Source: Gammaproteobacteria bacterium
GTDB taxonomy: Bacteria > Pseudomonadota > Gammaproteobacteria > Steroidobacterales > PWYM01
DNA: 57,007 nt
Direction: 5' to 3'
Assembly (NCBI GenBank): GCA_003567475.1
Contig: PWZL01000031.1
Location: 1 to 57,007 of the forward strand
Shown here: positions 1 to 57,007 of the stretch, piece after piece
Layout of the letters: each line of letters starts with the position of its first letter
Numbering within the stretch: position 1 is the first letter of the stretch
Position numbers and translations under genes: made by a program
Notes under the pieces: model-generated
Told to the model about the DNA's origin: nothing
What the model saw: only the letters and a program-made list of their open reading frames with translations
Databases searched by the model: none

Positions 1-69
1 CCGCCGGTACCGACAATTGATCGACGAATGGAGCCGCGGGGCTGTCCGCGTGCAAACGGAGAGACGGAA

Positions 70-519
70 ATGGAAGTGATCCTGCTGGACAAGGTTGAGA
101 ATCTGGGCGGCATTGGTGATCGGGTGAAGGTTCGCTCGGGCTATGCCCGCAACTACCTGCTGCCGCAGGGCAAGGCGACCGCAGCGACCGCCGAGAACAT
201 CGCCGCCTTCGAGGCCCGGCGCGCCGACATCGAGCGCAAGGCAGCGGAAGAACTGGCGAGTGCCCAGGCGCGTGCCGAGAAACTGGCGGGCCTCGAGTTG
301 GCCATCGGTGCCAAGGCCGGCGGCGAAGGCAAGCTGTTCGGCTCGATCGGCACGGTGGACATTGCCGAGGCCTGCGCGGCATTGGGCCACGAGGTCGAGC
401 GCTCGGAGGTCCGGCTGCCTGAAGGTCCGATCCGCACCACGGGCGACGTGGAGGTGATTTTGCACCTGCACAGTGAAGTGGACGTGCCGATCACCGTCAA
501 GGTGACTGCCGAGGAGTGA
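70..519 (+). CDS. rplI: 50S ribosomal protein L9
   Basis: Large-subunit ribosomal protein that binds 23S rRNA near the L1 stalk. The 149-residue product has the usual family length. It begins [19 protein letters not shown] and continues with the [15 protein letters not shown] block, the N-terminal RNA-binding signature of L9. A long helix rich in Ala, Glu and Arg (about residues 45-75) leads to the C-terminal domain with [10 protein letters not shown]. The ATG at 70 is chosen over an upstream in-frame ATG at 28 because it gives the canonical N-terminus and has GGAGA upstream. dnaB follows 83 bp downstream, the common proteobacterial order. Confidence 0.97.
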
Positions 520-532
520 GGCGCTGCGCCTC
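518..532 (+). other. small GC-rich hairpin at the end of rplI
   Basis: GAGGCG-CTG-CGCCTC forms a perfect 6-bp stem that overlaps the rplI stop codon. No U-run follows, so it is not a good intrinsic terminator. It may be a processing or attenuation structure between rplI and dnaB. The rest of the 520-602 gap is GC-rich and shows nothing else I can name. Confidence 0.3.
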
Positions 533-602
533 TCGGGCTATGGTAGGGTGAGGGGACCGTCGGCGCGCCGGGCGCCGCACGGCCAGTCTGGATCATTCTG
601 AC

Positions 603-1994
603 ATGGCGATTCCTGAGGACAGCCTGCGCATGCTCGGGCCGGCCGAGCTCAAGGTGCCGCCGCACTCGGTGGAGGCCGAGCAGGCTGTGCTCGGCGCCCT
701 GATGATCGATGGCGAGGCTTGGGACAAGGTTGCCGATGCGGTGAGCGAGGCGGATTTCTACCGTCGCGATCACCGCATCATCTTTGCCGCCATCGGCGAG
801 CTGATCGATCTCGGACAGCCCTGTGATGCGGTTACCGTTTCGGAATTTCTTGATCGCCAGGGCAACCTGGAAGAGATGGGCGGTCTTGGTTACCTCGGGC
901 GGTTGACCCAGGACACGCCGAGCGCCAGCAATGTGCGCGCTTACGCGTCGATCGTCCGCGAGCGTGCGGTACTGCGCGAGCTGATCAGCGCCGGGGGCGA
1001 CATCGCCGACAGTGCCTATCGTCCTGAAGGCCGCAGTGTCCCGGAGCTGCTCGACCAGGCAGAGCAGCGGGTGTTCCAGATTGCCGAGCGCGGCGCTCGT
1101 CGCGGCTCGGGCTTCGTCGCGCTGCGCAAGATCCTCCCCTCGACGGTTGATCGGCTGGATCTGCTCTCCAACAGCGAGGGTGACGTCACCGGCCTGTCCA
1201 CGGGTTTCACCGAGCTCGATCGCATGACCGCCGGGTTGCAGAAAGGCGATCTGGTGATCGTTGCGGGTCGTCCATCCATGGGCAAGACCTCGCTGGCCAT
1301 GAACATGGCCGAAAATGCCGCGATCGGCAGCGGCAGCGCGGTGGCGATTTTCAGCATGGAAATGCCCGCCGAACAACTGGCCTTCCGCATGATCGGGTCG
1401 ATCGGGCGGGTCAATCAGTCGCACCTTCGCACCGGTAACTTCTCGGACGAAGACTGGTCGCGCATCAACTCTGCCGTGACCATCATGTCGCAGGCGCCGA
1501 TTTTCATCGACGATACGCCCGCGCTGACGCCCTCGGAGGTACGCGCCCGCGCCCGCCGCCTCAAGCGCGAGCACGATCTCGGCCTGATTGTCGTGGACTA
1601 TCTGCAGCTGATGCAGGTCTCCGGGTCAAAAGAGAACCGGGCCACCGAGATTTCGGAGATTTCGCGTTCTCTAAAGGCCCTGGCGAAGGAGCTCGGCTTG
1701 CCGGTGATCGCGCTTTCGCAGCTCAACCGGGGTGTCGAACAGCGCACGGACAAGCGCCCGGTGATGTCAGATCTGCGCGAGTCGGGGGCGATCGAGCAGG
1801 ATGCCGACATCATCATGTTCATTTATCGGGAAGAGGTCTACGACAAAGAGACCCACCGCAAGGGCATCGCCGACATCATCATTGCCAAACAGCGTAACGG
1901 GCCGATTGGCGAGGTGTCCCTGACCTTCCTCGGCGAGTACACCAAGTTCGAGAACTACGCCGGTGAAAGCTTTGCCGGCGGACCCTTCCCGTGA
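603..1994 (+). CDS. dnaB: replicative DNA helicase DnaB
   Basis: Hexameric 5'-3' helicase that unwinds DNA at the replication fork. The 463-residue length matches the family. The N-terminal primase-interacting domain starts at KVPPHSVEAEQAVLGALMID. The RecA-like domain carries Walker A in AGRPSMGKTSLAMNMAENA (about residue 220), Walker B in LIVVDYLQLM, and the C-terminal SDLRESGAIEQDADIIMFIYR block. No intein is visible. The stop codon overlaps the GTG start of alr by 4 nt. Confidence 0.97.
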   Translation: MAIPEDSLRMLGPAELKVPPHSVEAEQAVLGALMIDGEAWDKVADAVSEADFYRRDHRIIFAAIGELIDLGQPCDAVTVSEFLDRQGNLEEMGGLGYLGRLTQDTPSASNVRAYASIVRERAVLRELISAGGDIADSAYRPEGRSVPELLDQAEQRVFQIAERGARRGSGFVALRKILPSTVDRLDLLSNSEGDVTGLSTGFTELDRMTAGLQKGDLVIVAGRPSMGKTSLAMNMAENAAIGSGSAVAIFSMEMPAEQLAFRMIGSIGRVNQSHLRTGNFSDEDWSRINSAVTIMSQAPIFIDDTPALTPSEVRARARRLKREHDLGLIVVDYLQLMQVSGSKENRATEISEISRSLKALAKELGLPVIALSQLNRGVEQRTDKRPVMSDLRESGAIEQDADIIMFIYREEVYDKETHRKGIADIIIAKQRNGPIGEVSLTFLGEYTKFENYAGESFAGGPFP

Positions 1995-3112
1995 CCCGGC
2001 CAACCCGTGCGCGGATCAGTCGCGCCGCGCTCGCCGCCAATCTCGCGCGGGTGCGGGCCGCGGCGCCGGGGTGCCGGGTGATTGCCGTGGTCAAGGCGAA
2101 CGCCTACGGTCATGGCCTGCTTCCGGTCGCCCGTGCACTGTCGCGTACCGACGCCTACGCGGTGGCGCGTGTCGATGAGGCGCTGGCGCTGCGTGAGGCC
2201 GGACTGGCGCACCCCGTATTGCTGCTCGAGGGCCCGCTGGAGGCGAGCGACCTGGAGCAGGCGGCGCGCTTCCACCTGGACCTCGTAGTGCATGCCGGGG
2301 AACAGCTGGACATGCTGGCGCATTATCGGGGGCCGGCCCGTTTCACGCTCTGGTTGAAGTTCGATACCGGCATGAATCGGCTGGGGTTTCCGCTGGAGTC
2401 GTTTGACGCCGTCATGTCGCGGGTGCAGTCGCTGAACTGCGTCGCTCGGCCCTTGCGGCTGATGACGCATCTCGCCTGCGCGGATGAGCGTGGTCATCCA
2501 CACACCCGCCGGCAGCTCGAGCGTATCCGCGCCGGGCTGGCGGTTCGGGGCTGTGATCTGAGCATTGCCAATTCGGCCGGTATACTCGGTCTACCGGAGG
2601 TTCTGCAGGCGCCCACGGCCCTCGCTGGCGCACCGGCCACACCCTGCAACTGGGTCCGTCCCGGTGTCATGCTCTACGGGATCTCGCCGCTGCGGGGACG
2701 TGACGCCGGCGCCGTCGGTCTCGAGCCGGCGATGACGTTTCAGACGCGACTCATCGCCTTGCGTCACGTCGTCCGCGGGGAGAGCGTGGGGTACGGTGCG
2801 ACCTGGACGGCCGACCGCGATACGCTCATCGGCATCGCCGCGGCGGGTTACGGCGATGGCTACCCGCGCAGCCTGCCCAGTGGTACGCCGGTGCTGATCG
2901 GCGGGCACCGGGCGCCGCTGGCAGGTCGGATTTCCATGGACATGCTTGCCATCGACCTCACCGAGCATCCCGGGACGCCCGCCGTGGGTGATTGCGTCAC
3001 CCTGTGGGGTCGCGGGCTGCCTGTGGAACTCGTCGCCGAGGCGGCCGGCACGATACCGTATGAACTCGTCTGCGGGATTACCCAGCGGGTCGCTATGGAA
3101 TTGGTGGATTGA
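1991..3112 (+). CDS. alr: alanine racemase
   Basis: PLP enzyme that converts L-alanine to D-alanine for peptidoglycan. The 373-residue protein has the TIM-barrel PLP motif VVKANAYGHGLL near residue 35, where Lys forms the Schiff base. The C-terminal catalytic Tyr region is GYGATWTADRDT, and GRISMDMLAIDLT is also typical. The GTG start overlaps the dnaB stop (GTGA), so translational coupling is likely. The dnaB-alr pairing is conserved in gammaproteobacteria. The central region has a slightly expanded loop (about residues 195-220) relative to short family members. Confidence 0.95.
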   Translation: MTRPTRARISRAALAANLARVRAAAPGCRVIAVVKANAYGHGLLPVARALSRTDAYAVARVDEALALREAGLAHPVLLLEGPLEASDLEQAARFHLDLVVHAGEQLDMLAHYRGPARFTLWLKFDTGMNRLGFPLESFDAVMSRVQSLNCVARPLRLMTHLACADERGHPHTRRQLERIRAGLAVRGCDLSIANSAGILGLPEVLQAPTALAGAPATPCNWVRPGVMLYGISPLRGRDAGAVGLEPAMTFQTRLIALRHVVRGESVGYGATWTADRDTLIGIAAAGYGDGYPRSLPSGTPVLIGGHRAPLAGRISMDMLAIDLTEHPGTPAVGDCVTLWGRGLPVELVAEAAGTIPYELVCGITQRVAMELVD

Positions 3113-3134
3113 CCGACGCACCGGGAGGACAGGG

Positions 3135-4088
3135 ATGACATTGGCACAGCTCGCGGCCGTCGCCGGCTTCTACGGACGGTTCACACCGAGTTTTTCACGC
3201 GTGGGTTTCCAGGCTCGCCGCCTGGGGTGGCGCCATGTGCCCTGGCGCTTTGCCGGCCAGCACTGGCTGGTGACGGGCGCCTCGGCCGGCATCGGGCGGG
3301 CGATCGCGAGGGCAGCAGCGGCAGGCGGTGCGGAAGTCACGGTCGTGGCCCGCGCGTCGAGGCATCTCGAGCAGATCGCCGACGGGCTCGACGACGCTGC
3401 GGCGCGAAGACTCATCCCGGTCGCCGCCGACCTCTCGCTGGTCTCGGAGACGCGGCAACTCCTCGAGCGGGTGGCCAGTCGTGGCCAGCCGTTCGACGCA
3501 TTGATCAACAACGCCGGGGTGCTCCTTAACGACCACCAGCTCACCGTGGAGGGTCACGAGGCTTCTTTTGTCGTCAATCTGCTCAGCCACTTCCAGCTGA
3601 CCGAGGGCTTGGTGGCGGCCGATCTGCTCGCCGAGGGCGCGACGATGGTCAACATGTCTTCGGGTGGGATGTACAGTGTGCCACTGGGTCTCGAGGGGCT
3701 CGATGTCACGGATCCCGCCCGCCATGTCGGCAAGCTGGCCTACGCCCGCCACAAGCGCGCCCAGGTGGCCCTGACGGAGGACTGGCAGCAGCGTCTGGCC
3801 AGCCGCGGTATTGCGGTTTACGCGATGCATCCTGGCTGGGTACGTACCGAGGGCGTGCGGCAGTCTCTGCCCGTGTTCTGGCGGTTGCAACGGCCCATTC
3901 TGAGAAGCCCGATCGAAGGCGCCGACACGGCGCTCTGGCTGTGTGCAACCCGGCCGGAGTCCCGGCCGGACGTCATCTGGTTTGATCGGCGGCCGCGGAC
4001 CGTACACCTGTTTCAGCAGACCCGTCGTGCCCAATGTACCGGAGCGGAACTGCGCGCCCTGCTTGAACGTGAGCTGAAGCCGGTCTGA
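3135..4088 (+). CDS. short-chain dehydrogenase/reductase
   Basis: NAD(P)-dependent oxidoreductase of the classical SDR superfamily, 317 residues. The Rossmann glycine motif TGASAGIG lies near residue 45, followed by NNAG, a catalytic Ser in NMSSGGMYS, and the YARHK catalytic Tyr/Lys pair. The C-terminal part (HPGWVRTEGVRQSLPVFWRLQ) resembles the DHRS12-like subgroup, whose substrates are poorly defined. ATG 3135 is chosen because GGGAGGACAGGG precedes it; the longer upstream reading runs inside alr. It sits 22 nt after alr and ends tail-to-tail, 3 nt from the FHA gene. Substrate unknown. Confidence 0.85.
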   Translation: MTLAQLAAVAGFYGRFTPSFSRVGFQARRLGWRHVPWRFAGQHWLVTGASAGIGRAIARAAAAGGAEVTVVARASRHLEQIADGLDDAAARRLIPVAADLSLVSETRQLLERVASRGQPFDALINNAGVLLNDHQLTVEGHEASFVVNLLSHFQLTEGLVAADLLAEGATMVNMSSGGMYSVPLGLEGLDVTDPARHVGKLAYARHKRAQVALTEDWQQRLASRGIAVYAMHPGWVRTEGVRQSLPVFWRLQRPILRSPIEGADTALWLCATRPESRPDVIWFDRRPRTVHLFQQTRRAQCTGAELRALLERELKPV

Positions 4089-4091
4089 AGG

Positions 4092-4799
4092 TCAGTCGAC
4101 AAAAAATCCCATCTTGACACCGGCGAGCTGGATGACGTCGTTATCGTTCAGGCGCTGGGCCTGCTGACCGATAGCCTCGCCATTGACCAGAGGGTAGTCG
4201 CCGGCGCGACCACTCTCCACGTGCACCAGGTAAAACCCGTCCGAGCGACGGGTCACTGCAGCGACCTGAACACCCGGCCGGCCGAGGGTCGTGAGGGCCT
4301 TGCTCAGTTCCAGTTCCCGGCCGGCAAAGGTGCCGTTCAGGACCTGCAGCTTGGCTTTCTTGAGCACGGGCGCGTCATGCTGTCCGGTCGCCATGGCGTC
4401 TGCACTGGCCGCACCTGAGGCCACGGCCCGATCGCGTGCCGAGACCACCTGCGCGGCACTCGGGGGGATCACCATGGTGCGCTCGAACTCATCCTGATCG
4501 AGCTCCTCGCTGCGCTGATCGACGAATCTCAGCTGGTGATGTCCGACCGTGATCACGTCGCCGTGCTGCAGCGCATGCTTCTTGATCAGCTTGCCATTGA
4601 CGTACGTGCCGTTGGTGCTGTTCAGGTCCTCAAGAAAGGAATCGTTGAGGATGTTGATGATCAGCGAGTGGTGGCCGCTGACGGCGGGGTTGTCGATGCG
4701 GATATCGTTATCCGGCAGACGCCCGACCGTGTAGCGTTCCTTGTTCATGTTGTATTCGGCCAGCACTTGGCCTTCCAGACTCAGTATGAGGCGTGCCAT
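4092..4799 (-). CDS. tandem FHA-domain phosphothreonine-binding protein
   Basis: Likely reader of Thr-phosphorylated proteins. The N-terminal FHA domain (about residues 20-90) shows the expected order: YTVGRLPDNDI (GR), SGHHS (SxxH) and LNSTNGTYVNG (NG). A linker contains ERTMVIPP (Thr about 108). The C-terminal half (about 150-235) looks like a second, degenerate FHA fold: TLGRPG aligns with the GR strand and DYPLVNG with the NG turn, but SxxH is not clear. It is last in a minus-strand run after a Ser/Thr kinase and a PP2C phosphatase, 15 nt behind the phosphatase, so it is probably their effector or substrate. Confidence 0.88.
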   Translation of the reverse strand: MARLILSLEGQVLAEYNMNKERYTVGRLPDNDIRIDNPAVSGHHSLIINILNDSFLEDLNSTNGTYVNGKLIKKHALQHGDVITVGHHQLRFVDQRSEELDQDEFERTMVIPPSAAQVVSARDRAVASGAASADAMATGQHDAPVLKKAKLQVLNGTFAGRELELSKALTTLGRPGVQVAAVTRRSDGFYLVHVESGRAGDYPLVNGEAIGQQAQRLNDNDVIQLAGVKMGFFVD

Positions 4800-4814
4800 C
4801 GTGTTGTGTGCTCC

Positions 4815-5639
4815 CTAGCCGAACAGCCTGCGGATTCGTGTCAGAAGGCCAGACCTGGCCGGAAACTCATCGAGCAACCGAACAAGCACGACCGAGATGT
4901 TGTCTTTTCCGCCATTATCGTTGCCGAGCTGGACCAGCTGTTTGCCAGCCATGTCAAGACTAGCACTAAAGGTATTGATAGTTAATTGGATGTCGTCATC
5001 TTCAACCATGTCTGGCAGACCGTCCGAGCACAGCAGGAAGACATCCCCCTTCGCTGCGTCGGCCTCGGCCACCTGTACTTCGACGCTGGCCTCGACGCCC
5101 AGCGCACGGGTCACGTAATTCCGGTTGGTTGATCGCTGTGCTTCTTCCTGGGAATAAAAACCGCGGTCAACCAGTTCCTGCAGCAGCGAGTGGTCTGACG
5201 TGACCTGCGTGAAGGCGTCACCCCGGAGGCGGTAGAGTCTAGAGTCGCCGACGTGGGCGATCGAGATGCGGTTATCCCAGAACAGGCAGGCGACGATGGT
5301 TGTGCCCATGCCTTCGCACTCGCTCTGGGTTTGCGAGGTGTTGTAGATGATCTTGTTCGCGCGCATGATCGCGTCGCGCAGCACGATGGTCTGGCGCATC
5401 AGCCCTGTCGGCGCGTCGACGGCCTCGCGGGTTTCACGCTGGCAGGCTTCTGTCACCAGGTCGATGACGGTCTTGACCGCAATGCCGCTGGCCACCTCGC
5501 CAGCGCTGTAGCCGCCCATGCCATCAGCCACCACGAACAGACCGATTTCGGCGTTGGAGCCGATGGCGTCTTCATTGTGGTCCCTGACCCGCCCCGTATC
5601 GGTGAACTGCGCACAGGCGAGCTTGCCGCGTAGTGGCAT
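4815..5639 (-). CDS. PP2C-family protein serine/threonine phosphatase
   Basis: Metal-dependent phosphatase that should reverse the neighbouring kinase. The 274-residue protein has the PPM/PP2C motifs in order: DHNEDAIG (metal Asp), VADGMGGYSAGEVAS, GMGTTIVACL, HVGDSRLYRL, LCSDGLPDMV and DNISVVLVRL. No transmembrane segment is visible, so it should be cytoplasmic. It starts 5 nt after the kinase gene, so the two are probably co-transcribed and their doses coupled. The region around 4960-5000 is locally less GC-rich than the surroundings. Confidence 0.92.
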   Translation of the reverse strand: MPLRGKLACAQFTDTGRVRDHNEDAIGSNAEIGLFVVADGMGGYSAGEVASGIAVKTVIDLVTEACQRETREAVDAPTGLMRQTIVLRDAIMRANKIIYNTSQTQSECEGMGTTIVACLFWDNRISIAHVGDSRLYRLRGDAFTQVTSDHSLLQELVDRGFYSQEEAQRSTNRNYVTRALGVEASVEVQVAEADAAKGDVFLLCSDGLPDMVEDDDIQLTINTFSASLDMAGKQLVQLGNDNGGKDNISVVLVRLLDEFPARSGLLTRIRRLFG

Positions 5640-5644
5640 CGTCT

Positions 5645-7333
5645 TCAGCGTCCAAGACGGGCGGTGAAGGCGCGCAGCGCCTGGGCCATGTGCGCGCCGG
5701 ATGCGAAGCGCTCCCGGGGGTCCTTCGCGAGTGCGAGATCCATGATCCGATCGAGATCCGCAGACAGCTCCGGTCGCACGTGGGTGACGGGAGCATGGGC
5801 CAGGTTGGCGATCGCAAACATCAGTTTGGGCATCGATGAACCGCGAAACGGCAGCTGGCCCGTCAGCATCTGGTAGAACGTGACGCCCAGCGAGAACAGA
5901 TCCGATTGTCCGGTCACCTGTTTGCCTTCCAGCTGCTCCGGGGACATGAACGATGGCGTGCCCAGGACGATTCCGGTCCGTGTGCGGCTCGAGTCGGTGA
6001 GCCGGGCGATCCCGAAATCGGTGATCTTCAGCGTATCCGCCGCCCGATCATACATAATGTTGGCCGGTTTGATGTCCCTGTGGACGACGTTTTCGCGGTG
6101 AGCGTAGCCCAGCGCATCGGCCACACGGGCGACCAGGTCCACCACCACCGGCATGGGCAGCAGGGTATCGGGCTTGACGTGCCCGGACAGATGCGTCCCT
6201 TCCAGGTATTCCATCGCGATATAGGCGAGTTCATGTTCCTCGCCGACATCGTAAATCGTCACGATGTTGGGGTGGTTCAGACGACCTGCCGTTTCGGCCT
6301 CGCGGAAGAAACGAGCTTTCGCCTCCTCCACATCCTCCGCCTCGAACTCCTCGGCCAGCGGAATCGCCTTGATCGCCACGACCCGATTGATGCGCGGGTC
6401 ACGCCCGAGATACACCACGCCCATGGCGCCGCGTCCCAGCTCCCGCACGATCTCGTATCGGCCCAGACGCACGACCCGGCCGGCGACCAGTTTGACCGGT
6501 TCTCCGGTCAGTCCGGAGCGAGGCGCCTGCGCTCCGGTGCCAGCCGCCTTCGCCTGGAGCGCGGGCGCTGCGGCGCGCGCGCCGCCACCGGCCGCCCGTT
6601 GCAGATCGCCCAGCCGGGCTGCGACGTCGCGGTAATCCGGATCGCGATCCCGTAAGCGCTCGAGGGCGGCGATCGCTTCAGCCCGCTGCCCCTGGCGCTG
6701 GAGGCCCACCGCAATCGTGTACAGGGTCTCGAACCCCTCGCGGGCCAGCGGCGCATTCCTGAGGGCCGACCAGGCCGCGGTGAAGTCGCCGCCACGTGCC
6801 GCCTCGCGGGCGCGCTGAAGCGCAGCGTCCCCCCCGCTGGCAGCATTGCCGCCCAGGTCCGGGGCCTTGCGGACCGAGTCAGCGGGGCCGAGTGCTGCAG
6901 GCACCAGACCATCGGCGCTGGTAGCGCCGCCGCGCTCCCCCAGGGCCACGCACAACCCGGCTGCAGCGATTGCGGTGAGGGCCGGGGCGACCAGCTGCAG
7001 CGGCCCAAGCCCTGCGGCGCGCAGGACGACATCCAGGCCCAGCAGTGCGAGCGCTGCGGCGGCCGCAAGGGCCAGGGTGGTGGCCGCCGGCTGGCCACGG
7101 CCCCACAACATGACACCGATGCCGGCGCCGGTGATCATCAGGGCCTCGACCGGCCAGGCCCAGGCGGGTGGCGGCGGACTCTGCCCCGAGGTGCCTGCTA
7201 AACTGCCCAGGAGCTGCTGCACGGCGACCAGAATGCCTGCGGAAGGGGGCCACGCGGCCAGCAACATTGCCCAAACCAGTACGATGGCGGCGACCAGGTC
7301 GGCACGGCGGTTGCGGGCGATGACTTCGGACAT
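5645..7333 (-). CDS. membrane serine/threonine protein kinase with TPR-like segment
   Basis: Hanks-type kinase of 562 residues with an unusual order. The N-terminal ~140 residues contain about four hydrophobic segments. A short helical repeat resembling TPR follows (about 165-245), and the kinase domain fills the C-terminal half (about 290-555). Kinase motifs are complete: GRGAMGVVYLG, VAIKAI, HRDIKPANI, DFGIARL, GTPSFMSPEQ and SDLFSLGVTFYQML. Many bacterial kinases have the catalytic domain first and the membrane segment after it. ATG 7333 is chosen because AGGAA lies upstream; an in-frame start at 7357 is less likely. It leads the kinase-phosphatase-FHA run. No type VI secretion genes are present, so the targets are unknown. 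Confidence 0.9.
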   Translation of the reverse strand: MSEVIARNRRADLVAAIVLVWAMLLAAWPPSAGILVAVQQLLGSLAGTSGQSPPPPAWAWPVEALMITGAGIGVMLWGRGQPAATTLALAAAAALALLGLDVVLRAAGLGPLQLVAPALTAIAAAGLCVALGERGGATSADGLVPAALGPADSVRKAPDLGGNAASGGDAALQRAREAARGGDFTAAWSALRNAPLAREGFETLYTIAVGLQRQGQRAEAIAALERLRDRDPDYRDVAARLGDLQRAAGGGARAAAPALQAKAAGTGAQAPRSGLTGEPVKLVAGRVVRLGRYEIVRELGRGAMGVVYLGRDPRINRVVAIKAIPLAEEFEAEDVEEAKARFFREAETAGRLNHPNIVTIYDVGEEHELAYIAMEYLEGTHLSGHVKPDTLLPMPVVVDLVARVADALGYAHRENVVHRDIKPANIMYDRAADTLKITDFGIARLTDSSRTRTGIVLGTPSFMSPEQLEGKQVTGQSDLFSLGVTFYQMLTGQLPFRGSSMPKLMFAIANLAHAPVTHVRPELSADLDRIMDLALAKDPRERFASGAHMAQALRAFTARLGR

Positions 7334-7424
7334 GGGCTGGCGGGTTCCTGGGCACACGACGCCGCGTGGCGTGCACGCGAAGCGCGGCCCGGTTCTTGTT
7401 GCGGGTGCGCGCGGATTCCGACTG

Positions 7425-7452
7425 AGTATAACAACGCATCGACCCGCCAGAA
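7425..7452 (-). promoter_or_regulatory. possible promoter of the kinase-phosphatase-FHA run
   Basis: On the minus strand, TATACT (7430-7425) is a good -10 match. TTCTGG (7452-7447) is a weak -35 match at a 16-nt spacing. It lies in the 182-bp gap between the divergent kinase and radA genes. No other strong element is seen in that gap. Confidence 0.3.
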
Positions 7453-7515
7453 TCGGATGTAATTCTCGGTTTTTACCCCCGGTAGTTGAAGTGCCGGTCG
7501 AGCAGGGGTCAGCCC

Positions 7516-8880
7516 GTGGCGAAAGCTAAAACGTTGTATGTCTGCAGCGACTGTGGTGCCCAGCACCTGAAGTGGCAGGGTCAGTGCCCGGACTGTGGGG
7601 CCTGGAACAGCCTCGTGGAGGCACCGTCGTTGGGCCATGGGCCGCAGCGCCCGGCCATGCGCGGACAATATGCGGGGGAAACCGCCAGGGCCCAGCTTTC
7701 CGAGGTGAGCATCGGACAGGAAAGTCGGGTCTCCACCGGGCTGGCGGAGCTTGATCGCGTGCTCGGCGGCGGTCTGGTCGCCGGCTCGGTCAACCTGATC
7801 GGTGGTGACCCCGGGGTGGGTAAATCGACCCTGCTGCTGCAGGCCGCCTGCCACCTGGCCGGCGTGGGCACCTGTTGCTACGTGACCGGCGAGGAAAGCC
7901 TTTCGCAAATCGCGTTGCGCGCGCGGCGCCTCGGAATCTCCGGCGCCGAGCTCGAGCTGATGTCCGAGACCTGTGTCGAGCGCATCATTGCAGCGCTGGG
8001 TGCGCCGCCGCCCGCTGTGCTGGTGGTGGACTCCGTGCAGACCTTGTGGACCGAGACGCTGAGTTCCGCCCCTGGATCGGTGGCGCAGCTGCGCGAGAGT
8101 ACGGCTCGTCTGGTGCGCTTCGCCAAGCAGAGCAACGTGTCGGTATTCCTGGTCGGTCACGTGACCAAGGAAGGCGCGATCGCCGGGCCGCGGGTGCTCG
8201 AGCACATGGTCGACGGCGTGCTGTACTTTGAAAGTGACGCCGGGAGTCGATATCGGATCCTGCGGGCTGTCAAGAACCGGTTCGGCGCAGCCAACGAGAT
8301 CGGCGTCTTTGCGATGGGCGAGACCGGCTTTCGCGAGGTACGCAATCCCTCGGCGATCTTTCTGTCCCGCCAGGATCGCCCGGTGGCGGGGAGTGCGGTG
8401 CTGGTGACCTGGGAAGGCAGCAGGCCTCTGCTGGTTGAGGTACAGGCCCTCGTCGACGAGGCGGCGGGCAGTCACCCGCGACGGGTCGCCGTGGGGACCG
8501 ACGCAAATCGTCTGGCGTTACTGCTTGCCGTGCTCCATCGCCACGCAGGCATTGCGATGATGGGCGAAGATGTCTACGTCAACGTTGTCGGCGGGGTAAG
8601 GATCGGCGAGACCGCTGCAGACCTGGCGTTGCTGATGGCGGCGTTGTCCAGCTATCGCGACCGCACGCTGGCACGGGACCTGGTGATCTTCGGCGAGCTG
8701 GGGCTGGCGGGCGAAGTCCGCCCGGTGCCTTACGGCGAGGAACGGGTGCAGGAAGCGGCCAAGCATGGGTTCCGGCATGCCCTCGTGCCGCGGGCAAACG
8801 CACCGCGCAAGGCGCCCCAGGGGATGCAGGTGCACCCGGTCGAGCATCTCAGCGAGGCGGTCGCCTACCTGTTGGGCTGA
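7516..8880 (+). CDS. radA: DNA repair protein RadA
   Basis: RecA-related branch-migration ATPase in homologous recombination. The 454-residue product starts with a four-Cys zinc finger (CSDCG ... CPDCGAW). Walker A follows in GGDPGVGKSTLLLQ (about residue 100), then the RadA-specific KNRFG motif (VKNRFGAANEIGVF), and the C-terminal Lon-protease-like domain without protease activity. The GTG at 7516 gives the canonical VAKAKTLYVCSDCG start and has AGGGG 8 nt upstream; the in-frame ATG at 7486 would add ten atypical residues. Its 3' end overlaps the convergent CorC/CNNM gene by 16 nt. Confidence 0.95.
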   Translation: MAKAKTLYVCSDCGAQHLKWQGQCPDCGAWNSLVEAPSLGHGPQRPAMRGQYAGETARAQLSEVSIGQESRVSTGLAELDRVLGGGLVAGSVNLIGGDPGVGKSTLLLQAACHLAGVGTCCYVTGEESLSQIALRARRLGISGAELELMSETCVERIIAALGAPPPAVLVVDSVQTLWTETLSSAPGSVAQLRESTARLVRFAKQSNVSVFLVGHVTKEGAIAGPRVLEHMVDGVLYFESDAGSRYRILRAVKNRFGAANEIGVFAMGETGFREVRNPSAIFLSRQDRPVAGSAVLVTWEGSRPLLVEVQALVDEAAGSHPRRVAVGTDANRLALLLAVLHRHAGIAMMGEDVYVNVVGGVRIGETAADLALLMAALSSYRDRTLARDLVIFGELGLAGEVRPVPYGEERVQEAAKHGFRHALVPRANAPRKAPQGMQVHPVEHLSEAVAYLLG

Positions 8881-10145
8881 TCGGTGTCGCGGGGTGGCTG
8901 GATGCGTACGCTGCGGATGGCGTTTTCGCTGGTCTCCACCACTTCCACGGTATAGCCATCGAGATCGAGACCCGTGCCCGGCTCAGGGATGCGCTCCAGG
9001 CGCTCGAGCAGCAGCCCGTTCAGCGTGCGTGCACCGTCGGTAGGCAGCTGCCAGCCCTGCCGTCGGTTGAGCGCACGGATGGGCAGCGCGGCGTTCACCA
9101 GGAATCCACCGGCAGCCTCGCGGCTGATCTGTGCGCTGACGGGCGTACCCTCGGTACCGAGCTCGCCGACGATTTCGCGCAGGATGTCCTCCATGCTGAC
9201 CAGGCCCTGGATATCGCCGTACTCATCGACCACCAGGGCGAGCCGCGTTCCGCTCCGCTGGAATTCCACCAGCTGGCGGTTCAGCGCGCTGCCTTCGGGG
9301 ACAAACTGGGGCTCGCTCAATCGCGAACGCAGGATGTCGGCATCGAGACGATTGTGGGCAAGGTCGGCGGTGATCGTGCGCAGATTGAGCAGTCCGAGCA
9401 GGTTGTCGACGTCGTCTTCCCACACGGCAAGGCGGCTGTGGCGGCTGCCATGCAGGGCCTCGACGATCTCCGGCCATGGATCGGCCAGGTCGATCCCGGC
9501 GATCTCCGCCCGCGGCACCATCACATCGTCCACCGTGAGTTTTTCGAGATCGAGGATCGACATCAGCATGTTCTGATGCCGCCGCGGGATCATCGCACCG
9601 GCCTCCGTCACCACGGTCTTGAGTTCTTCGGTGCTCAACGTCGACCCGGGGGCGTTTAGATTGCGGATCCCAAGCAGCCAGAGCACGCCGTTGGCCATCA
9701 GGTTGAGCATCCAGACCACCGGGTAGGAGATCTTCAGCAAGGGGTAATAGATGAAGGCTGCCGGCAGGGCCAGGCGCTGCGGATGCATGGCTGCCAGGGT
9801 CTTGGGCGCAACCTCGGCGAAGATCAGGATCACCACCGTTAGAATGAGCGTCCCCGCTGCCACCGCCGACTCGCCACCAATGCGCAGGCTCACCAGGGTC
9901 ACCAGTGAGGCGGCGGCGATATTGACCAGGTTGTTGCCCAGCAGAATGACGCCGATCAGCCGATCTGGTCGACGCAGCAGCCGTTCGGTGAGGCGCGCGC
10001 CACGATGACCCTGCCTGGCGAGGTGTCGCAGGCGATAGCGGTTGATGCTCATCAGCGCCGTTTCGGTGCTGGAGAAAAAAGCCGAGAGCACCAGCAGGCC
10101 GGCAATGATGCCGAACAGCAGTCCCAGGGGGACATCCTGGATCAA
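8865..10145 (-). CDS. CNNM/CorC-family membrane protein (DUF21, CBS pair, CorC_HlyC)
   Basis: Probable inner-membrane divalent-cation (Mg/Co) transport or efflux protein of the YfjD/CorB type, 426 residues. The N-terminal DUF21 region has about four membrane segments and the AFFSSTETALMSINRYRLRHL signature. A CBS pair follows (about 200-330; DDVMVPRAEIAGIDL and LALVVDEYGDIQGLVSMEDILREIVGE), then a C-terminal CorC_HlyC domain. The start appears to be TTG at 10145: it aligns with the family N-terminus and no in-frame ATG lies upstream, but no clear Shine-Dalgarno is visible. It lies downstream of, and likely with, the CcsA-like gene. Confidence 0.88.
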   Translation of the reverse strand: MIQDVPLGLLFGIIAGLLVLSAFFSSTETALMSINRYRLRHLARQGHRGARLTERLLRRPDRLIGVILLGNNLVNIAAASLVTLVSLRIGGESAVAAGTLILTVVILIFAEVAPKTLAAMHPQRLALPAAFIYYPLLKISYPVVWMLNLMANGVLWLLGIRNLNAPGSTLSTEELKTVVTEAGAMIPRRHQNMLMSILDLEKLTVDDVMVPRAEIAGIDLADPWPEIVEALHGSRHSRLAVWEDDVDNLLGLLNLRTITADLAHNRLDADILRSRLSEPQFVPEGSALNRQLVEFQRSGTRLALVVDEYGDIQGLVSMEDILREIVGELGTEGTPVSAQISREAAGGFLVNAALPIRALNRRQGWQLPTDGARTLNGLLLERLERIPEPGTGLDLDGYTVEVVETSENAIRSVRIQPPRDTDQPNR

Positions 10146-10238
10146 GATGACGTGTATCCGCGACGATGGAAGTCTGGATGTTCCCGGCGGACCCGGCGGC
10201 TGTCAAGGTGGCGGATTGCCCGGGCGCCCGCGCGACGC

Positions 10239-11048
10239 TCAGCCCCAGGTGCGCCCCAGGACGTCCTCGAGAATGGTCTTGCTGCCGAAATAGGCGACCA
10301 GCAGCAGGGCGAAGCTGCCAAGGACCCAGTGAACGGTGCGCCGCCCGCGCCAGCCGCGCAGCCGATGGCCGAGCAACAGAATGCTCAGGATCACCCAACC
10401 CAGCAGACTCAGGACGGTTTTGTGGGCGAGGTGCTGGTCGAACATGTTGTCCACGAACATGAACCCCGAGCCCAGCGAGAGGGTCAGCAGGACCCAGCCC
10501 GCAGCCAGCACCGAAAACAGCAGCCGCTCGGTCACGAACAGGGGGGGCAGGGTGCCCAGCCAGCCGCTGACCCGTCCGTGGCGCAGCCGACGGTCCTGGA
10601 AGAGCAGAAACACGGCAATCACAGCCACCGCGGCCAGCAGCCCGAAGGCGAGCAACGACAACAGGGCATGGATTTTGAGCTCCAGGGCGGGCTCAGCGCG
10701 CGCGAAGGCCTCCGTGCCACGGCCGGTCAGCAGCGCGCCGATGGCGGCGATCACGAACAGCGGCAGTGAGATGATCCGCAGTTCGCGGTTGGCTGCAGCG
10801 ATGACCGCGAGCAGGCCCAGTTGCCAGGCGAACAGGGAGAGGACGTTCGGCACGTTCAGCAGCCAACCCTCGGGGCGCAGCACTGCGGAGTACAGCGTGC
10901 GAGCGTGCAGGATCGCGGCACCGAGCCCGAGCAGCGCGCCCAGACTGCCCGGGGTAAGCGGCGAGCTGGTTTCGCGGTCGTAGCGCAGACTCACGAACAG
11001 TGCGAGTGCCGCGACCGCGTAGCCCAGAAGAACTGTGAGATTCAGCAC
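10239..11048 (-). CDS. CcsA/YpjD-like cytochrome c assembly membrane protein
   Basis: Polytopic inner-membrane protein of the CcsA/CcmC haem-handling family, 269 residues, about eight hydrophobic segments. The C-terminal motif around FMFVDNMFDQHLAHKTVLSLLGW matches the YpjD subgroup often found near ffh. Its exact role is unproven; haem handling is assumed from the family. The GTG start at 11048 is preceded on the minus strand by AAAGG. It is divergent from the MBL hydrolase and upstream of the CNNM gene (93-bp gap). Confidence 0.82.
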   Translation of the reverse strand: MLNLTVLLGYAVAALALFVSLRYDRETSSPLTPGSLGALLGLGAAILHARTLYSAVLRPEGWLLNVPNVLSLFAWQLGLLAVIAAANRELRIISLPLFVIAAIGALLTGRGTEAFARAEPALELKIHALLSLLAFGLLAAVAVIAVFLLFQDRRLRHGRVSGWLGTLPPLFVTERLLFSVLAAGWVLLTLSLGSGFMFVDNMFDQHLAHKTVLSLLGWVILSILLLGHRLRGWRGRRTVHWVLGSFALLLVAYFGSKTILEDVLGRTWG

Positions 11049-11182
11049 AGATGCCTTTCCCGCCGCAGTTTATGGTTCGCAACAGGTCGTCATGGTCTCA
11101 CAGGGCGACCTCCTGTAGAAGGCTCGAAACCATGGCGACGGGTGCAAATGCGCGTGTCGTTGAGGCAGGATGCACCAGCGAA

Positions 11183-11950
11183 ATGCGGATCCAGGCTCTA
11201 GGCTGCAGCGGCGGCATCGCACGGGGCTTGCGGACCACCGCCATGCTGGTCGGCGAGCACCTCGTCATCGATGCCGGTACCGGGTTGGGTGATCTGCCGC
11301 TGGATGCACTCCGGCGGATCGAGCACGTGTTTCTCACCCATGCGCACCTGGATCACATCGCGGGGCTGCCGCTGTTCGTCGATTCCACGCAGGGTCGCCA
11401 GGGCCGCACGCCCGTCACGGTGCACGCGCTCGAGGAGACGATTGCCGCGTTGCGGCAGCACATCTTCAACGACGTCATCTGGCCCGACTTCAGCCGTATC
11501 GAGAGCCGCCAGGGTCCGCTGCTCGTTTACCGGCCCATCCGGGCTGGCGAGCTGGTCGACCTGGGGGGCTGCCGCGTCGGCGCCGTCGACGTGGCGCATA
11601 CCGTGCCCGCGTTGGGCTACTGGGTCAGCGATGGTCGACACACGTTCGGGTTCAGCGGCGATACGCGGACCAACGACAGTCTCTGGTCGGAGCTCAACGC
11701 CCAGGCTCATCTGGACGCGTTGATCGTGGAAGTGTCGTTTCCCAACGAACAGCGGCGTCTCGCCGATGTCGCCGGACATTACTGTCCGGCGACCCTCGGT
11801 GCCGATCTCGAGCGGCTGCACCATGATCCCCACATCTGGGTGACGGCCATGAAACCCGGGGAGGAGCAGGTCATCCTGCGGCAGTTGCAACGGGCGCTGC
11901 CGCACCGACGCCTGGCGATGCTGCAGACCGGGCAGGTGCTTTCGCTATAG
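11183..11950 (+). CDS. MBL-fold hydrolase, 3',5'-cyclic-nucleotide phosphodiesterase-like
   Basis: Metallo-beta-lactamase fold enzyme of 255 residues. The metal motif is complete: LTHAHLDHIAGLPLF (HxHxDH), a downstream His in DVAHTVPALGY, FSGDTRTND (Asp bridging ligand) and a late His. The N-terminus MRIQALGCSGGIARGLRTTAML is typical of the class II cAMP phosphodiesterase/RNase Z-like branch. ATG 11183 is preferred; ATG 11132, with AAGG upstream, is an alternative that adds 17 residues. It lies between the divergent ccsA-like gene and ffh. Whether it cleaves cyclic nucleotides or another phosphodiester is not visible from sequence. Confidence 0.78.
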   Translation: MRIQALGCSGGIARGLRTTAMLVGEHLVIDAGTGLGDLPLDALRRIEHVFLTHAHLDHIAGLPLFVDSTQGRQGRTPVTVHALEETIAALRQHIFNDVIWPDFSRIESRQGPLLVYRPIRAGELVDLGGCRVGAVDVAHTVPALGYWVSDGRHTFGFSGDTRTNDSLWSELNAQAHLDALIVEVSFPNEQRRLADVAGHYCPATLGADLERLHHDPHIWVTAMKPGEEQVILRQLQRALPHRRLAMLQTGQVLSL

Positions 11951-12042
11951 GGTGATCACCGATGCGCTCGGGCGTCGGACGTTGTTCGGCAGGGCCTGAC
12001 GTTGCATCATGGGGGCTCCATCAGCCGCCCTCTGGCACCACT

Positions 12043-13401
12043 ATGTTCGAGACACTGAGCAGCCGGCTCGGTCGCGCGGTCGACGCCTTGAAAGGGCGTG
12101 GCCGGATCACCGAGGACAACATCGCCGAGACCGTCCGGCAGGTCCGGATGGCCCTGCTCGAGGCCGACGTCGCCCTGCCGGTGGTCAAGAGCTTCATCGG
12201 CCGGGTGCGCGAGCGCGCGCTGGGCCAGGAGGTCTCGCGCAGCCTTTCGCCCGGCCAGGCTTTCGTCAAGATCATCCGCGATGAAATGGTCGCGCTGCTG
12301 GGCGGCACGGCCGCCGAGCTGGATCTGCGCGCCCAGCCGCCGGTGGTCATCCTGCTGGTCGGCCTGCAGGGTGCCGGCAAGACCACCACGGCCGGCAAGC
12401 TCGCGCGCTGGCTGGCGGAGACCCAGCGGAAGTCGGTGATGCTGGCCAGCGCCGACATCTACCGGCCTGCGGCCATTGACCAGCTGGAGCGGCTCGCCGA
12501 GCAGGTGGGCGCGAAGTTCTGGCGGGCCCCGGAAGGGTCGCAGCCGGCTGTGATCGCTACCGGGGCCCGGCAAGAGGCACGCCTGAGCGGAGTCGACGTC
12601 CTGATCCTCGATACCGCGGGGCGGCTGCACATTGATGAAGGGCTCATGTCCGAGGTGGCGCAGGTCCAGGCCGCTGTGACCCCGCAGGAGACGCTGTTCG
12701 TGATCGACAGCATGGCGGGCCAGGACGCGGTAAACGCTGCCCGGGCGTTTCACGAGGCGCTGACCCTGAGCGGTGTGGTGTTGACCAAGATCGACGGCGA
12801 TGCCCGGGGCGGCGCGGCGTTGTCGGTGCGCGAGGTCACCGGGGTACCGATCAAGCTGGTCGGCCGCGGTGAGAAGCTCGATGCCCTGGAGTCCTTCCAT
12901 CCCGACCGAATGGCTTCGCGCATTCTTGGCATGGGCGATGTGCTTTCCCTGGTCGAGGAAGTCGAGCGCAAAGTCGATCAGGACAAAGCCCGGGCACTTG
13001 CCGGTAAGCTCAAGAAGGGCAAGGGTTTCGATCTGGTCGACCTGCGCGATCAGCTGAGCCAGATGCTCGATATGGGCGGCATGGATGCGCTGCTGGACAA
13101 GCTGCCCTCCGGTCTGGGCGGTGGTGCACTGAAAGCCGCCCAGGCGCAGTTCGACGATCGGCAGGTCCGTCGGCAGATGGCCATCATCGATTCGATGACT
13201 CCGCTGGAACGCCGCCAGCCGAAGCTGATCAACGGCTCGCGCAAGCGCCGGATCGCCAGTGGCGCGGGGCTGAGTATCCCGGATGTCAACCGGCTGCTGA
13301 AGCAGCATGCCCAGATGCAGAAGATGATGAAAAAGATGACCAAGGGCGGTGGTCTGAAGAATATGATGCGGGGGTTGGGGGCCGGGCGGCCCATGCGCTG
13401 A
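12043..13401 (+). CDS. ffh: signal recognition particle GTPase Ffh
   Basis: Protein component of the SRP that targets nascent membrane proteins. The 452-residue product has the N domain (MFETLSSRLGRAVDALKGRG), then the G domain with GLQGAGKTTTAGKLA, DIYRPAAIDQL, LDTAGRLHID and TKIDGDARGGAAL. The C-terminal M domain is Met-rich (QKMMKKMTKGGGLKNMMRGL) and binds 4.5S RNA. ATG 12043 gives the canonical start; the ORF opens at 11962 but the extra 27 residues look non-coding. No 4.5S RNA gene is seen nearby. rpsP follows after a 136-bp gap. Confidence 0.96.
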   Translation: MFETLSSRLGRAVDALKGRGRITEDNIAETVRQVRMALLEADVALPVVKSFIGRVRERALGQEVSRSLSPGQAFVKIIRDEMVALLGGTAAELDLRAQPPVVILLVGLQGAGKTTTAGKLARWLAETQRKSVMLASADIYRPAAIDQLERLAEQVGAKFWRAPEGSQPAVIATGARQEARLSGVDVLILDTAGRLHIDEGLMSEVAQVQAAVTPQETLFVIDSMAGQDAVNAARAFHEALTLSGVVLTKIDGDARGGAALSVREVTGVPIKLVGRGEKLDALESFHPDRMASRILGMGDVLSLVEEVERKVDQDKARALAGKLKKGKGFDLVDLRDQLSQMLDMGGMDALLDKLPSGLGGGALKAAQAQFDDRQVRRQMAIIDSMTPLERRQPKLINGSRKRRIASGAGLSIPDVNRLLKQHAQMQKMMKKMTKGGGLKNMMRGLGAGRPMR

Positions 13402-13537
13402 AGCGGGTGGGCATCCCCGGCGGTGCTGCGGCCTGCGGCCACGCGGGCTCGTTTCGGGCGCGAGAGAGAGTTCCTTTTTCTCTGAAATCAGTTAGAATTC
13501 CGGGTTTACCCTGCCAGCTTCTAAGGATTCAGGTGAC

Positions 13538-13819
13538 ATGGTCAGTATCCGGCTCACCCGGGGCGGCGCCAAAAAGCGTCCGTTCTATCACATCATCGTG
13601 ACCGACAGCCGCAATCGCCGCGATGGCGCGTATATCGAGCGCTTGGGTTTCTTCAACCCCCTCGCCGGCAGCGATGTCGAGCAGCTTCGGGTTGATCTGG
13701 CGCGCATCGACCACTGGGTCGGCCGGGGCGCCAAGCCGTCCGAGCGCGTCGCCCAACTCATCAAACACGCCCGCAAGGGTGCGGTCGCGGCGCCAACGCA
13801 AGAAGCCGCCTCGGCCTGA
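13538..13819 (+). CDS. rpsP: 30S ribosomal protein S16
   Basis: Small-subunit ribosomal protein of 93 residues; [21 protein letters not shown] followed by [18 protein letters not shown] is the S16 signature. It is the first gene of the rpsP-rimM-trmD-rplS ribosome operon. TAAGGA lies 10 nt before the ATG. The upstream gap contains a plausible -10 (TAGAAT, 13493-13498) but only a poor -35, so the promoter assignment is tentative. Confidence 0.97.
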
Positions 13820-13836
13820 GCCGGCGCGCGCCCGCA

Positions 13837-14358
13837 ATGGGGGCGGACGCCGTGGCAGACCGTAGCGTCACGCTCGGCAGGATTTCCGGTGTTTTTGGTG
13901 TCCGTGGCTGGATCAAGGTGTTCTCGTTCACCGATCCGCGCGGCAACGTCACAGACTACGCACAGTGGCAGCTCTGGCGCGACGGGGCACCCTGGCGCAC
14001 GGTGCAGGTCCTCGAGGGCGGGCAGCATGGCAAGACGGTCATCGCCCGGTTGGCAGGGGTCGAAGACAGGGACGCCGCGGTCGAACTGATCGACAGCGAA
14101 ATCCGGGTGCCGCGGGGCGCACTGCCGCCGCCGGACTCTGGAGAGTATTACTGGGCTGACCTCGAGGGGTTGGCGGTGGTGACGCGGGAAGGGGTCGACC
14201 TCGGACGCGTCGAGCGGATGCTGGAGACGCCGGCACATGATGTGCTGGTGATCCAGGGAGAACGCGAACGCCTGGTGCCGTTCGTCCAGGGGCCCTACGT
14301 GCTCGAGGTCAATCTCGATGCCGGCAGGATCACGGTGGACTGGGACCCGGAGTTCTAG
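13837..14358 (+). CDS. rimM: 16S rRNA processing protein RimM
   Basis: Assembly factor for the 30S head that binds S19. The 173-residue product has the N-terminal RimM beta barrel (LGRISGVFGVRGWIKVFSFTDP) and the C-terminal PRC barrel (YYWADLEGLAVVTREGVDLG and LVPFVQGPYVLEVNLDAGRITVDWDPEF). It is 17 nt after rpsP, and its TAG stop directly abuts the trmD ATG. Confidence 0.95.
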   Translation: MGADAVADRSVTLGRISGVFGVRGWIKVFSFTDPRGNVTDYAQWQLWRDGAPWRTVQVLEGGQHGKTVIARLAGVEDRDAAVELIDSEIRVPRGALPPPDSGEYYWADLEGLAVVTREGVDLGRVERMLETPAHDVLVIQGERERLVPFVQGPYVLEVNLDAGRITVDWDPEF

Positions 14359-15168
14359 ATGGTGAAGTTTGCGCTCGTGGCACTGTTGCCGGAACTTGTC
14401 CGGCCGGTGACCGGGCACGGCGTGGTGGGACGCGCGTTTGCACGTGGCCTGGCGGCCCTGAGCTGTCATGACCCGCGCGAACAGGCGACTGACCGGCACC
14501 GGACCGTGGACGATCGCCCCTACGGTGGCGGCCCGGGGATGGTGCTCAAATACGCGCCGGTGGCCGCCGCGATCCGCGAGGCCGACGCCACACTGCCCAC
14601 AGGCAGCCGGCGTGTGGTGCTGGCGGCGCACGGTCGGCGCTTCGACCAGGCGCTGGCCGCGGAACTGGCCGCGGCGCCGGGCGTGCTGTTGGTGGCGGGG
14701 CGCTACGAGGGGCTGGACGAACGGCTGGTCGAGGCGTTCGCGCTGGAGGCGGTGTCGCTGGGAGACTACGTGCTCTCGGGTGGCGAGCTGGCGGCGGCGG
14801 TGATCATCGACGCCTGCGTGAGGTTATTGCCAGGGGCGCTCGGCGATGAGGATTCGGCGGCGCAGGACAGTTTTGCCCATGGGCTGCTGGACTGCCCCCA
14901 TTACACGCGGCCGGAGATGATCGAGGGCCGCGAGGTGCCGCAGGTGCTGCTTGGTGGTGACCACGCAGCGGTGCGGCGCTGGCGGTTGCGGGCTTCGCTG
15001 GCCCGGACGCTGGCCTGGCGGCCCGAATTGCTCGCCGGGCGGATATTGGATGCCGAGCAGCGGGCGCTGCTCGAGGAAGTCAGGCGCGAGGCCAAGGCCT
15101 CGCGGATGGATCATGGGATGCAGGGGCCACGACGGCCTGCGGGTGAAGACGATGAGCAAGCTGATTGA
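14359..15168 (+). CDS. trmD: tRNA (guanine-37-N1) methyltransferase TrmD
   Basis: SPOUT-class enzyme that methylates G37 of tRNAs with SAM and prevents frameshifting. The 269-residue product has [19 protein letters not shown], the knot segment [14 protein letters not shown] and [16 protein letters not shown], all diagnostic. The start immediately follows the rimM stop. The C-terminus is extended by an acidic tail (GEDDEQAD) that overlaps the rplS start by 17 nt, which may couple the two genes. The usual MVKFAL-type N-terminus replaces the enterobacterial MWIGII. Confidence 0.95.
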
Positions 15169-15496
15169 AGCGATCGAACAGGAACAGATGACCCGGGAGA
15201 TCCCCGAGTTCAACCCCGGCGACACCGTGGTCGTCCAGGTCAAGGTCGTCGAGGGGACCCGCGAGCGCCTCCAGGCCTTCGAAGGGGTGGTCATCGCCAA
15301 GCGTAACCGTGGGCTGAACTCAGCGTTCACCGTACGCAAGATGTCGCACGGCGAGGGCGTGGAGCGCGTGTTCCAGACCTACAGCCCGGCGATTGCCGAC
15401 ATCAAGGTCAAGCGTCGGGGTGACGTGCGTCGCGCCAAGCTCTACTATCTGCGGGGTCGCACCGGCAAGGCCGCGAGGATCCGCGAAAAGATCTGA
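15152..15496 (+). CDS. rplS: 50S ribosomal protein L19
   Basis: Large-subunit protein at the subunit interface; 114 residues, normal length. Recognised by [38 protein letters not shown] and the basic C-terminus [19 protein letters not shown]. The ATG at 15152 lies inside the end of trmD (17-nt overlap). It is the last gene of the rpsP operon; sppA starts 39 nt later. Confidence 0.96.
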
Positions 15497-15535
15497 GCCG
15501 CCGCCGGCATCACGCAGCCGGTCAGGGAGGATCAG

Positions 15536-17428
15536 ATGAGCGAGAAGCGGCGAGGCAGCAATCCATTGGTCTGGTTCCTCCGTGGACTCTGGGGTGCGCT
15601 CGATGGCCTCAGAAAGGTCATCCACCTGCTCATCCTGTTGGTCATCGCGCTCGTCGTCGTGGCCGCGCTGACGCCCGACCGGCCGGTTGTGCCCTCCAAT
15701 GCAGCACTGGTGCTCGCGCCCAGCGGGCAAGTGGTCGATGAACTCACCGGCAGCCCTGTAGACCGCGCCCTGGCGGCCGCCCAGGGCCTGCCTGCGCAGG
15801 AGACCCGGCTGCGCGACCTCCTCGAGGCCCTCGACGCGGCCCGGGACGATGACCGCATCCCGGCGGTAGTCCTCGATCTTTCCATGATGACCGGTGGTGG
15901 CCTCAGCCATCTTCAGGCGCTGTCTGCCGCGGTGCGAGAGGTGCGCGACAGTGGCAAGCCGGTGATCGCCTGGGGCGAGGGCTTCAGCCAGGGCGACTAC
16001 CTCATCGCCTCGCAGGCGGACGAGCTGCTCCTCCATCCCTCCGGGGGGCTGCTGCTCCAGGGCTTCGGATCGTATCGCCCGTTCATCCGCCAGGCGCTCG
16101 ACAACCTGCTGATCGATCTCGAAGTCATCTCCGTCGGCGACTTCAAGTCGGATGTCGAGACCTTCACCCGCGACGACTTGAGCGAGGGGGAGCGCGAACT
16201 CACCCGCCAGTGGCTGGAGTCGTTCTGGCTGGGTTACCGCGAACGGGTGGCGGCCGGACGGGGCCTGGAGGCGGATGACATCCAGCAGCTGATCGAGCAG
16301 ACCCTGCCGCGGCTTGAGGCTGCGGGGGGCAGCCTGGCGACGTTCGCGCTCGAGGCCGGGCTTGTGGATGCCCTGGCCCACCGCGATGAGTTCGAGGCGC
16401 GCATGCGAGAACTGGTTGCCGCGGACGAGGAAGGCTTCAGGGCCATCGAGCACACCGAATATCTCGCCGCGCGCCGCGCGTCCAGCACGACGAGCGCGCG
16501 CCTGAAGCGCGAGGAGAACTCTGATCGGGTGGCCGTCATCACGGCCAGCGGAATCATCCTGCCGGGCGAGCAGGCGCCTGGCGCCATCGGCAGCGACACC
16601 CTGACACGACTGATCCGCCAGGCCGCGGACGACGACCGGGTGCGCGCGCTGGTGCTGCGCGTGGACAGCGGTGGCGGCAGTGCCTTCGCCTCGGATGTGA
16701 TCTACCGCGAACTCGAGCGGCTACGCCAGAGTGGCCGTCCGGTGGTGATTTCCATGAGCAGCCTCGCGGCCTCCGGCGGGTATCTGTTCGCGCTGGCCGG
16801 CGACGAGATCTGGGCCAGTCCCAGTACTCTCACGGGCTCGATCGGCGTCTATCTCCTGTTCCCGACCCTCCCGCGTGCGCTGGATCGGCTGGGTATCGGC
16901 ATCGATGGCGTCGCGACCACCTGGCTGGCCGGCGAGCTTCGTCCCGAGCGGCCGCTCGGTCCGGAGGCCCGGCGGCTGCTGGAGCTGTCTGCCGAGGAGG
17001 TCTACAGGCGGTTCACCACGCTGGTGATGGACCGCCGGGGCCTGGATGCCGACGCGGTCGCGCGGATTGCCGAGGGACGAATCTTCAGCGGGGCCGATGC
17101 ACTCGACGCCGGCCTGGTCGACGGGCTCGGGGAACTCGAGGATGCAGTTGCCTCGGCAGCTGGGCTTGCCGGGCTTGCCGATGGGGCCTGGGTCGTGCGC
17201 CACATCGAGCCCGAGCTCGGGTTCGCCCAGCGCCTGGCCATGGGACTGCTGAGCTTCGGACGTCCGGGGTTGGCGGTGGCGCAGGCGCTGCGGGGCACGG
17301 ATCCTACGGGCGGCATGTTGAACACGATCGCGGCGCAGTTGCAGCGCGAGCTGCAGGTGTTGCGCGCTTTCGACGATCCGCGAGGCGTGGCGGCGTATTG
17401 TTTCGCCTGCGAGACCCTCGAGCCCTGA
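15536..17428 (+). CDS. sppA: signal peptide peptidase SppA, 67-kDa type
   Basis: Inner-membrane S49 protease that degrades cleaved signal peptides. The 630 residues hold one N-terminal membrane anchor (about 30-46) and two tandem S49 domains. The catalytic Lys is in VGDFKSDVETF (about 204, first domain) and the nucleophile Ser in LAASGGYLF (about 413, second domain), the split Ser/Lys dyad of the long SppA form. GGGAGG lies just before ATG 15536. It ends convergent with tdh, 18 nt apart. Confidence 0.93.
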   Translation: MSEKRRGSNPLVWFLRGLWGALDGLRKVIHLLILLVIALVVVAALTPDRPVVPSNAALVLAPSGQVVDELTGSPVDRALAAAQGLPAQETRLRDLLEALDAARDDDRIPAVVLDLSMMTGGGLSHLQALSAAVREVRDSGKPVIAWGEGFSQGDYLIASQADELLLHPSGGLLLQGFGSYRPFIRQALDNLLIDLEVISVGDFKSDVETFTRDDLSEGERELTRQWLESFWLGYRERVAAGRGLEADDIQQLIEQTLPRLEAAGGSLATFALEAGLVDALAHRDEFEARMRELVAADEEGFRAIEHTEYLAARRASSTTSARLKREENSDRVAVITASGIILPGEQAPGAIGSDTLTRLIRQAADDDRVRALVLRVDSGGGSAFASDVIYRELERLRQSGRPVVISMSSLAASGGYLFALAGDEIWASPSTLTGSIGVYLLFPTLPRALDRLGIGIDGVATTWLAGELRPERPLGPEARRLLELSAEEVYRRFTTLVMDRRGLDADAVARIAEGRIFSGADALDAGLVDGLGELEDAVASAAGLAGLADGAWVVRHIEPELGFAQRLAMGLLSFGRPGLAVAQALRGTDPTGGMLNTIAAQLQRELQVLRAFDDPRGVAAYCFACETLEP

Positions 17429-17446
17429 CGAGGCGGGCGGCCTGTC

Positions 17447-18478
17447 TCAGATCGCCGCCCAGTCGAGGATTACCTTACCCGAGCGGCCCGAGCCCATGGT
17501 CTCGAAGGCTTCGCGATAATCGCTCACCGGGAACCGGTGGGTGATCATCGGTGAGATGTCCAGCCCGCTCTGCAGCATCGCGACCATCTTGTACCAGGTC
17601 TCGAACATCTCGCGGCCGTAGATGCCCTTGATCACCAGGCCTTTGAAGATGACCTGGTTCCAGTCGATGGCCACATCCCCTGGCGGGATGCCGAGCAGGG
17701 CCACGCGTCCGCCGTGATGCAGCAGACCGAGCATGTCGCGGAAGGCCTCGGCCACACCTGACATTTCCAGCCCCACGTCGAAACCCTCGACCATGCCGAG
17801 TTCGGTCATGACGCCGTCGAGCGGTTCGCGGGCAACGTTGACCACGCGGGTGGCGCCCATCTGGCGGGCGAGCTCGAGCCGGTAGTCGTTCACGTCGCTC
17901 ACCACCACATGACGCGCGCCGACGTGCCGGGCGATCGCCGTGGCCATGATGCCGATGGGCCCGGCACCGGTGATGAGCACATCCTCGCCCACCAGGTCGA
18001 AGGACAGCGCGGTGTGGGTGGCGTTGCCCAGCGGGTCCAGCAGTGCGGCCATCTCGTCGGTGATGGCGTCGGGCAGCTTGAACAGGTTGCTGGCCGGGAC
18101 CTGGATGTACTCGGCAAAGGCGCCGGGGCGGTTCACCCCGATGCCCACGGTATTGATGCACAGATGCCGTCGACCGGCGCGGCAGTTGCGGCACACGCCG
18201 CAGGTGATATGGCCCTCGGCGGAGACGCGGTCGCCAATGGCGTAGCCGCGCACCTCGCTGCCCATGTCGCAGAGGGTGCCGGAGAACTCGTGGCCGACGG
18301 TCATGGGTACCGGGATGGTCTGCCGTGCCCAGGCATCCCAGTTGAAGATGTGCATGTCAGTCCCGCAGATGGCGGTGCGGCTGACACGGATCAGCACGTC
18401 GTTCGGCCCGATGCTGGGCTCGGGGACGTCCTCGAGCCAGATGCCGGGCTCGGCGCGGGATTTGACCAGGGCTTTCAT
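17447..18478 (-). CDS. tdh: L-threonine 3-dehydrogenase
   Basis: Zinc- and NAD-dependent enzyme oxidising L-threonine to 2-amino-3-ketobutyrate, the substrate of Kbl. The 343 residues carry the catalytic zinc ligands ([21 protein letters not shown]), the structural four-Cys loop ([15 protein letters not shown]) and the NAD motif GAGPIG. ATG 18478 gives the canonical MKALVKS start; a longer opening to 18730 runs antisense to nothing and inside the TPR gene, and is rejected. It starts 10 nt after the TPR gene. kbl, its usual operon partner, is on the same strand but 2.4 kb away. Confidence 0.95.
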
Positions 18479-18488
18479 GCCAATGAGT

Positions 18489-19370
18489 CTACCTGAGACG
18501 CTGCAGATCGGCCTCGGCGGCGATGTAGGCAAAGGCCGCAGGGGCGCCGGTGTCGAGCACGCGCTGGAAGATCTCGGCGGCCCGCTCCGGCTCGCCCTCG
18601 TAGAGATACCAGTTGCCCACCCCGTAGCCCTGGGTGACCAGCAGCAGGCTGTCATCGATGCCTTCGGCCAGCAGGTCCTCGGGCATGAGTTCACCCCGGT
18701 AGAGGCGCAGCCGCTGCAGATAGGCCTCATCCTCGATGACTTCGATGTCCGGCGGGATGGCGGCGATCACCTCGGCGGCAGCGTCGGGTTGGTCCAGTCG
18801 GCGGAGCGTCATGTACAGCCAGTCGCGGGTGGCAACCTGCAGGTCGGCGTTGTCGGCGTAGTCCAGGCACTCGCGCCACAGCCGTTCGGCCTGGGCGAAC
18901 TCGCCTTTCAGGTAATGGGACAGCGCATGGTGGTAGAGGATATTGAACTGGGTGTTGGACAGCGGAATACCCTGCGGATTGGGCATGCCATCGGGTTCGG
19001 TTTCGGTGACACCCCTGGGCATCAGCGCGTAGGCGCGTTCAAAATCGGCGATGGCCGCATCAAAGTGCCGCAGCGTGATGTGGCGGTGGCCGCGATGGCG
19101 TAGCAACCGGTAGGACTCGGGGAAGCGCTGAAGGCCCTCGGAGAATACGGCCACGGCCTCGTCGAAACGCTGCAGGTAGGCCAGCCTGCGCCCAAGCCAG
19201 ATGGTGTTCATTTCATCGGGGTTGGTATCGAAGGCGGCCTGGGCGGCGGCCAGGTCGGCCTCCAGCGGGGACCGGGTATCGCTGCCCGCGAGGCCCTGTG
19301 CAGGCGTCAGAAAGAGCAAGAATGCGGTCAGGGAGGCCAGTGGCAGTGCTGTTGCATGGGCGGTGGTCAT
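18489..19370 (-). CDS. exported tetratricopeptide-repeat protein
   Basis: Unknown function. A hydrophobic N-terminus ([21 protein letters not shown]) looks like a signal peptide, so the 293-residue protein is likely periplasmic. At least three TPR-like helical pairs follow, for example [40 protein letters not shown] and [19 protein letters not shown]. TPRs usually mediate protein contacts. It is 10 nt upstream of tdh on the same strand, so the two are probably co-transcribed, but a link to threonine degradation is not evident. It is divergent from vapBC. Confidence 0.75.
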
Positions 19371-19410
19371 GCCAAGCTGTTCCCGTCTGAGTGGTCTCGT
19401 GACTGGATCG

Positions 19411-19426
19411 GTAATGATATCATTAC
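19411..19426. promoter_or_regulatory. perfect 16-bp palindrome, probable VapBC operator
   Basis: GTAATGATATCATTAC is a perfect inverted repeat 20 bp before the antitoxin start. A partial copy follows (GTTACGGTGATATCA, 19430-19444). Ribbon-helix-helix antitoxins commonly bind such sites to repress their own operon. The site also lies in the promoter gap of the divergent TPR-tdh pair, so it could affect both directions. Confidence 0.6.
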
Positions 19427-19445
19427 GGCGTTACGGTGATATCAG

Positions 19446-19700
19446 ATGTCTACCATGCCGAGAACGATCATCACCCTCGATCCCGAGGACAAGCACTGGC
19501 TGGACCAGCAGGCGAAGGCACGCCAGGTGCCGATGACTCAACTGGTCCGCGAAGCCGTGCGCGCCTATCGCCTGCGCGAGGAATCCCACACCTCCCGCGG
19601 ACTCGATGCGGTGCTCCAGGATACCGCGGGCCTCTGGAGACAGGGCGATGGGCTTGCCTGGCAGCGGCGGCTGCGTGCCGAGTGGGACCCTGGTGAATGA
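19446..19700 (+). CDS. ribbon-helix-helix antitoxin, VapB-like
   Basis: 84-residue protein with an N-terminal RHH DNA-binding segment (PRTIITLDPEDKHWLDQQAKARQ and VPMTQLVREAVRAYR). The C-terminal half (SRGLDAVLQDTAGLWRQGDG) would wrap the toxin. The start is ATG 19446 or ATG 19455; the second gives MPRTIITL, which is typical, and neither has a strong ribosome site. Its stop overlaps the toxin start by 4 nt (ATGA). Probably neutralises the PIN toxin and represses the operon. Confidence 0.78.
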   Translation: MSTMPRTIITLDPEDKHWLDQQAKARQVPMTQLVREAVRAYRLREESHTSRGLDAVLQDTAGLWRQGDGLAWQRRLRAEWDPGE

Positions 19701-20068
19701 AATTCCTGCTTGACTCGGTGATCCTCGTTGATCACTTCAACGGGATCAAGCCTGCGACGGAATTCCTGCGGGCTACCGGGGCCGAGGCCTGCCTGTCGGT
19801 CATCACCCGTGCGGAGGTGCTTGCCGGCTTCGATGAGTCGCGGTGGACCGCGGCGCTGGAACTGATCGATCTGCTGCCGACGCTGCCGCTGACTGCCCGG
19901 ACCGCGGATATCGCAGCGCGCTTGCGGCGCAGCCAGGCACTGCGACTGCCGGATGCGCTGCAGGGCGCATTGGCCGCGGAGCATCGTCTGGTGCTGGCCA
20001 CGCGCGACGCACGCGACTTCGGCCGACGCGAGGGCTTTGAGGTGCTGTTGCCCTATCGCCTGCCTTGA
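19697..20068 (+). CDS. PIN-domain ribonuclease toxin, VapC-like
   Basis: Predicted Mg-dependent RNase of a type II toxin-antitoxin pair, 123 residues. The PIN acidic residues are visible: Asp in FLLDSVILVDHF, Glu in TRAEVLAGF, and Asp in RLPDALQGALA and ATRDARDF. The first motif reads LLDSVILVD rather than the commoner LLDTNVLI-type. Overlap with the antitoxin (ATGA) indicates coupled translation. RNA target (often initiator tRNA or 23S rRNA in the family) cannot be read from sequence. Confidence 0.85.
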   Translation: MKFLLDSVILVDHFNGIKPATEFLRATGAEACLSVITRAEVLAGFDESRWTAALELIDLLPTLPLTARTADIAARLRRSQALRLPDALQGALAAEHRLVLATRDARDFGRREGFEVLLPYRLP

Positions 20069-20110
20069 TCCGTGACTTTGCTCCACGCGCGGATCGCCCG
20101 CATAGGGTGT

Positions 20111-20126
20111 CCTTGTCGGTACAAGG
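20111..20126. other. 6-bp inverted repeat between vapC and the next gene
   Basis: CCTTGT-CGGT-ACAAGG gives a 6-bp stem with a 4-nt loop, 22 bp before the 20148 start. No T-tract follows. It could be a weak terminator for vapBC or a protein-binding site. Confidence 0.3.
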
Positions 20127-20147
20127 GTCACGAGTCGGGAGCGGGTC

Positions 20148-20654
20148 ATGTCCGTGCTGCTGTCCCCCATCGAACGCGAGTTGCTGCCGAATGGCGGACT
20201 GCGGATCTGGCGACGCACGCCACCGGTCGCGCGCGCCTTCGGCTGGGCGCTGGATGCCATGGCGACGATCCTCGCGCTCGCCTCACTTCTGATCGGCCCG
20301 CCGGGGGATACCCCGCTGCTGGTGTCGCTGGCCGCGTCTGCCCTGATCGGCTTCGTCGGCGAGTTCACCCGCACGGGCATGACAGAGCTGCGACTGGACC
20401 CTGCGGCCAGGCGCCTGGTGGCGCGTACGGCCACCCGCTTCGGCACCATCCCGCTGACGGAACGTCAGGCGGCGCTTGCGCCGGACGGGCAGGTCTCGGT
20501 TCAGAGCCAGACGATCAACCGTCATCTATGGTACATGGTCCGCTATCGCGCCCCGCGGGCGAAACGTTCGATCGTCATCTTCAGTCATCCAGAGGAACAC
20601 GGCGCGGAGTCGGTTCGCGACTGGATCCGTCAGGCAATGTCCAGCGCCTCCTGA
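20148..20654 (+). CDS. small membrane protein of unknown function
   Basis: I do not recognise the family. The 168-residue product has two hydrophobic helices (about 25-45, ALDAMATILALASLLIG, and 53-70, PLLVSLAASALIGFVGEF). A soluble C-terminal half rich in beta-type sequence follows (TELRLDPAARRLVARTATRF and ALAPDGQVSVQSQTINRHLWY). The two-helix plus beta layout is reminiscent of PH-like bacterial membrane proteins, a guess only. GGGAGCGGG precedes the ATG. It sits in the segment that separates kbl from tdh. Confidence 0.6.
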   Translation: MSVLLSPIERELLPNGGLRIWRRTPPVARAFGWALDAMATILALASLLIGPPGDTPLLVSLAASALIGFVGEFTRTGMTELRLDPAARRLVARTATRFGTIPLTERQAALAPDGQVSVQSQTINRHLWYMVRYRAPRAKRSIVIFSHPEEHGAESVRDWIRQAMSSAS

Positions 20655-20858
20655 ATACGCCTGAATGGTACCGGGCTTCCGCTACCTCAGGGCTTCCTGT
20701 CGCCAGTGCTGCGGCCCGGACTGCTCGGGCAAATCATCAGGGACGTAGTCCTCGCGCATCGTCCGCAGGCGATCGCCGCGGCCACCCGCGTGGTCGCGCT
20801 CGTCGACGGACGTCTCCAGGAGGTTCAACACCGGTCCACGCAGCGACAGGCATCCTGA
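20655..20858 (+). pseudogene. C-terminal remnant of an ABC exporter ATPase
   Basis: Reading in the frame ending with TGA at 20856, the translation contains VVLAHRPQAIAAATRVVAL followed by VDGRLQEV. This is the H-loop and tail of peptidase-type/bacteriocin-exporter ABC ATPases (pattern hydrophobic-HRPxxIxxAxRVxxLxxGR). No Walker A, ABC signature or Walker B precedes it, and a stop at 20652 closes the frame upstream, so only about 65 codons remain. It has no start codon context. Best read as a decayed fragment left after deletion. Recognition is by motif only. Confidence 0.5.
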
Positions 20859-20887
20859 GCCCGCGCGGCGAGAGAGTGCGGGGACGC

Positions 20888-22090
20888 TCAGTTCGACGGA
20901 ACGACCCCGAGCGCCCGCCCCACCTTGCCGAACGCCGCGAGTGCCCGGTCGAGATGCGCCCGCGTGAGCCCTGCAGACATCTGCGTGCGGATGCGCGCGC
21001 GACCCTTCGGTACCACCGGGAACGAGAAGCCCACCACGTACACTCCCTCGGCCAGGAGCCGGTCTGCCATCTCGGCGGCGAGCCTCGCCTCGCCGAGCAT
21101 CACCGGGATGATCGGGTGCTCACCCGGCAGGAGGTCGAACCCGAGCCGTGTGAGCCCAGCGCGGAAGTACGCCGTGTTGTCCCACAGGCTACTGCGCAGC
21201 GCATCACCATCTTCGAGCAGCTCCAGCACCTTCAGGGAGGTCGCCGCGATGACCGGCATCAGCGTGTTGGAGAACAGGTAGGGACGGGAGCGCTGGCGCA
21301 GCCATTCGATCACCTCGCGTCGGCCGGCGGTGTAGCCGCCGGAGGCGCCGCCCAGCGCCTTGCCGAGCGTGCCGGTGATGATGTCCACGCGGCCCATCAC
21401 GTCGCGGTACTCGTGGGTGCCGCGGCCTCGCGCGCCGAGAAACCCGGTGGCGTGACAGTCGTCGATCATCACCATGGCGTCGTGGCGCTCGGCCAGCTCG
21501 CAGATTGCCGGCAGATCGGCGATGGTGCCGTCCATGGAGAACACCCCGTCGGTGGCGATCAGCCGCGCACGGGCGTCCTTGGCCTCCACCAGCTGCGCAG
21601 CCAGTTCCTCCATGTCGTTGTGCGCATAGCGCAGGCGCCGCGCCTTGGAAAGGCGAATGCCGTCGATGATGCTCGCGTGATTAAGCGCATCGCTGATCAC
21701 CGCGTCGCGCTCATCCAGCAGGGTCTCGAACAAGCCGCCGTTGGCGTCGAAGCAGGAGGGGTAGAGGATGGTGTCCTCTGTGCCCAGAAAGTCGCTGATC
21801 CGCTGCTCGAGTTCGCGGTGGGGCGTCTGCGTGCCGCAGATGAAGCGCACCGAAGCCATGCCGTAGCCGTAACGGTCGAGCGCGGCATGGGCCGCCTCGA
21901 TCAGCGCCGGGTGGTTGGCCAGGCCGAGGTAGTTGTTGGCGCAGAGGTTGATGACCTCCTGCGGTTTACTGGCCGGGACTTCAATCACCGCCTGCTGTGG
22001 CGAGTCGATGACCCGTTCGGTTTTATACAGCCCTTCGCTTTGCAGGGTGTCGAGCTGTTCGCTCAGCTGTTTCAGGTAAGACTCGGACAC
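20888..22090 (-). CDS. kbl: 2-amino-3-ketobutyrate coenzyme A ligase
   Basis: PLP enzyme that cleaves 2-amino-3-ketobutyrate with CoA to glycine and acetyl-CoA, after Tdh. The 400-residue length matches the family. The PLP Lys is in [15 protein letters not shown], with the typical [20 protein letters not shown] and [10 protein letters not shown] segments. The GTG at 22090 gives a start aligned with other Kbl proteins ([20 protein letters not shown]); the open frame to 22255 would add 55 residues unlike the family. The usual downstream partner tdh is displaced by 2.4 kb. Confidence 0.94.
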
Positions 22091-22130
22091 AGGGGCAAGC
22101 TCCCGATCGGCAGGGTAAGCTGCGACTATA

Positions 22131-22760
22131 TCAGCCGGGCGGCGGCATCCGTCCGCCACCGTAGGCGGGCAGCGAGAGGTTCCAACGGATCGCCGCCAGC
22201 CGGAGGCCGCTGCAGAGCACCCCGCCCACGATCGCCGAGAGCGCTGGCGCGGCACCGGTCAGGTCCAGCAGCACATAGGCGAGGCTGCCGGCCAGCGCGG
22301 CCAGCGCATAGATCTCCTGCTGCAGCACCAGGGGAACCTCGTTACACAGCACGTCGCGGATCACCCCGCCGGCGATGCCTGTGGTCACGCCCATCATGAC
22401 GGCGATACCGGGGTGCGTGCCCGCCGTGAGTGCGAGCTGTGTGCCGGCGACTGCAAACAGCCCCAGGCCCAGCGCATCGGCGATACGCAGCCAGCGCAGC
22501 CGTGATTCCAGCTGACGCGCCCAGGTAAAACTCATTGCAGCCGCGACCAGGCAGACCAGCAGGTAGTGGGGGTCGGCCACCCAGGTGACCGGATGAAGAT
22601 CGAGCAGCAGGTTTCTGAGCGTGCCGCCGCCGAGGCCTGTGACCATGGTGACTACGACGAATCCGAAGGGGTCGAGCCGGCTGCGGGCCGCGGCAAGACC
22701 TCCGGAGAGGGCGAATACGAAGGTCCCGGTGAGGTCCAGGGCATAGATCAGCGGATTCAT
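22131..22760 (-). CDS. TRIC-family cation channel protein (YadS/UPF0126 type)
   Basis: Polytopic membrane protein with the bacterial TRIC fold, 209 residues and about seven hydrophobic helices. Both diagnostic repeats are present: [21 protein letters not shown] near residue 35 and [15 protein letters not shown] near residue 125, whose glycine-rich kinks form the pore in structurally studied homologues. Likely a monovalent cation (K+) channel. It ends 40 nt before kbl on the same strand. Confidence 0.88.
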
Positions 22761-23024
22761 GGCAAGGTCCTGTGCGACGGGCTGTACATACGCGCGGGTG
22801 CCGCTTGACTATGGCGCGTATTCGGCTGCGGTCCAGCTGGACCGGATAGCGCTGATGAAGGTAACCCACATCAGGACATCGGTGTTGCCGGCGGACCGAT
22901 TCATTAGCCTTGGTTCGCGCCGCGGGGCCTCGTGCAGCTCAGGGCGCCGGGGGATGTCCGCCCGGCCGTCCGCCCTGCCGAGTCTGCCGTACAATGCAGG
23001 GAACCCCCACTCCGGTGATAGACC
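22761..23024. other. intergenic gap between the divergent TRIC and sdaA genes
   Basis: The largest gap in the window (264 bp). It should hold the promoters of both genes. TACAAT (22990-22995) is a reasonable -10 for sdaA but no matching -35 is seen. TTGACT at 22805 has no -10 at the right distance. I see no riboswitch or repeat. Confidence 0.5.
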
Positions 23025-24383
23025 ATGTCGCTCAGCGTTCTGGACATCTTCAAAGTCGGTATCGGGCCTTCGAGTTCGCATACGGTGGGGCCGATGAACG
23101 CGGCGCGTCAGTTTGTAGACACCCTGGTGACGCAGGACCTGCTTGACGCGACCCATGCCGTCGACGTGGGGTTGTACGGCTCGCTGGCGCTGACCGGGCT
23201 GGGGCATGCGACTGACCGCGCGGTGCTGCTGGGTCTGGCGGGTCACCGGCCAGAGAGCATCGAGGCCGACGAGGCCGAAGCCGTTGTACGCCGGGTCAAT
23301 GCAGCGCATCGGCTGGTGCTCGGCGGCAGACGCGAGATCGAATTCGACCGCGCCACCCACCTGAGTCTGCACAAGCGCGAGACGCTGCCACGGCACACCA
23401 ACGGCATGCGTTTCAGCGCACGCGACGCCGATGGCCGGGAGCTTCACCAGGCGGACTACTATTCGGTGGGTGGTGGCTTCATCGTGTGTGGTGACGAGCA
23501 GCAGGCCGGCGCACCTCGCCCGCCTGCGCCCTTCGAGTTTGATACCGCCCGTGAACTGCTCGAGCATTGTCATGACCAGGGGCTCGAGATCCATGAGTTG
23601 ATGGTCGAGCGTGAAAAAACCTGGGCGAGTCCGGAAGCGCTTCGCGTGCGGCTGCTTGAGATGTGGCGGGTGATGCAGGCGTGTGTGCAGCGTGGCTTCA
23701 GTGCGCAGGGGTTGCTGCCCGGAGTGCTCAAGGTGCGGCGCCGGGCACCGAAACTCTACCGGCAGCTGCAGACTCAAGCTGATGGGCCGCTGCAGGTGTT
23801 CGACTGGGTGGATGCCTGGGCCCTGGCGGTGAACGAGGAGAACGCCGCAGGCGGGCGGGTGGTCACCGCCCCGACCAACGGTGCTGCCGGCATCATCCCG
23901 GCCGTGCTGCATTATTACTGCCACTTCGAGCCGGGTGCCGACGAAGACGGTGTGATCCGTTTTCTGTTGACTGCCGGGGCCATCGCCATGCTCTACAAGA
24001 AACGGGCGTCGTTGTCGGGTGCCGAGATGGGGTGTCAGGGCGAGGTCGGCGTGGCCTGTTCGATGGCGGCTGCCGGGTTGGTCTCGGCACTGCACGGCAG
24101 CAATGCGCAGATCGAGAATGCAGCGGAAATCGGCATGGAGCACAATCTCGGTCTGACCTGCGACCCAGTGGCGGGGCTGGTGCAGATTCCGTGCATCGAG
24201 CGCAACGCCATGGGCTCGGTGAAGGCGATCAACGCCGCCCGGCTTGCACTGCGCGGGGATGGCACGCATAAAGTCTCGCTCGACCAGGTCATTCGTACCA
24301 TGCGCCAGACCGGGCGTGACATGTCGACAATTTACAAAGAGACCTCGGAGGGCGGGTTGGCGGTGAACGTCCCTGAGTGCTGA
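23025..24383 (+). CDS. sdaA: L-serine dehydratase (iron-sulfur, single chain)
   Basis: Deaminates L-serine to pyruvate and ammonia with an oxygen-labile [4Fe-4S] cluster. The 452 residues hold the N-terminal beta domain ([21 protein letters not shown]) fused to the catalytic alpha domain. Cluster Cys candidates are in [28 protein letters not shown] and [10 protein letters not shown]. The SSSHTVGP motif is diagnostic. ATG 23025 gives the canonical start. sodC begins 26 nt after it in the same direction. Confidence 0.95.
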
Positions 24384-24409
24384 CGATGACTCGCTGCTGG
24401 GAGGAATAG

Positions 24410-24949
24410 ATGAGATTGACGCTGATTGCAGCCATGGCGCTGGGCCTTGTTGTGTTGCCGGGCAGTCTGCCGGGGCAGCCGACCGAGCGCGCCAGCGTGG
24501 CATTTGTCGATCGCGACGGTAATGATGTGGGTGTGGGCACCCTGATCGAAGGTCCGCACGGCGTGCTGATCGATCTCGATCTCCATAGCCTCCCACCGGG
24601 TCGTCGGGCGATTCATATCCACAGTGTCGGCACGTGCGCCGATCCGGATGAAGGCTTCGTGGCCTCGGGCGGTCACCTCAATCCCGAGGGCAAGGCCCAT
24701 GGTCTGATGAATCCGGAGGGTCCCGATAACGGCGATCTGCCCAATATCATCGTGCGCGAGGACGGGACGGTGCAGGTAGAGCTGTTCAGTCACCTCGCGT
24801 CACTCTCCGGGGCTCCGGGGCGCGCAGCGATCCTCGACGACGATGGCGCCGCACTCGTGATCCACCAGCAGCGTGATGATCACATCAGCCAGCCCATCGG
24901 TGGCGCCGGACCCCGGATCGCCTGTGGTGTGGTCATCCCTGCAGAATGA
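24410..24949 (+). CDS. sodC: Cu/Zn superoxide dismutase, periplasmic
   Basis: Converts superoxide to peroxide and oxygen. The 179-residue precursor starts with a signal peptide (RLTLIAAMALGLVVLPGSLPG). Metal ligands are visible: IHIHS, GGHLNPEGKAHG, the GDLPN Asp region and LVIHQQRDDH, ending with the family tail GPRIACGVVI. The disulfide Cys pair is VGTC and RIACG. GGGAGG lies before ATG 24410. Its stop overlaps the next start (ATGA), so both exported products are probably made together. Confidence 0.94.
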   Translation: MRLTLIAAMALGLVVLPGSLPGQPTERASVAFVDRDGNDVGVGTLIEGPHGVLIDLDLHSLPPGRRAIHIHSVGTCADPDEGFVASGGHLNPEGKAHGLMNPEGPDNGDLPNIIVREDGTVQVELFSHLASLSGAPGRAAILDDDGAALVIHQQRDDHISQPIGGAGPRIACGVVIPAE

Positions 24950-25509
24950 CCAACGTCAAGCGTGCAGGCACGTCGCTGGGGGGATGCCTGGGGCTTGGCT
25001 GCGCGCTGCTGCTGACCGGAGCGTCCAGTCATCCCTCGGGCAACCCATGGGGCGGCGCCGCGGCAGTCCTGACGGCCGATGGCATCGGCCCGCTGCGCGT
25101 CGGCGCGAGCCTCGAGCGGGCGGAACGGCTGGCGGCACGCCTGGCGCCCGCGGGGTTTTATTCAGGACCCGGCTGTGCCGGCCTGGAGGAAATCCGCTAT
25201 GACATCCGCTTGGGAGATGCCCCTGTCGGTGTCATGGCCATGGCCAGTGACGGCTGGATCAGTGAGGTGGAAGTCAGCCTGCACACGCCGACCCGCGCGG
25301 ACACTCAGGGAGCCTGTGTATCCTTGCGCGATGATTTTGCCCAGCCGTTCCTGGGACAGTTCGGACCGTATGTTGACCAGTGGCAGATCGACAATCCGGT
25401 GTCCACCGAGCTGGTGGCCCGGACCGGGCCAGTGATGCTTGCCGCGCGCTGGTTCGCGACCGGGCAGACCTGCTATGTCAGCGCCCGCTTCGGGCCGCCG
25501 CCGGACTGA
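24946..25509 (+). CDS. exported protein of unknown function
   Basis: I do not recognise a family. The 187-residue product has a hydrophobic N-terminus (GTSLGGCLGLGCALLLTGAS) that looks like a signal peptide, without a convincing lipobox. The mature part contains GIGPLRVGASLERAERLA, a pattern seen in small periplasmic DUF1131-like or SmpA-like domains, and four Cys that could form two disulfides. It overlaps sodC by 4 nt at its start and hslR by 1 nt at its end. Coupling to sodC suggests an envelope role. Confidence 0.65.
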   Translation: MTNVKRAGTSLGGCLGLGCALLLTGASSHPSGNPWGGAAAVLTADGIGPLRVGASLERAERLAARLAPAGFYSGPGCAGLEEIRYDIRLGDAPVGVMAMASDGWISEVEVSLHTPTRADTQGACVSLRDDFAQPFLGQFGPYVDQWQIDNPVSTELVARTGPVMLAARWFATGQTCYVSARFGPPPD

Positions 25510-25913
25510 TGGACAACAATACGACAGCGCAGTCTGACCCGGCTGCCCGCCTCGACCGCTGGCTGTGGCATGCGCGGTTTTTCAAGACGCGCGGGCTGGC
25601 CAGCGCGGCGGTGAAAGGCGGGCATGTGATGGTCAACGGCGAGCGGGCCAAGCCTGCCCGCGTCGTGCGTCCGGGTGACTGGCTCGACATCACCAAGGCC
25701 CAGCAACGCTGGCGGGTCGAAGTGCTGGCCATTCCGGCGCGGCGCGGGCCGGCATGCGAGGCGAGCGCCTGCTACAGCGAAGACCCGCAGAGTCGAGTTC
25801 GTCGGGAAGCCCAGCTCGAACAGCGGCGGCTCGATCGCCAGCTGACGCCCGGCACAGCGGGGCGACCCGATCAGCGCACACGCCGCCGGCTGCGCGAACT
25901 CAAGCAGGGTTGA
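25509..25913 (+). CDS. hslR: ribosome-associated heat shock protein Hsp15 (S4 domain)
   Basis: Small RNA-binding protein that rescues 50S subunits carrying nascent-chain tRNA. The 134-residue product has an N-terminal S4 domain: ARLDRWLWHARFFKTRGLAS, KGGHVMVNGERAKPARVV and GDWLDIT. The C-terminus is basic (RREAQLEQRRLDRQ ... RTRRRLRELKQG), as in Hsp15. The ATG overlaps the preceding stop (TGATG). An opening at 25380 in the same frame lies within the previous gene and is rejected. Confidence 0.9.
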   Translation: MDNNTTAQSDPAARLDRWLWHARFFKTRGLASAAVKGGHVMVNGERAKPARVVRPGDWLDITKAQQRWRVEVLAIPARRGPACEASACYSEDPQSRVRREAQLEQRRLDRQLTPGTAGRPDQRTRRRLRELKQG

Positions 25914-25930
25914 ACCCGCGCGCGTCGCCA

Positions 25931-26365
25931 TCAACCGACGCGATAGGTCGCCAGGTGAATGCTGGTCTCGGTGGTGCTCACGGCGGGCAGGCTGCGCAGC
26001 CGTTCGAGCAGCCGGGAAAGCGCTGCGAGGTCGGCGGTGCGGACCTCGGCGAGCAGGTCCCAGCGCCCGTTGGTGTCGTGCACGGCCTGGACGTCCGGTT
26101 CCGCCAGGAGTCGGGTGATCACGCTGCGGGTCTGGGGCCCGCTGATGGCGATGCTCACCCAGGCAAGAATGCCGCTGTCGGCATCATCGGCACGCAGCCT
26201 GAGGGTGTAGCCTGCGATCACGCCGCCGGCCTCGAGCCTGGCGATGCGGTTGGTGACCGTGCCACGGGCCACCCCGAGTGCTTTGGCCAGGGCGGCGATG
26301 CTGCTGCGGGCATTCTTGCGCAGCAGTTCGAGCAGTTGACGGTCGAGTTCATCCAATCCTGTCAT
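25931..26365 (-). CDS. Lrp/AsnC-family transcriptional regulator
   Basis: DNA-binding regulator of amino-acid metabolism, 144 residues. The N-terminal winged HTH reads LDELDRQLLELLRKNARSSIA and GVARGTVTNRIARLEAGGVI. The C-terminal RAM/ACT-like ligand domain includes GRWDLLAEVRTADLAAL. ATG 26365 gives the common start MTGLDELDRQ; a TTG at 26374 would add three residues. No Shine-Dalgarno is visible for either. It is divergent from ornithine cyclodeaminase across an AT-rich gap with inverted repeats, so it probably controls ocd-putA and itself. Confidence 0.9.
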   Translation of the reverse strand: MTGLDELDRQLLELLRKNARSSIAALAKALGVARGTVTNRIARLEAGGVIAGYTLRLRADDADSGILAWVSIAISGPQTRSVITRLLAEPDVQAVHDTNGRWDLLAEVRTADLAALSRLLERLRSLPAVSTTETSIHLATYRVG

Positions 26366-26371
26366 TTTGAT

Positions 26372-26424
26372 CAATCATTCTAATTAGATTGGCAATAGAT
26401 TACCGAAATCACCATCAGATTGCC
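26372..26424. promoter_or_regulatory. probable Lrp/AsnC operator in the regulator-ocd gap
   Basis: This stretch is markedly AT-rich against a GC-rich background. It contains the palindrome TCTAATTAGA (26379-26388), flanked by the arms CAATC (26372-26376) and GATTG (26387-26391). It also has a second inverted repeat GGCAAT (26391-26396) / ATTGCC (26419-26424). Multiple phased sites fit Lrp-type oligomer binding. Confidence 0.55.
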
Positions 26425-26470
26425 TATTTACATTACCAAGGCCGTGTCCGAGACTGAATGGCCTGATGAC

Positions 26471-26479
26471 AAGGAGGTG
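26471..26479 (+). promoter_or_regulatory. strong ribosome binding site deciding the ocd start
   Basis: AAGGAGGTG is a near-perfect anti-16S match. It lies 4-6 nt before GTG 26484 and downstream of the in-frame ATG at 26466, so GTG 26484 must be the start. The ATG at 26482 is out of frame and stops at once. Confidence 0.8.
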
Positions 26480-26483
26480 TGAT

Positions 26484-27581
26484 GTGAGCGTATCCGTCGA
26501 TTCTCGTTTTCTATCCCCGGCCGACGTTGCCAGCATTCTGCGCGCGTTGGGCATGGAGACCTGCCTGCGCCGGCTGACAGCCGGGCTGGAGCGGGATTTC
26601 CTGCGCTGGAGCGAGTTCGACAAGTCGGCGCGCACCGCCAGCCATTCGCCGGTCGGTGTGATCGAGTTGATGCCGGTGGCCGATGCACAGCACTACGCGT
26701 TCAAGTACGTCAACGGTCATCCGCAGAACCCGGTCCAGGGGTTGCCCACCGTGATGGCGTTCGGCGTGCTCTCACGCGTGGCCACCGGCGCCCCGGAGCT
26801 CGTCTCCGAGCTGACTCTGACCACTGCACTACGCACCGCAGCCGTCTCGGCGCTGGCCGCCCGCGCGCTGGCGCGGCCGGACAGCCGCTCGATGGCGGTG
26901 ATCGGCAACGGCGCGCAGGCCGAGTTCCAGATCCTGGCTTTTGCCCACCTGCTTGGCATTCGCGAGTTCCGTCTCTACGACGTCGACCGTGCGGCCACCG
27001 GTAAGACGCTATCCAATCTCGCCGACAGCGGCTTTGAATTCGTGGCCTGCCGCAATGCGCGGGAGGCTGTGAGTGGTGCCGACATCGTCACCACCGCCAC
27101 AGCCGACAAGGCCAATGCCACGATTCTCACAGGGGACATGATCGAACCCGGCATGCACATCAACGCGATCGGTGGCGATTGTCCTGGCAAGACCGAGCTG
27201 GCTTGCGAAGTGCTCGCGCGCGCCTCGGTATTCGTCGAGTATGAGCCGCAGACGCGGATCGAGGGTGAGCTCCAGCAGATGCCCGAAGACTTCCAGGTCA
27301 CCGAGCTGTGGCGGGTGCTGGCCGGCGAGACCGAGGGCCGCCGTCGCGCTGACGAAGTCACGGTGTTCGACTCGGTTGGCTTCGCGCTGGAAGACTTCTC
27401 GGCGCTGAAGTTCCTGCGAGATGCCGCCACTGAACTGGGGCTGGGCAAGCCGCTCTCGCTGGTACCCGACATGAGCGATCCGAAAGATCTGTTCGGATTG
27501 ATCGGTGCAGAAGCGTCGGCCGCCGCGACGGCCGCCGCGGTGTCCCGCGATTTACAGGGACGTCTCGCGCGGGTGTCATGA
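26484..27581 (+). CDS. ornithine cyclodeaminase
   Basis: Converts L-ornithine to L-proline and ammonia using bound NAD. The 365-residue protein closely follows the Pseudomonas putida-type enzyme: SHSPVGVIELMPVAD, YAFKYVNGHP (substrate site), TTALRTAAVSALAARALARP, the dinucleotide motif VIGNGAQAEFQ, NAIGGDCPGKTEL with the catalytic Asp, and VFVEYEPQTRIEGE. It starts from GTG behind a strong ribosome site. putA follows 74 nt later, so ornithine would be taken to proline and then glutamate. The mu-crystallin/EutC alternative is less likely given length and the GGDCPGKTEL block. Confidence 0.92.
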   Translation: MSVSVDSRFLSPADVASILRALGMETCLRRLTAGLERDFLRWSEFDKSARTASHSPVGVIELMPVADAQHYAFKYVNGHPQNPVQGLPTVMAFGVLSRVATGAPELVSELTLTTALRTAAVSALAARALARPDSRSMAVIGNGAQAEFQILAFAHLLGIREFRLYDVDRAATGKTLSNLADSGFEFVACRNAREAVSGADIVTTATADKANATILTGDMIEPGMHINAIGGDCPGKTELACEVLARASVFVEYEPQTRIEGELQQMPEDFQVTELWRVLAGETEGRRRADEVTVFDSVGFALEDFSALKFLRDAATELGLGKPLSLVPDMSDPKDLFGLIGAEASAAATAAAVSRDLQGRLARVS

Positions 27582-27655
27582 GCCGATAGCCTCAGCCAGC
27601 CCCGGTAGTCAGTAGTCCTGATCGCCAGTCAATGTGCCAGCAGGAGGGCGTGAGC

Positions 27656-30600
27656 ATGTCCGCAGTCGAATCCCCGGCGGGATCAAGCCACGGCGAAGCC
27701 TTGCGCGTACCGCCGTCATGGTCACCGGCCGAACGTATCAATCGTGACTGGCTGGCTGATGAGACCAGGCTGGTCAGCGCGCTCGTCGAGCGCTACCGGC
27801 TGGACACGCGCACCCGCGAGGCGATCCATGCCCGCGCGACAAGCCTTGTGGAAGGCGTTCGCCAGCACCAGGCGAACAAGGGCGGCATTGATGCTTTTCT
27901 GCAGGAGTACGATCTCTCCTCAGAGGAGGGGATTGTTCTGATGTGCCTGGCGGAGGCGCTGCTGCGGATTCCGGACGATGACACGGCCGATCGGCTGATC
28001 GCCGACAAGCTCGCCTCGGGGCATTGGGAAGAGCACCTCGGAACGAGCGAATCATGGTTCGTCAACGCGTCGACCTGGGGGCTGATGCTGACCGGTCGGC
28101 TGATGCGTCCCAGGACGGAGGTGCAGAAAAATCCGCAACGAGTGCTGCAGAACTTCGCCGCGCGTGCAGGCGAACCTGTGCTGCGGGCGGCCATGCGCCA
28201 GGCGATGCGCATCATGGGGCACCAGTTCGTCATGGGCCGCGACATCCCTGAGGCATTGAAACGTGCCGCGCAGCGGGACAATCGCCGCTGGCGTTATTCT
28301 TTTGACATGCTCGGCGAGGCTGCGCTGACCGACGCCGATGCCGAGCGCTATATGGAGGCCTACGCGCGGGCCATCGACCACACGGCACAGGGTACGGATG
28401 ACGGCCAGCCGATGGCGACGCGCCACAGCGTATCGGTCAAGCTCTCGGCGCTCACCGCCCGCTACGAGTTCCTGCACGCCGAGGCGGCGATCGAGGAACT
28501 GGCGGCGCGGCTGCTGGCGCTCGCGCAGCGTGCCCAGTCGGCGGGCATTGCGCTCACAGTGGACGCTGAGGAGGCGGAGCGCCTGGAACTGTCCCTGCGA
28601 ATCTTCGAGCGCGTGTATCGCGATGCCTCGATCGCAGGCTGGGGCGGGCTGGGGCTGGCGGTGCAGGCCTATCAGAAGCGCGCGCCCGAGGTCATTGCCT
28701 GGCTCGCAGGGCTGTCGCAGGAGGTCGGTGACACCCTTTTCGTGCGCCTGGTCAAGGGTGCCTACTGGGATACCGAGATCAAAAGAGCCCAGGAACAGGG
28801 CCTGCCCGGCTATCCCGTATACACGCGCAAGGCCGCAACCGATCTGGCCTACCTGGTGTGTGCCCGGGAGATGTTGCGTGCGCCGGCGACGCTTTACCCG
28901 CAGTTCGCCACACATAATGCCCACACGGTGGCCAGTATCATGGCCCTGGCAGGTGACCGCGACTTCGAGTTTCAGCGCCTGCATGGCATGGGCGAAGAGC
29001 TGTATGCCGAAGTCGCCCGTCTGGAGGGTGCGCCGGCCTGCCGGGTGTATGCACCGGTTGGGCGGCACCAGGATCTGTTGCCGTACCTGGTGCGTCGCCT
29101 GCTCGAGAACGGTGCGAACACGTCGTTCGTGAACCGTATCGTCGATGCCGACGCGCCGATCGACGAGATCATCGCAGATCCGCTGGAAAGCCTTGGCCGG
29201 GTTAGCCCGTATCCCCACCCCCGCATCCCGCTGCCGGCGAAACTCTACGGCGATACCCGGCCCAACTCCGTTGGGCTGAACCTCGCTGACAGCACGGTGC
29301 TGCGGCAGCTCGGCGCCGCCATGGGGCCACGGTCCGGCATCCGCGCGTATCCGTTGATCGACGGGCGAGCCCGCGAGGGAGGTGGTCATGCTTCGGTGAA
29401 CCCTGCACGGTTGGCCGAGACGGTGGGCTATGCGGTGTGGGCGGATGCCGCGATGGCAGATGAGGCGGTCGCTGTGGCGCAAGCGTACCGGGTGCGCTGG
29501 GATGGCCTCGGCGCGGCCGAGCGGGCGGGGCGGTTACGCCGCGCCGCGGCGCTGTTCGAGGACCACCGCGCGGAGTTGCTCGCCTTGTGCCTGCGCGAAG
29601 CGGGCAAGACGCTGCGCGATGCCGTGGCCGAGCTTCGCGAGGCGGTGGATTTTCTGCATTACTACGCCGACCAGGCAGAGCAGGGACTGGCGCGTGCTCA
29701 GGTGATGCCAGGGCCCACCGGCGAGCGCAACGAGCTGTCCCTGCATGGGCGCGGTGTGTTCGTCTGTATCAGTCCGTGGAATTTCCCACTGGCGATCTTC
29801 ACCGGCCAGGTGGCGGCTGCGCTGGTGGCCGGCAATACGGTGATTGCCAAGCCTGCCGAGCAGACGCCACTGATCGCCGCACGGGCCGTGACCCTGTTGC
29901 ACGAGGCGGGCATTCCCGCAGCGGCGCTGCCGCTGTTGCCGGGGGAGGGCGCAGTGGTCGGCGCGGCCCTGGTGGCCGATGCGCGTGTGGCAGGCGTGGC
30001 TTTCACCGGCTCGACCGAGACGGCCTGGCGGATCAACCGCAGCCTCGCGGCTCGTGAAGGCGCGATCGCCACACTGATTGCCGAGACGGGCGGGCAGAAC
30101 GCCATGATCGTCGACAGCTCCGCGCTGCCCGAACAGGTGGTCATTGACGTGCTGCAGTCGGCTTTCGGCAGTGCGGGCCAGCGCTGCTCGGCACTGCGGG
30201 TCCTCTACCTGCAGGAAGACATCGCCGACCGTGTACTCGGCCTGCTTGCCGGCGCCATGCGCCGGTTGGTGATTGGCGACCCCGCCGATCTGCGGACGGA
30301 TGTTGGCCCGGTCATCGATGAGACCGCTCGGGACATGCTGGAGGCGCATGTGGCGCACATCGGTGTCGCTGGGCGGATCGTATATCGCTGCGAACTCCCC
30401 GAAGTCTGCGCAGCAGGCAGCTTTGTGGCGCCGGTGGCTGCGGAAATCGACTCCATCGCACAGCTCGAACGCGAAGTCTTCGGCCCGGTGCTGCACATCG
30501 TGCGCTATGGTGCCCGTGAGCTTGACCGCGTCATCGACGACATCAATGCGACCGGCTACGGGCTGACTCTTGGCATCCATAGCCGGGTGGATCTGACTGC

Positions 30601-30826
30601 CCGGCACATCGCCGCCAGGGCGCATGTGGGCAACACCTACATCAATCGCAACCAGGTCGGCGCGGTGGTTGGCGTGCAGCCGTTCGGCGGCCAGGGGCTT
30701 TCCGGCACTGGCCCGAAAGCCGGCGGTCCGCATTATCTCTCGCGGTTCGCCTACGAGCGGGTGGTGACTGTGAACACCGCCGCGGTGGGCGGGAATGCGA
30801 GCCTGCTGGCGATGTCGGACGACTGA
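27656..30826 (+). CDS. putA: bifunctional proline dehydrogenase / L-glutamate gamma-semialdehyde dehydrogenase
   Basis: Oxidises proline to glutamate in two steps, with FAD and then NAD. The 1056 residues hold the PRODH barrel (about 170-470; LVKGAYWDTEIKRAQ, YTRKAATDLAYL, ENGANTSFVNRIV) and the aldehyde dehydrogenase (about 540-1040; SPWNFPLAIFTGQVAAALVA, IAETGGQNAMIV, catalytic Cys in GSAGQRCSALR). There is no N-terminal ribbon-helix-helix, so unlike the E. coli protein it should not repress transcription itself, which fits the nearby Lrp-type regulator. ATG 27656 follows AGGAGG; the ORF opens at 27632. Confidence 0.96.
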   Translation: MSAVESPAGSSHGEALRVPPSWSPAERINRDWLADETRLVSALVERYRLDTRTREAIHARATSLVEGVRQHQANKGGIDAFLQEYDLSSEEGIVLMCLAEALLRIPDDDTADRLIADKLASGHWEEHLGTSESWFVNASTWGLMLTGRLMRPRTEVQKNPQRVLQNFAARAGEPVLRAAMRQAMRIMGHQFVMGRDIPEALKRAAQRDNRRWRYSFDMLGEAALTDADAERYMEAYARAIDHTAQGTDDGQPMATRHSVSVKLSALTARYEFLHAEAAIEELAARLLALAQRAQSAGIALTVDAEEAERLELSLRIFERVYRDASIAGWGGLGLAVQAYQKRAPEVIAWLAGLSQEVGDTLFVRLVKGAYWDTEIKRAQEQGLPGYPVYTRKAATDLAYLVCAREMLRAPATLYPQFATHNAHTVASIMALAGDRDFEFQRLHGMGEELYAEVARLEGAPACRVYAPVGRHQDLLPYLVRRLLENGANTSFVNRIVDADAPIDEIIADPLESLGRVSPYPHPRIPLPAKLYGDTRPNSVGLNLADSTVLRQLGAAMGPRSGIRAYPLIDGRAREGGGHASVNPARLAETVGYAVWADAAMADEAVAVAQAYRVRWDGLGAAERAGRLRRAAALFEDHRAELLALCLREAGKTLRDAVAELREAVDFLHYYADQAEQGLARAQVMPGPTGERNELSLHGRGVFVCISPWNFPLAIFTGQVAAALVAGNTVIAKPAEQTPLIAARAVTLLHEAGIPAAALPLLPGEGAVVGAALVADARVAGVAFTGSTETAWRINRSLAAREGAIATLIAETGGQNAMIVDSSALPEQVVIDVLQSAFGSAGQRCSALRVLYLQEDIADRVLGLLAGAMRRLVIGDPADLRTDVGPVIDETARDMLEAHVAHIGVAGRIVYRCELPEVCAAGSFVAPVAAEIDSIAQLEREVFGPVLHIVRYGARELDRVIDDINATGYGLTLGIHSRVDLTARHIAARAHVGNTYINRNQVGAVVGVQPFGGQGLSGTGPKAGGPHYLSRFAYERVVTVNTAAVGGNASLLAMSDD

Positions 30827-30856
30827 CCGTTTCTGGCAGGCCGGGCGGATGTCGCT

Positions 30857-31459
30857 TCAGGCCGGCTTGCAGAAACTCGCCATCTGGGTCGAACTCCCCA
30901 GCACGCGGTCGCGGGGGCCGATGTCGGAGAACTGCACGCGGTAGCAGTAATGATCGGCGACGCCTTGCGCCCAGGCCCGGAACTGGCGCCGCGTCCACTC
31001 GAAGTGGTGGCCGGGGTGTCGCCGCTCGCCGGGCGCCATGCCATGGAGCGGGTTGTACTCCCGATTGGGTGTAGTCACGAGGACCAGGCTTGGCGAGAGT
31101 TCGCCGAAGACGCTTCGCACGACTTTCGACAGCCGGCCAGGATGAACGTGCTCGATAGTCTCCAGCATGACTGCGGCGTCCACCCGCGCAGGATGCCAGT
31201 CGGTCTCCTCGAACGAGCCAAGACAGACGTCGAGCCTGGCATTCCGATTGAATAGATCGAGTCCCAGCGCCCCGCGGGCCTTCGCGAGTGCACGGGCATC
31301 GATGTCTATGCCCAGCAGACGTCGGAATTGCGAGTAGCCACGCAACGTCTGGAGCAACTCGCCAGGTCCGCAGCCAAGATCGACAATATGGCGGGCGCCA
31401 TTGGCCAGCAGTGCCCGCACGACCGCATCGAGTCGTGCGCGGTGCAGCGCGGTGGCCAC
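30857..31459 (-). CDS. Hen1-type RNA 3'-terminal ribose 2'-O-methyltransferase core
   Basis: Predicted SAM- and metal-dependent methyltransferase that caps RNA 3' ends. The 200 residues correspond to the catalytic half of bacterial Hen1. SAM motif VDLGCGPGELL lies near residue 27. The Hen1 metal site LETIEHVHPGRL supplies Glu, Glu and His, and HHFEWTRRQFRAWA supplies a further His, with TTPNREYN between. The N-terminal domain of full-length bacterial Hen1 (about 240 residues) is absent, and no Pnkp repair ligase gene lies in the window. The start is uncertain: GTG 31459 lacks a clear ribosome site and the frame stays open upstream to about 31561 without an ATG. Confidence 0.8.
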   Translation of the reverse strand: MATALHRARLDAVVRALLANGARHIVDLGCGPGELLQTLRGYSQFRRLLGIDIDARALAKARGALGLDLFNRNARLDVCLGSFEETDWHPARVDAAVMLETIEHVHPGRLSKVVRSVFGELSPSLVLVTTPNREYNPLHGMAPGERRHPGHHFEWTRRQFRAWAQGVADHYCYRVQFSDIGPRDRVLGSSTQMASFCKPA

Positions 31460-31583
31460 GCTCAGAAGTGACAGCAGGGGCGGGTCATCACGCGCGGTAT
31501 TATGCCGCAGAACACGCGATAATCGCGATTCCGGACGCCACCTTACGGTTTGGAAAGCCAGTCATTACCGCGAGTTGACGCAT

Positions 31584-32426
31584 ATGGTCGAGATCAGCCA
31601 AGTCAATGTTTTTCCCGTGAAGTCGCTCCGGGGTATCGCACTTCAGAGCACCACCCTGGGGGTTCGCGGTCTGGCCTTCGATCGACACTGGATGATCACC
31701 GATATCTCGGGTCGGTTCGTGACCCAGCGTGAACTGCAGACCATGGCGACCATCGCGGTGCGCCTGTCGGCACAGGCGCTCGTGCTGGAGCATGAGTCAG
31801 CGGTACCGCTGGTGCTCAGCCTTGCGCCCGCGGATGGGCGTCAGGTCGAGGTGACGGTGTGGAACGATCGCTGCGTCGCGACGGACGAGGGTGAAGCCGC
31901 CTCTCGATGGTTGACCAATGTGCTTGGGATGTGGCGGGGAGGGCCTCTGAGACTCGTGCGGTTCGCTGCGAGCCATCGCAGACCAGTGGACGCTCACGAC
32001 CTCCGCGGCGAGCAGTCACATACCGCTTTCGCCGACGGTTTTCCGTTCCTGGTCACCTCCGAGAGTTCACTCGCCGCGCTGAACAGCCGACTGGCGGCTC
32101 AGGGTATTCAGCCTGTCACCATGGATCGCTTTCGCCCCAACATCGTGCTGCGCGGGTTGGCGCCTTTTGAAGAAGATCGCCTCGTTAGCCTGCAGTACAC
32201 TGATGGCCGCTATGCGCTCGAACTGCGAAAACCGTGCAGTCGTTGCGCGATCACGTCCATCGACCAGGTCACCGGCGAGGTGGTCGTGTCCCGCGAGCCA
32301 CTGCGCACACTGATGGCGATGAAAACCCAACCCGAGCTCCCGGGCGCCTATTTTGGTCAGAATGCCAGCCTGCTCGCAGGCGAAGGCGAGTCCATCACCG
32401 TTGGCGACACCCTTATCGCGAGGTAA
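31584..32426 (+). CDS. MOSC-domain protein (YcbX-like)
   Basis: Likely molybdenum-cofactor-binding oxidoreductase component, as in N-hydroxylated-compound reduction by YcbX. The 280 residues include an N-terminal MOSC beta-barrel domain (VNVFPVKSLRGIALQSTTLG ... FDRHWMI) and a C-terminal MOSC domain (RFRPNIVLRGLAPFEED, with the cofactor-binding Cys in KPCSRCAITSID). It lacks the C-terminal 2Fe-2S ferredoxin domain of E. coli YcbX, so it would need a partner reductase. ATG 31584 is taken as start; the open frame to 31401 runs antisense to the Hen1 gene. Its stop is 6 nt before the ASCH gene. Confidence 0.88.
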   Translation: MVEISQVNVFPVKSLRGIALQSTTLGVRGLAFDRHWMITDISGRFVTQRELQTMATIAVRLSAQALVLEHESAVPLVLSLAPADGRQVEVTVWNDRCVATDEGEAASRWLTNVLGMWRGGPLRLVRFAASHRRPVDAHDLRGEQSHTAFADGFPFLVTSESSLAALNSRLAAQGIQPVTMDRFRPNIVLRGLAPFEEDRLVSLQYTDGRYALELRKPCSRCAITSIDQVTGEVVVSREPLRTLMAMKTQPELPGAYFGQNASLLAGEGESITVGDTLIAR

Positions 32427-32432
32427 TCCACC

Positions 32433-32960
32433 GTGCACCTGTCCCCCCGCGTCTCCCCGCCCTCAGCCGCTGCAGTGGAGGCCTTTCTCGACGCCGCTCG
32501 CAACAGCCGGCCCGATCTCGATCTCACCGACAATTGGGAAGTGCGCTGGATCGGCCTCGATGAAGAGACCACCTACCGGATCTTCGACCTGATCCGCGCC
32601 GGCGACAAGACCGGCACCTTCACCCTGCCGTGGGTTGTGGAGCGCACTGAGCGCCAGGTGCCCTATGCGGGGCTGTGCCTGGTGCTGGTCGATATGCACG
32701 GGCGTCCGACGCTGCTGGTCCGCCTGCGCGAAGTGCGTGAGGCGGTATTCGGCGAGGTGACCGCAGCCCATACAGCTGTCGATGGCTCACCGGTGCGCGA
32801 CCCGGTCGTCTGGAAAGCGCTGCACACCCGGTTCTGGAACGACCTGCTGGCGCCCTACGGACTGGCCGTGACCGAGCAGATGCCGTTCTGGATCGAGCCA
32901 TTTGAGCTGGTCTATGACGCGGACGCGCCTCAGGCGCCCCGAACGCGCCCAATCGAGTGA
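32433..32960 (+). CDS. ASCH-domain protein
   Basis: Small cytoplasmic protein with an ASCH (PUA-like) fold, 175 residues. The segment around IFDLIRAGDKTGTFTLPWVVE, GLCLVLVDMHGRPTLLVRLREV and VWKALHTRFWNDLL matches the ASCH pattern, including the Gly-Asp-Lys-Thr turn. Family members bind RNA or hydrolyse modified nucleosides such as N4-acetylcytidine; which applies here is unknown. GTG 32433 is preceded by GAGG. It follows the MOSC gene by 6 nt. Confidence 0.75.
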   Translation: MHLSPRVSPPSAAAVEAFLDAARNSRPDLDLTDNWEVRWIGLDEETTYRIFDLIRAGDKTGTFTLPWVVERTERQVPYAGLCLVLVDMHGRPTLLVRLREVREAVFGEVTAAHTAVDGSPVRDPVVWKALHTRFWNDLLAPYGLAVTEQMPFWIEPFELVYDADAPQAPRTRPIE

Positions 32961-33005
32961 CCCGCGACGGGTCATGCGCCCGCTGGCGTCATACCATTCA
33001 GTGGG

Positions 33006-33389
33006 TCAGTTCAGGGCGCGGGCGATCGCAGTCAGCGCCAGACCTGCGAGCACCATCCAGGTCCCCAGCGTCCCGATGAAGCGCCCGAGGCTGGTACCGT
33101 CGGACCGTGACAGGCCCAATGCGTGCAGCAGCCTGCAGATGACCAGCGTGGCTCCGGCGGCGTGCAGCCACACGGCAGGCAGACCATCAGCCTCCAGCAG
33201 CCCCATCACTATCAGGCCCAGGGGCGCGTACTCGAGGAGGTTGCCATGCACCCGAATCGCACGCTGGAGTTCCGGGTGACCGCCGTCACCCAGGCCAACG
33301 CGCAGGCGCCGACGGAAACGGACAACATTCCACGACAGGGCCAGCAGCAACAGGACCAGCATGCCCGCATATAGCAGTGTGATCGACAT
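33006..33389 (-). CDS. MAPEG-family membrane protein
   Basis: Four-helix membrane protein of 127 residues related to microsomal glutathione S-transferases. It shows HPELQRAIRVHGNLLEYAPLGL, the MAPEG signature with Arg, His, Asn and Glu in the glutathione-binding helix, and hydrophobic helices at about 3-20, 52-68, 73-92 and 107-124. The substrate is unknown; a detoxifying thioether role is plausible. It lies 21 nt after the DUF1330 gene in the pepN-led minus-strand run. Confidence 0.85.
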   Translation of the reverse strand: MSITLLYAGMLVLLLLALSWNVVRFRRRLRVGLGDGGHPELQRAIRVHGNLLEYAPLGLIVMGLLEADGLPAVWLHAAGATLVICRLLHALGLSRSDGTSLGRFIGTLGTWMVLAGLALTAIARALN

Positions 33390-33410
33390 CTCGAGCCTCC
33401 CGTGTGTCGG

Positions 33411-33851
33411 TCAGGAGAAAGTGCGCCCGTCCGTCTCGAGCGGCTCAAAGCGGATCAGGCGGCTGGTCAGCACCGCCGCCTGTCGGTGTACCACGGCAGA
33501 CTTGTACTCGAGATCCGTCACCATGGCGAGAAAGGCTGCCGCGCTCGGGTAGGCGGCGATGAATGCCGCATCCCAGGTCTTGTCCTGCGGGCCGATGACC
33601 ATCGCTTCCATGCGCCCGCGCCAGACCACCTCGCCGCCGACCCGGGCGAGGACCGGGGCACTCGCGCGACCGTACTCCCGGTACGCTTCGGCGCCGCTCA
33701 GCCCTCGGGTCGCGTCGGGGTGATCGGTTGGGTAGTCGGCGCGACCGCGGAATTGCAACAGATTCAGCATATGAATCGGGGTGTCCCGCGGTAAGGACTT
33801 GAAGACTGCGAAACTCTCGCGGGTGGGGTCTACGTAGCGCTCGTCGCTCAT
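33411..33851 (-). CDS. DUF1330-family protein
   Basis: 146-residue cytoplasmic protein with a ferredoxin-like dimeric alpha/beta barrel fold as in DUF1330. Visible blocks are PIHMLNLLQFRGRADYP, AYREYGRASAPVLARVGGEV and WDAAFIAAYPSAAAFLAMVTD. Function is not established for the family. Its start overlaps the pepN stop by 4 nt (ATGA), so it is translationally coupled to pepN. Confidence 0.82.
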   Translation of the reverse strand: MSDERYVDPTRESFAVFKSLPRDTPIHMLNLLQFRGRADYPTDHPDATRGLSGAEAYREYGRASAPVLARVGGEVVWRGRMEAMVIGPQDKTWDAAFIAAYPSAAAFLAMVTDLEYKSAVVHRQAAVLTSRLIRFEPLETDGRTFS

Positions 33852-36508
33852 GCGTCATCCTCCGCGGCGGCGAGTGCGCGACTCACCACCTCATAGGTGT
33901 CCCTGGAGAGCTCCGTGCGTGCCTGGATGCGCTCAAGCGCCGCGCGAGCATGCTCCCGGCGTCCAGCATCAAACTGACGCCAGCGGTCGAAGGCACGGGC
34001 GAGGCGGGCGGCGACCTGGGCATTCAGAGCATCCAGCGCGAGCACCTGCTCGGCTGCGAAGACATAACCTGACCCATCGGCCGCGTGGAAGCGGACGTGG
34101 TTCCCGTGGCAGAAACTGCCGATGAGCGCGCGCACCTTGTTCGGGTTGCGCAGGTCGAACGCGGGGTGTGCGAGCAGCGAGCGGACCGTTTGCAGGGTGG
34201 TCGGCAGGCGCGACATCGCCTGGACGGAAAACCACTTATCCACCACCAGCGGCTCGTCCTGCCAGCGGGCGTAGAAGCGCTCAAGGGCCGTCTCACGTTC
34301 AGAACACGCACTGTTGGCCAGCGCGGTCAATGCCGCCATTGCATCGGTCATGTTGTCAGCGTCCTCGAGCTGCGCCAGGCAGGTCTGTCGGATGCTGAGA
34401 CTGTCGAGTTCCATCAGGTAGGCCAGCGCGACGTTGCGCAAGCTGCGCTGGCCAGCCGCCGCCGGTGCAGGCGAATAGGGGCCCGCGACGCGGAACTGTT
34501 CGTAGGCGGCCTGCCAAGCCGGGTGCAGTGTTGTGGCAAGTTGCTGTCGCAAGGCCAGGCGGACCTGGAAGATCGCCTCCGGGTCAACCTCGTCGAGCTG
34601 CTCGGCGATGTAAGCTGCCGAGGGCAGAGTCAGGGCCTCGGCGGCGAGGGCGGGATCATCGGTGGCGTCATGCAGAACCTGCCGGCAGGCCTCGATGTAC
34701 GCGTCTGAAAACACCAGTGGCCGGTCCGCCTGCCAGTTCTCGATGCCGCGCAGAAGTTCGCGCATCGCCAGCCGCTGGCCGGCCTCCCAGCGGTTGAATG
34801 CATCGCTGTCATGCGCCATGAGATGCGCGAGCTCGGCGTCGGAAGTGTCCTGCCGGAGGATGACCGGCGCGGAGAAACCCCGCAGCAGTGAGGCCACTGG
34901 CGGGCTGGCAATGTCTTCGAAAACAAACCGCTGCTCCGGCTCGCGCAGCGACAGCACGCGGGTGTGACCGGAAGCGGCGGTCTCGCCCTGGAGGCGCAGC
35001 GGCAGGTCGTCGCCCTGGGCGTTCAGCAACCCCATCGCCACCGGGATATGGAACGGCAGCTTTTCCGCTTGCCCCGGGGTGGGCGGACAGTGCTGGCGCA
35101 GTGTCAGCGTGCAGCGCCGGGTATCGGGGTCGTGGGCAAGCTCGGCTTCCACCACTGGTGTGCCGGCCTGGACATACCAGCGACGAAATTGGGTGAGGTC
35201 TACGCCCGAGGCGTCCTGCATGGCCGTGGCGAAATCCTCCACGCACACCGCCTGGCCATCGTGGCGCTCGAAGTAGAGGTCCATGCCGGCGCGGAAGCGC
35301 TCCGCTCCGAGCAATGTGTGAATCATCCTGACCACCTCGGCGCCCTTGTTGTACACGGTGGCGGTGTAGAAATTGCTGATCTCGATATAGGCCTCGGGGC
35401 GCACGGGATGCGCCATGGGGCCGGCGTCTTCCGGGAACTGGGCGGCACGCAGCAGCCGCACTTCCTGAATGCGCTGGAGTGCGCCTGAATAGCGGTCTTC
35501 GCCGTATTGCTGATCGCGGAAGACGGTGAGGCCTTCCTTGAGGCTCAGCTGAAACCAGTCACGGCAGGTGACGCGATTACCTGTCCAGTTGTGGAAATAC
35601 TCGTGGGCCACCACCCGATCGAGCATCTGGTAATCCTGATCGGTGGCCGTGTCGGGCCGCGCCAGCACATACCGTGTGTTGAAAATATTGAGTCCCTTGT
35701 TTTCCATCGCGCCCATGTTGAAGTCGCCCACGGCGACGATCATGTACTGGTCGAGATCGAGCTCGAGGCCGTAGACTTCTTCGTCCCAGCGCATGGCGGA
35801 CTTCAGTGACTCGAGGGCGAAGTCGCTCTGGTTTAGCTTGCCCGGTTCGACATACACCCCCAGTCGCACCGTACGACCCGACCGCGTAACGAAATCGCTT
35901 TCCAGGCAGTCGAGTTTCGCCGCAACCATCGCGAACAGGTAAGCCGGCTTGGGAAACGGATCGACCCAGCGCGCCCAGTGTCGCCCGCCGGTTTCCTCGC
36001 CGCTGGCCTCAAGGTTGCCGTTGGACAACAGCAGAGGAAAGCGTTCGCGGCAGGCGCGGATCGTGGTGGTATAACGCGACATCACGTCGGGGCGGTCGAG
36101 AAAATAGGTGATCCGGCGGAAGCCCTCGGCTTCGCACTGCGTAAAGTAGCCGTTTCGGGAGGCGTAGAGCCCCATCAGCTGGGAATTGGCTTCGGGCTGG
36201 ATACGCACCCGTGTCTGCAGCGTGAAGCGCTGCGGGAGACCACGCACGACGAGCCGCGTGGGCTCGACACTGTAGCGCTCGGCGGCAAGCGGCTCGCCAT
36301 CGAGTGAGAGCGCAACAAGCTCCAGACCATCGCCGTCGAGCACGAGGTCGCCGTCCGTGTCCGCGTCTGGATGTCGGCCCATAGTGAGGTCTGCGGTGAC
36401 CTCGGTCGCCTCATCGTGCAGATGGAACTCCAGGCGCACCTCATCGATGAGAAAGGCTGGCGGAGTGTAGTCCTTGAGAAAAATGGTTTGCGGGGTCGCA
36501 TCCAGCAT
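33848..36508 (-). CDS. pepN: aminopeptidase N
   Basis: M1-family zinc aminopeptidase that removes N-terminal residues from peptides. The 886 residues are close to the gammaproteobacterial length. The exopeptidase motif is GAMEN (NMGAMENKGLNIF) and the zinc site is HEYFH-x18-E (VVAHEYFHNWTGNRVT ... LKEGLTVFRDQQ). The C-terminal helical cone is complete. Three downstream minus-strand genes follow; DUF1330 overlaps it by 4 nt. The 78-bp upstream gap separates it from the sixA-associated gene. Confidence 0.96.
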   Translation of the reverse strand: MLDATPQTIFLKDYTPPAFLIDEVRLEFHLHDEATEVTADLTMGRHPDADTDGDLVLDGDGLELVALSLDGEPLAAERYSVEPTRLVVRGLPQRFTLQTRVRIQPEANSQLMGLYASRNGYFTQCEAEGFRRITYFLDRPDVMSRYTTTIRACRERFPLLLSNGNLEASGEETGGRHWARWVDPFPKPAYLFAMVAAKLDCLESDFVTRSGRTVRLGVYVEPGKLNQSDFALESLKSAMRWDEEVYGLELDLDQYMIVAVGDFNMGAMENKGLNIFNTRYVLARPDTATDQDYQMLDRVVAHEYFHNWTGNRVTCRDWFQLSLKEGLTVFRDQQYGEDRYSGALQRIQEVRLLRAAQFPEDAGPMAHPVRPEAYIEISNFYTATVYNKGAEVVRMIHTLLGAERFRAGMDLYFERHDGQAVCVEDFATAMQDASGVDLTQFRRWYVQAGTPVVEAELAHDPDTRRCTLTLRQHCPPTPGQAEKLPFHIPVAMGLLNAQGDDLPLRLQGETAASGHTRVLSLREPEQRFVFEDIASPPVASLLRGFSAPVILRQDTSDAELAHLMAHDSDAFNRWEAGQRLAMRELLRGIENWQADRPLVFSDAYIEACRQVLHDATDDPALAAEALTLPSAAYIAEQLDEVDPEAIFQVRLALRQQLATTLHPAWQAAYEQFRVAGPYSPAPAAAGQRSLRNVALAYLMELDSLSIRQTCLAQLEDADNMTDAMAALTALANSACSERETALERFYARWQDEPLVVDKWFSVQAMSRLPTTLQTVRSLLAHPAFDLRNPNKVRALIGSFCHGNHVRFHAADGSGYVFAAEQVLALDALNAQVAARLARAFDRWRQFDAGRREHARAALERIQARTELSRDTYEVVSRALAAAEDDA

Positions 36509-36586
36509 GATCGAGATTCCGTTCAGGCAGGCTCAAACGCGTAATGCTACACCCATTGTCGCGAGGTGCGAGCGCCGGGCCGGGGG

Positions 36587-37738
36587 TCAACGCATCGTGC
36601 CCTCGGGCACCGGGCCGAAGTACATTTCGAAGCCGATGCCGATACCCGGGTTGATCCGGCGGCGTTCTTCCAGCGTTTCGCGCGGCCAGGTGGCGCTGGC
36701 GGAGACTTCGAGGAAAAGCCAGCGGCGGGCGATGCGCTGGCGATAGCGGGTCTCGACACCGTAATTCTGCAGGCGGACGTCGGCGCTGGTCTCGCCCTCG
36801 GACAGCACGGAATAGACCATGGCTCGGCGTTCGCTCAGGTTGTGGAACAGACTCAGGCTACTGCCCCATTCAAGGCCTTCGGTGTCGCCCGCGAGAGTAC
36901 CGGTATTGTTCCAGCGAACCATGAAATCCTCGCCGATCATGCGGTCGAGCAACAGTTCGGTGGTTGAGCCGAAACCGCGGCTGTCGCGCCAGAACAGCGT
37001 TTCGCGCAGGCGCAGCAGGGTGTGATCGCCGATCCCGAAGTGGTGGCGGTAGCCCGCTTTCACGTACGGGTCGAGCGGAGTACGCAAGCGGATACCCGCG
37101 CCCACGTCAAAACCATTCTCGAAGGCGCCGCGCTGTGCGTACACCAGGCCGACCAGCCACTCGTCATCGTCGATCCGTCGGAAGCTCGGCGGCACCGGTG
37201 TGCCGGTGCTTGAGGCGCTCTCCTCGGTGATGTCCTGACGGTCACCGCGGCCGACGACCAGTGCCAGGCGCTCCTGCATGGCCGGCAGCACGAAGCGGGC
37301 GCGCAAACGCACCCGGGTGTCGAGGCCGTCGCGCCGATCCCACCCTGGAAACACACCAAAGCGACCATAGCTGTCGCCGGAGTCCAGATCGTATCGCGCT
37401 GTGCCGAACAGGCCATCAAACCAGTACGCGCTGCCGCAGACGCCGTAATACACGCCCCGCTGGAGCTGGTCCAGCCAGTCGCCGCCCTCCGAGCCGGGCT
37501 CATCGCAGACGCTGGCCACCCCGGCGCGGCGCGGGCGGGCGGGTGAGGGCTCTGGTTCGGCGGTGGCCTCCGACTCGGTCGCCGCCACCTCGATGCTGTC
37601 GTCCAGACTGCCGGCAGCGGGGGGGGGCGCGGGTTCGGCGGCCGCGGCCTGCATCAGCACGCCCAGCAACAGGAGGGAGAGGACCGCGACGGGTTGCCGC
37701 AGGCGCGCCGGGGATGGAGAGCGCCTAGGCGCCGACAC
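36587..37738 (-). CDS. predicted outer-membrane beta-barrel protein of unknown function
   Basis: I do not recognise a named family. The 383-residue product has a signal peptide (PVAVLSLLLLGVLMQAAAAEP), a low-complexity linker rich in Glu, Ala and Pro, and then about 300 residues with alternating polar/aromatic strands (for example YVKAGYRHHFGIGDHTLLRL and WLFLEVSASATW). It has a Cys pair (VASVCDEP and GVCGSAYW). The pattern fits a monomeric outer-membrane barrel. GTG 37738 is chosen because it puts the signal peptide near the start; it overlaps the sixA 3' end by 14 nt. The open frame extends to 37864 inside sixA. Confidence 0.7.
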   Translation of the reverse strand: MSAPRRSPSPARLRQPVAVLSLLLLGVLMQAAAAEPAPPPAAGSLDDSIEVAATESEATAEPEPSPARPRRAGVASVCDEPGSEGGDWLDQLQRGVYYGVCGSAYWFDGLFGTARYDLDSGDSYGRFGVFPGWDRRDGLDTRVRLRARFVLPAMQERLALVVGRGDRQDITEESASSTGTPVPPSFRRIDDDEWLVGLVYAQRGAFENGFDVGAGIRLRTPLDPYVKAGYRHHFGIGDHTLLRLRETLFWRDSRGFGSTTELLLDRMIGEDFMVRWNNTGTLAGDTEGLEWGSSLSLFHNLSERRAMVYSVLSEGETSADVRLQNYGVETRYRQRIARRWLFLEVSASATWPRETLEERRRINPGIGIGFEMYFGPVPEGTMR

Positions 37739-38258
37739 GTTGCAGAGCCCCGGAGCCGGGCGGCCTGCTGCTTTTCGGGGTGTCGTAGAGGACGCAGCGC
37801 CCGCGGTCCCCGTCCAGTACATCCCGCCAATGCGCGATGGACAGGTCGATGACCATGACCGCACCGGTGGCGAGATTATCCAAGGGATGATCGGATATCG
37901 CGTTGACGAGGTCGGTCAGGCCCGGGTTGTGGGCCACGATCAGGAGGTCGCGGAAAGTATCGTCCTGCACTGCGATGATCTCGAGCAGCCGCTCGGCGCT
38001 GGCGAGATAAAGGGCTGGGTCGGTCTGCAGGAATTCACGCGGATAGCCCAAGGCGTCGGCGACCTGACGCGCAGTGGCCAGTGCGCGCTCGGCGGGACTG
38101 CTCAGGATCAGTGAGGGCCTGGCGCCGGCCTCCTGCAGCCGCCGGCCCATGGCCGGCGCATCACGCTCACCGCGGCGGTTCAGTGGTCGATCGAAATCGG
38201 CAATCGCCGGATCGTCCCAGCTGGACTTCGCATGCCGCAGCAACGTCAGTCTTTTCAT
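37725..38258 (-). CDS. sixA: SixA-type histidine phosphatase
   Basis: Predicted phosphohistidine phosphatase acting on phosphorelay or PTS-type proteins. The 177 residues start with the catalytic RHAKSSWDDP block and carry the second catalytic His in LLIVAHNPGLTDL; LSSPAERALATA is also conserved. It lies 27 nt after sufT on the same strand and probably belongs to the tail of the suf transcript. Its 3' end overlaps the outer-membrane-protein gene. Confidence 0.85.
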   Translation of the reverse strand: MKRLTLLRHAKSSWDDPAIADFDRPLNRRGERDAPAMGRRLQEAGARPSLILSSPAERALATARQVADALGYPREFLQTDPALYLASAERLLEIIAVQDDTFRDLLIVAHNPGLTDLVNAISDHPLDNLATGAVMVIDLSIAHWRDVLDGDRGRCVLYDTPKSSRPPGSGALQRVGA

Positions 38259-38285
38259 GGGATACGCCTAGTTTCCATCTCCAGC

Positions 38286-38837
38286 TTACAGCATACCGGT
38301 TTGAAGCTTGGCTTCCTCCGACATCATCGACTGGTTCCACGGCGGATCGAACACCAGTTCCACGTGGGCACGGCTGATGGTTGGAATCAGTTCGACTTTT
38401 TCACGGACATCCTGCACCAGGATATCGCCCATTCCGCAGCCGGGCGCAGTCAGCGTCATGTTGACTGAAACTTCGCGTTGGCCCTGCTCGTCGCGGCCCA
38501 GCCGGCAGTCGTAGATCAGTCCGAGATCGACGATATTGATCGGGATTTCCGGGTCAAAGCAGGTGCGCATCTGGTCCCAGACCACCGACTCGATGTCATG
38601 GTCGCTGGCATTCTCCGGGATCTCGGGCGGGGGGACGGGCTCCTTGCCCAGCGCGTCGGCATCCTTGCCCGCGACCCGGAAGAGGTTGCCCTCGACATAA
38701 ACCGTGAAGCTGCCGCCCAGTGACTGGGTGATGAAGCCACTGGTGCCCTGGCGCAGGCGCAATTCCTCGCCTGCCGGGATCAGCACCGCCATGCAGTCAC
38801 GCTGCAGCGTGACGGGTTCGTTGTGTTGGCCAAACAT
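38286..38837 (-). CDS. sufT: iron-sulfur cluster assembly protein SufT
   Basis: Auxiliary factor for Fe-S maturation, 183 residues. The C-terminal MIP18/DUF59 domain is clear: VWDQMRTCFDPEIPINIVDL, LTAPGCGMGDIL and VELVFDPPWNQSMM. The N-terminal ~80 residues (CMAVLIPAGEELRLRQGTSGF and GGSFTVYVEGNLFRV) are the SufT-specific extension. It starts 3 nt after sufU. Confidence 0.92.
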   Translation of the reverse strand: MFGQHNEPVTLQRDCMAVLIPAGEELRLRQGTSGFITQSLGGSFTVYVEGNLFRVAGKDADALGKEPVPPPEIPENASDHDIESVVWDQMRTCFDPEIPINIVDLGLIYDCRLGRDEQGQREVSVNMTLTAPGCGMGDILVQDVREKVELIPTISRAHVELVFDPPWNQSMMSEEAKLQTGML

Positions 38838-38840
38838 CGT

Positions 38841-39341
38841 TCAGTGTCCGTTCCTTGCCGATTCGTTTGCTTGCGCCCAGGTGTCCTGTGGCGCCCCTTC
38901 ATCCTCGGTGCTGACCCGTGTCGCACCCGATGTCAGTCCGGCGCGCAGTGCCTCCCAGGCGAGTGTCGCGCACTTCACCCGGCTGGGGTAGGCACTCACG
39001 GCTGCGAGCGCCGCCAGATCGCCGTCCAACAAATCGCCCGACCGCTCCCGGAGCATGCCCGAGACCGCGTCAGCCAGCGCCAGGGCCTGCGTCCGAGTCC
39101 GCCCCGCGACCGCCTCGGTCATCATTGAGGCAGACGCCACGGCGATCGCGCAGCCGCTGCCCTCGAAGCTGGCCTCGGCGATGGTTTCGCCGTCCAGCCT
39201 CAGGCACACCATCAAACGGTCCCCACACAGGGGGTTGACCCCGTCGGTGCAGCCGCAAGGTGCTGCCATCCGACGGAAATTCCGCGGGCGCCGATTGTGC
39301 TCCAGCACCACGTCGCGATACAGCGCCTCGAGTGCCGTCAT
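38841..39341 (-). CDS. sufU: SufU-type Fe-S assembly protein
   Basis: IscU-fold protein that accepts sulfur from SufS through a zinc-bound Cys, 166 residues. Key residues are present: Cys and Asp in NPLCGDRL, Cys in EGSGCAIAVASASMM and Cys in YPSRVKCATLAWEAL. The insertion of about 20 residues between the second and third Cys (GMLRERSGDLLDGDLAALAA) marks SufU rather than IscU. A variable C-terminal tail follows. It occupies the place that sufE takes in enterobacteria. Confidence 0.92.
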   Translation of the reverse strand: MTALEALYRDVVLEHNRRPRNFRRMAAPCGCTDGVNPLCGDRLMVCLRLDGETIAEASFEGSGCAIAVASASMMTEAVAGRTRTQALALADAVSGMLRERSGDLLDGDLAALAAVSAYPSRVKCATLAWEALRAGLTSGATRVSTEDEGAPQDTWAQANESARNGH

Positions 39342-39374
39342 GGACTGTGCCGCACCAGGCTCACGGGCCCGGAC

Positions 39375-40625
39375 TCAATCCCGAAACATGGCCAGCGCGC
39401 GCTCGAGGGCCTGCCCGAGGATCTCGATCTCCTCGTGAGTGTTGTAGAAGGCCATCGAGGCGCGGGCCGTGGCGGGCACACCGTACCACTCCAGCAGTGG
39501 CATGGTGCAGTGATGTCCGGTGCGGATCGCGACCCCCTGATGATCGAGAATGGTGCCGAGATCGTGGGCATGCACGTCGTCGGCCACGAAAGACACAACA
39601 CTGACCTTGTCTTCAGCCGTGCCAATGATGCGGAGACCGGGGAGCGCCTCGATGACCTCGGTGCAGCGCGCAAGCAGCGTATCTTCGTGGGCCGCGAGCG
39701 CCTCGCGGTCCTGCGCCATGAACCACTCGAGTGCACGGCCAAGGCCGACGGCCCCGGCGATATTCGGCGTGCCGGCCTCGAACTTGAAGGGCAGATCGTT
39801 CCAGGTGCTTTTCTCGAAAGTCACCGTGCGGATCATCTCGCCTCCACCGTGCCACGGTGGCATGGCCTCTAGCAGCGACTCGCGGCCCCAGAGCACGCCA
39901 ATACCGGTCGGGCCGAAGAGCTTGTGCCCCGAGAAGGCATAGAAGTCGCAGCCCAGGGCCTGGACGTCGATGGGAAGGTGTGGCCCTGCCTGGGCGCCGT
40001 CAAACAGCACGGGAATGCCTCGCTCGTGGGCGAGATTGACGAGACGCGCGGCGGGGTTGATCGTGCCGAGACTGTTGGAGACATGCGAGAGTGCCACCAG
40101 CCGGGTGCGCTCGCCAAGCAGGCGCTCGAAAGCATCCATGTCGAGCTCGCCAGAGCGGTGGATCGGCACGACCCGGAGCCGGGCACCGGTCTGTTCGGTC
40201 ACCATCTGCCACGGCACGATGTTGGCGTGGTGCTCCATGGTGCTGATCAGAATCTCGTCACCGGCCTGGAGCCGTGGTCGGGCAAACGACTGGGCCACCA
40301 GGTTGATCGCCTCGGTCGTGCCACGGGTCCAGATCACCTCGCGGGTACTGGTGGCGTTGAGGAACCGCGCCACGGTTTCCCTGGCAGACTCGAACGCGCG
40401 AGTGGCGCGATCACTCAGGGTATGGACACCCCGATGCACGTTGGCGTGGTCATGGCGGTAGTAGTCCGCGATCGCGTCGATCACGCAGGCCGGACGCTGC
40501 GCCGAGGCTGCGTTGTCGAGGTACACCAGCGGCCGGCCGTTGATCTGCTGGTGCAGGATCGGGAATTCGGCGCGCAGGGCATCGACATCCAGGACACTCG
40601 CCGTTTCTGCAGGGTATGCGCTCAT
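39375..40625 (-). CDS. sufS: cysteine desulfurase SufS
   Basis: PLP enzyme that takes sulfur from L-cysteine for cluster assembly. The 416 residues have the PLP Lys in FSGHKLFGPTGIG, the persulfide Cys in RTGHHCTMPLLEWY and the C-terminal RASMAFYNTHEEIE. ATG 40625 has GAGGAA upstream and gives MSAYPAETAS; an in-frame start at 40661 overlaps sufD and is rejected. It is 10 nt after sufD. Confidence 0.95.
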   Translation of the reverse strand: MSAYPAETASVLDVDALRAEFPILHQQINGRPLVYLDNAASAQRPACVIDAIADYYRHDHANVHRGVHTLSDRATRAFESARETVARFLNATSTREVIWTRGTTEAINLVAQSFARPRLQAGDEILISTMEHHANIVPWQMVTEQTGARLRVVPIHRSGELDMDAFERLLGERTRLVALSHVSNSLGTINPAARLVNLAHERGIPVLFDGAQAGPHLPIDVQALGCDFYAFSGHKLFGPTGIGVLWGRESLLEAMPPWHGGGEMIRTVTFEKSTWNDLPFKFEAGTPNIAGAVGLGRALEWFMAQDREALAAHEDTLLARCTEVIEALPGLRIIGTAEDKVSVVSFVADDVHAHDLGTILDHQGVAIRTGHHCTMPLLEWYGVPATARASMAFYNTHEEIEILGQALERALAMFRD

Positions 40626-40635
40626 CGGCAGTTCC

Positions 40636-41940
40636 TCAGGTGAATGCCCGCAGGCGGTCACTGTCAGGCAGGTGACCGATCACGGTGCTGGACAGCCGTT
40701 CGGCCAGCGGCGCGATCCCGAGCCGGGCAATGACTTCCTCGGCGAAGGCGAAGGTGAGCAGGCCGCGTGCCGTGTCTTCGTCGAGTCCGCGTGAACGCAG
40801 GTAGAACAGCGCCGTGGCGTCGAGCTGACCGACGGTCGCGCCATGGCTGCATTTCACGTCGTCGGCATAGATCTCGAGTTCCGGCTTGGTGTCGATCTCA
40901 CACTCGTGCGACAGCAGCAGATTGTTGTTTGACTGGTGGGCTTCGATTTTCTGGGCATCCTCGGCCACCAGGACCTTGCCGTTGAACACGGCCCGGGAGC
41001 GCCCGGCGAGCACGCCCCGATAGTCTTCCCGGCTGCTGGTGTGGGGTGCGAGGTGATCGACGCGCGTGTGGTTGTCGACATGACTGGTGCCGCGGGTGAA
41101 GTAAAGCCCGTTCAGCTCGACGTCTGCGCCGGGAGCGATCAGGCGCACGTGGACATCATTTCGCACCACCGCACCGCCGAGGTCGATGTTGTGGCACACC
41201 AGCGCCGCGTCGCGATCCAGACGGGCGTTGAGGCTGGCCACCTGCGCATGCGTGTCGGCGTGTTCCTGGATCCGGTAATGGGTCACCCGGCTGCCAGGCT
41301 GGGCCACGATCTCGGTGACTGCATTGATCACGGCGGCTTCACCTTCGCCGCAGTGGTGCTCGATGACGGTGACCGAGGCGCCCTCGGCTGTCTCGATCAA
41401 CACCCTGGGTTGGACCAGCTGCATCGCCTCGGCATCGCCGAGGGTGAGGAACAGCAGGTAAATGGGTGCGTCGGTGATCACGCCCTTCGTGGCGCGCACG
41501 CGTGCGCCATCCTGGAACAGCGCGGTGTTCAATCGGGCAAGGCGGTAGCGGTCGAGGTCGACGACTCGATCGAGCGCCTCGTCGGCGTCGTGTTCGCCCA
41601 GCACCTGGGCGAGCGACTCGATCGTCAGGCCGGGAACCCGTCCCTCCAGACGGCAGGCCGGCGGGATCAGCTGGCCGTTGACGAAGACCAGTCGCGGTCC
41701 CTCGAGGTCTGGTACCCCATGGCGCTCAACCGCCGCCATCGCGCGGGCCAGCGTCACCGGGCCGGGCAGGGTCAGGCGCGCCTGCTCCAGGTGCGCCAGT
41801 GAAGTGTATTTCCAGTCCTCCTCGGCGGTGGTCGGCAATCCCTCTGCCAGGAAGGCCTCCAGCGCGCGCTCGCGCCGCGCGGTGTCGCCGGGCAACGCCG
41901 CGGCCTGGTCACGCCAGTGCTCGCGCAGGCTCTCGAGCAT
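40636..41940 (-). CDS. sufD: Fe-S scaffold subunit SufD
   Basis: Partner of SufB in the SufBC2D scaffold. The 434 residues show DWKYTSLAHLEQ near the N-terminus, the central beta-helix and the conserved C-terminal core KCSHGATVGQLDATALFYLRSRG. ATG 41940 is chosen; GTG 41949, which would overlap the sufC stop by 4 nt (GTGA), is an equally plausible coupled start. Confidence 0.94.
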   Translation of the reverse strand: MLESLREHWRDQAAALPGDTARRERALEAFLAEGLPTTAEEDWKYTSLAHLEQARLTLPGPVTLARAMAAVERHGVPDLEGPRLVFVNGQLIPPACRLEGRVPGLTIESLAQVLGEHDADEALDRVVDLDRYRLARLNTALFQDGARVRATKGVITDAPIYLLFLTLGDAEAMQLVQPRVLIETAEGASVTVIEHHCGEGEAAVINAVTEIVAQPGSRVTHYRIQEHADTHAQVASLNARLDRDAALVCHNIDLGGAVVRNDVHVRLIAPGADVELNGLYFTRGTSHVDNHTRVDHLAPHTSSREDYRGVLAGRSRAVFNGKVLVAEDAQKIEAHQSNNNLLLSHECEIDTKPELEIYADDVKCSHGATVGQLDATALFYLRSRGLDEDTARGLLTFAFAEEVIARLGIAPLAERLSSTVIGHLPDSDRLRAFT

Positions 41941-41945
41941 CGCGT

Positions 41946-42698
41946 TCACGTGCCCACGGCCTGCTGCAGCCACTCATAGCCGTGCGCCTCGAGCTCCAGC
42001 GCAAGGCTGCGGTCGCCGGATTTGACGATGCGCCCATCCGCCAGTACATGCACGACATCCGGGACGATGTGGTCGAGGAGCCGCTGGTAGTGAGTGACCA
42101 TGATGATGGCCCGTTCGGGCGAACGCAGGCTGTTGACCCCGTCAGCAACGACCTTCATCGCGTCGATATCCAGTCCCGAGTCGGTCTCGTCGAGCAGCGC
42201 GAGCTTGGGCTCCAGTACGGCCATCTGCAGGATTTCGTTGCGTTTCTTCTCACCCCCGGAGAAGCCCTCGTTGACACCGCGATTGAGAAAACTGGCATCC
42301 ATCTGCATCAGCTGCATTTTCTCGCGGATGATCTTCATGAAGGCGTAAGCGTCCAGCTCGTCCTCGCCACGGTGCTTGCGAATGGCGTTCAGGGCCGCCT
42401 TCAGCAAGTAGACGTTGTTCACTCCGGGGATCTCCACCGGGTACTGGAAGGCCAGGAAAACCCCCTCACGGGCGCGCTCCTCGGGCGCCAGGGCGAGGAG
42501 ATCCCTGCCGCAGAATTCGACGCTGCCCGAGACGATTTCATACCCCTCGCGGCCAGCCAGCACCTGTGCAAGCGTGCTCTTGCCCGCCCCATTGGGGCCC
42601 ATGATGGCATGCACCTCACCGGCGGAGATCTCCAGGGACAGGCCCTTCAGGATATCTTTTCCGTCGATGCGGGCGTGCAGGTCCTTGATCTTCAGCAT
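41946..42698 (-). CDS. sufC: Fe-S assembly ATPase SufC
   Basis: ABC-type ATPase of the SufBCD complex, 250 residues. Walker A is GPNGAGKSTLAQVLAG, signature FSGGEKKRNEILQMA, Walker B LALLDETDSGLDIDAM and H-loop VTHYQRLL. The DETDSGLD form is SufC-specific. No membrane domain is associated, as expected. It lies 25 nt after sufB. Confidence 0.96.
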   Translation of the reverse strand: MLKIKDLHARIDGKDILKGLSLEISAGEVHAIMGPNGAGKSTLAQVLAGREGYEIVSGSVEFCGRDLLALAPEERAREGVFLAFQYPVEIPGVNNVYLLKAALNAIRKHRGEDELDAYAFMKIIREKMQLMQMDASFLNRGVNEGFSGGEKKRNEILQMAVLEPKLALLDETDSGLDIDAMKVVADGVNSLRSPERAIIMVTHYQRLLDHIVPDVVHVLADGRIVKSGDRSLALELEAHGYEWLQQAVGT

Positions 42699-42723
42699 GG
42701 TTCTTCCCTGTTGAGATGTCGCT

Positions 42724-44172
<1,449 letters not shown>

Positions 44173-44190
44173 GATCCTCGTCCTCGATGG

Positions 44191-44694
44191 TCAGGCTCGT
44201 GGCCTGAAGTGCATGGGTATTCCCGCAGCCTCCGTGGCCGCGGGGCGCCGCTCGCGGGCTGGCGCCTCCAGCCGCAGGGGTCCGAAGCGCGGCGTCTGCG
44301 ACACCAGGTCAAGAAGACTTACGTCGTCCAGCGCCTCGCGGATGGCGGAATTGATGACCTGCCAGGCATTGCCTACCCGACACTGGGCCTCGTACTCGCA
44401 GCCCCCGTCGTCGCTGGCGCACTCGGTGAGGGCGACCGGGCCTTCCAGCGCGTCGAGCACATCGGCCGCGCTGATCTGGTCGGCAGAACGGGCAAGGCCA
44501 TAGCCTCCCGTGGCACCGCGTTGTGAGGTGAGCACCCCGCTACGCGCCAGCGTTTTCAGGAGCTTGCTCACGGTGGTCTGCGTCAGCCCGGTGGCCGTGG
44601 CGAGTTCGTTCGCGGTGTGCAGCCGCGAAGGTGCCGCAGCCATCTGCGCCAGCACCACGGTCGCGTAGTCTGTCAATCGGCTCATGCGCAGCAT
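44191..44694 (-). CDS. Rrf2-family regulator of the SUF system
   Basis: Predicted [2Fe-2S]-sensing repressor of the suf genes, 167 residues. The winged HTH begins SRLTDYATVVLAQMAAAPSR and continues with LTQTTVSKLLKTLARSGVL. Three Cys (in ECASDDGGCEYEAQCRVG) form the cluster site in the Rrf2 pattern. ATG 44694 has GAGG upstream; the ORF itself opens at 44709. It leads the operon with sufB-C-D-S-U-T, so autoregulation through the promoter at 44734-44763 is likely. Confidence 0.92.
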   Translation of the reverse strand: MLRMSRLTDYATVVLAQMAAAPSRLHTANELATATGLTQTTVSKLLKTLARSGVLTSQRGATGGYGLARSADQISAADVLDALEGPVALTECASDDGGCEYEAQCRVGNAWQVINSAIREALDDVSLLDLVSQTPRFGPLRLEAPARERRPAATEAAGIPMHFRPRA

Positions 44695-44733
44695 GCGTTG
44701 CCTCGTCATATGCGTGTGACCGGATACAGCACT

Positions 44734-44763
44734 ATTTTAGTCCTCTTTGACGCGAGGTGCCAA
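44734..44763 (-). promoter_or_regulatory. candidate suf operon promoter
   Basis: On the minus strand TTGGCA (44763-44758) and TAAAAT (44739-44734) are separated by 18 nt and lie 40 bp before the regulator start. GACTAAAATAGTG covers the -10 and resembles sites bound by Rrf2-type Fe-S regulators. Autoregulation is inferred. Confidence 0.55.
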
Positions 44764-44914
44764 TCCATCGGCGGGGCGTGGCGCAGGCGCCGAGGCTATG
44801 GTGGCGGCAAAACGGCTCTATACTGCGGGATTTGCTATCCTTCTCAGCTACCCTGCCGGGCGCACAACCGTCTGCCCGGCGTCTGTAGAGGCCCCAGTCG
44901 GAGGACTTGTTGTG

Positions 44915-45934
44915 ATGAATGCTCCCGAGTTGCACGCCGTGGCTACGGCGATGGTCGAAAAGGGCCGCGGTATTCTGGCCGCTGATGAGAGCTCCCCGAC
45001 CATCAAGAAGCGCTTCGACAGCATCTCGCTGGAAAGCACCGAGGAACATCGCCGTGGCTATCGGGAGATGCTGTTCACCACCGAGAATCTTGGGCGCGAT
45101 ATCAGCGGCGTCATCCTCTTCGACGAGACCTTGCGCCAGTCCTGCACGGACGGCACTCCCTTCGCCCGTTACCTCGAGGCGCACGGCATGCTCCCCGGGA
45201 TCAAGGTCGATGCCGGTGCCAAGGCGCTGGCAGGCTTCCCGGGCGAGAAGATCACCGAGGGCCTGGATGGGTTGCGGGATCGCCTGGCCGAGTATGCCGG
45301 GCTGGGCGCGAAGTTTGCCAAGTGGCGCGCGGTCATCGATATTGCCGACGGCATCCCCACGGCTGACTGCATCCGTGCCAATGCCCAGGCGCTGGCACGC
45401 TACGCCGCGCTTTGTCAGGAAGGCGGCATCGTGCCGATCGTGGAGCCCGAGGTGCTGATGGATGGCGCCCACGACCTGGCCCGCTGTGAAGCCGTCACCG
45501 GCGAGGTGCTCTCGCAGGTGTTTCGCGAGCTCCACCACCATCGGGTGTTGCTCGAGGGTATGGTGCTGAAGCCGAACATGGTGATTTCCGGCAAGAAATG
45601 CCCGACCCAGGCGGGCGTGGACGAAGTGGCGGAGGCGACGGTGCGCTGCCTGAAGCGCTACGTGCCCGGTGCGGTCCCCGGCGTCGCGTTCCTCTCGGGT
45701 GGTCAGAGCGACACGCTGGCGACCGCGCACCTCAATGCCATGAACGCAGGCTATTCGCTGCCTTGGAACCTCACTTTTTCCTACGGTCGGGCGCTGCAGG
45801 CCCCGGCGCTGAAGGCCTGGGGGGGGCGCTCTGAGACAGTGGCGGCAGGGCAGGCCGCACTCGGACTGCGCGCCCGTCTTAACGGACTCGCCACCCGCGG
45901 AGAATATTCTCCGGATATGGAACAGGCGGCGTGA
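44915..45934 (+). CDS. class I fructose-bisphosphate aldolase
   Basis: Schiff-base aldolase cleaving fructose 1,6-bisphosphate in glycolysis and used in reverse in gluconeogenesis or the Calvin cycle. The 339 residues follow the animal/plant-type class I enzyme: GRGILAADESSPTIKKRF, KVDAGAKALAGFPGEKIT, KWRAVIDI, EPEVLMDGAHD, the Schiff-base Lys in LEGMVLKPNMVISG, and FLSGGQSD. ATG 44915 follows GGAGGA. TATACT (44819-44824) is a possible -10 without a good -35. Its stop overlaps the mlaF GTG by 4 nt. Confidence 0.93.
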   Translation: MNAPELHAVATAMVEKGRGILAADESSPTIKKRFDSISLESTEEHRRGYREMLFTTENLGRDISGVILFDETLRQSCTDGTPFARYLEAHGMLPGIKVDAGAKALAGFPGEKITEGLDGLRDRLAEYAGLGAKFAKWRAVIDIADGIPTADCIRANAQALARYAALCQEGGIVPIVEPEVLMDGAHDLARCEAVTGEVLSQVFRELHHHRVLLEGMVLKPNMVISGKKCPTQAGVDEVAEATVRCLKRYVPGAVPGVAFLSGGQSDTLATAHLNAMNAGYSLPWNLTFSYGRALQAPALKAWGGRSETVAAGQAALGLRARLNGLATRGEYSPDMEQAA

Positions 45935-46758
45935 GACTCGCCGCCCCTGAGGGCAACCTGATCGAGCTCCGCGGCGTGTGTTTCCGCCGCGGAGACTTCC
46001 GTGTGTTTGACGGTCTCGATATGGCGATCCCCAAGGGGAAGGTGACGGCCGTCATGGGCCCTAGCGGTACCGGCAAGACCACGCTGCTGCGGCTGATTAC
46101 CGGGCAGCTCAAGCCTGATGCAGGCAGTGTGCGGGTGGGCGACTACGAGGTGCCGACCCTGACCCTGGGCAGGTTGTATGAAATGCGCCGTCAGATGGGC
46201 ATGCTTTTCCAGAACGGCGCGCTGCTCACCGATTCCAACGTGTTCGAAAACGTGGCCTTTCCCTTGCGAGAGCATACCCGCCTGCCCGAGCGGCTGATCC
46301 GCCACATCGTGCTGACCAAGCTCCATGCCGTGGGCCTGCGTGGCGCGGCCAGGCTCTTCCCGGGGGAGCTCTCCGGTGGGATGAACCGACGGGTGGCGCT
46401 GGCGCGGGCCATTGTCATGGACCCTGATATCCTGATCTACGACGAACCTTTCGTCGGCCTTGATCCGATCTCCATGGGGGTGATCGTGCGGCTGATCGGC
46501 CGGTTGAATCAGGCCCTCGGCCTGACCAGTGTCGTCGTGTCACATGATGTCCGCGAATTGGAGCTGGTCGCCGATCACTCCTACCTGCTCGCCGAGGGTC
46601 GCGTGGTGGCCTCCGGCGCCCATCGGGAGTTGATGGACACCGACTCGCCCCTGGTGCGGCAGTTCATGCATGGCGAGGCGGACGGTCCGGTGGCCTACCA
46701 CTTCCCGGCGCGCGACTATGGCGACGACCTGTTCGACCGCGACCAGGCACACCGCTGA
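45931..46758 (+). CDS. mlaF: phospholipid transport ATP-binding protein MlaF
   Basis: ATPase of the inner-membrane MlaFEDB complex that moves phospholipids between the inner membrane and the periplasmic carrier MlaC. The 275 residues have Walker A GPSGTGKTTLLRLITG, signature LSGGMNRRVALARAI, Walker B ILIYDEPFVGLDP and H-loop VVSHDVREL. The GTG start overlaps the aldolase stop (GTGA); the TGA overlaps the mlaE ATG. Confidence 0.94.
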   Translation: MRLAAPEGNLIELRGVCFRRGDFRVFDGLDMAIPKGKVTAVMGPSGTGKTTLLRLITGQLKPDAGSVRVGDYEVPTLTLGRLYEMRRQMGMLFQNGALLTDSNVFENVAFPLREHTRLPERLIRHIVLTKLHAVGLRGAARLFPGELSGGMNRRVALARAIVMDPDILIYDEPFVGLDPISMGVIVRLIGRLNQALGLTSVVVSHDVRELELVADHSYLLAEGRVVASGAHRELMDTDSPLVRQFMHGEADGPVAYHFPARDYGDDLFDRDQAHR

Positions 46759-47525
46759 TGGGGCTTATCCGCGAGATCGGCGATACGTTGGTCGCGTTCC
46801 TCAGGGCGCTGGGCAGCATGGCCATGTTCCTGGGCCGGCTGCTCATGTACACCCCGGCGGGTCTGCTGCGTTTCCGGCTGGTGGTCCACCAGGTGCACAA
46901 TGCCGGTGCGCTGTCGCTGGCGATCATCATGCTCAGCGGTTTTTTCGTCGGGCTGGTGCTCGGTCTGCAGGGATTTGATCTGCTGGCACGGTTCAACTCC
47001 GAGAACGTGCTTGGGGGCGCCGTGGCGCTTGGGCTGATCAAGGAACTCGGCCCCGTGGTCACGGCCCTGTTGTTCGCCGGCCGCGCGGGAACCGCGCTGG
47101 CCTCGGAAATCGGGCTGATGAAGGCCACCGATCAGCTCTCAGCCATGGAGATGATGGCTGTCGACCCCATGAAACGCGTGGTGCTGCCGCGTTTTCTTGG
47201 TGGCGTGATCGCCATGCCGTTCCTTGTGGCGATCTTCACGGCCATTGGCATTTTTGGCTCGTGGGTGATCGGTGTGGCATGGATGGGAGTCGATCCCGGC
47301 GTGTTCTGGTCACAGATGCAGTCGCTCGTCAGCATGGACGACGTGCGAGAGGGTATCTTCAAGAGCGTCGTGTTCGGCGTGGCCGCGAGTCTGGTCGCCG
47401 TTTACGAGGGCTACACCGCCTGGCCCACTGCCGAGGGCGTGGGCCGCGCCACGACCCGGACCGTCGTGATCACCGCCGTGTCGGTGCTCATACTCGATTA
47501 CATGATCACCGCAGCACTGCTCTGA
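46758..47525 (+). CDS. mlaE: phospholipid transport permease MlaE
   Basis: Integral membrane subunit of the Mla transporter, 255 residues with about five or six helices. The conserved block GLIKELGPVVTALLFAGRAGTALASEIGLM and the MAVDPMKRVVLPRFLGGVIAMP segment identify the MlaE/YrbE family. The start overlaps the mlaF stop by 1 nt (TGATG). Confidence 0.95.
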   Translation: MGLIREIGDTLVAFLRALGSMAMFLGRLLMYTPAGLLRFRLVVHQVHNAGALSLAIIMLSGFFVGLVLGLQGFDLLARFNSENVLGGAVALGLIKELGPVVTALLFAGRAGTALASEIGLMKATDQLSAMEMMAVDPMKRVVLPRFLGGVIAMPFLVAIFTAIGIFGSWVIGVAWMGVDPGVFWSQMQSLVSMDDVREGIFKSVVFGVAASLVAVYEGYTAWPTAEGVGRATTRTVVITAVSVLILDYMITAALL

Positions 47526-47539
47526 CAAGGATTACTGCG

Positions 47540-48010
47540 ATGCAGCAGACACGAACCGTTGAACTTGGGACCGGCCTGTTTGTCCTTTTGGGCATAGCCG
47601 CGCTGTTTTTCCTGACCACGCAGACGACCGGCACCGGCATGGGACGGGTGGAGACCTACATGGTGACGGCGCGATTCGACAACATCGGCGGGCTGACCGC
47701 CCGCGCCCCGGTCACGATGGCCGGTGTGGCCATTGGCCGGGTGGAGAAAATCGAGCTTGATCCGGAGCGGCTAGACGCTGTGGTGACGCTCCAGATCGAC
47801 CGGCGCTACGATCAGATCCCGGAGGACTCCGAGGCCTCGATCCTCACTGCCGGCCTGCTCGGCGGCAATTACATCGGCATCGGCGCCGGCGGCTCGTTCG
47901 ACTCGCTGCGCGACGGTGACGAGATTTATCTTACGCAATCGGCGTTGGTTCTGGAGAGCCTGATCAGCCGGTTCCTGTTCTCGCAATCGGATGACGAAGA
48001 CGATGACTAG
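47540..48010 (+). CDS. mlaD: MCE-domain lipid-binding protein MlaD
   Basis: Periplasmic ring subunit anchored in the inner membrane, 156 residues. One N-terminal helix (GLFVLLGIAALFFLTTQT) precedes a single MCE domain (TARFDNIGGLTARAPVTMAG, GLLGGNYIGIGAGGS). The tail ends in a short acidic stretch (SQSDDEDDD). ATG 47540 follows AAGGA; the frame is open from 47261 inside mlaE. It overlaps mlaC by 8 nt. Confidence 0.94.
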   Translation: MQQTRTVELGTGLFVLLGIAALFFLTTQTTGTGMGRVETYMVTARFDNIGGLTARAPVTMAGVAIGRVEKIELDPERLDAVVTLQIDRRYDQIPEDSEASILTAGLLGGNYIGIGAGGSFDSLRDGDEIYLTQSALVLESLISRFLFSQSDDEDDD

Positions 48011-48659
48011 AATTCTGACGGCTACCCTCGCGATGCTTGCCGGCCTGGCCCTGTCGAGTGCTCCTGCCTTCGCGGATACAGCGGATGCGACCGCCTCCGG
48101 AAGCGATCCGGCCGAGGTCATAGAAAGAACCGCCCGCCAAGCGCTCGATGTTCTGGAAGAGCGCCGCGAGGAGTTCGCCAGCGATGCCGACGCCCTGTTC
48201 GCGGCCATCGACGAAATCCTCTTGCCGGTGTTCGACGTGCAGCGCTCTGGTGATCTGGTGTTGGGGCGACACGCTCGTTCGGCGTCGGCCGACCAGCGAC
48301 GGCGTTTCGCCCAGGCGCTCTATCGCGCACTGGTGCGCCAGTATGCCGACAATGCCCTGGATTTCTCGCCTGATCAGCTGGTGATCCGTCCGGTACGCGG
48401 GGAGGTCGATCCTCGTCGTACCCGGGTGGATAGCGAAGTGCGCCTGAGTGACGGCACTCGGGTGGGGATTGCCTACATGCTGCGCGAGACCGACGACGGC
48501 TGGAAGGTGTTCGACGTGGTGGCCGAAGGTATTTCCTACGTCCGCAATTTCCGCGAGCAGTACGATGCGGAGATCCGTCGACGCGGTCTTGATGACGTCA
48601 TCGCGCTGCTTGAGCGCCAGGGCGGCATCGCAGCGCCCGACGAGGATGGCGCGGGGTGA
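48003..48659 (+). CDS. mlaC: periplasmic phospholipid carrier MlaC
   Basis: Soluble carrier that ferries phospholipid between MlaA and MlaFEDB. The 218-residue precursor has a signal peptide (TRILTATLAMLAGLALSSAPAFA, cut to AD). The Tol_Tol_Ttg2 fold is recognisable by FDVQRSGDLVLGRHARSASA, FAQALYRALVRQYADNALDF and WKVFDVVAEGISYVRNFREQY. ATG 48003 is chosen for the compact signal peptide; an in-frame ATG at 47991 is possible. Confidence 0.92.
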   Translation: MTRILTATLAMLAGLALSSAPAFADTADATASGSDPAEVIERTARQALDVLEERREEFASDADALFAAIDEILLPVFDVQRSGDLVLGRHARSASADQRRRFAQALYRALVRQYADNALDFSPDQLVIRPVRGEVDPRRTRVDSEVRLSDGTRVGIAYMLRETDDGWKVFDVVAEGISYVRNFREQYDAEIRRRGLDDVIALLERQGGIAAPDEDGAG

Positions 48660-48964
48660 GCGAGGTGCGACTGGACCGCGCGGCCGATGGGCGGGTGCGC
48701 ATCGAGGGTCCCCTGACCTTCGAAACGGTCGACGATCGGCTGTTGGAGTACAGCCGCCAGATACTGGCCGGCGAGGAGGACCTGGTCATCGATTTCGCCG
48801 GCGTGGTGGAGGGGGATTCCGCGGGACTGGCATTGCTGATCGAGTGGCGCAGCTGGGCCGACCGGGCTGGACGCGCTATTGCCTTCGAGCAGGTGCCCTC
48901 ATCGCTGCTAGGGATCGCCGATATCAGTGATGTGGCCGGGATTCTGGGCCTGGCCGAGGACTGA
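48656..48964 (+). CDS. mlaB: STAS-domain protein MlaB
   Basis: Cytoplasmic regulator that binds MlaF and supports assembly and activity of the transporter. The 102 residues form a STAS fold: VRIEGPLTFETVDDRLLEY, LVIDFAGVVEGDSAGLALLI (with the conserved Ser) and a C-terminal helix. The GTG start overlaps the mlaC stop by 4 nt. It is the last gene of mlaFEDCB. Confidence 0.9.
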   Translation: MSEVRLDRAADGRVRIEGPLTFETVDDRLLEYSRQILAGEEDLVIDFAGVVEGDSAGLALLIEWRSWADRAGRAIAFEQVPSSLLGIADISDVAGILGLAED

Positions 48965-48969
48965 TCCAC

Positions 48970-49782
48970 CTACAGGTCGTCGAGCTCATCCAGGTCGTCG
49001 AGATCGTCAAACTCATAGAGGTCGTAGAAATCATCGACCGGCGGCTCGCCGTCATGGATCAGGAATTCACGACGCTGCAGATACGCCTCACGGATGAACA
49101 GGTAGGGGTCGGCGGCGCTGTCGATGTTGCCGTCGACCGAGAGCAGCGCGGCCCGTTCGTTCATCGCGAACACGATCGCGAGCTTGTCCCGGCGGCTGCT
49201 GTTGCCGTACCAGAACAGCGGATGCATGACCGCATCGACAACCGTACCGATCCCGTCCCGGAAGGTGGTCGGTCCGATGAAAGGAATGAAGACATAGGGC
49301 CCCGGGGTCACCCCGTAACTGCCCAGGGTCTGGCCGAAGTCCTCGTTCGGCCGATCCAGGCCGGCCTGCGATGCCACGTCGATGAAGCCCAGCAGCCCGA
49401 TCGTCGAATTGACCAGGAAACGTCCGGTGTCGTCGACGGCGGCATCGAATTTGCCCTGGAGCACGTCATTGACGATGACGATCGGCATCGCAAGATTGGA
49501 AAAGAAATTGCCGATCCCGCGGCGCACGGGCGCCGGTGTGACGGTCTGATACGCGCGCGCGACAGGCCGTAGAACGAAACGATCGCCGATCCGGTGGATC
49601 GCGAAGTTGAACCGGTTGATCGGCTCGAAGGGGTCGACATTGCGTTCCCTGCGTACTTCGGCAGCCGGCTCGGCGTCCACGGCACGGGACTCGGCGGTCG
49701 CGGCGGCCTGGCCGGTGCTCGCGCAGGCGGCGAGACCAGGCAGCATGACCAGCACGGTCAATAGAAGGCGAATTCTGCTCAT
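48970..49782 (-). CDS. mlaA: outer-membrane lipoprotein MlaA (VacJ)
   Basis: Removes mislocalised phospholipid from the outer leaflet and passes it to MlaC. The 270-residue precursor has a lipobox (LAACAS, Cys about 20) and the MlaA core: VDPFEPINRFNFAIHRIGDR, NFFSNLAMPIVIVNDVLQGK, VNSTIGLLGFIDVASQ, EDFGQTLGSYGV and GPYVFIPFIGPTTFRD. The C-terminus is an acidic low-complexity tail ending FDDLDDLDELDDL, encoded by short imperfect repeats. It is convergent with mlaB (5-bp gap), so all Mla functions cluster here. Confidence 0.94.
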   Translation of the reverse strand: MSRIRLLLTVLVMLPGLAACASTGQAAATAESRAVDAEPAAEVRRERNVDPFEPINRFNFAIHRIGDRFVLRPVARAYQTVTPAPVRRGIGNFFSNLAMPIVIVNDVLQGKFDAAVDDTGRFLVNSTIGLLGFIDVASQAGLDRPNEDFGQTLGSYGVTPGPYVFIPFIGPTTFRDGIGTVVDAVMHPLFWYGNSSRRDKLAIVFAMNERAALLSVDGNIDSAADPYLFIREAYLQRREFLIHDGEPPVDDFYDLYEFDDLDDLDELDDL

Positions 49783-49879
49783 GGCTTCAAGGTGTTGTTT
49801 CTATGCGGCATGCCGACAGGGCTGCGCCGATGGGAAAAGCTCGACACTGTAGTGCAGCGCGTGGCCCGATGCCAGCCGC

Positions 49880-51373
49880 TCAGCGGCGCGCCTGTCCTGA
49901 CGGCTCGCGTGTCTGGCGCTCGAGTTCGCGACGCAGTTCGTCCGGGACGGTGTCCATGATCCACTGAATGCGCGCTTCGAAGCGTGCCTGCTGCACGCTG
50001 TTGAGGTCCGGGGCGGCGAGCGCCATGTAGAGCTGATTGACCGCCAGCGGCGCATTACCGTTGACGATGTGGAATTCGGCCATGTAGTAGTGCGCCTCGG
50101 CCATTTCGCCCGAGGCGCTCGCGGCCATCGCGATCAGGCGAATCTGTTCGGGCGTGGGCGGGACGTTGTTCAGCAGGTCCAGCAGTACCCGGTGAGCCTC
50201 GCCAGGCTGATTGGCGGCCAGCAGGGCCTCGCTGTAGTGGATCACCAGGGGCAGGTTGCGGGGGAACAGCCGCAGGGCATTGCCATATACGCTCAGTGCC
50301 TGCTCGAGGTCACGAGTGGCCATATAGGCCTGGGCCAACCCCACGTGATAGTGCACAACCTCGGGGTGCTGTTCGACTTTCCGCTGGAAGGTCAATAGCG
50401 CGCCATCCGAGCGTCCTGCCCGCAGTTCGGCCAGCGCAAACCCGTACTCAAGCGCCTCCCGGGGGTGCTCGTCCCTTGCCAGCTCGTCTTCGAACCAGTT
50501 TCGCGCCGCCTCCGGCGTGCTGCTTGCCAGCACCCGCAGGCGGGCACGGGTCAGTGCGTAACCCAGAGAATCCTCGATCTGACCGGGATGTTCCATCTGG
50601 CGTGCCCGGTTCAGCCCCTCGGCGATGCGCGAGCTGGTCACCGGGTGGGTACGCAGAAACTCCGGCACGTTCGCCTGCGCCATCCCGTAGCGCCGGTGCA
50701 GCACCTCGAAGAAGCGCGGCAGGCCCTCGGGGTCGAATCCGGCGGTTGCGAGCACGCCGATGCCGACCCGGTCGGCCTCGTATTCGTTGGCGCGGGTGAA
50801 GGCGATCTGTTGTTCGATGGCGAAGGACTGACCCATCGCCATGGCACCCATGGCGGCATCGCCGCCCGCCACGGCACCGAGGATCACGGCGGCCAGCATG
50901 GTCGCGGCGGCGGCAATGGAGGTGCGGCGGCCCGCTGCGATCGATCGCGAGATATGCCGCTGGGTCACATGGGCGATTTCGTGTGCCAGAACCCCGGCAA
51001 GCTCGCTCTCGTTGCGCGTCGCCTCGATCAGCCCCCTGTTGATGCCGATGTAACCGCCGGGCATGGCGAAGGCGTTGATGGCACCGTCGTCGACGATGAA
51101 AAAATGGAAACGGAAATCCCCTTCGTGGGCATGCCCGGCGAGACGGTGGCCGATGTCCTGGATGTACTGGTCGACCAGCGGATCCTCGACGATACTGCCG
51201 GCATCGCGGAGCTGGCGCAGGACCATGCGGCCGATCTGCGCTTCCCGCTCCTTGGACATGACGGTATCCGACGGGCTGCCCATATCGGGCAGGTTCATCG
51301 GGTTAGCCACGACCAGGCCGGGGCTGACCAGCAGCAGGACCAGCGCTCGGAAGATGTGGATCACGCGCAACAC
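49880..51373 (-). CDS. bepA: periplasmic M48 metalloprotease, BepA-like, with TPR domain
   Basis: Outer-membrane quality-control protease and chaperone that acts on LptD and BAM-linked substrates in homologues. The 497-residue precursor has a signal peptide (IFRALVLLLVSPGLVVANP). The zinc site is HEIAH (LAGVLAHEIAHVTQRH) with the third ligand in NEYEADRVG. The C-terminal half is made of TPR repeats (EVVHYHVGLAQAYMATRDLE, NLPLVIHYSEALLAANQPGE). A hydrophobic glycine/alanine segment (about 155-185) follows the active site. Confidence 0.9.
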   Translation of the reverse strand: MLRVIHIFRALVLLLVSPGLVVANPMNLPDMGSPSDTVMSKEREAQIGRMVLRQLRDAGSIVEDPLVDQYIQDIGHRLAGHAHEGDFRFHFFIVDDGAINAFAMPGGYIGINRGLIEATRNESELAGVLAHEIAHVTQRHISRSIAAGRRTSIAAAATMLAAVILGAVAGGDAAMGAMAMGQSFAIEQQIAFTRANEYEADRVGIGVLATAGFDPEGLPRFFEVLHRRYGMAQANVPEFLRTHPVTSSRIAEGLNRARQMEHPGQIEDSLGYALTRARLRVLASSTPEAARNWFEDELARDEHPREALEYGFALAELRAGRSDGALLTFQRKVEQHPEVVHYHVGLAQAYMATRDLEQALSVYGNALRLFPRNLPLVIHYSEALLAANQPGEAHRVLLDLLNNVPPTPEQIRLIAMAASASGEMAEAHYYMAEFHIVNGNAPLAVNQLYMALAAPDLNSVQQARFEARIQWIMDTVPDELRRELERQTREPSGQARR

Positions 51374-51431
51374 CGTCTCGGCGGCGGAAAGTACCGGATC
51401 AGACCGTGCGCCTGCGTCCGGGGTTCCATGG

Positions 51432-52880
51432 CTAGAGGCGCTCCGAGGCGTAGTCGGCCAGGCGCGAGCGCTCGCCGCGCAGCAGCGTCAGGTGACCGGC
51501 GTGGGGCCAGTCGCGGAACCGGCTGACCAGGTAGGTGAGTCCCGAGGTGGATTCGGTGAGGTAGGGCGTATCAATCTGCGCAAGATTACCCAGGCACACC
51601 AGCTTGGTACCCGGGCCGGCGCGCGTGACCAGCGCCTTCATCTGCTTGGAGGTGAGGTTCTGTGCCTCGTCGATGATCACGTAGCGGTTGAGGAACGTAC
51701 GACCGCGCATGAAATTCATCGAGCGAATCTTGATCCGGTTGCGCAGCAGATCCTGGGTGGCCGCGCGCCCCCAGTCGCCACCATCGGTCGGCTTGGCCAG
51801 GACCTCCAGGTTATCCATCAGCGCACCCATCCACGGCTCCATCTTCTCCTCTTCGGTGCCGGGCAGGAATCCGATGTCATCGCCGAGCGGAATCGTGACC
51901 CGCGTCATGATGATTTCGCTGTAGCGGTTGAGATCGAGCGTCTGGGACAGCCCAGCTGCCAGCGTCAGCAGCGTCTTGCCGGTGCCAGCCGCACCGAGGA
52001 TGGTCACCAGGTCGATGTCCGGGTCCATCAGCAGGTTGAGCGCGAAGTTCTGCTCGCGGTTGCGCGCGCGGATGCCCCACACGGCGTGGCGCTCGCTGCG
52101 GAAGTCCTGGGCGATCTCCAGTACCGCCGTGTCGCCCTCGTGGCTGCAGACGATGGCCTCGAACCCACGTGGCTGTTCCGGAGCCGGCGGCGCATAGAGG
52201 CAGTCGTTGACCGACCACTCCCGCGTTTGTTCGCCGCGAACGCGGTAGAAGCTCCGACCGTCTTCCTGCCATGAGTCCAGGTCCGGTGCCAGCCTCGCCC
52301 AGAAATCGTCCGGCAGCGCCAGGATGCCAGGCGGCAGCATGTCGGCATCCTCCAGCGCGGTGTCGCTGAAGTAATCCTCGGCGGCGATACCGAGCACGGT
52401 CGCCTTGATTCTGAGGTTGATGTCCTTCGACACCAGGATGACGAGGTCCTCGGGCCGTTCCTGCTGCACACCCATCACTGCGGCCAGGATCACGTTGTCG
52501 GCCAGGTTGCGAAGCGGCACACCCTCCAGGGGAGCGTCGTGAACCCGCAGCTGAAAAAACAGCCGCCCCCGTGGTCGCGGCGGCTCCTTGCTCCAGGCCG
52601 CCGCCGCCGCGTCAGGCAGCGCCAGCCCGTTCGCCAGCCCGTCGGTCCCGGCCTCGCTGACCAGTTCGTCCAGAAATCGGCTGGCCTGGCGGGCATTGCG
52701 GGCGACATCGGACATGCCCTTCTTGGCGGCATCGAGCTCTTCGAGCACGGCCATCGGGATGTAGATGTCGTGCTCGGCGAAGCGGAAGATCGCCGCCGGA
52801 TCGTCCATCAGGACGTTGGTGTCGAGCACGAAGACCTTGCGGGCCTCGCGCTGCCGGCTCGCCCGCGAGCGGGGCGTCAT
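51432..52880 (-). CDS. PIN-PhoH fusion ATPase (PhoH2/YlaK type)
   Basis: Predicted RNA helicase/ribonuclease. The 482 residues join an N-terminal PIN nuclease domain (about 10-150; KVFVLDTNVLMDDPAAIFRF, with further acidic residues in VLEELDAAKKG and VSKDINLRIKA) to a C-terminal PhoH ATPase (about 265-475; Walker A GAAGTGKTLLTLAAG, Walker B YVIIDEAQNLT). The same architecture in mycobacteria is an RNA helicase and RNase. It starts one base after the bcp stop, so the pair is surely co-transcribed. Confidence 0.9.
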   Translation of the reverse strand: MTPRSRASRQREARKVFVLDTNVLMDDPAAIFRFAEHDIYIPMAVLEELDAAKKGMSDVARNARQASRFLDELVSEAGTDGLANGLALPDAAAAAWSKEPPRPRGRLFFQLRVHDAPLEGVPLRNLADNVILAAVMGVQQERPEDLVILVSKDINLRIKATVLGIAAEDYFSDTALEDADMLPPGILALPDDFWARLAPDLDSWQEDGRSFYRVRGEQTREWSVNDCLYAPPAPEQPRGFEAIVCSHEGDTAVLEIAQDFRSERHAVWGIRARNREQNFALNLLMDPDIDLVTILGAAGTGKTLLTLAAGLSQTLDLNRYSEIIMTRVTIPLGDDIGFLPGTEEEKMEPWMGALMDNLEVLAKPTDGGDWGRAATQDLLRNRIKIRSMNFMRGRTFLNRYVIIDEAQNLTSKQMKALVTRAGPGTKLVCLGNLAQIDTPYLTESTSGLTYLVSRFRDWPHAGHLTLLRGERSRLADYASERL

Positions 52881-52881
52881 C

Positions 52882-53355
52882 TCAGAGCGCCTTGACGGCG
52901 GCCAGGACCTCTTCGACGTGCCCCTTCACCTTCACGCCACGCCACTCCTGGCGCAGCACGCCCTCGGGGTCGATCAGGAACGTGCTGCGTTCGATGCCGA
53001 GCACTTTCCGTCCGTACATGTTCTTTTCCTTGATGACGCCGAAGGCCTGGCAGAGGGCTTCATCCTTATCGGAGATCAGATCGAAGGGGAATTCGTACTT
53101 GGCGCGGAAGTTCTCGTGGGCCCGCAGGCTGTCGCGGGACACGCCGACGATCACCGCGCCCGCACGTTTGAATTTGGCATGGTGGGCAGCGAAATCCTGA
53201 CCCTCGGTGGTACAGCCCGGGGTGTTGTCTTTGGGATAGAAGTACAGCACGAGGGTTTTGCCCGCAAAGTCGCCCAGGCTCAGCGTCTTGTCTCCCGTCG
53301 CCGGGGCGCTGAACCCAGGGACCGCCTTCCCGATCGCAAGCTCGCTCATTTCCAT
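52882..53355 (-). CDS. bcp: thioredoxin-dependent thiol peroxidase, Bcp/PrxQ family
   Basis: Reduces hydroperoxides. The 157 residues have the peroxiredoxin core VLYFYPKDNTPGCTTEGQDF with the peroxidatic Cys at about 48. The resolving Cys found five residues later in E. coli Bcp is absent (a non-Cys residue there). One more Cys lies near residue 100 (EALCQAFGV), so it is either 1-Cys or uses another resolving partner. It is between gcvR and the PIN-PhoH gene. Confidence 0.92.
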   Translation of the reverse strand: MEMSELAIGKAVPGFSAPATGDKTLSLGDFAGKTLVLYFYPKDNTPGCTTEGQDFAAHHAKFKRAGAVIVGVSRDSLRAHENFRAKYEFPFDLISDKDEALCQAFGVIKEKNMYGRKVLGIERSTFLIDPEGVLRQEWRGVKVKGHVEEVLAAVKAL

Positions 53356-53397
53356 TGTCTCCTTGGTATCGCTTCCATCAGGGCAGCGCCGGCGCGC

Positions 53398-53928
53398 TCA
53401 GCCCTTGACCGGTTCCATGATCGCGTCGAGGTTGAGCTGGTCGCAGAAGTCCATGAACTCCTCGCGCAGAGCCGAGATGTGCACTGTGGCAGGGATGTTG
53501 ACGGTGATCTGCACGGCGAACATCGGCGCTCCGGTGTGGGCGGCCGCGTAGCTCCGGGTGTTGAGCTCGGCAATCTCGATATCGCGGGCTGCGAAAAAGC
53601 CCGCCAGGTTATGCACGATACCGGGTTGATCCAGACAGACGACGTCCACGGCATAGGGCAGCAGATTGCCCCGCTGGCCGCGCGCTTCGGTGCGCTTGAG
53701 CTGGATCTCGAGCTCGTTGGCCTCGGCCACCCGGTCGAGCTCCTTTTCCAGCCGGGTTAGCGTGTGCCACTTGCCGGAGATCAACATCAGGACGGCGAAC
53801 TCCGACGCCAGGGCTGTCATCCGGCTTTCGAGGATGTTCCCGCCGCAATCGAGAACGATCCGTGTCAGATCGCGGACGACGCCTTTCCTGTCCGAGCCGA
53901 CGGCGGACAGCACCAGCAGCTGCTCCAT
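53398..53928 (-). CDS. gcvR: glycine cleavage system repressor-like ACT protein
   Basis: Tandem ACT-domain protein that, in E. coli, restrains GcvA activation of the glycine cleavage operon. The 176 residues have two ACT domains: LLVLSAVGSDRKGVVRDLTR (about 3-80) and VVCLDQPGIVHNLAGFFAAR (about 95-170). ATG 53928 has GAGG at good spacing; the frame opens at 53970. It is divergent from dapA and upstream of bcp, as in E. coli. Confidence 0.88.
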   Translation of the reverse strand: MEQLLVLSAVGSDRKGVVRDLTRIVLDCGGNILESRMTALASEFAVLMLISGKWHTLTRLEKELDRVAEANELEIQLKRTEARGQRGNLLPYAVDVVCLDQPGIVHNLAGFFAARDIEIAELNTRSYAAAHTGAPMFAVQITVNIPATVHISALREEFMDFCDQLNLDAIMEPVKG

Positions 53929-54080
53929 AGCGGGCCTCGGTCTGGGGGATTCCTGGGAGAGAGCACTCATGAGACTGATCGGAAGTGTACCGCTATCCCA
54001 CGCGCGCGCAAGGCGGCTTGCGCGGGGCTCGCAGCGGTCGCTACCATGCGCGGCTGGTCTTGCTTCCCGGATTGCCCTCC

Positions 54081-54962
54081 ATGCTCCAAGGTAGTCTCGT
54101 CGCGCTGGTGACGCCCATGCACGCCGACGGCGGTGTCGACGAGCGCGCGCTGGCCGGGCTGGTCGAGTTCCATGTCGAGGCCGAGACCGCGGGATTGGTG
54201 ATCGCGGGGACCACTGGCGAGTCGGCCACGCTCAAGCGAGACGAGCACATCGCGCTGATCGCCCGGTCGGTCGAGCTGGCCGACGGGCGGATTCCCGTGT
54301 TCGCCGGCACCGGCTCGAACTCCACTGCGCAGACGCTCGATCTCTCCCTGGCGGTCAGTTCATTGGACGTGGCCGGGTTCCTGTTGGTGACGCCGTATTA
54401 CAACAAACCGACCCAGGAAGGGCTGTATCGGCATTTCACGACCATCGCCGATACCCTCGAGCGTCCTGTGATGCTCTACAATGTTCCCGGCCGGACCGCC
54501 GTGGACATGCAGCCGGAGACCGTCGCCCGACTCGCCGAACATCCGCATATCACCTCACTCAAGGAGGCTTCGGGGGAGGTGGCGCGAGTGGCGCGGCTGC
54601 GGGAACTCTGCGGCGAAGACTTCGGTCTCTACAGCGGGGATGACGCCACGACGCGCGAATTCATCCTGGCCGGTGGCAACGGCGTCGTCTCGGTTACGGC
54701 CAACGTCGCCCCGGCCATGATGCAGCGCATGTGTATGGCCGCCCTGGCGGGGGATGCCGAGCACGCCGCAGCACTCGATAAACCGCTTGCCGGACTGCAC
54801 GAAAAGCTGTTCGTCGAGGCCAACCCCATTCCCGTCAAGTGGGCACTTGAGCGCATGGGACTCATCAACGGAGGGGTCCGCCTGCCGCTGACGCGCCTGT
54901 CGGAGGCGGCCAGGCCGATCGTGGAGCAGGCGCTCAGAGACGCCGGAGTGACATTGCCATGA
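54081..54962 (+). CDS. dapA: 4-hydroxy-tetrahydrodipicolinate synthase
   Basis: Condenses pyruvate with aspartate semialdehyde in the lysine/diaminopimelate pathway. The 293 residues have the TIM-barrel motifs: AGTTGESATL (Thr-Thr), YYNKPTQEGLYRHF, the Tyr in YNVPGRTAVDM and the Schiff-base Lys in TSLKEASGEV. ATG 54081 gives MLQGSLVALVTPM; the frame is open from 53985 but the extra residues are unlike the family. Its stop overlaps the next gene by 4 nt. Confidence 0.96.
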   Translation: MLQGSLVALVTPMHADGGVDERALAGLVEFHVEAETAGLVIAGTTGESATLKRDEHIALIARSVELADGRIPVFAGTGSNSTAQTLDLSLAVSSLDVAGFLLVTPYYNKPTQEGLYRHFTTIADTLERPVMLYNVPGRTAVDMQPETVARLAEHPHITSLKEASGEVARVARLRELCGEDFGLYSGDDATTREFILAGGNGVVSVTANVAPAMMQRMCMAALAGDAEHAAALDKPLAGLHEKLFVEANPIPVKWALERMGLINGGVRLPLTRLSEAARPIVEQALRDAGVTLP

Positions 54963-55240
54963 ACCGTCCAAGCAACCTGATCGCACGCAGCGGTGTCATT
55001 GCCGTGGCTGCCGCCACCTTGGCGGCCTGCGCTAGCGTGCCCTGCGAGCGCCCCGAACGCTACGCCGGCGCGCCCAGCGTGGCGCCCCTGCAGATCCCCG
55101 AAGGGCTCACCGCGCCGGATCAATCCCGGGCCCTGCGAATTCCGCCCCAACCTGTGGAAGAGCCGCGCCGGGTCAGCCGTCGTGGACCCTGTCTGGAGAG
55201 CCCGCCGGATTTCTTCGATCGGCCGCTGATCGAGCGCTGA
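54959..55240 (+). CDS. short BamC-like lipoprotein
   Basis: 93-residue exported lipoprotein: signal peptide with lipobox TLAACAS (Cys about 24), then a proline-rich unstructured region. The segment APLQIPEGLTAPDQSRALRIPP resembles the N-terminal lasso region of BamC (pattern L-x-hydrophobic-P-x-x-L-T-x-P), which binds BamD. Position directly after dapA matches bamC (nlpB) in E. coli. The two folded helix-grip domains of BamC are missing, so this is a reduced version or an independent lipoprotein. ATGA overlap with dapA. Confidence 0.65.
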   Translation: MNRPSNLIARSGVIAVAAATLAACASVPCERPERYAGAPSVAPLQIPEGLTAPDQSRALRIPPQPVEEPRRVSRRGPCLESPPDFFDRPLIER

Positions 55241-55318
55241 TGGCCGATCGCGCCCCGGTCGGCGCGTCCGAGTGAATTGCCAGTGTCGCGAGTCCGGGGT
55301 AAGCTTGCCGCCCTTCCA

Positions 55319-55409
55319 GGAGAGGTGGCCGAGTGGTCGAAGGCGCTTGATTGGAATTCAAGTATACGGTAACCCCGTATCGTGGGTTCGAATCCCACCC
55401 TCTCCGCCA
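55319..55409 (+). tRNA. tRNA-Ser, anticodon GGA
   Basis: Class II tRNA with full cloverleaf: acceptor GGAGAGG pairing with CCTCTCC, D-arm from GGCCGAGTGGTCGAAGGC, anticodon stem CTTGA/TCAAG with anticodon GGA at 55353-55355, and a long variable arm (TACGG/CCGTA). The T-arm GTGGG-TTCGAATC-CCAC and an encoded 3' CCA follow. The anticodon reads UCC and UCU serine codons. Confidence 0.97.
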
Positions 55410-55417
55410 GTTCGTGC

Positions 55418-55437
55418 AAGGGCCCTTCGGGGCCCTT
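55418..55437 (+). terminator. GGGCCC/UUCG hairpin after tRNA-Ser
   Basis: AAGGGCCC-TTCG-GGGCCCTT is a perfect 8-bp stem with a UUCG tetraloop, 8 bp after the tRNA. The following bases (ATGCTTG) do not form a U-run, so termination may be partial. It ends 11 nt before the next start codon. Confidence 0.65.
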
Positions 55438-55448
55438 ATGCTTGAGGC

Positions 55449-56438
55449 ATGAGCGCCGTCCCGACACTCGCCGAGATCGAGGCCGCCGCGCGTATCGTGC
55501 ACGCGCATATGCCGCCCACCCCCCAGTACTGCTGGCCGCTGCTGTGTGAGGCGCTCGGCACGGAAGTCTGGGTCAAGCACGAGAACCAGACCCCGGTTGG
55601 CGCCTTCAAGATCCGCGGCGGGCTGGTGCACTTCGCGTGCCTGGCCGAGCGGGGCGTGCTACCCAGCGGGGTGATCAGCGCCACCCGCGGCAACCATGGG
55701 CAATCCGTCGGCTTCGCTGCCCGCCTGCACGGCATCCCCGCCACCATCGTCGTACCGCACGGCAACAGCCGCGAGAAGAATGCCGCCATGCGCGCGTTCG
55801 GCGTTGAGCTGATCGAGCATGGCGAGGATTTCCAGGCGTCCCGGGAGCATGCGGCAGAGCTTGCCGATGCCCGCGGCCTGCGGATGGTGGCCTCGTTTCA
55901 TGAGGATCTCGTCACCGGCGTTGCGACCTATGCGCTGGAGCTGCTGCGTGCGGTGGCGGGTGTGGATGTCGTCTACGTGCCCATAGGCCTGGGTTCGGGG
56001 ATCTGCGGGATGCTGGCGGTGCGTGATGCGCTGGGCCTGACCACGGAAGTGGTCGGCGTGGTCTCGGCGCATGCACCGGCCTATGCGCGATCGTTTGCCG
56101 CAGGTGAGGCGGTCGATGCGCCGGCGCTCACTGCGATCGCGGACGGCATGGCCTGTCGCACGCCGGAGCCCGAGGCGCTGGCGCGGATCGGCCGCGGCGT
56201 GAGCCGGGTGGTGGAGGTGACGGACGACGAGGTGCGCGCAGCCATGCGGCTGTTGTTCGAGACCACACACAATGTGGCCGAAGGCGCGGGCGCGGCTGCA
56301 GTGGCTGCGGCCTCGCAGGAGCGGGCCGGTAATCGTGGTCGGCGGGTGGCAGTGGTGCTCTCTGGCGGGAATGTCGATCGGGAGGTGTTCGCCGAGGTGC
56401 TCGGCGGTGACGGCACACCTCGCGAGCCGGAAGGATGA
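55449..56438 (+). CDS. threonine/serine dehydratase-like PLP enzyme
   Basis: Fold-type II PLP enzyme predicted to deaminate L-threonine (to 2-oxobutyrate) or L-serine, 329 residues. PLP Lys is in TPVGAFKIRGGL; the substrate/PLP phosphate loops are ATRGNHGQSVGFAA and GLGSGICG. There is no C-terminal ACT domain, so it is the catabolic or racemase-like form rather than feedback-regulated IlvA. GAGG lies before ATG 55449. The stop overlaps the next gene by 4 nt (ATGA), linking it to a GltS-type symporter. The hydroxyectoine enzyme EutB belongs to the same family and cannot be excluded. Confidence 0.85.
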   Translation: MSAVPTLAEIEAAARIVHAHMPPTPQYCWPLLCEALGTEVWVKHENQTPVGAFKIRGGLVHFACLAERGVLPSGVISATRGNHGQSVGFAARLHGIPATIVVPHGNSREKNAAMRAFGVELIEHGEDFQASREHAAELADARGLRMVASFHEDLVTGVATYALELLRAVAGVDVVYVPIGLGSGICGMLAVRDALGLTTEVVGVVSAHAPAYARSFAAGEAVDAPALTAIADGMACRTPEPEALARIGRGVSRVVEVTDDEVRAAMRLLFETTHNVAEGAGAAAVAAASQERAGNRGRRVAVVLSGGNVDREVFAEVLGGDGTPREPEG

Positions 56439-57007
56439 CGGTCGAGCAGGCATTCATCGCGCTGGCGCTGGCTGGCCTCCTGCTGATCTCAGGCGTCTTC
56501 ATCCGGCGGCACGTGACGGTGCTGCAGCGGCTGTATCTGCCAAGCTCCATCGTCGCGGGGACGGTGGCGCTGCTGGCCGGCCCGGAAGTGCTGGGGCGTC
56601 TGGTGTCGCAGGTGGCGCCGGAGAGCACGCTTGCCCAGGGCCTGTTTCCGGATTACGTGCGGGAAGTCTGGGCCGCGTTGCCCTCGCTGCTGATCACGGT
56701 CGTGTTCGCCTGCCTGTTCGTCGGCAAGCGCATCCCGCCGCTCGCAGTCATCTGGCAGCGGGCCGGTCCGATGATTACCCACGGGCAGACGTTGGCCTGG
56801 GGTCAGTATGTGGTCGGGATCACGCTCGTCATCGTGCTGCTGGGGCCTGTTTTCGGCATGCCCGCGATGACTGGCGCTCTGATCGAGATCGGCTTCGAGG
56901 GCGGGCATGGCACCGCAGCCGGTCTTGCGAAGACCTTCCGGGAACTCGGCTTCGCCAACGGCGCCGACCTTGCGATCGGACTGGCGACGGTCGGCGTGGT
57001 CAGCGGC
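56435..57007 (+). CDS. GltS-like sodium/glutamate symporter, 5' part (cut by window end)
   Basis: Only the first 191 codons lie in the window. The translated N-terminus is hydrophobic (AFIALALAGLLLISGVFIRR, about residues 6-25) with at least four further membrane segments. It contains GFEGGHGTAAGLAKTF, the pore-loop motif of GltS. Translation starts at ATG 56435, coupled to the dehydratase by a 4-nt overlap. No ORF stop is seen before the window end. It may import glutamate or a related amino acid. Confidence 0.8.
   Translation, partial: MTVEQAFIALALAGLLLISGVFIRRHVTVLQRLYLPSSIVAGTVALLAGPEVLGRLVSQVAPESTLAQGLFPDYVREVWAALPSLLITVVFACLFVGKRIPPLAVIWQRAGPMITHGQTLAWGQYVVGITLVIVLLGPVFGMPAMTGALIEIGFEGGHGTAAGLAKTFRELGFANGADLAIGLATVGVVSG

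Follow-up and report, generated by a model that had tools for sequence, protein, structure and literature searches.

A Pseudomonadota lineage of stand-alone Hen1 domains without a recognised RNA-repair partner, predicted to methylate RNA 3' ends

The window, a stretch of 57,007 nt from a gammaproteobacterial genome (contig PWZL01000031.1), encodes a small protein that is a member of the Hen1 catalytic family. This protein belongs to a widespread Pseudomonadota lineage of stand-alone Hen1 domains that has no recognised repair partner among the families tested. From homology, it is likely to be an autonomous Mn2+-dependent 3'-terminal RNA 2'-O-methyltransferase that works like animal HENMT1. In the known bacterial repair complex, the ligase is switched on by the N-terminal domain of Hen1, and the RNA is methylated before it is sealed, which makes the repaired molecule resistant to the ribotoxin that had cut it (PMC4411300). 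According to the summary in PMC10781085, bacterial Hen1 accepts RNA of 12–24 nt with a preference for a 3' G, and Mn2+ is the preferred metal.

The gene was located as follows:

30857..31459, minus strand: hen1, stand-alone Hen1 methyltransferase domain of 200 aa with a GTG start (from TIGR04074, PDB, AlphaFold2 and dN/dS)

The product was matched by the NCBIfam model TIGR04074 (bacter_Hen1) with E=2e-56 and 191.4 bits, residues 3–197 aligning to model columns 264–461. The model has 462 positions and an equivalog cut-off of 340 bits, the level expected of a full-length protein, which the window Hen1 does not reach. Because the match is confined to columns 264–461, we conclude that the C-terminal methyltransferase domain alone is present, which bears out the initial annotation in its remark that an N-terminal domain of ~240 residues is missing. 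Neither this ligase-activating domain (Hen1_L, PF12623; Pfam and TIGR04074) nor the second type of N-terminal domain (Hen1_N, PF22032; Pfam) was found in the protein. Generic Pfam methyltransferase models gave 43 bits at best, far below the Hen1 model. A sequence search of the PDB ranked the Hen1 methyltransferase domains 3jwh and 3jwj (both E=2.5e-39), 3jwg (1e-35) and 3jwi first, followed by human HENMT1 and plant HEN1. The AlphaFold2 model, for which 29 relatives served as input, had a mean pLDDT of 92.8. When it was used for a fold search of the PDB, the 13 best matches were all Hen1 chains (bacterial, plant, human and Pnkp1/Rnl/Hen1), and other methyltransferases ranked lower. The TM score with 3jwh was 0.84, and the Hen1 fold was matched over the whole length; 3jwg and 3jwh are Hen1-C domains that were themselves crystallised in isolation. 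The four metal ligands (E100, E103, H104 and H151) and the motifs named in the initial annotation are all in place, and its description of a Hen1-like methyltransferase holds at a level of similarity well above chance.

Translation of hen1 starts at the GTG at position 31459. The 34 codons upstream of this GTG are open in frame and contain no ATG, GTG or TTG. In a sister species (87% identical; G003, locus L019), an in-frame stop lies three codons upstream of the equivalent GTG. The start codons of about two dozen further relatives coincide exactly with this GTG in position, and stops were found one to six codons upstream of the equivalent start in other relatives. Given the stop in the sister and the shared position of the relatives' start codons, the gene extends over 30857–31459 and not over 30857–31561, and the open stretch from 31459 up to 31561 is non-coding. 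The frame had been correctly described as open to about 31561 without an ATG; the start, then left uncertain, is now placed at the GTG. Between the window and the sister, 77 of the 107 differences in hen1 fall at third codon positions and dN/dS is 0.09, from which we conclude that hen1 is a functional gene under purifying selection.

A contig scan and whole-genome searches identified relatives of hen1 in Nitrincola, Rhodoferax, Thiobacillus, Nitrosomonas, Marinobacter, Lacimicrobium and Roseovarius. Almost all of these are ~200 aa long, and the hosts of the 39 stand-alone proteins are alpha-, beta- and gammaproteobacteria. Among 398 sampled genomes of the phylum, six carried full-length Hen1 and five, including the window genome, stand-alone Hen1, so that the two forms are of similar frequency in this sample. 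The 39 stand-alone proteins formed a single clade in a maximum-likelihood tree (support 100/99), opposite 14 full-length sequences and one stand-alone myxococcal sequence (support 100/99). The latter (L056:7623–8594, Myxococcota) falls with the full-length clade and carries Val at residue 101; here the stand-alone form arose independently.

Within its own genus, hen1 was detected in three of five genomes. A member of the stand-alone clade is carried by a plasmid of Comamonas sp. C11 (WP_256497024.1). The patchiness in the genus, this plasmid member and the mixing of beta- and gammaproteobacteria in the lineage make horizontal transfer of stand-alone hen1 likely. Compared with the window Hen1, the Comamonas protein has a slightly longer N-terminus, and its gene has other neighbours (dksA-like, cfa and release factor 3). 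Its RefSeq name is just 'methyltransferase domain-containing protein'. All five stand-alone proteins that we scored against TIGR04074 fell below 340 bits; since the NCBI Hen1 model demands full length, the stand-alone family is hidden in databases.

We rejected a phage origin, as no stand-alone members were found in the phage and viral collections and the Hen1 proteins found there are longer, with Val at position 101. A phage Hen1 of this type has an N-domain by Pfam, and in three other viral sequences the frame is open for 268–288 residues upstream of the methyltransferase domain. Vibrio phage vB_VpaM_sm033 (L082:3263–5443) encodes a 726-aa polypeptide annotated solely as polynucleotide kinase, in which we found a Hen1 N-domain, a methyltransferase domain, a P-loop kinase and a PNKP-type phosphatase. 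A viral contig (L103:2158–4806) has an open frame of 883 codons with a full-length Hen1-like part and a C-terminal part in which a nucleotidyltransferase/ligase-like EYKYMGSR motif was seen by eye, a possible Hen1–ligase fusion.

The active site was compared in an alignment of 53 Hen1 sequences, 39 stand-alone and 14 full-length; a row for ornithine cyclodeaminase (OCD) was out of register and was left out. The motifs of the window Hen1 are:

31361..31384, minus strand: SAM-binding motif I, VDLGCGPG, residues 26–33 (D27, G29 and G31 invariant)
31148..31162, minus strand: first metal-binding motif, E100-T101-I-E103-H104, with lineage-specific T101 (E100, E103 and H104 invariant, 53/53)
30989..31021, minus strand: second metal-site motif, R147-H-P-G-H151-H-F-E-W-T-R157, in which H151 is the fourth ligand (from the alignment)

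All four metal ligands were invariant (53/53), and the SAM motif residues as well as F153, E154, W155 and R157 did not vary either. The ligands follow the ExxEH...H pattern of human HENMT1, whose Glu132, Glu135, His136 and His181 (PMC10781085) correspond to E100, E103, H104 and H151. Residue 101, directly after ligand E100, is Thr in 39/39 stand-alone and Val in 14/14 full-length proteins and is the sole column of the alignment that cleanly splits the two groups. Val was also found here in the myxococcal stand-alone outlier and in four viral or phage Hen1 proteins. Lying beside a metal ligand, T101 could reflect a changed metal or substrate preference. One might go further and suppose that the lineage methylates a different cis-diol or RNA position, T101 marking the change, as the clean split at this residue and the separate, well-supported branch of the stand-alone proteins would allow. 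However, all other active-site motifs are invariant between the two groups, the Hen1 fold extends along the entire protein and a single side-chain change is little to set against this. We therefore consider such a change of substrate unlikely.

In full-length hen1 loci, pnkp lies directly downstream of hen1 in 7/7 annotated plasmid loci; an eighth locus had no annotation and was left out of this count. No pnkp remnant was recognised beside the window hen1, and no linkage to a ligase or a kinase/phosphatase was seen in stand-alone hen1 loci. The Pnkp ligase domain (PF16542) was detected in 0/36 genomes without full-length Hen1 and Hen1_L in 0/40 genomes, the window genome being included in both sets; both domains were present in the full-length control G371. 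The initial annotation had proposed to look for Pnkp, Rnl and RtcB: the window genome contains no PNKP ligase domain, no Rnl2-type RNA ligase (PF09414) and no RtcB, which is absent from the whole genus, nor does it encode a second Hen1, full-length or other. Matches to TIGR04075 (Pnkp) in this genome were partial, below cut-off and of kinase/phosphatase type, and matches of like kind occurred in 9 of 14 control genomes in the same search. Elsewhere in the lineage RtcB is sporadic (full-length in four stand-alone genomes, a fragment in a fifth), and PF09414 was found in three stand-alone genomes. The window genome is 98.4% complete, and several of the named genomes are draft assemblies or MAGs for which completeness is not stated; a gene may possibly have been missed in one genome for this reason, but hardly in the whole set. 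These results show that the stand-alone Hen1 lineage is without a recognised repair partner among the tested families. The initial annotation had offered either an orphan enzyme or part of a split system encoded elsewhere. The former stands, the tested partners being absent from the genome itself. A split system is unlikely because the ligase and N-domain families are absent across ~40 genomes of the lineage, and we rejected a Hen1 with its N-domain encoded elsewhere on the absence of Hen1_L from 40 genomes.

The enzyme might nevertheless serve repair in trans, methylating ribotoxin-cut RNA 3' ends that an unlinked ligase or end-healing enzyme would seal. It has the same catalytic domain as the repair Hen1, and the few lineage genomes with RtcB or a PF09414 ligase would offer such an enzyme. 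RtcB, however, acts on 3'-phosphate or cyclic-phosphate ends, whereas Hen1 needs a 2',3'-diol. Moreover, the window genome has none of the three sealing candidates, stand-alone loci lack any visible linkage to a ligase or kinase/phosphatase, and none of the stand-alone genomes encodes the N-domain that activates the ligase (PMC4411300), all of which makes this role unlikely. That hen1 is the decaying remnant of a full-length hen1–pnkp cassette, deprived of its N-terminal half and its partner, would explain the missing N-domain and the patchy occurrence in the genus, but it is contradicted by purifying selection (dN/dS 0.09) and by the monophyly of a clade with a common start position across three classes, finds no recognised pnkp remnant next to hen1 and is scarcely credible.

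Turning to the neighbourhood, putA (plus strand) is convergent with hen1, the two genes ending 30 bp apart, and MOSC-ASCH (plus strand) is divergent and starts 127 bp upstream. The initial annotation had raised the possibility of a small RNA-processing locus with the ASCH-domain gene, which our comparison does not support. We rejected ASCH/MOSC as partners of Hen1, since they are encoded on the opposite strand and the adjacency recurs only in the 87%-identical sister G003; it was found neither in G004 of the same genus nor at other Hen1 loci. Elsewhere, stand-alone hen1 has neighbours encoding an Na/H antiporter, a response regulator, an RND pump, an aldose epimerase, a UvrD-like helicase, a macro domain, a LysR protein and an amidase. 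No recurrent partner family emerged among the loci examined, at which ORFs were called mechanically and include some spurious ones. In genome G128, the gene of a macro-domain protein (PF01661, E=1.5e-40; L022:4540–5271) immediately precedes a stand-alone hen1 and shares its strand.

A set of UvrD-type helicase, aldose epimerase and N-extended adenylate kinase, encoded beside hen1 at some loci (L025, L027, L031), was considered and rejected as a general partner. The N-extended kinase is also encoded near hen1 on the Comamonas plasmid (L081):

L031:8630..9670, minus strand: N-extended adenylate kinase near hen1
L025:576..1097, minus strand: N-extended adenylate kinase near hen1
L081:12771..13817, plus strand: N-extended adenylate kinase near hen1

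Its extension of ~125 aa belongs to kinases that are 77–82% identical among a Nitrincola contig, G341 and the Comamonas plasmid. The extension was found in 3/39 Hen1 genomes versus 0/41 others; because it occurs in so few of them and is absent from the window genome, the kinase is not a general partner. A defence-island context was likewise rejected, the PADLOC matches among 99 neighbour ORFs being mostly UvrD helicases and generic matches; the window Hen1 itself matched mad2 solely through a methyltransferase domain. Rfam gave no match within 26000–36600.

Between hen1 and its divergent neighbour, one block is conserved:

31499..31530, minus strand: intergenic block upstream of hen1, candidate promoter/operator, kept between the window and G003

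This block is identical or nearly so in G003, whereas the remaining DNA between the two genes diverges. It contains a perfect 13-bp palindrome, CGCGATTATCGCG, at 31515–31527 and a CATAAT box at 31499–31504. Taken by itself, the palindrome is near chance level at one mismatch, and a scan for the sigma-70 consensus yielded nothing.

Compared with the bacterial repair Hen1 of Clostridium thermocellum and Anabaena (3jwg/3jwh), to which it is 35–38% identical in the structural alignment, the window Hen1 has the same catalytic methyltransferase domain, with identical metal ligands and SAM motif. It differs in lacking the N-domain, an adjoining pnkp and a Pnkp ligase in the genome, in having T101 for Val and in belonging to a separate clade. 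Pnkp1-Rnl-Hen1 of Capnocytophaga gingivalis (4xrp) is alike in methyltransferase fold but more distant (22–23% identity), and its system differs from the window genome, which lacks the Rnl2-type ligase. Animal HENMT1 and plant HEN1 (4xcx, 5wy0, 3htx) have the same four metal ligands and act without a ligase (PMC10781085), as we propose for the window Hen1. The window protein is nevertheless closer to bacterial Hen1 (138 bits) than to HENMT1 and HEN1 (95 and 78 bits). Piwi (PF02171, Argonaute) was absent from all 41 genomes searched, the window genome included, unlike in the HENMT1-type small-RNA pathway. We therefore rejected Argonaute-linked small-RNA methylation, and the part that the enzyme plays with small RNAs in eukaryotes cannot be carried over.

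By homology with the Hen1-C domain, the retained chemistry uses SAM and a divalent metal and acts on RNA whose 3' end bears a 2',3'-diol. We infer the reaction and the metal of the window Hen1 from this homology, which strongly supports the predicted reaction. Both hydroxyls of the terminal RNA nucleotide, 2'-OH and 3'-OH, would be held by the metal in such a way that the 2'-OH is methylated. Without the ligase-activating N-domain and a recognised cognate ligase in the genome, Hen1 would take no part in cut-and-seal repair. Instead, it would cap free 3'-OH ends of RNA and so protect them against trimming, tailing, ligation and cyclisation. Our guess is that the effect is to protect or mark a subset of 3'-OH RNAs, e.g. 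tRNA fragments or small RNAs.

The Hen1 catalytic family is already known, but the monophyletic Pseudomonadota lineage without partners and with a diagnostic Thr appears to be new. We found no mention of it in the open-access literature searched, although an earlier mention is possible. RNA repair accounts for the bacterial Hen1 proteins characterised so far, but a conserved lineage that has dropped the ligase switch and has no recognised repair partner cannot work in that way. Bacteria therefore probably have another use for 3'-terminal ribose methylation, and periodate-resistant 3' ends would be expected in culturable Marinobacter or Roseovarius and would be lost upon loss of hen1. More tentatively, these proteins may form an ancient, ligase-independent lineage that places a 2'-O-methyl group on the 3' ends of native RNAs to stabilise or mark them. 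The lineage would then be the bacterial equivalent of what HEN1 does to small RNAs in eukaryotes, but with neither Argonaute nor RNA repair involved.
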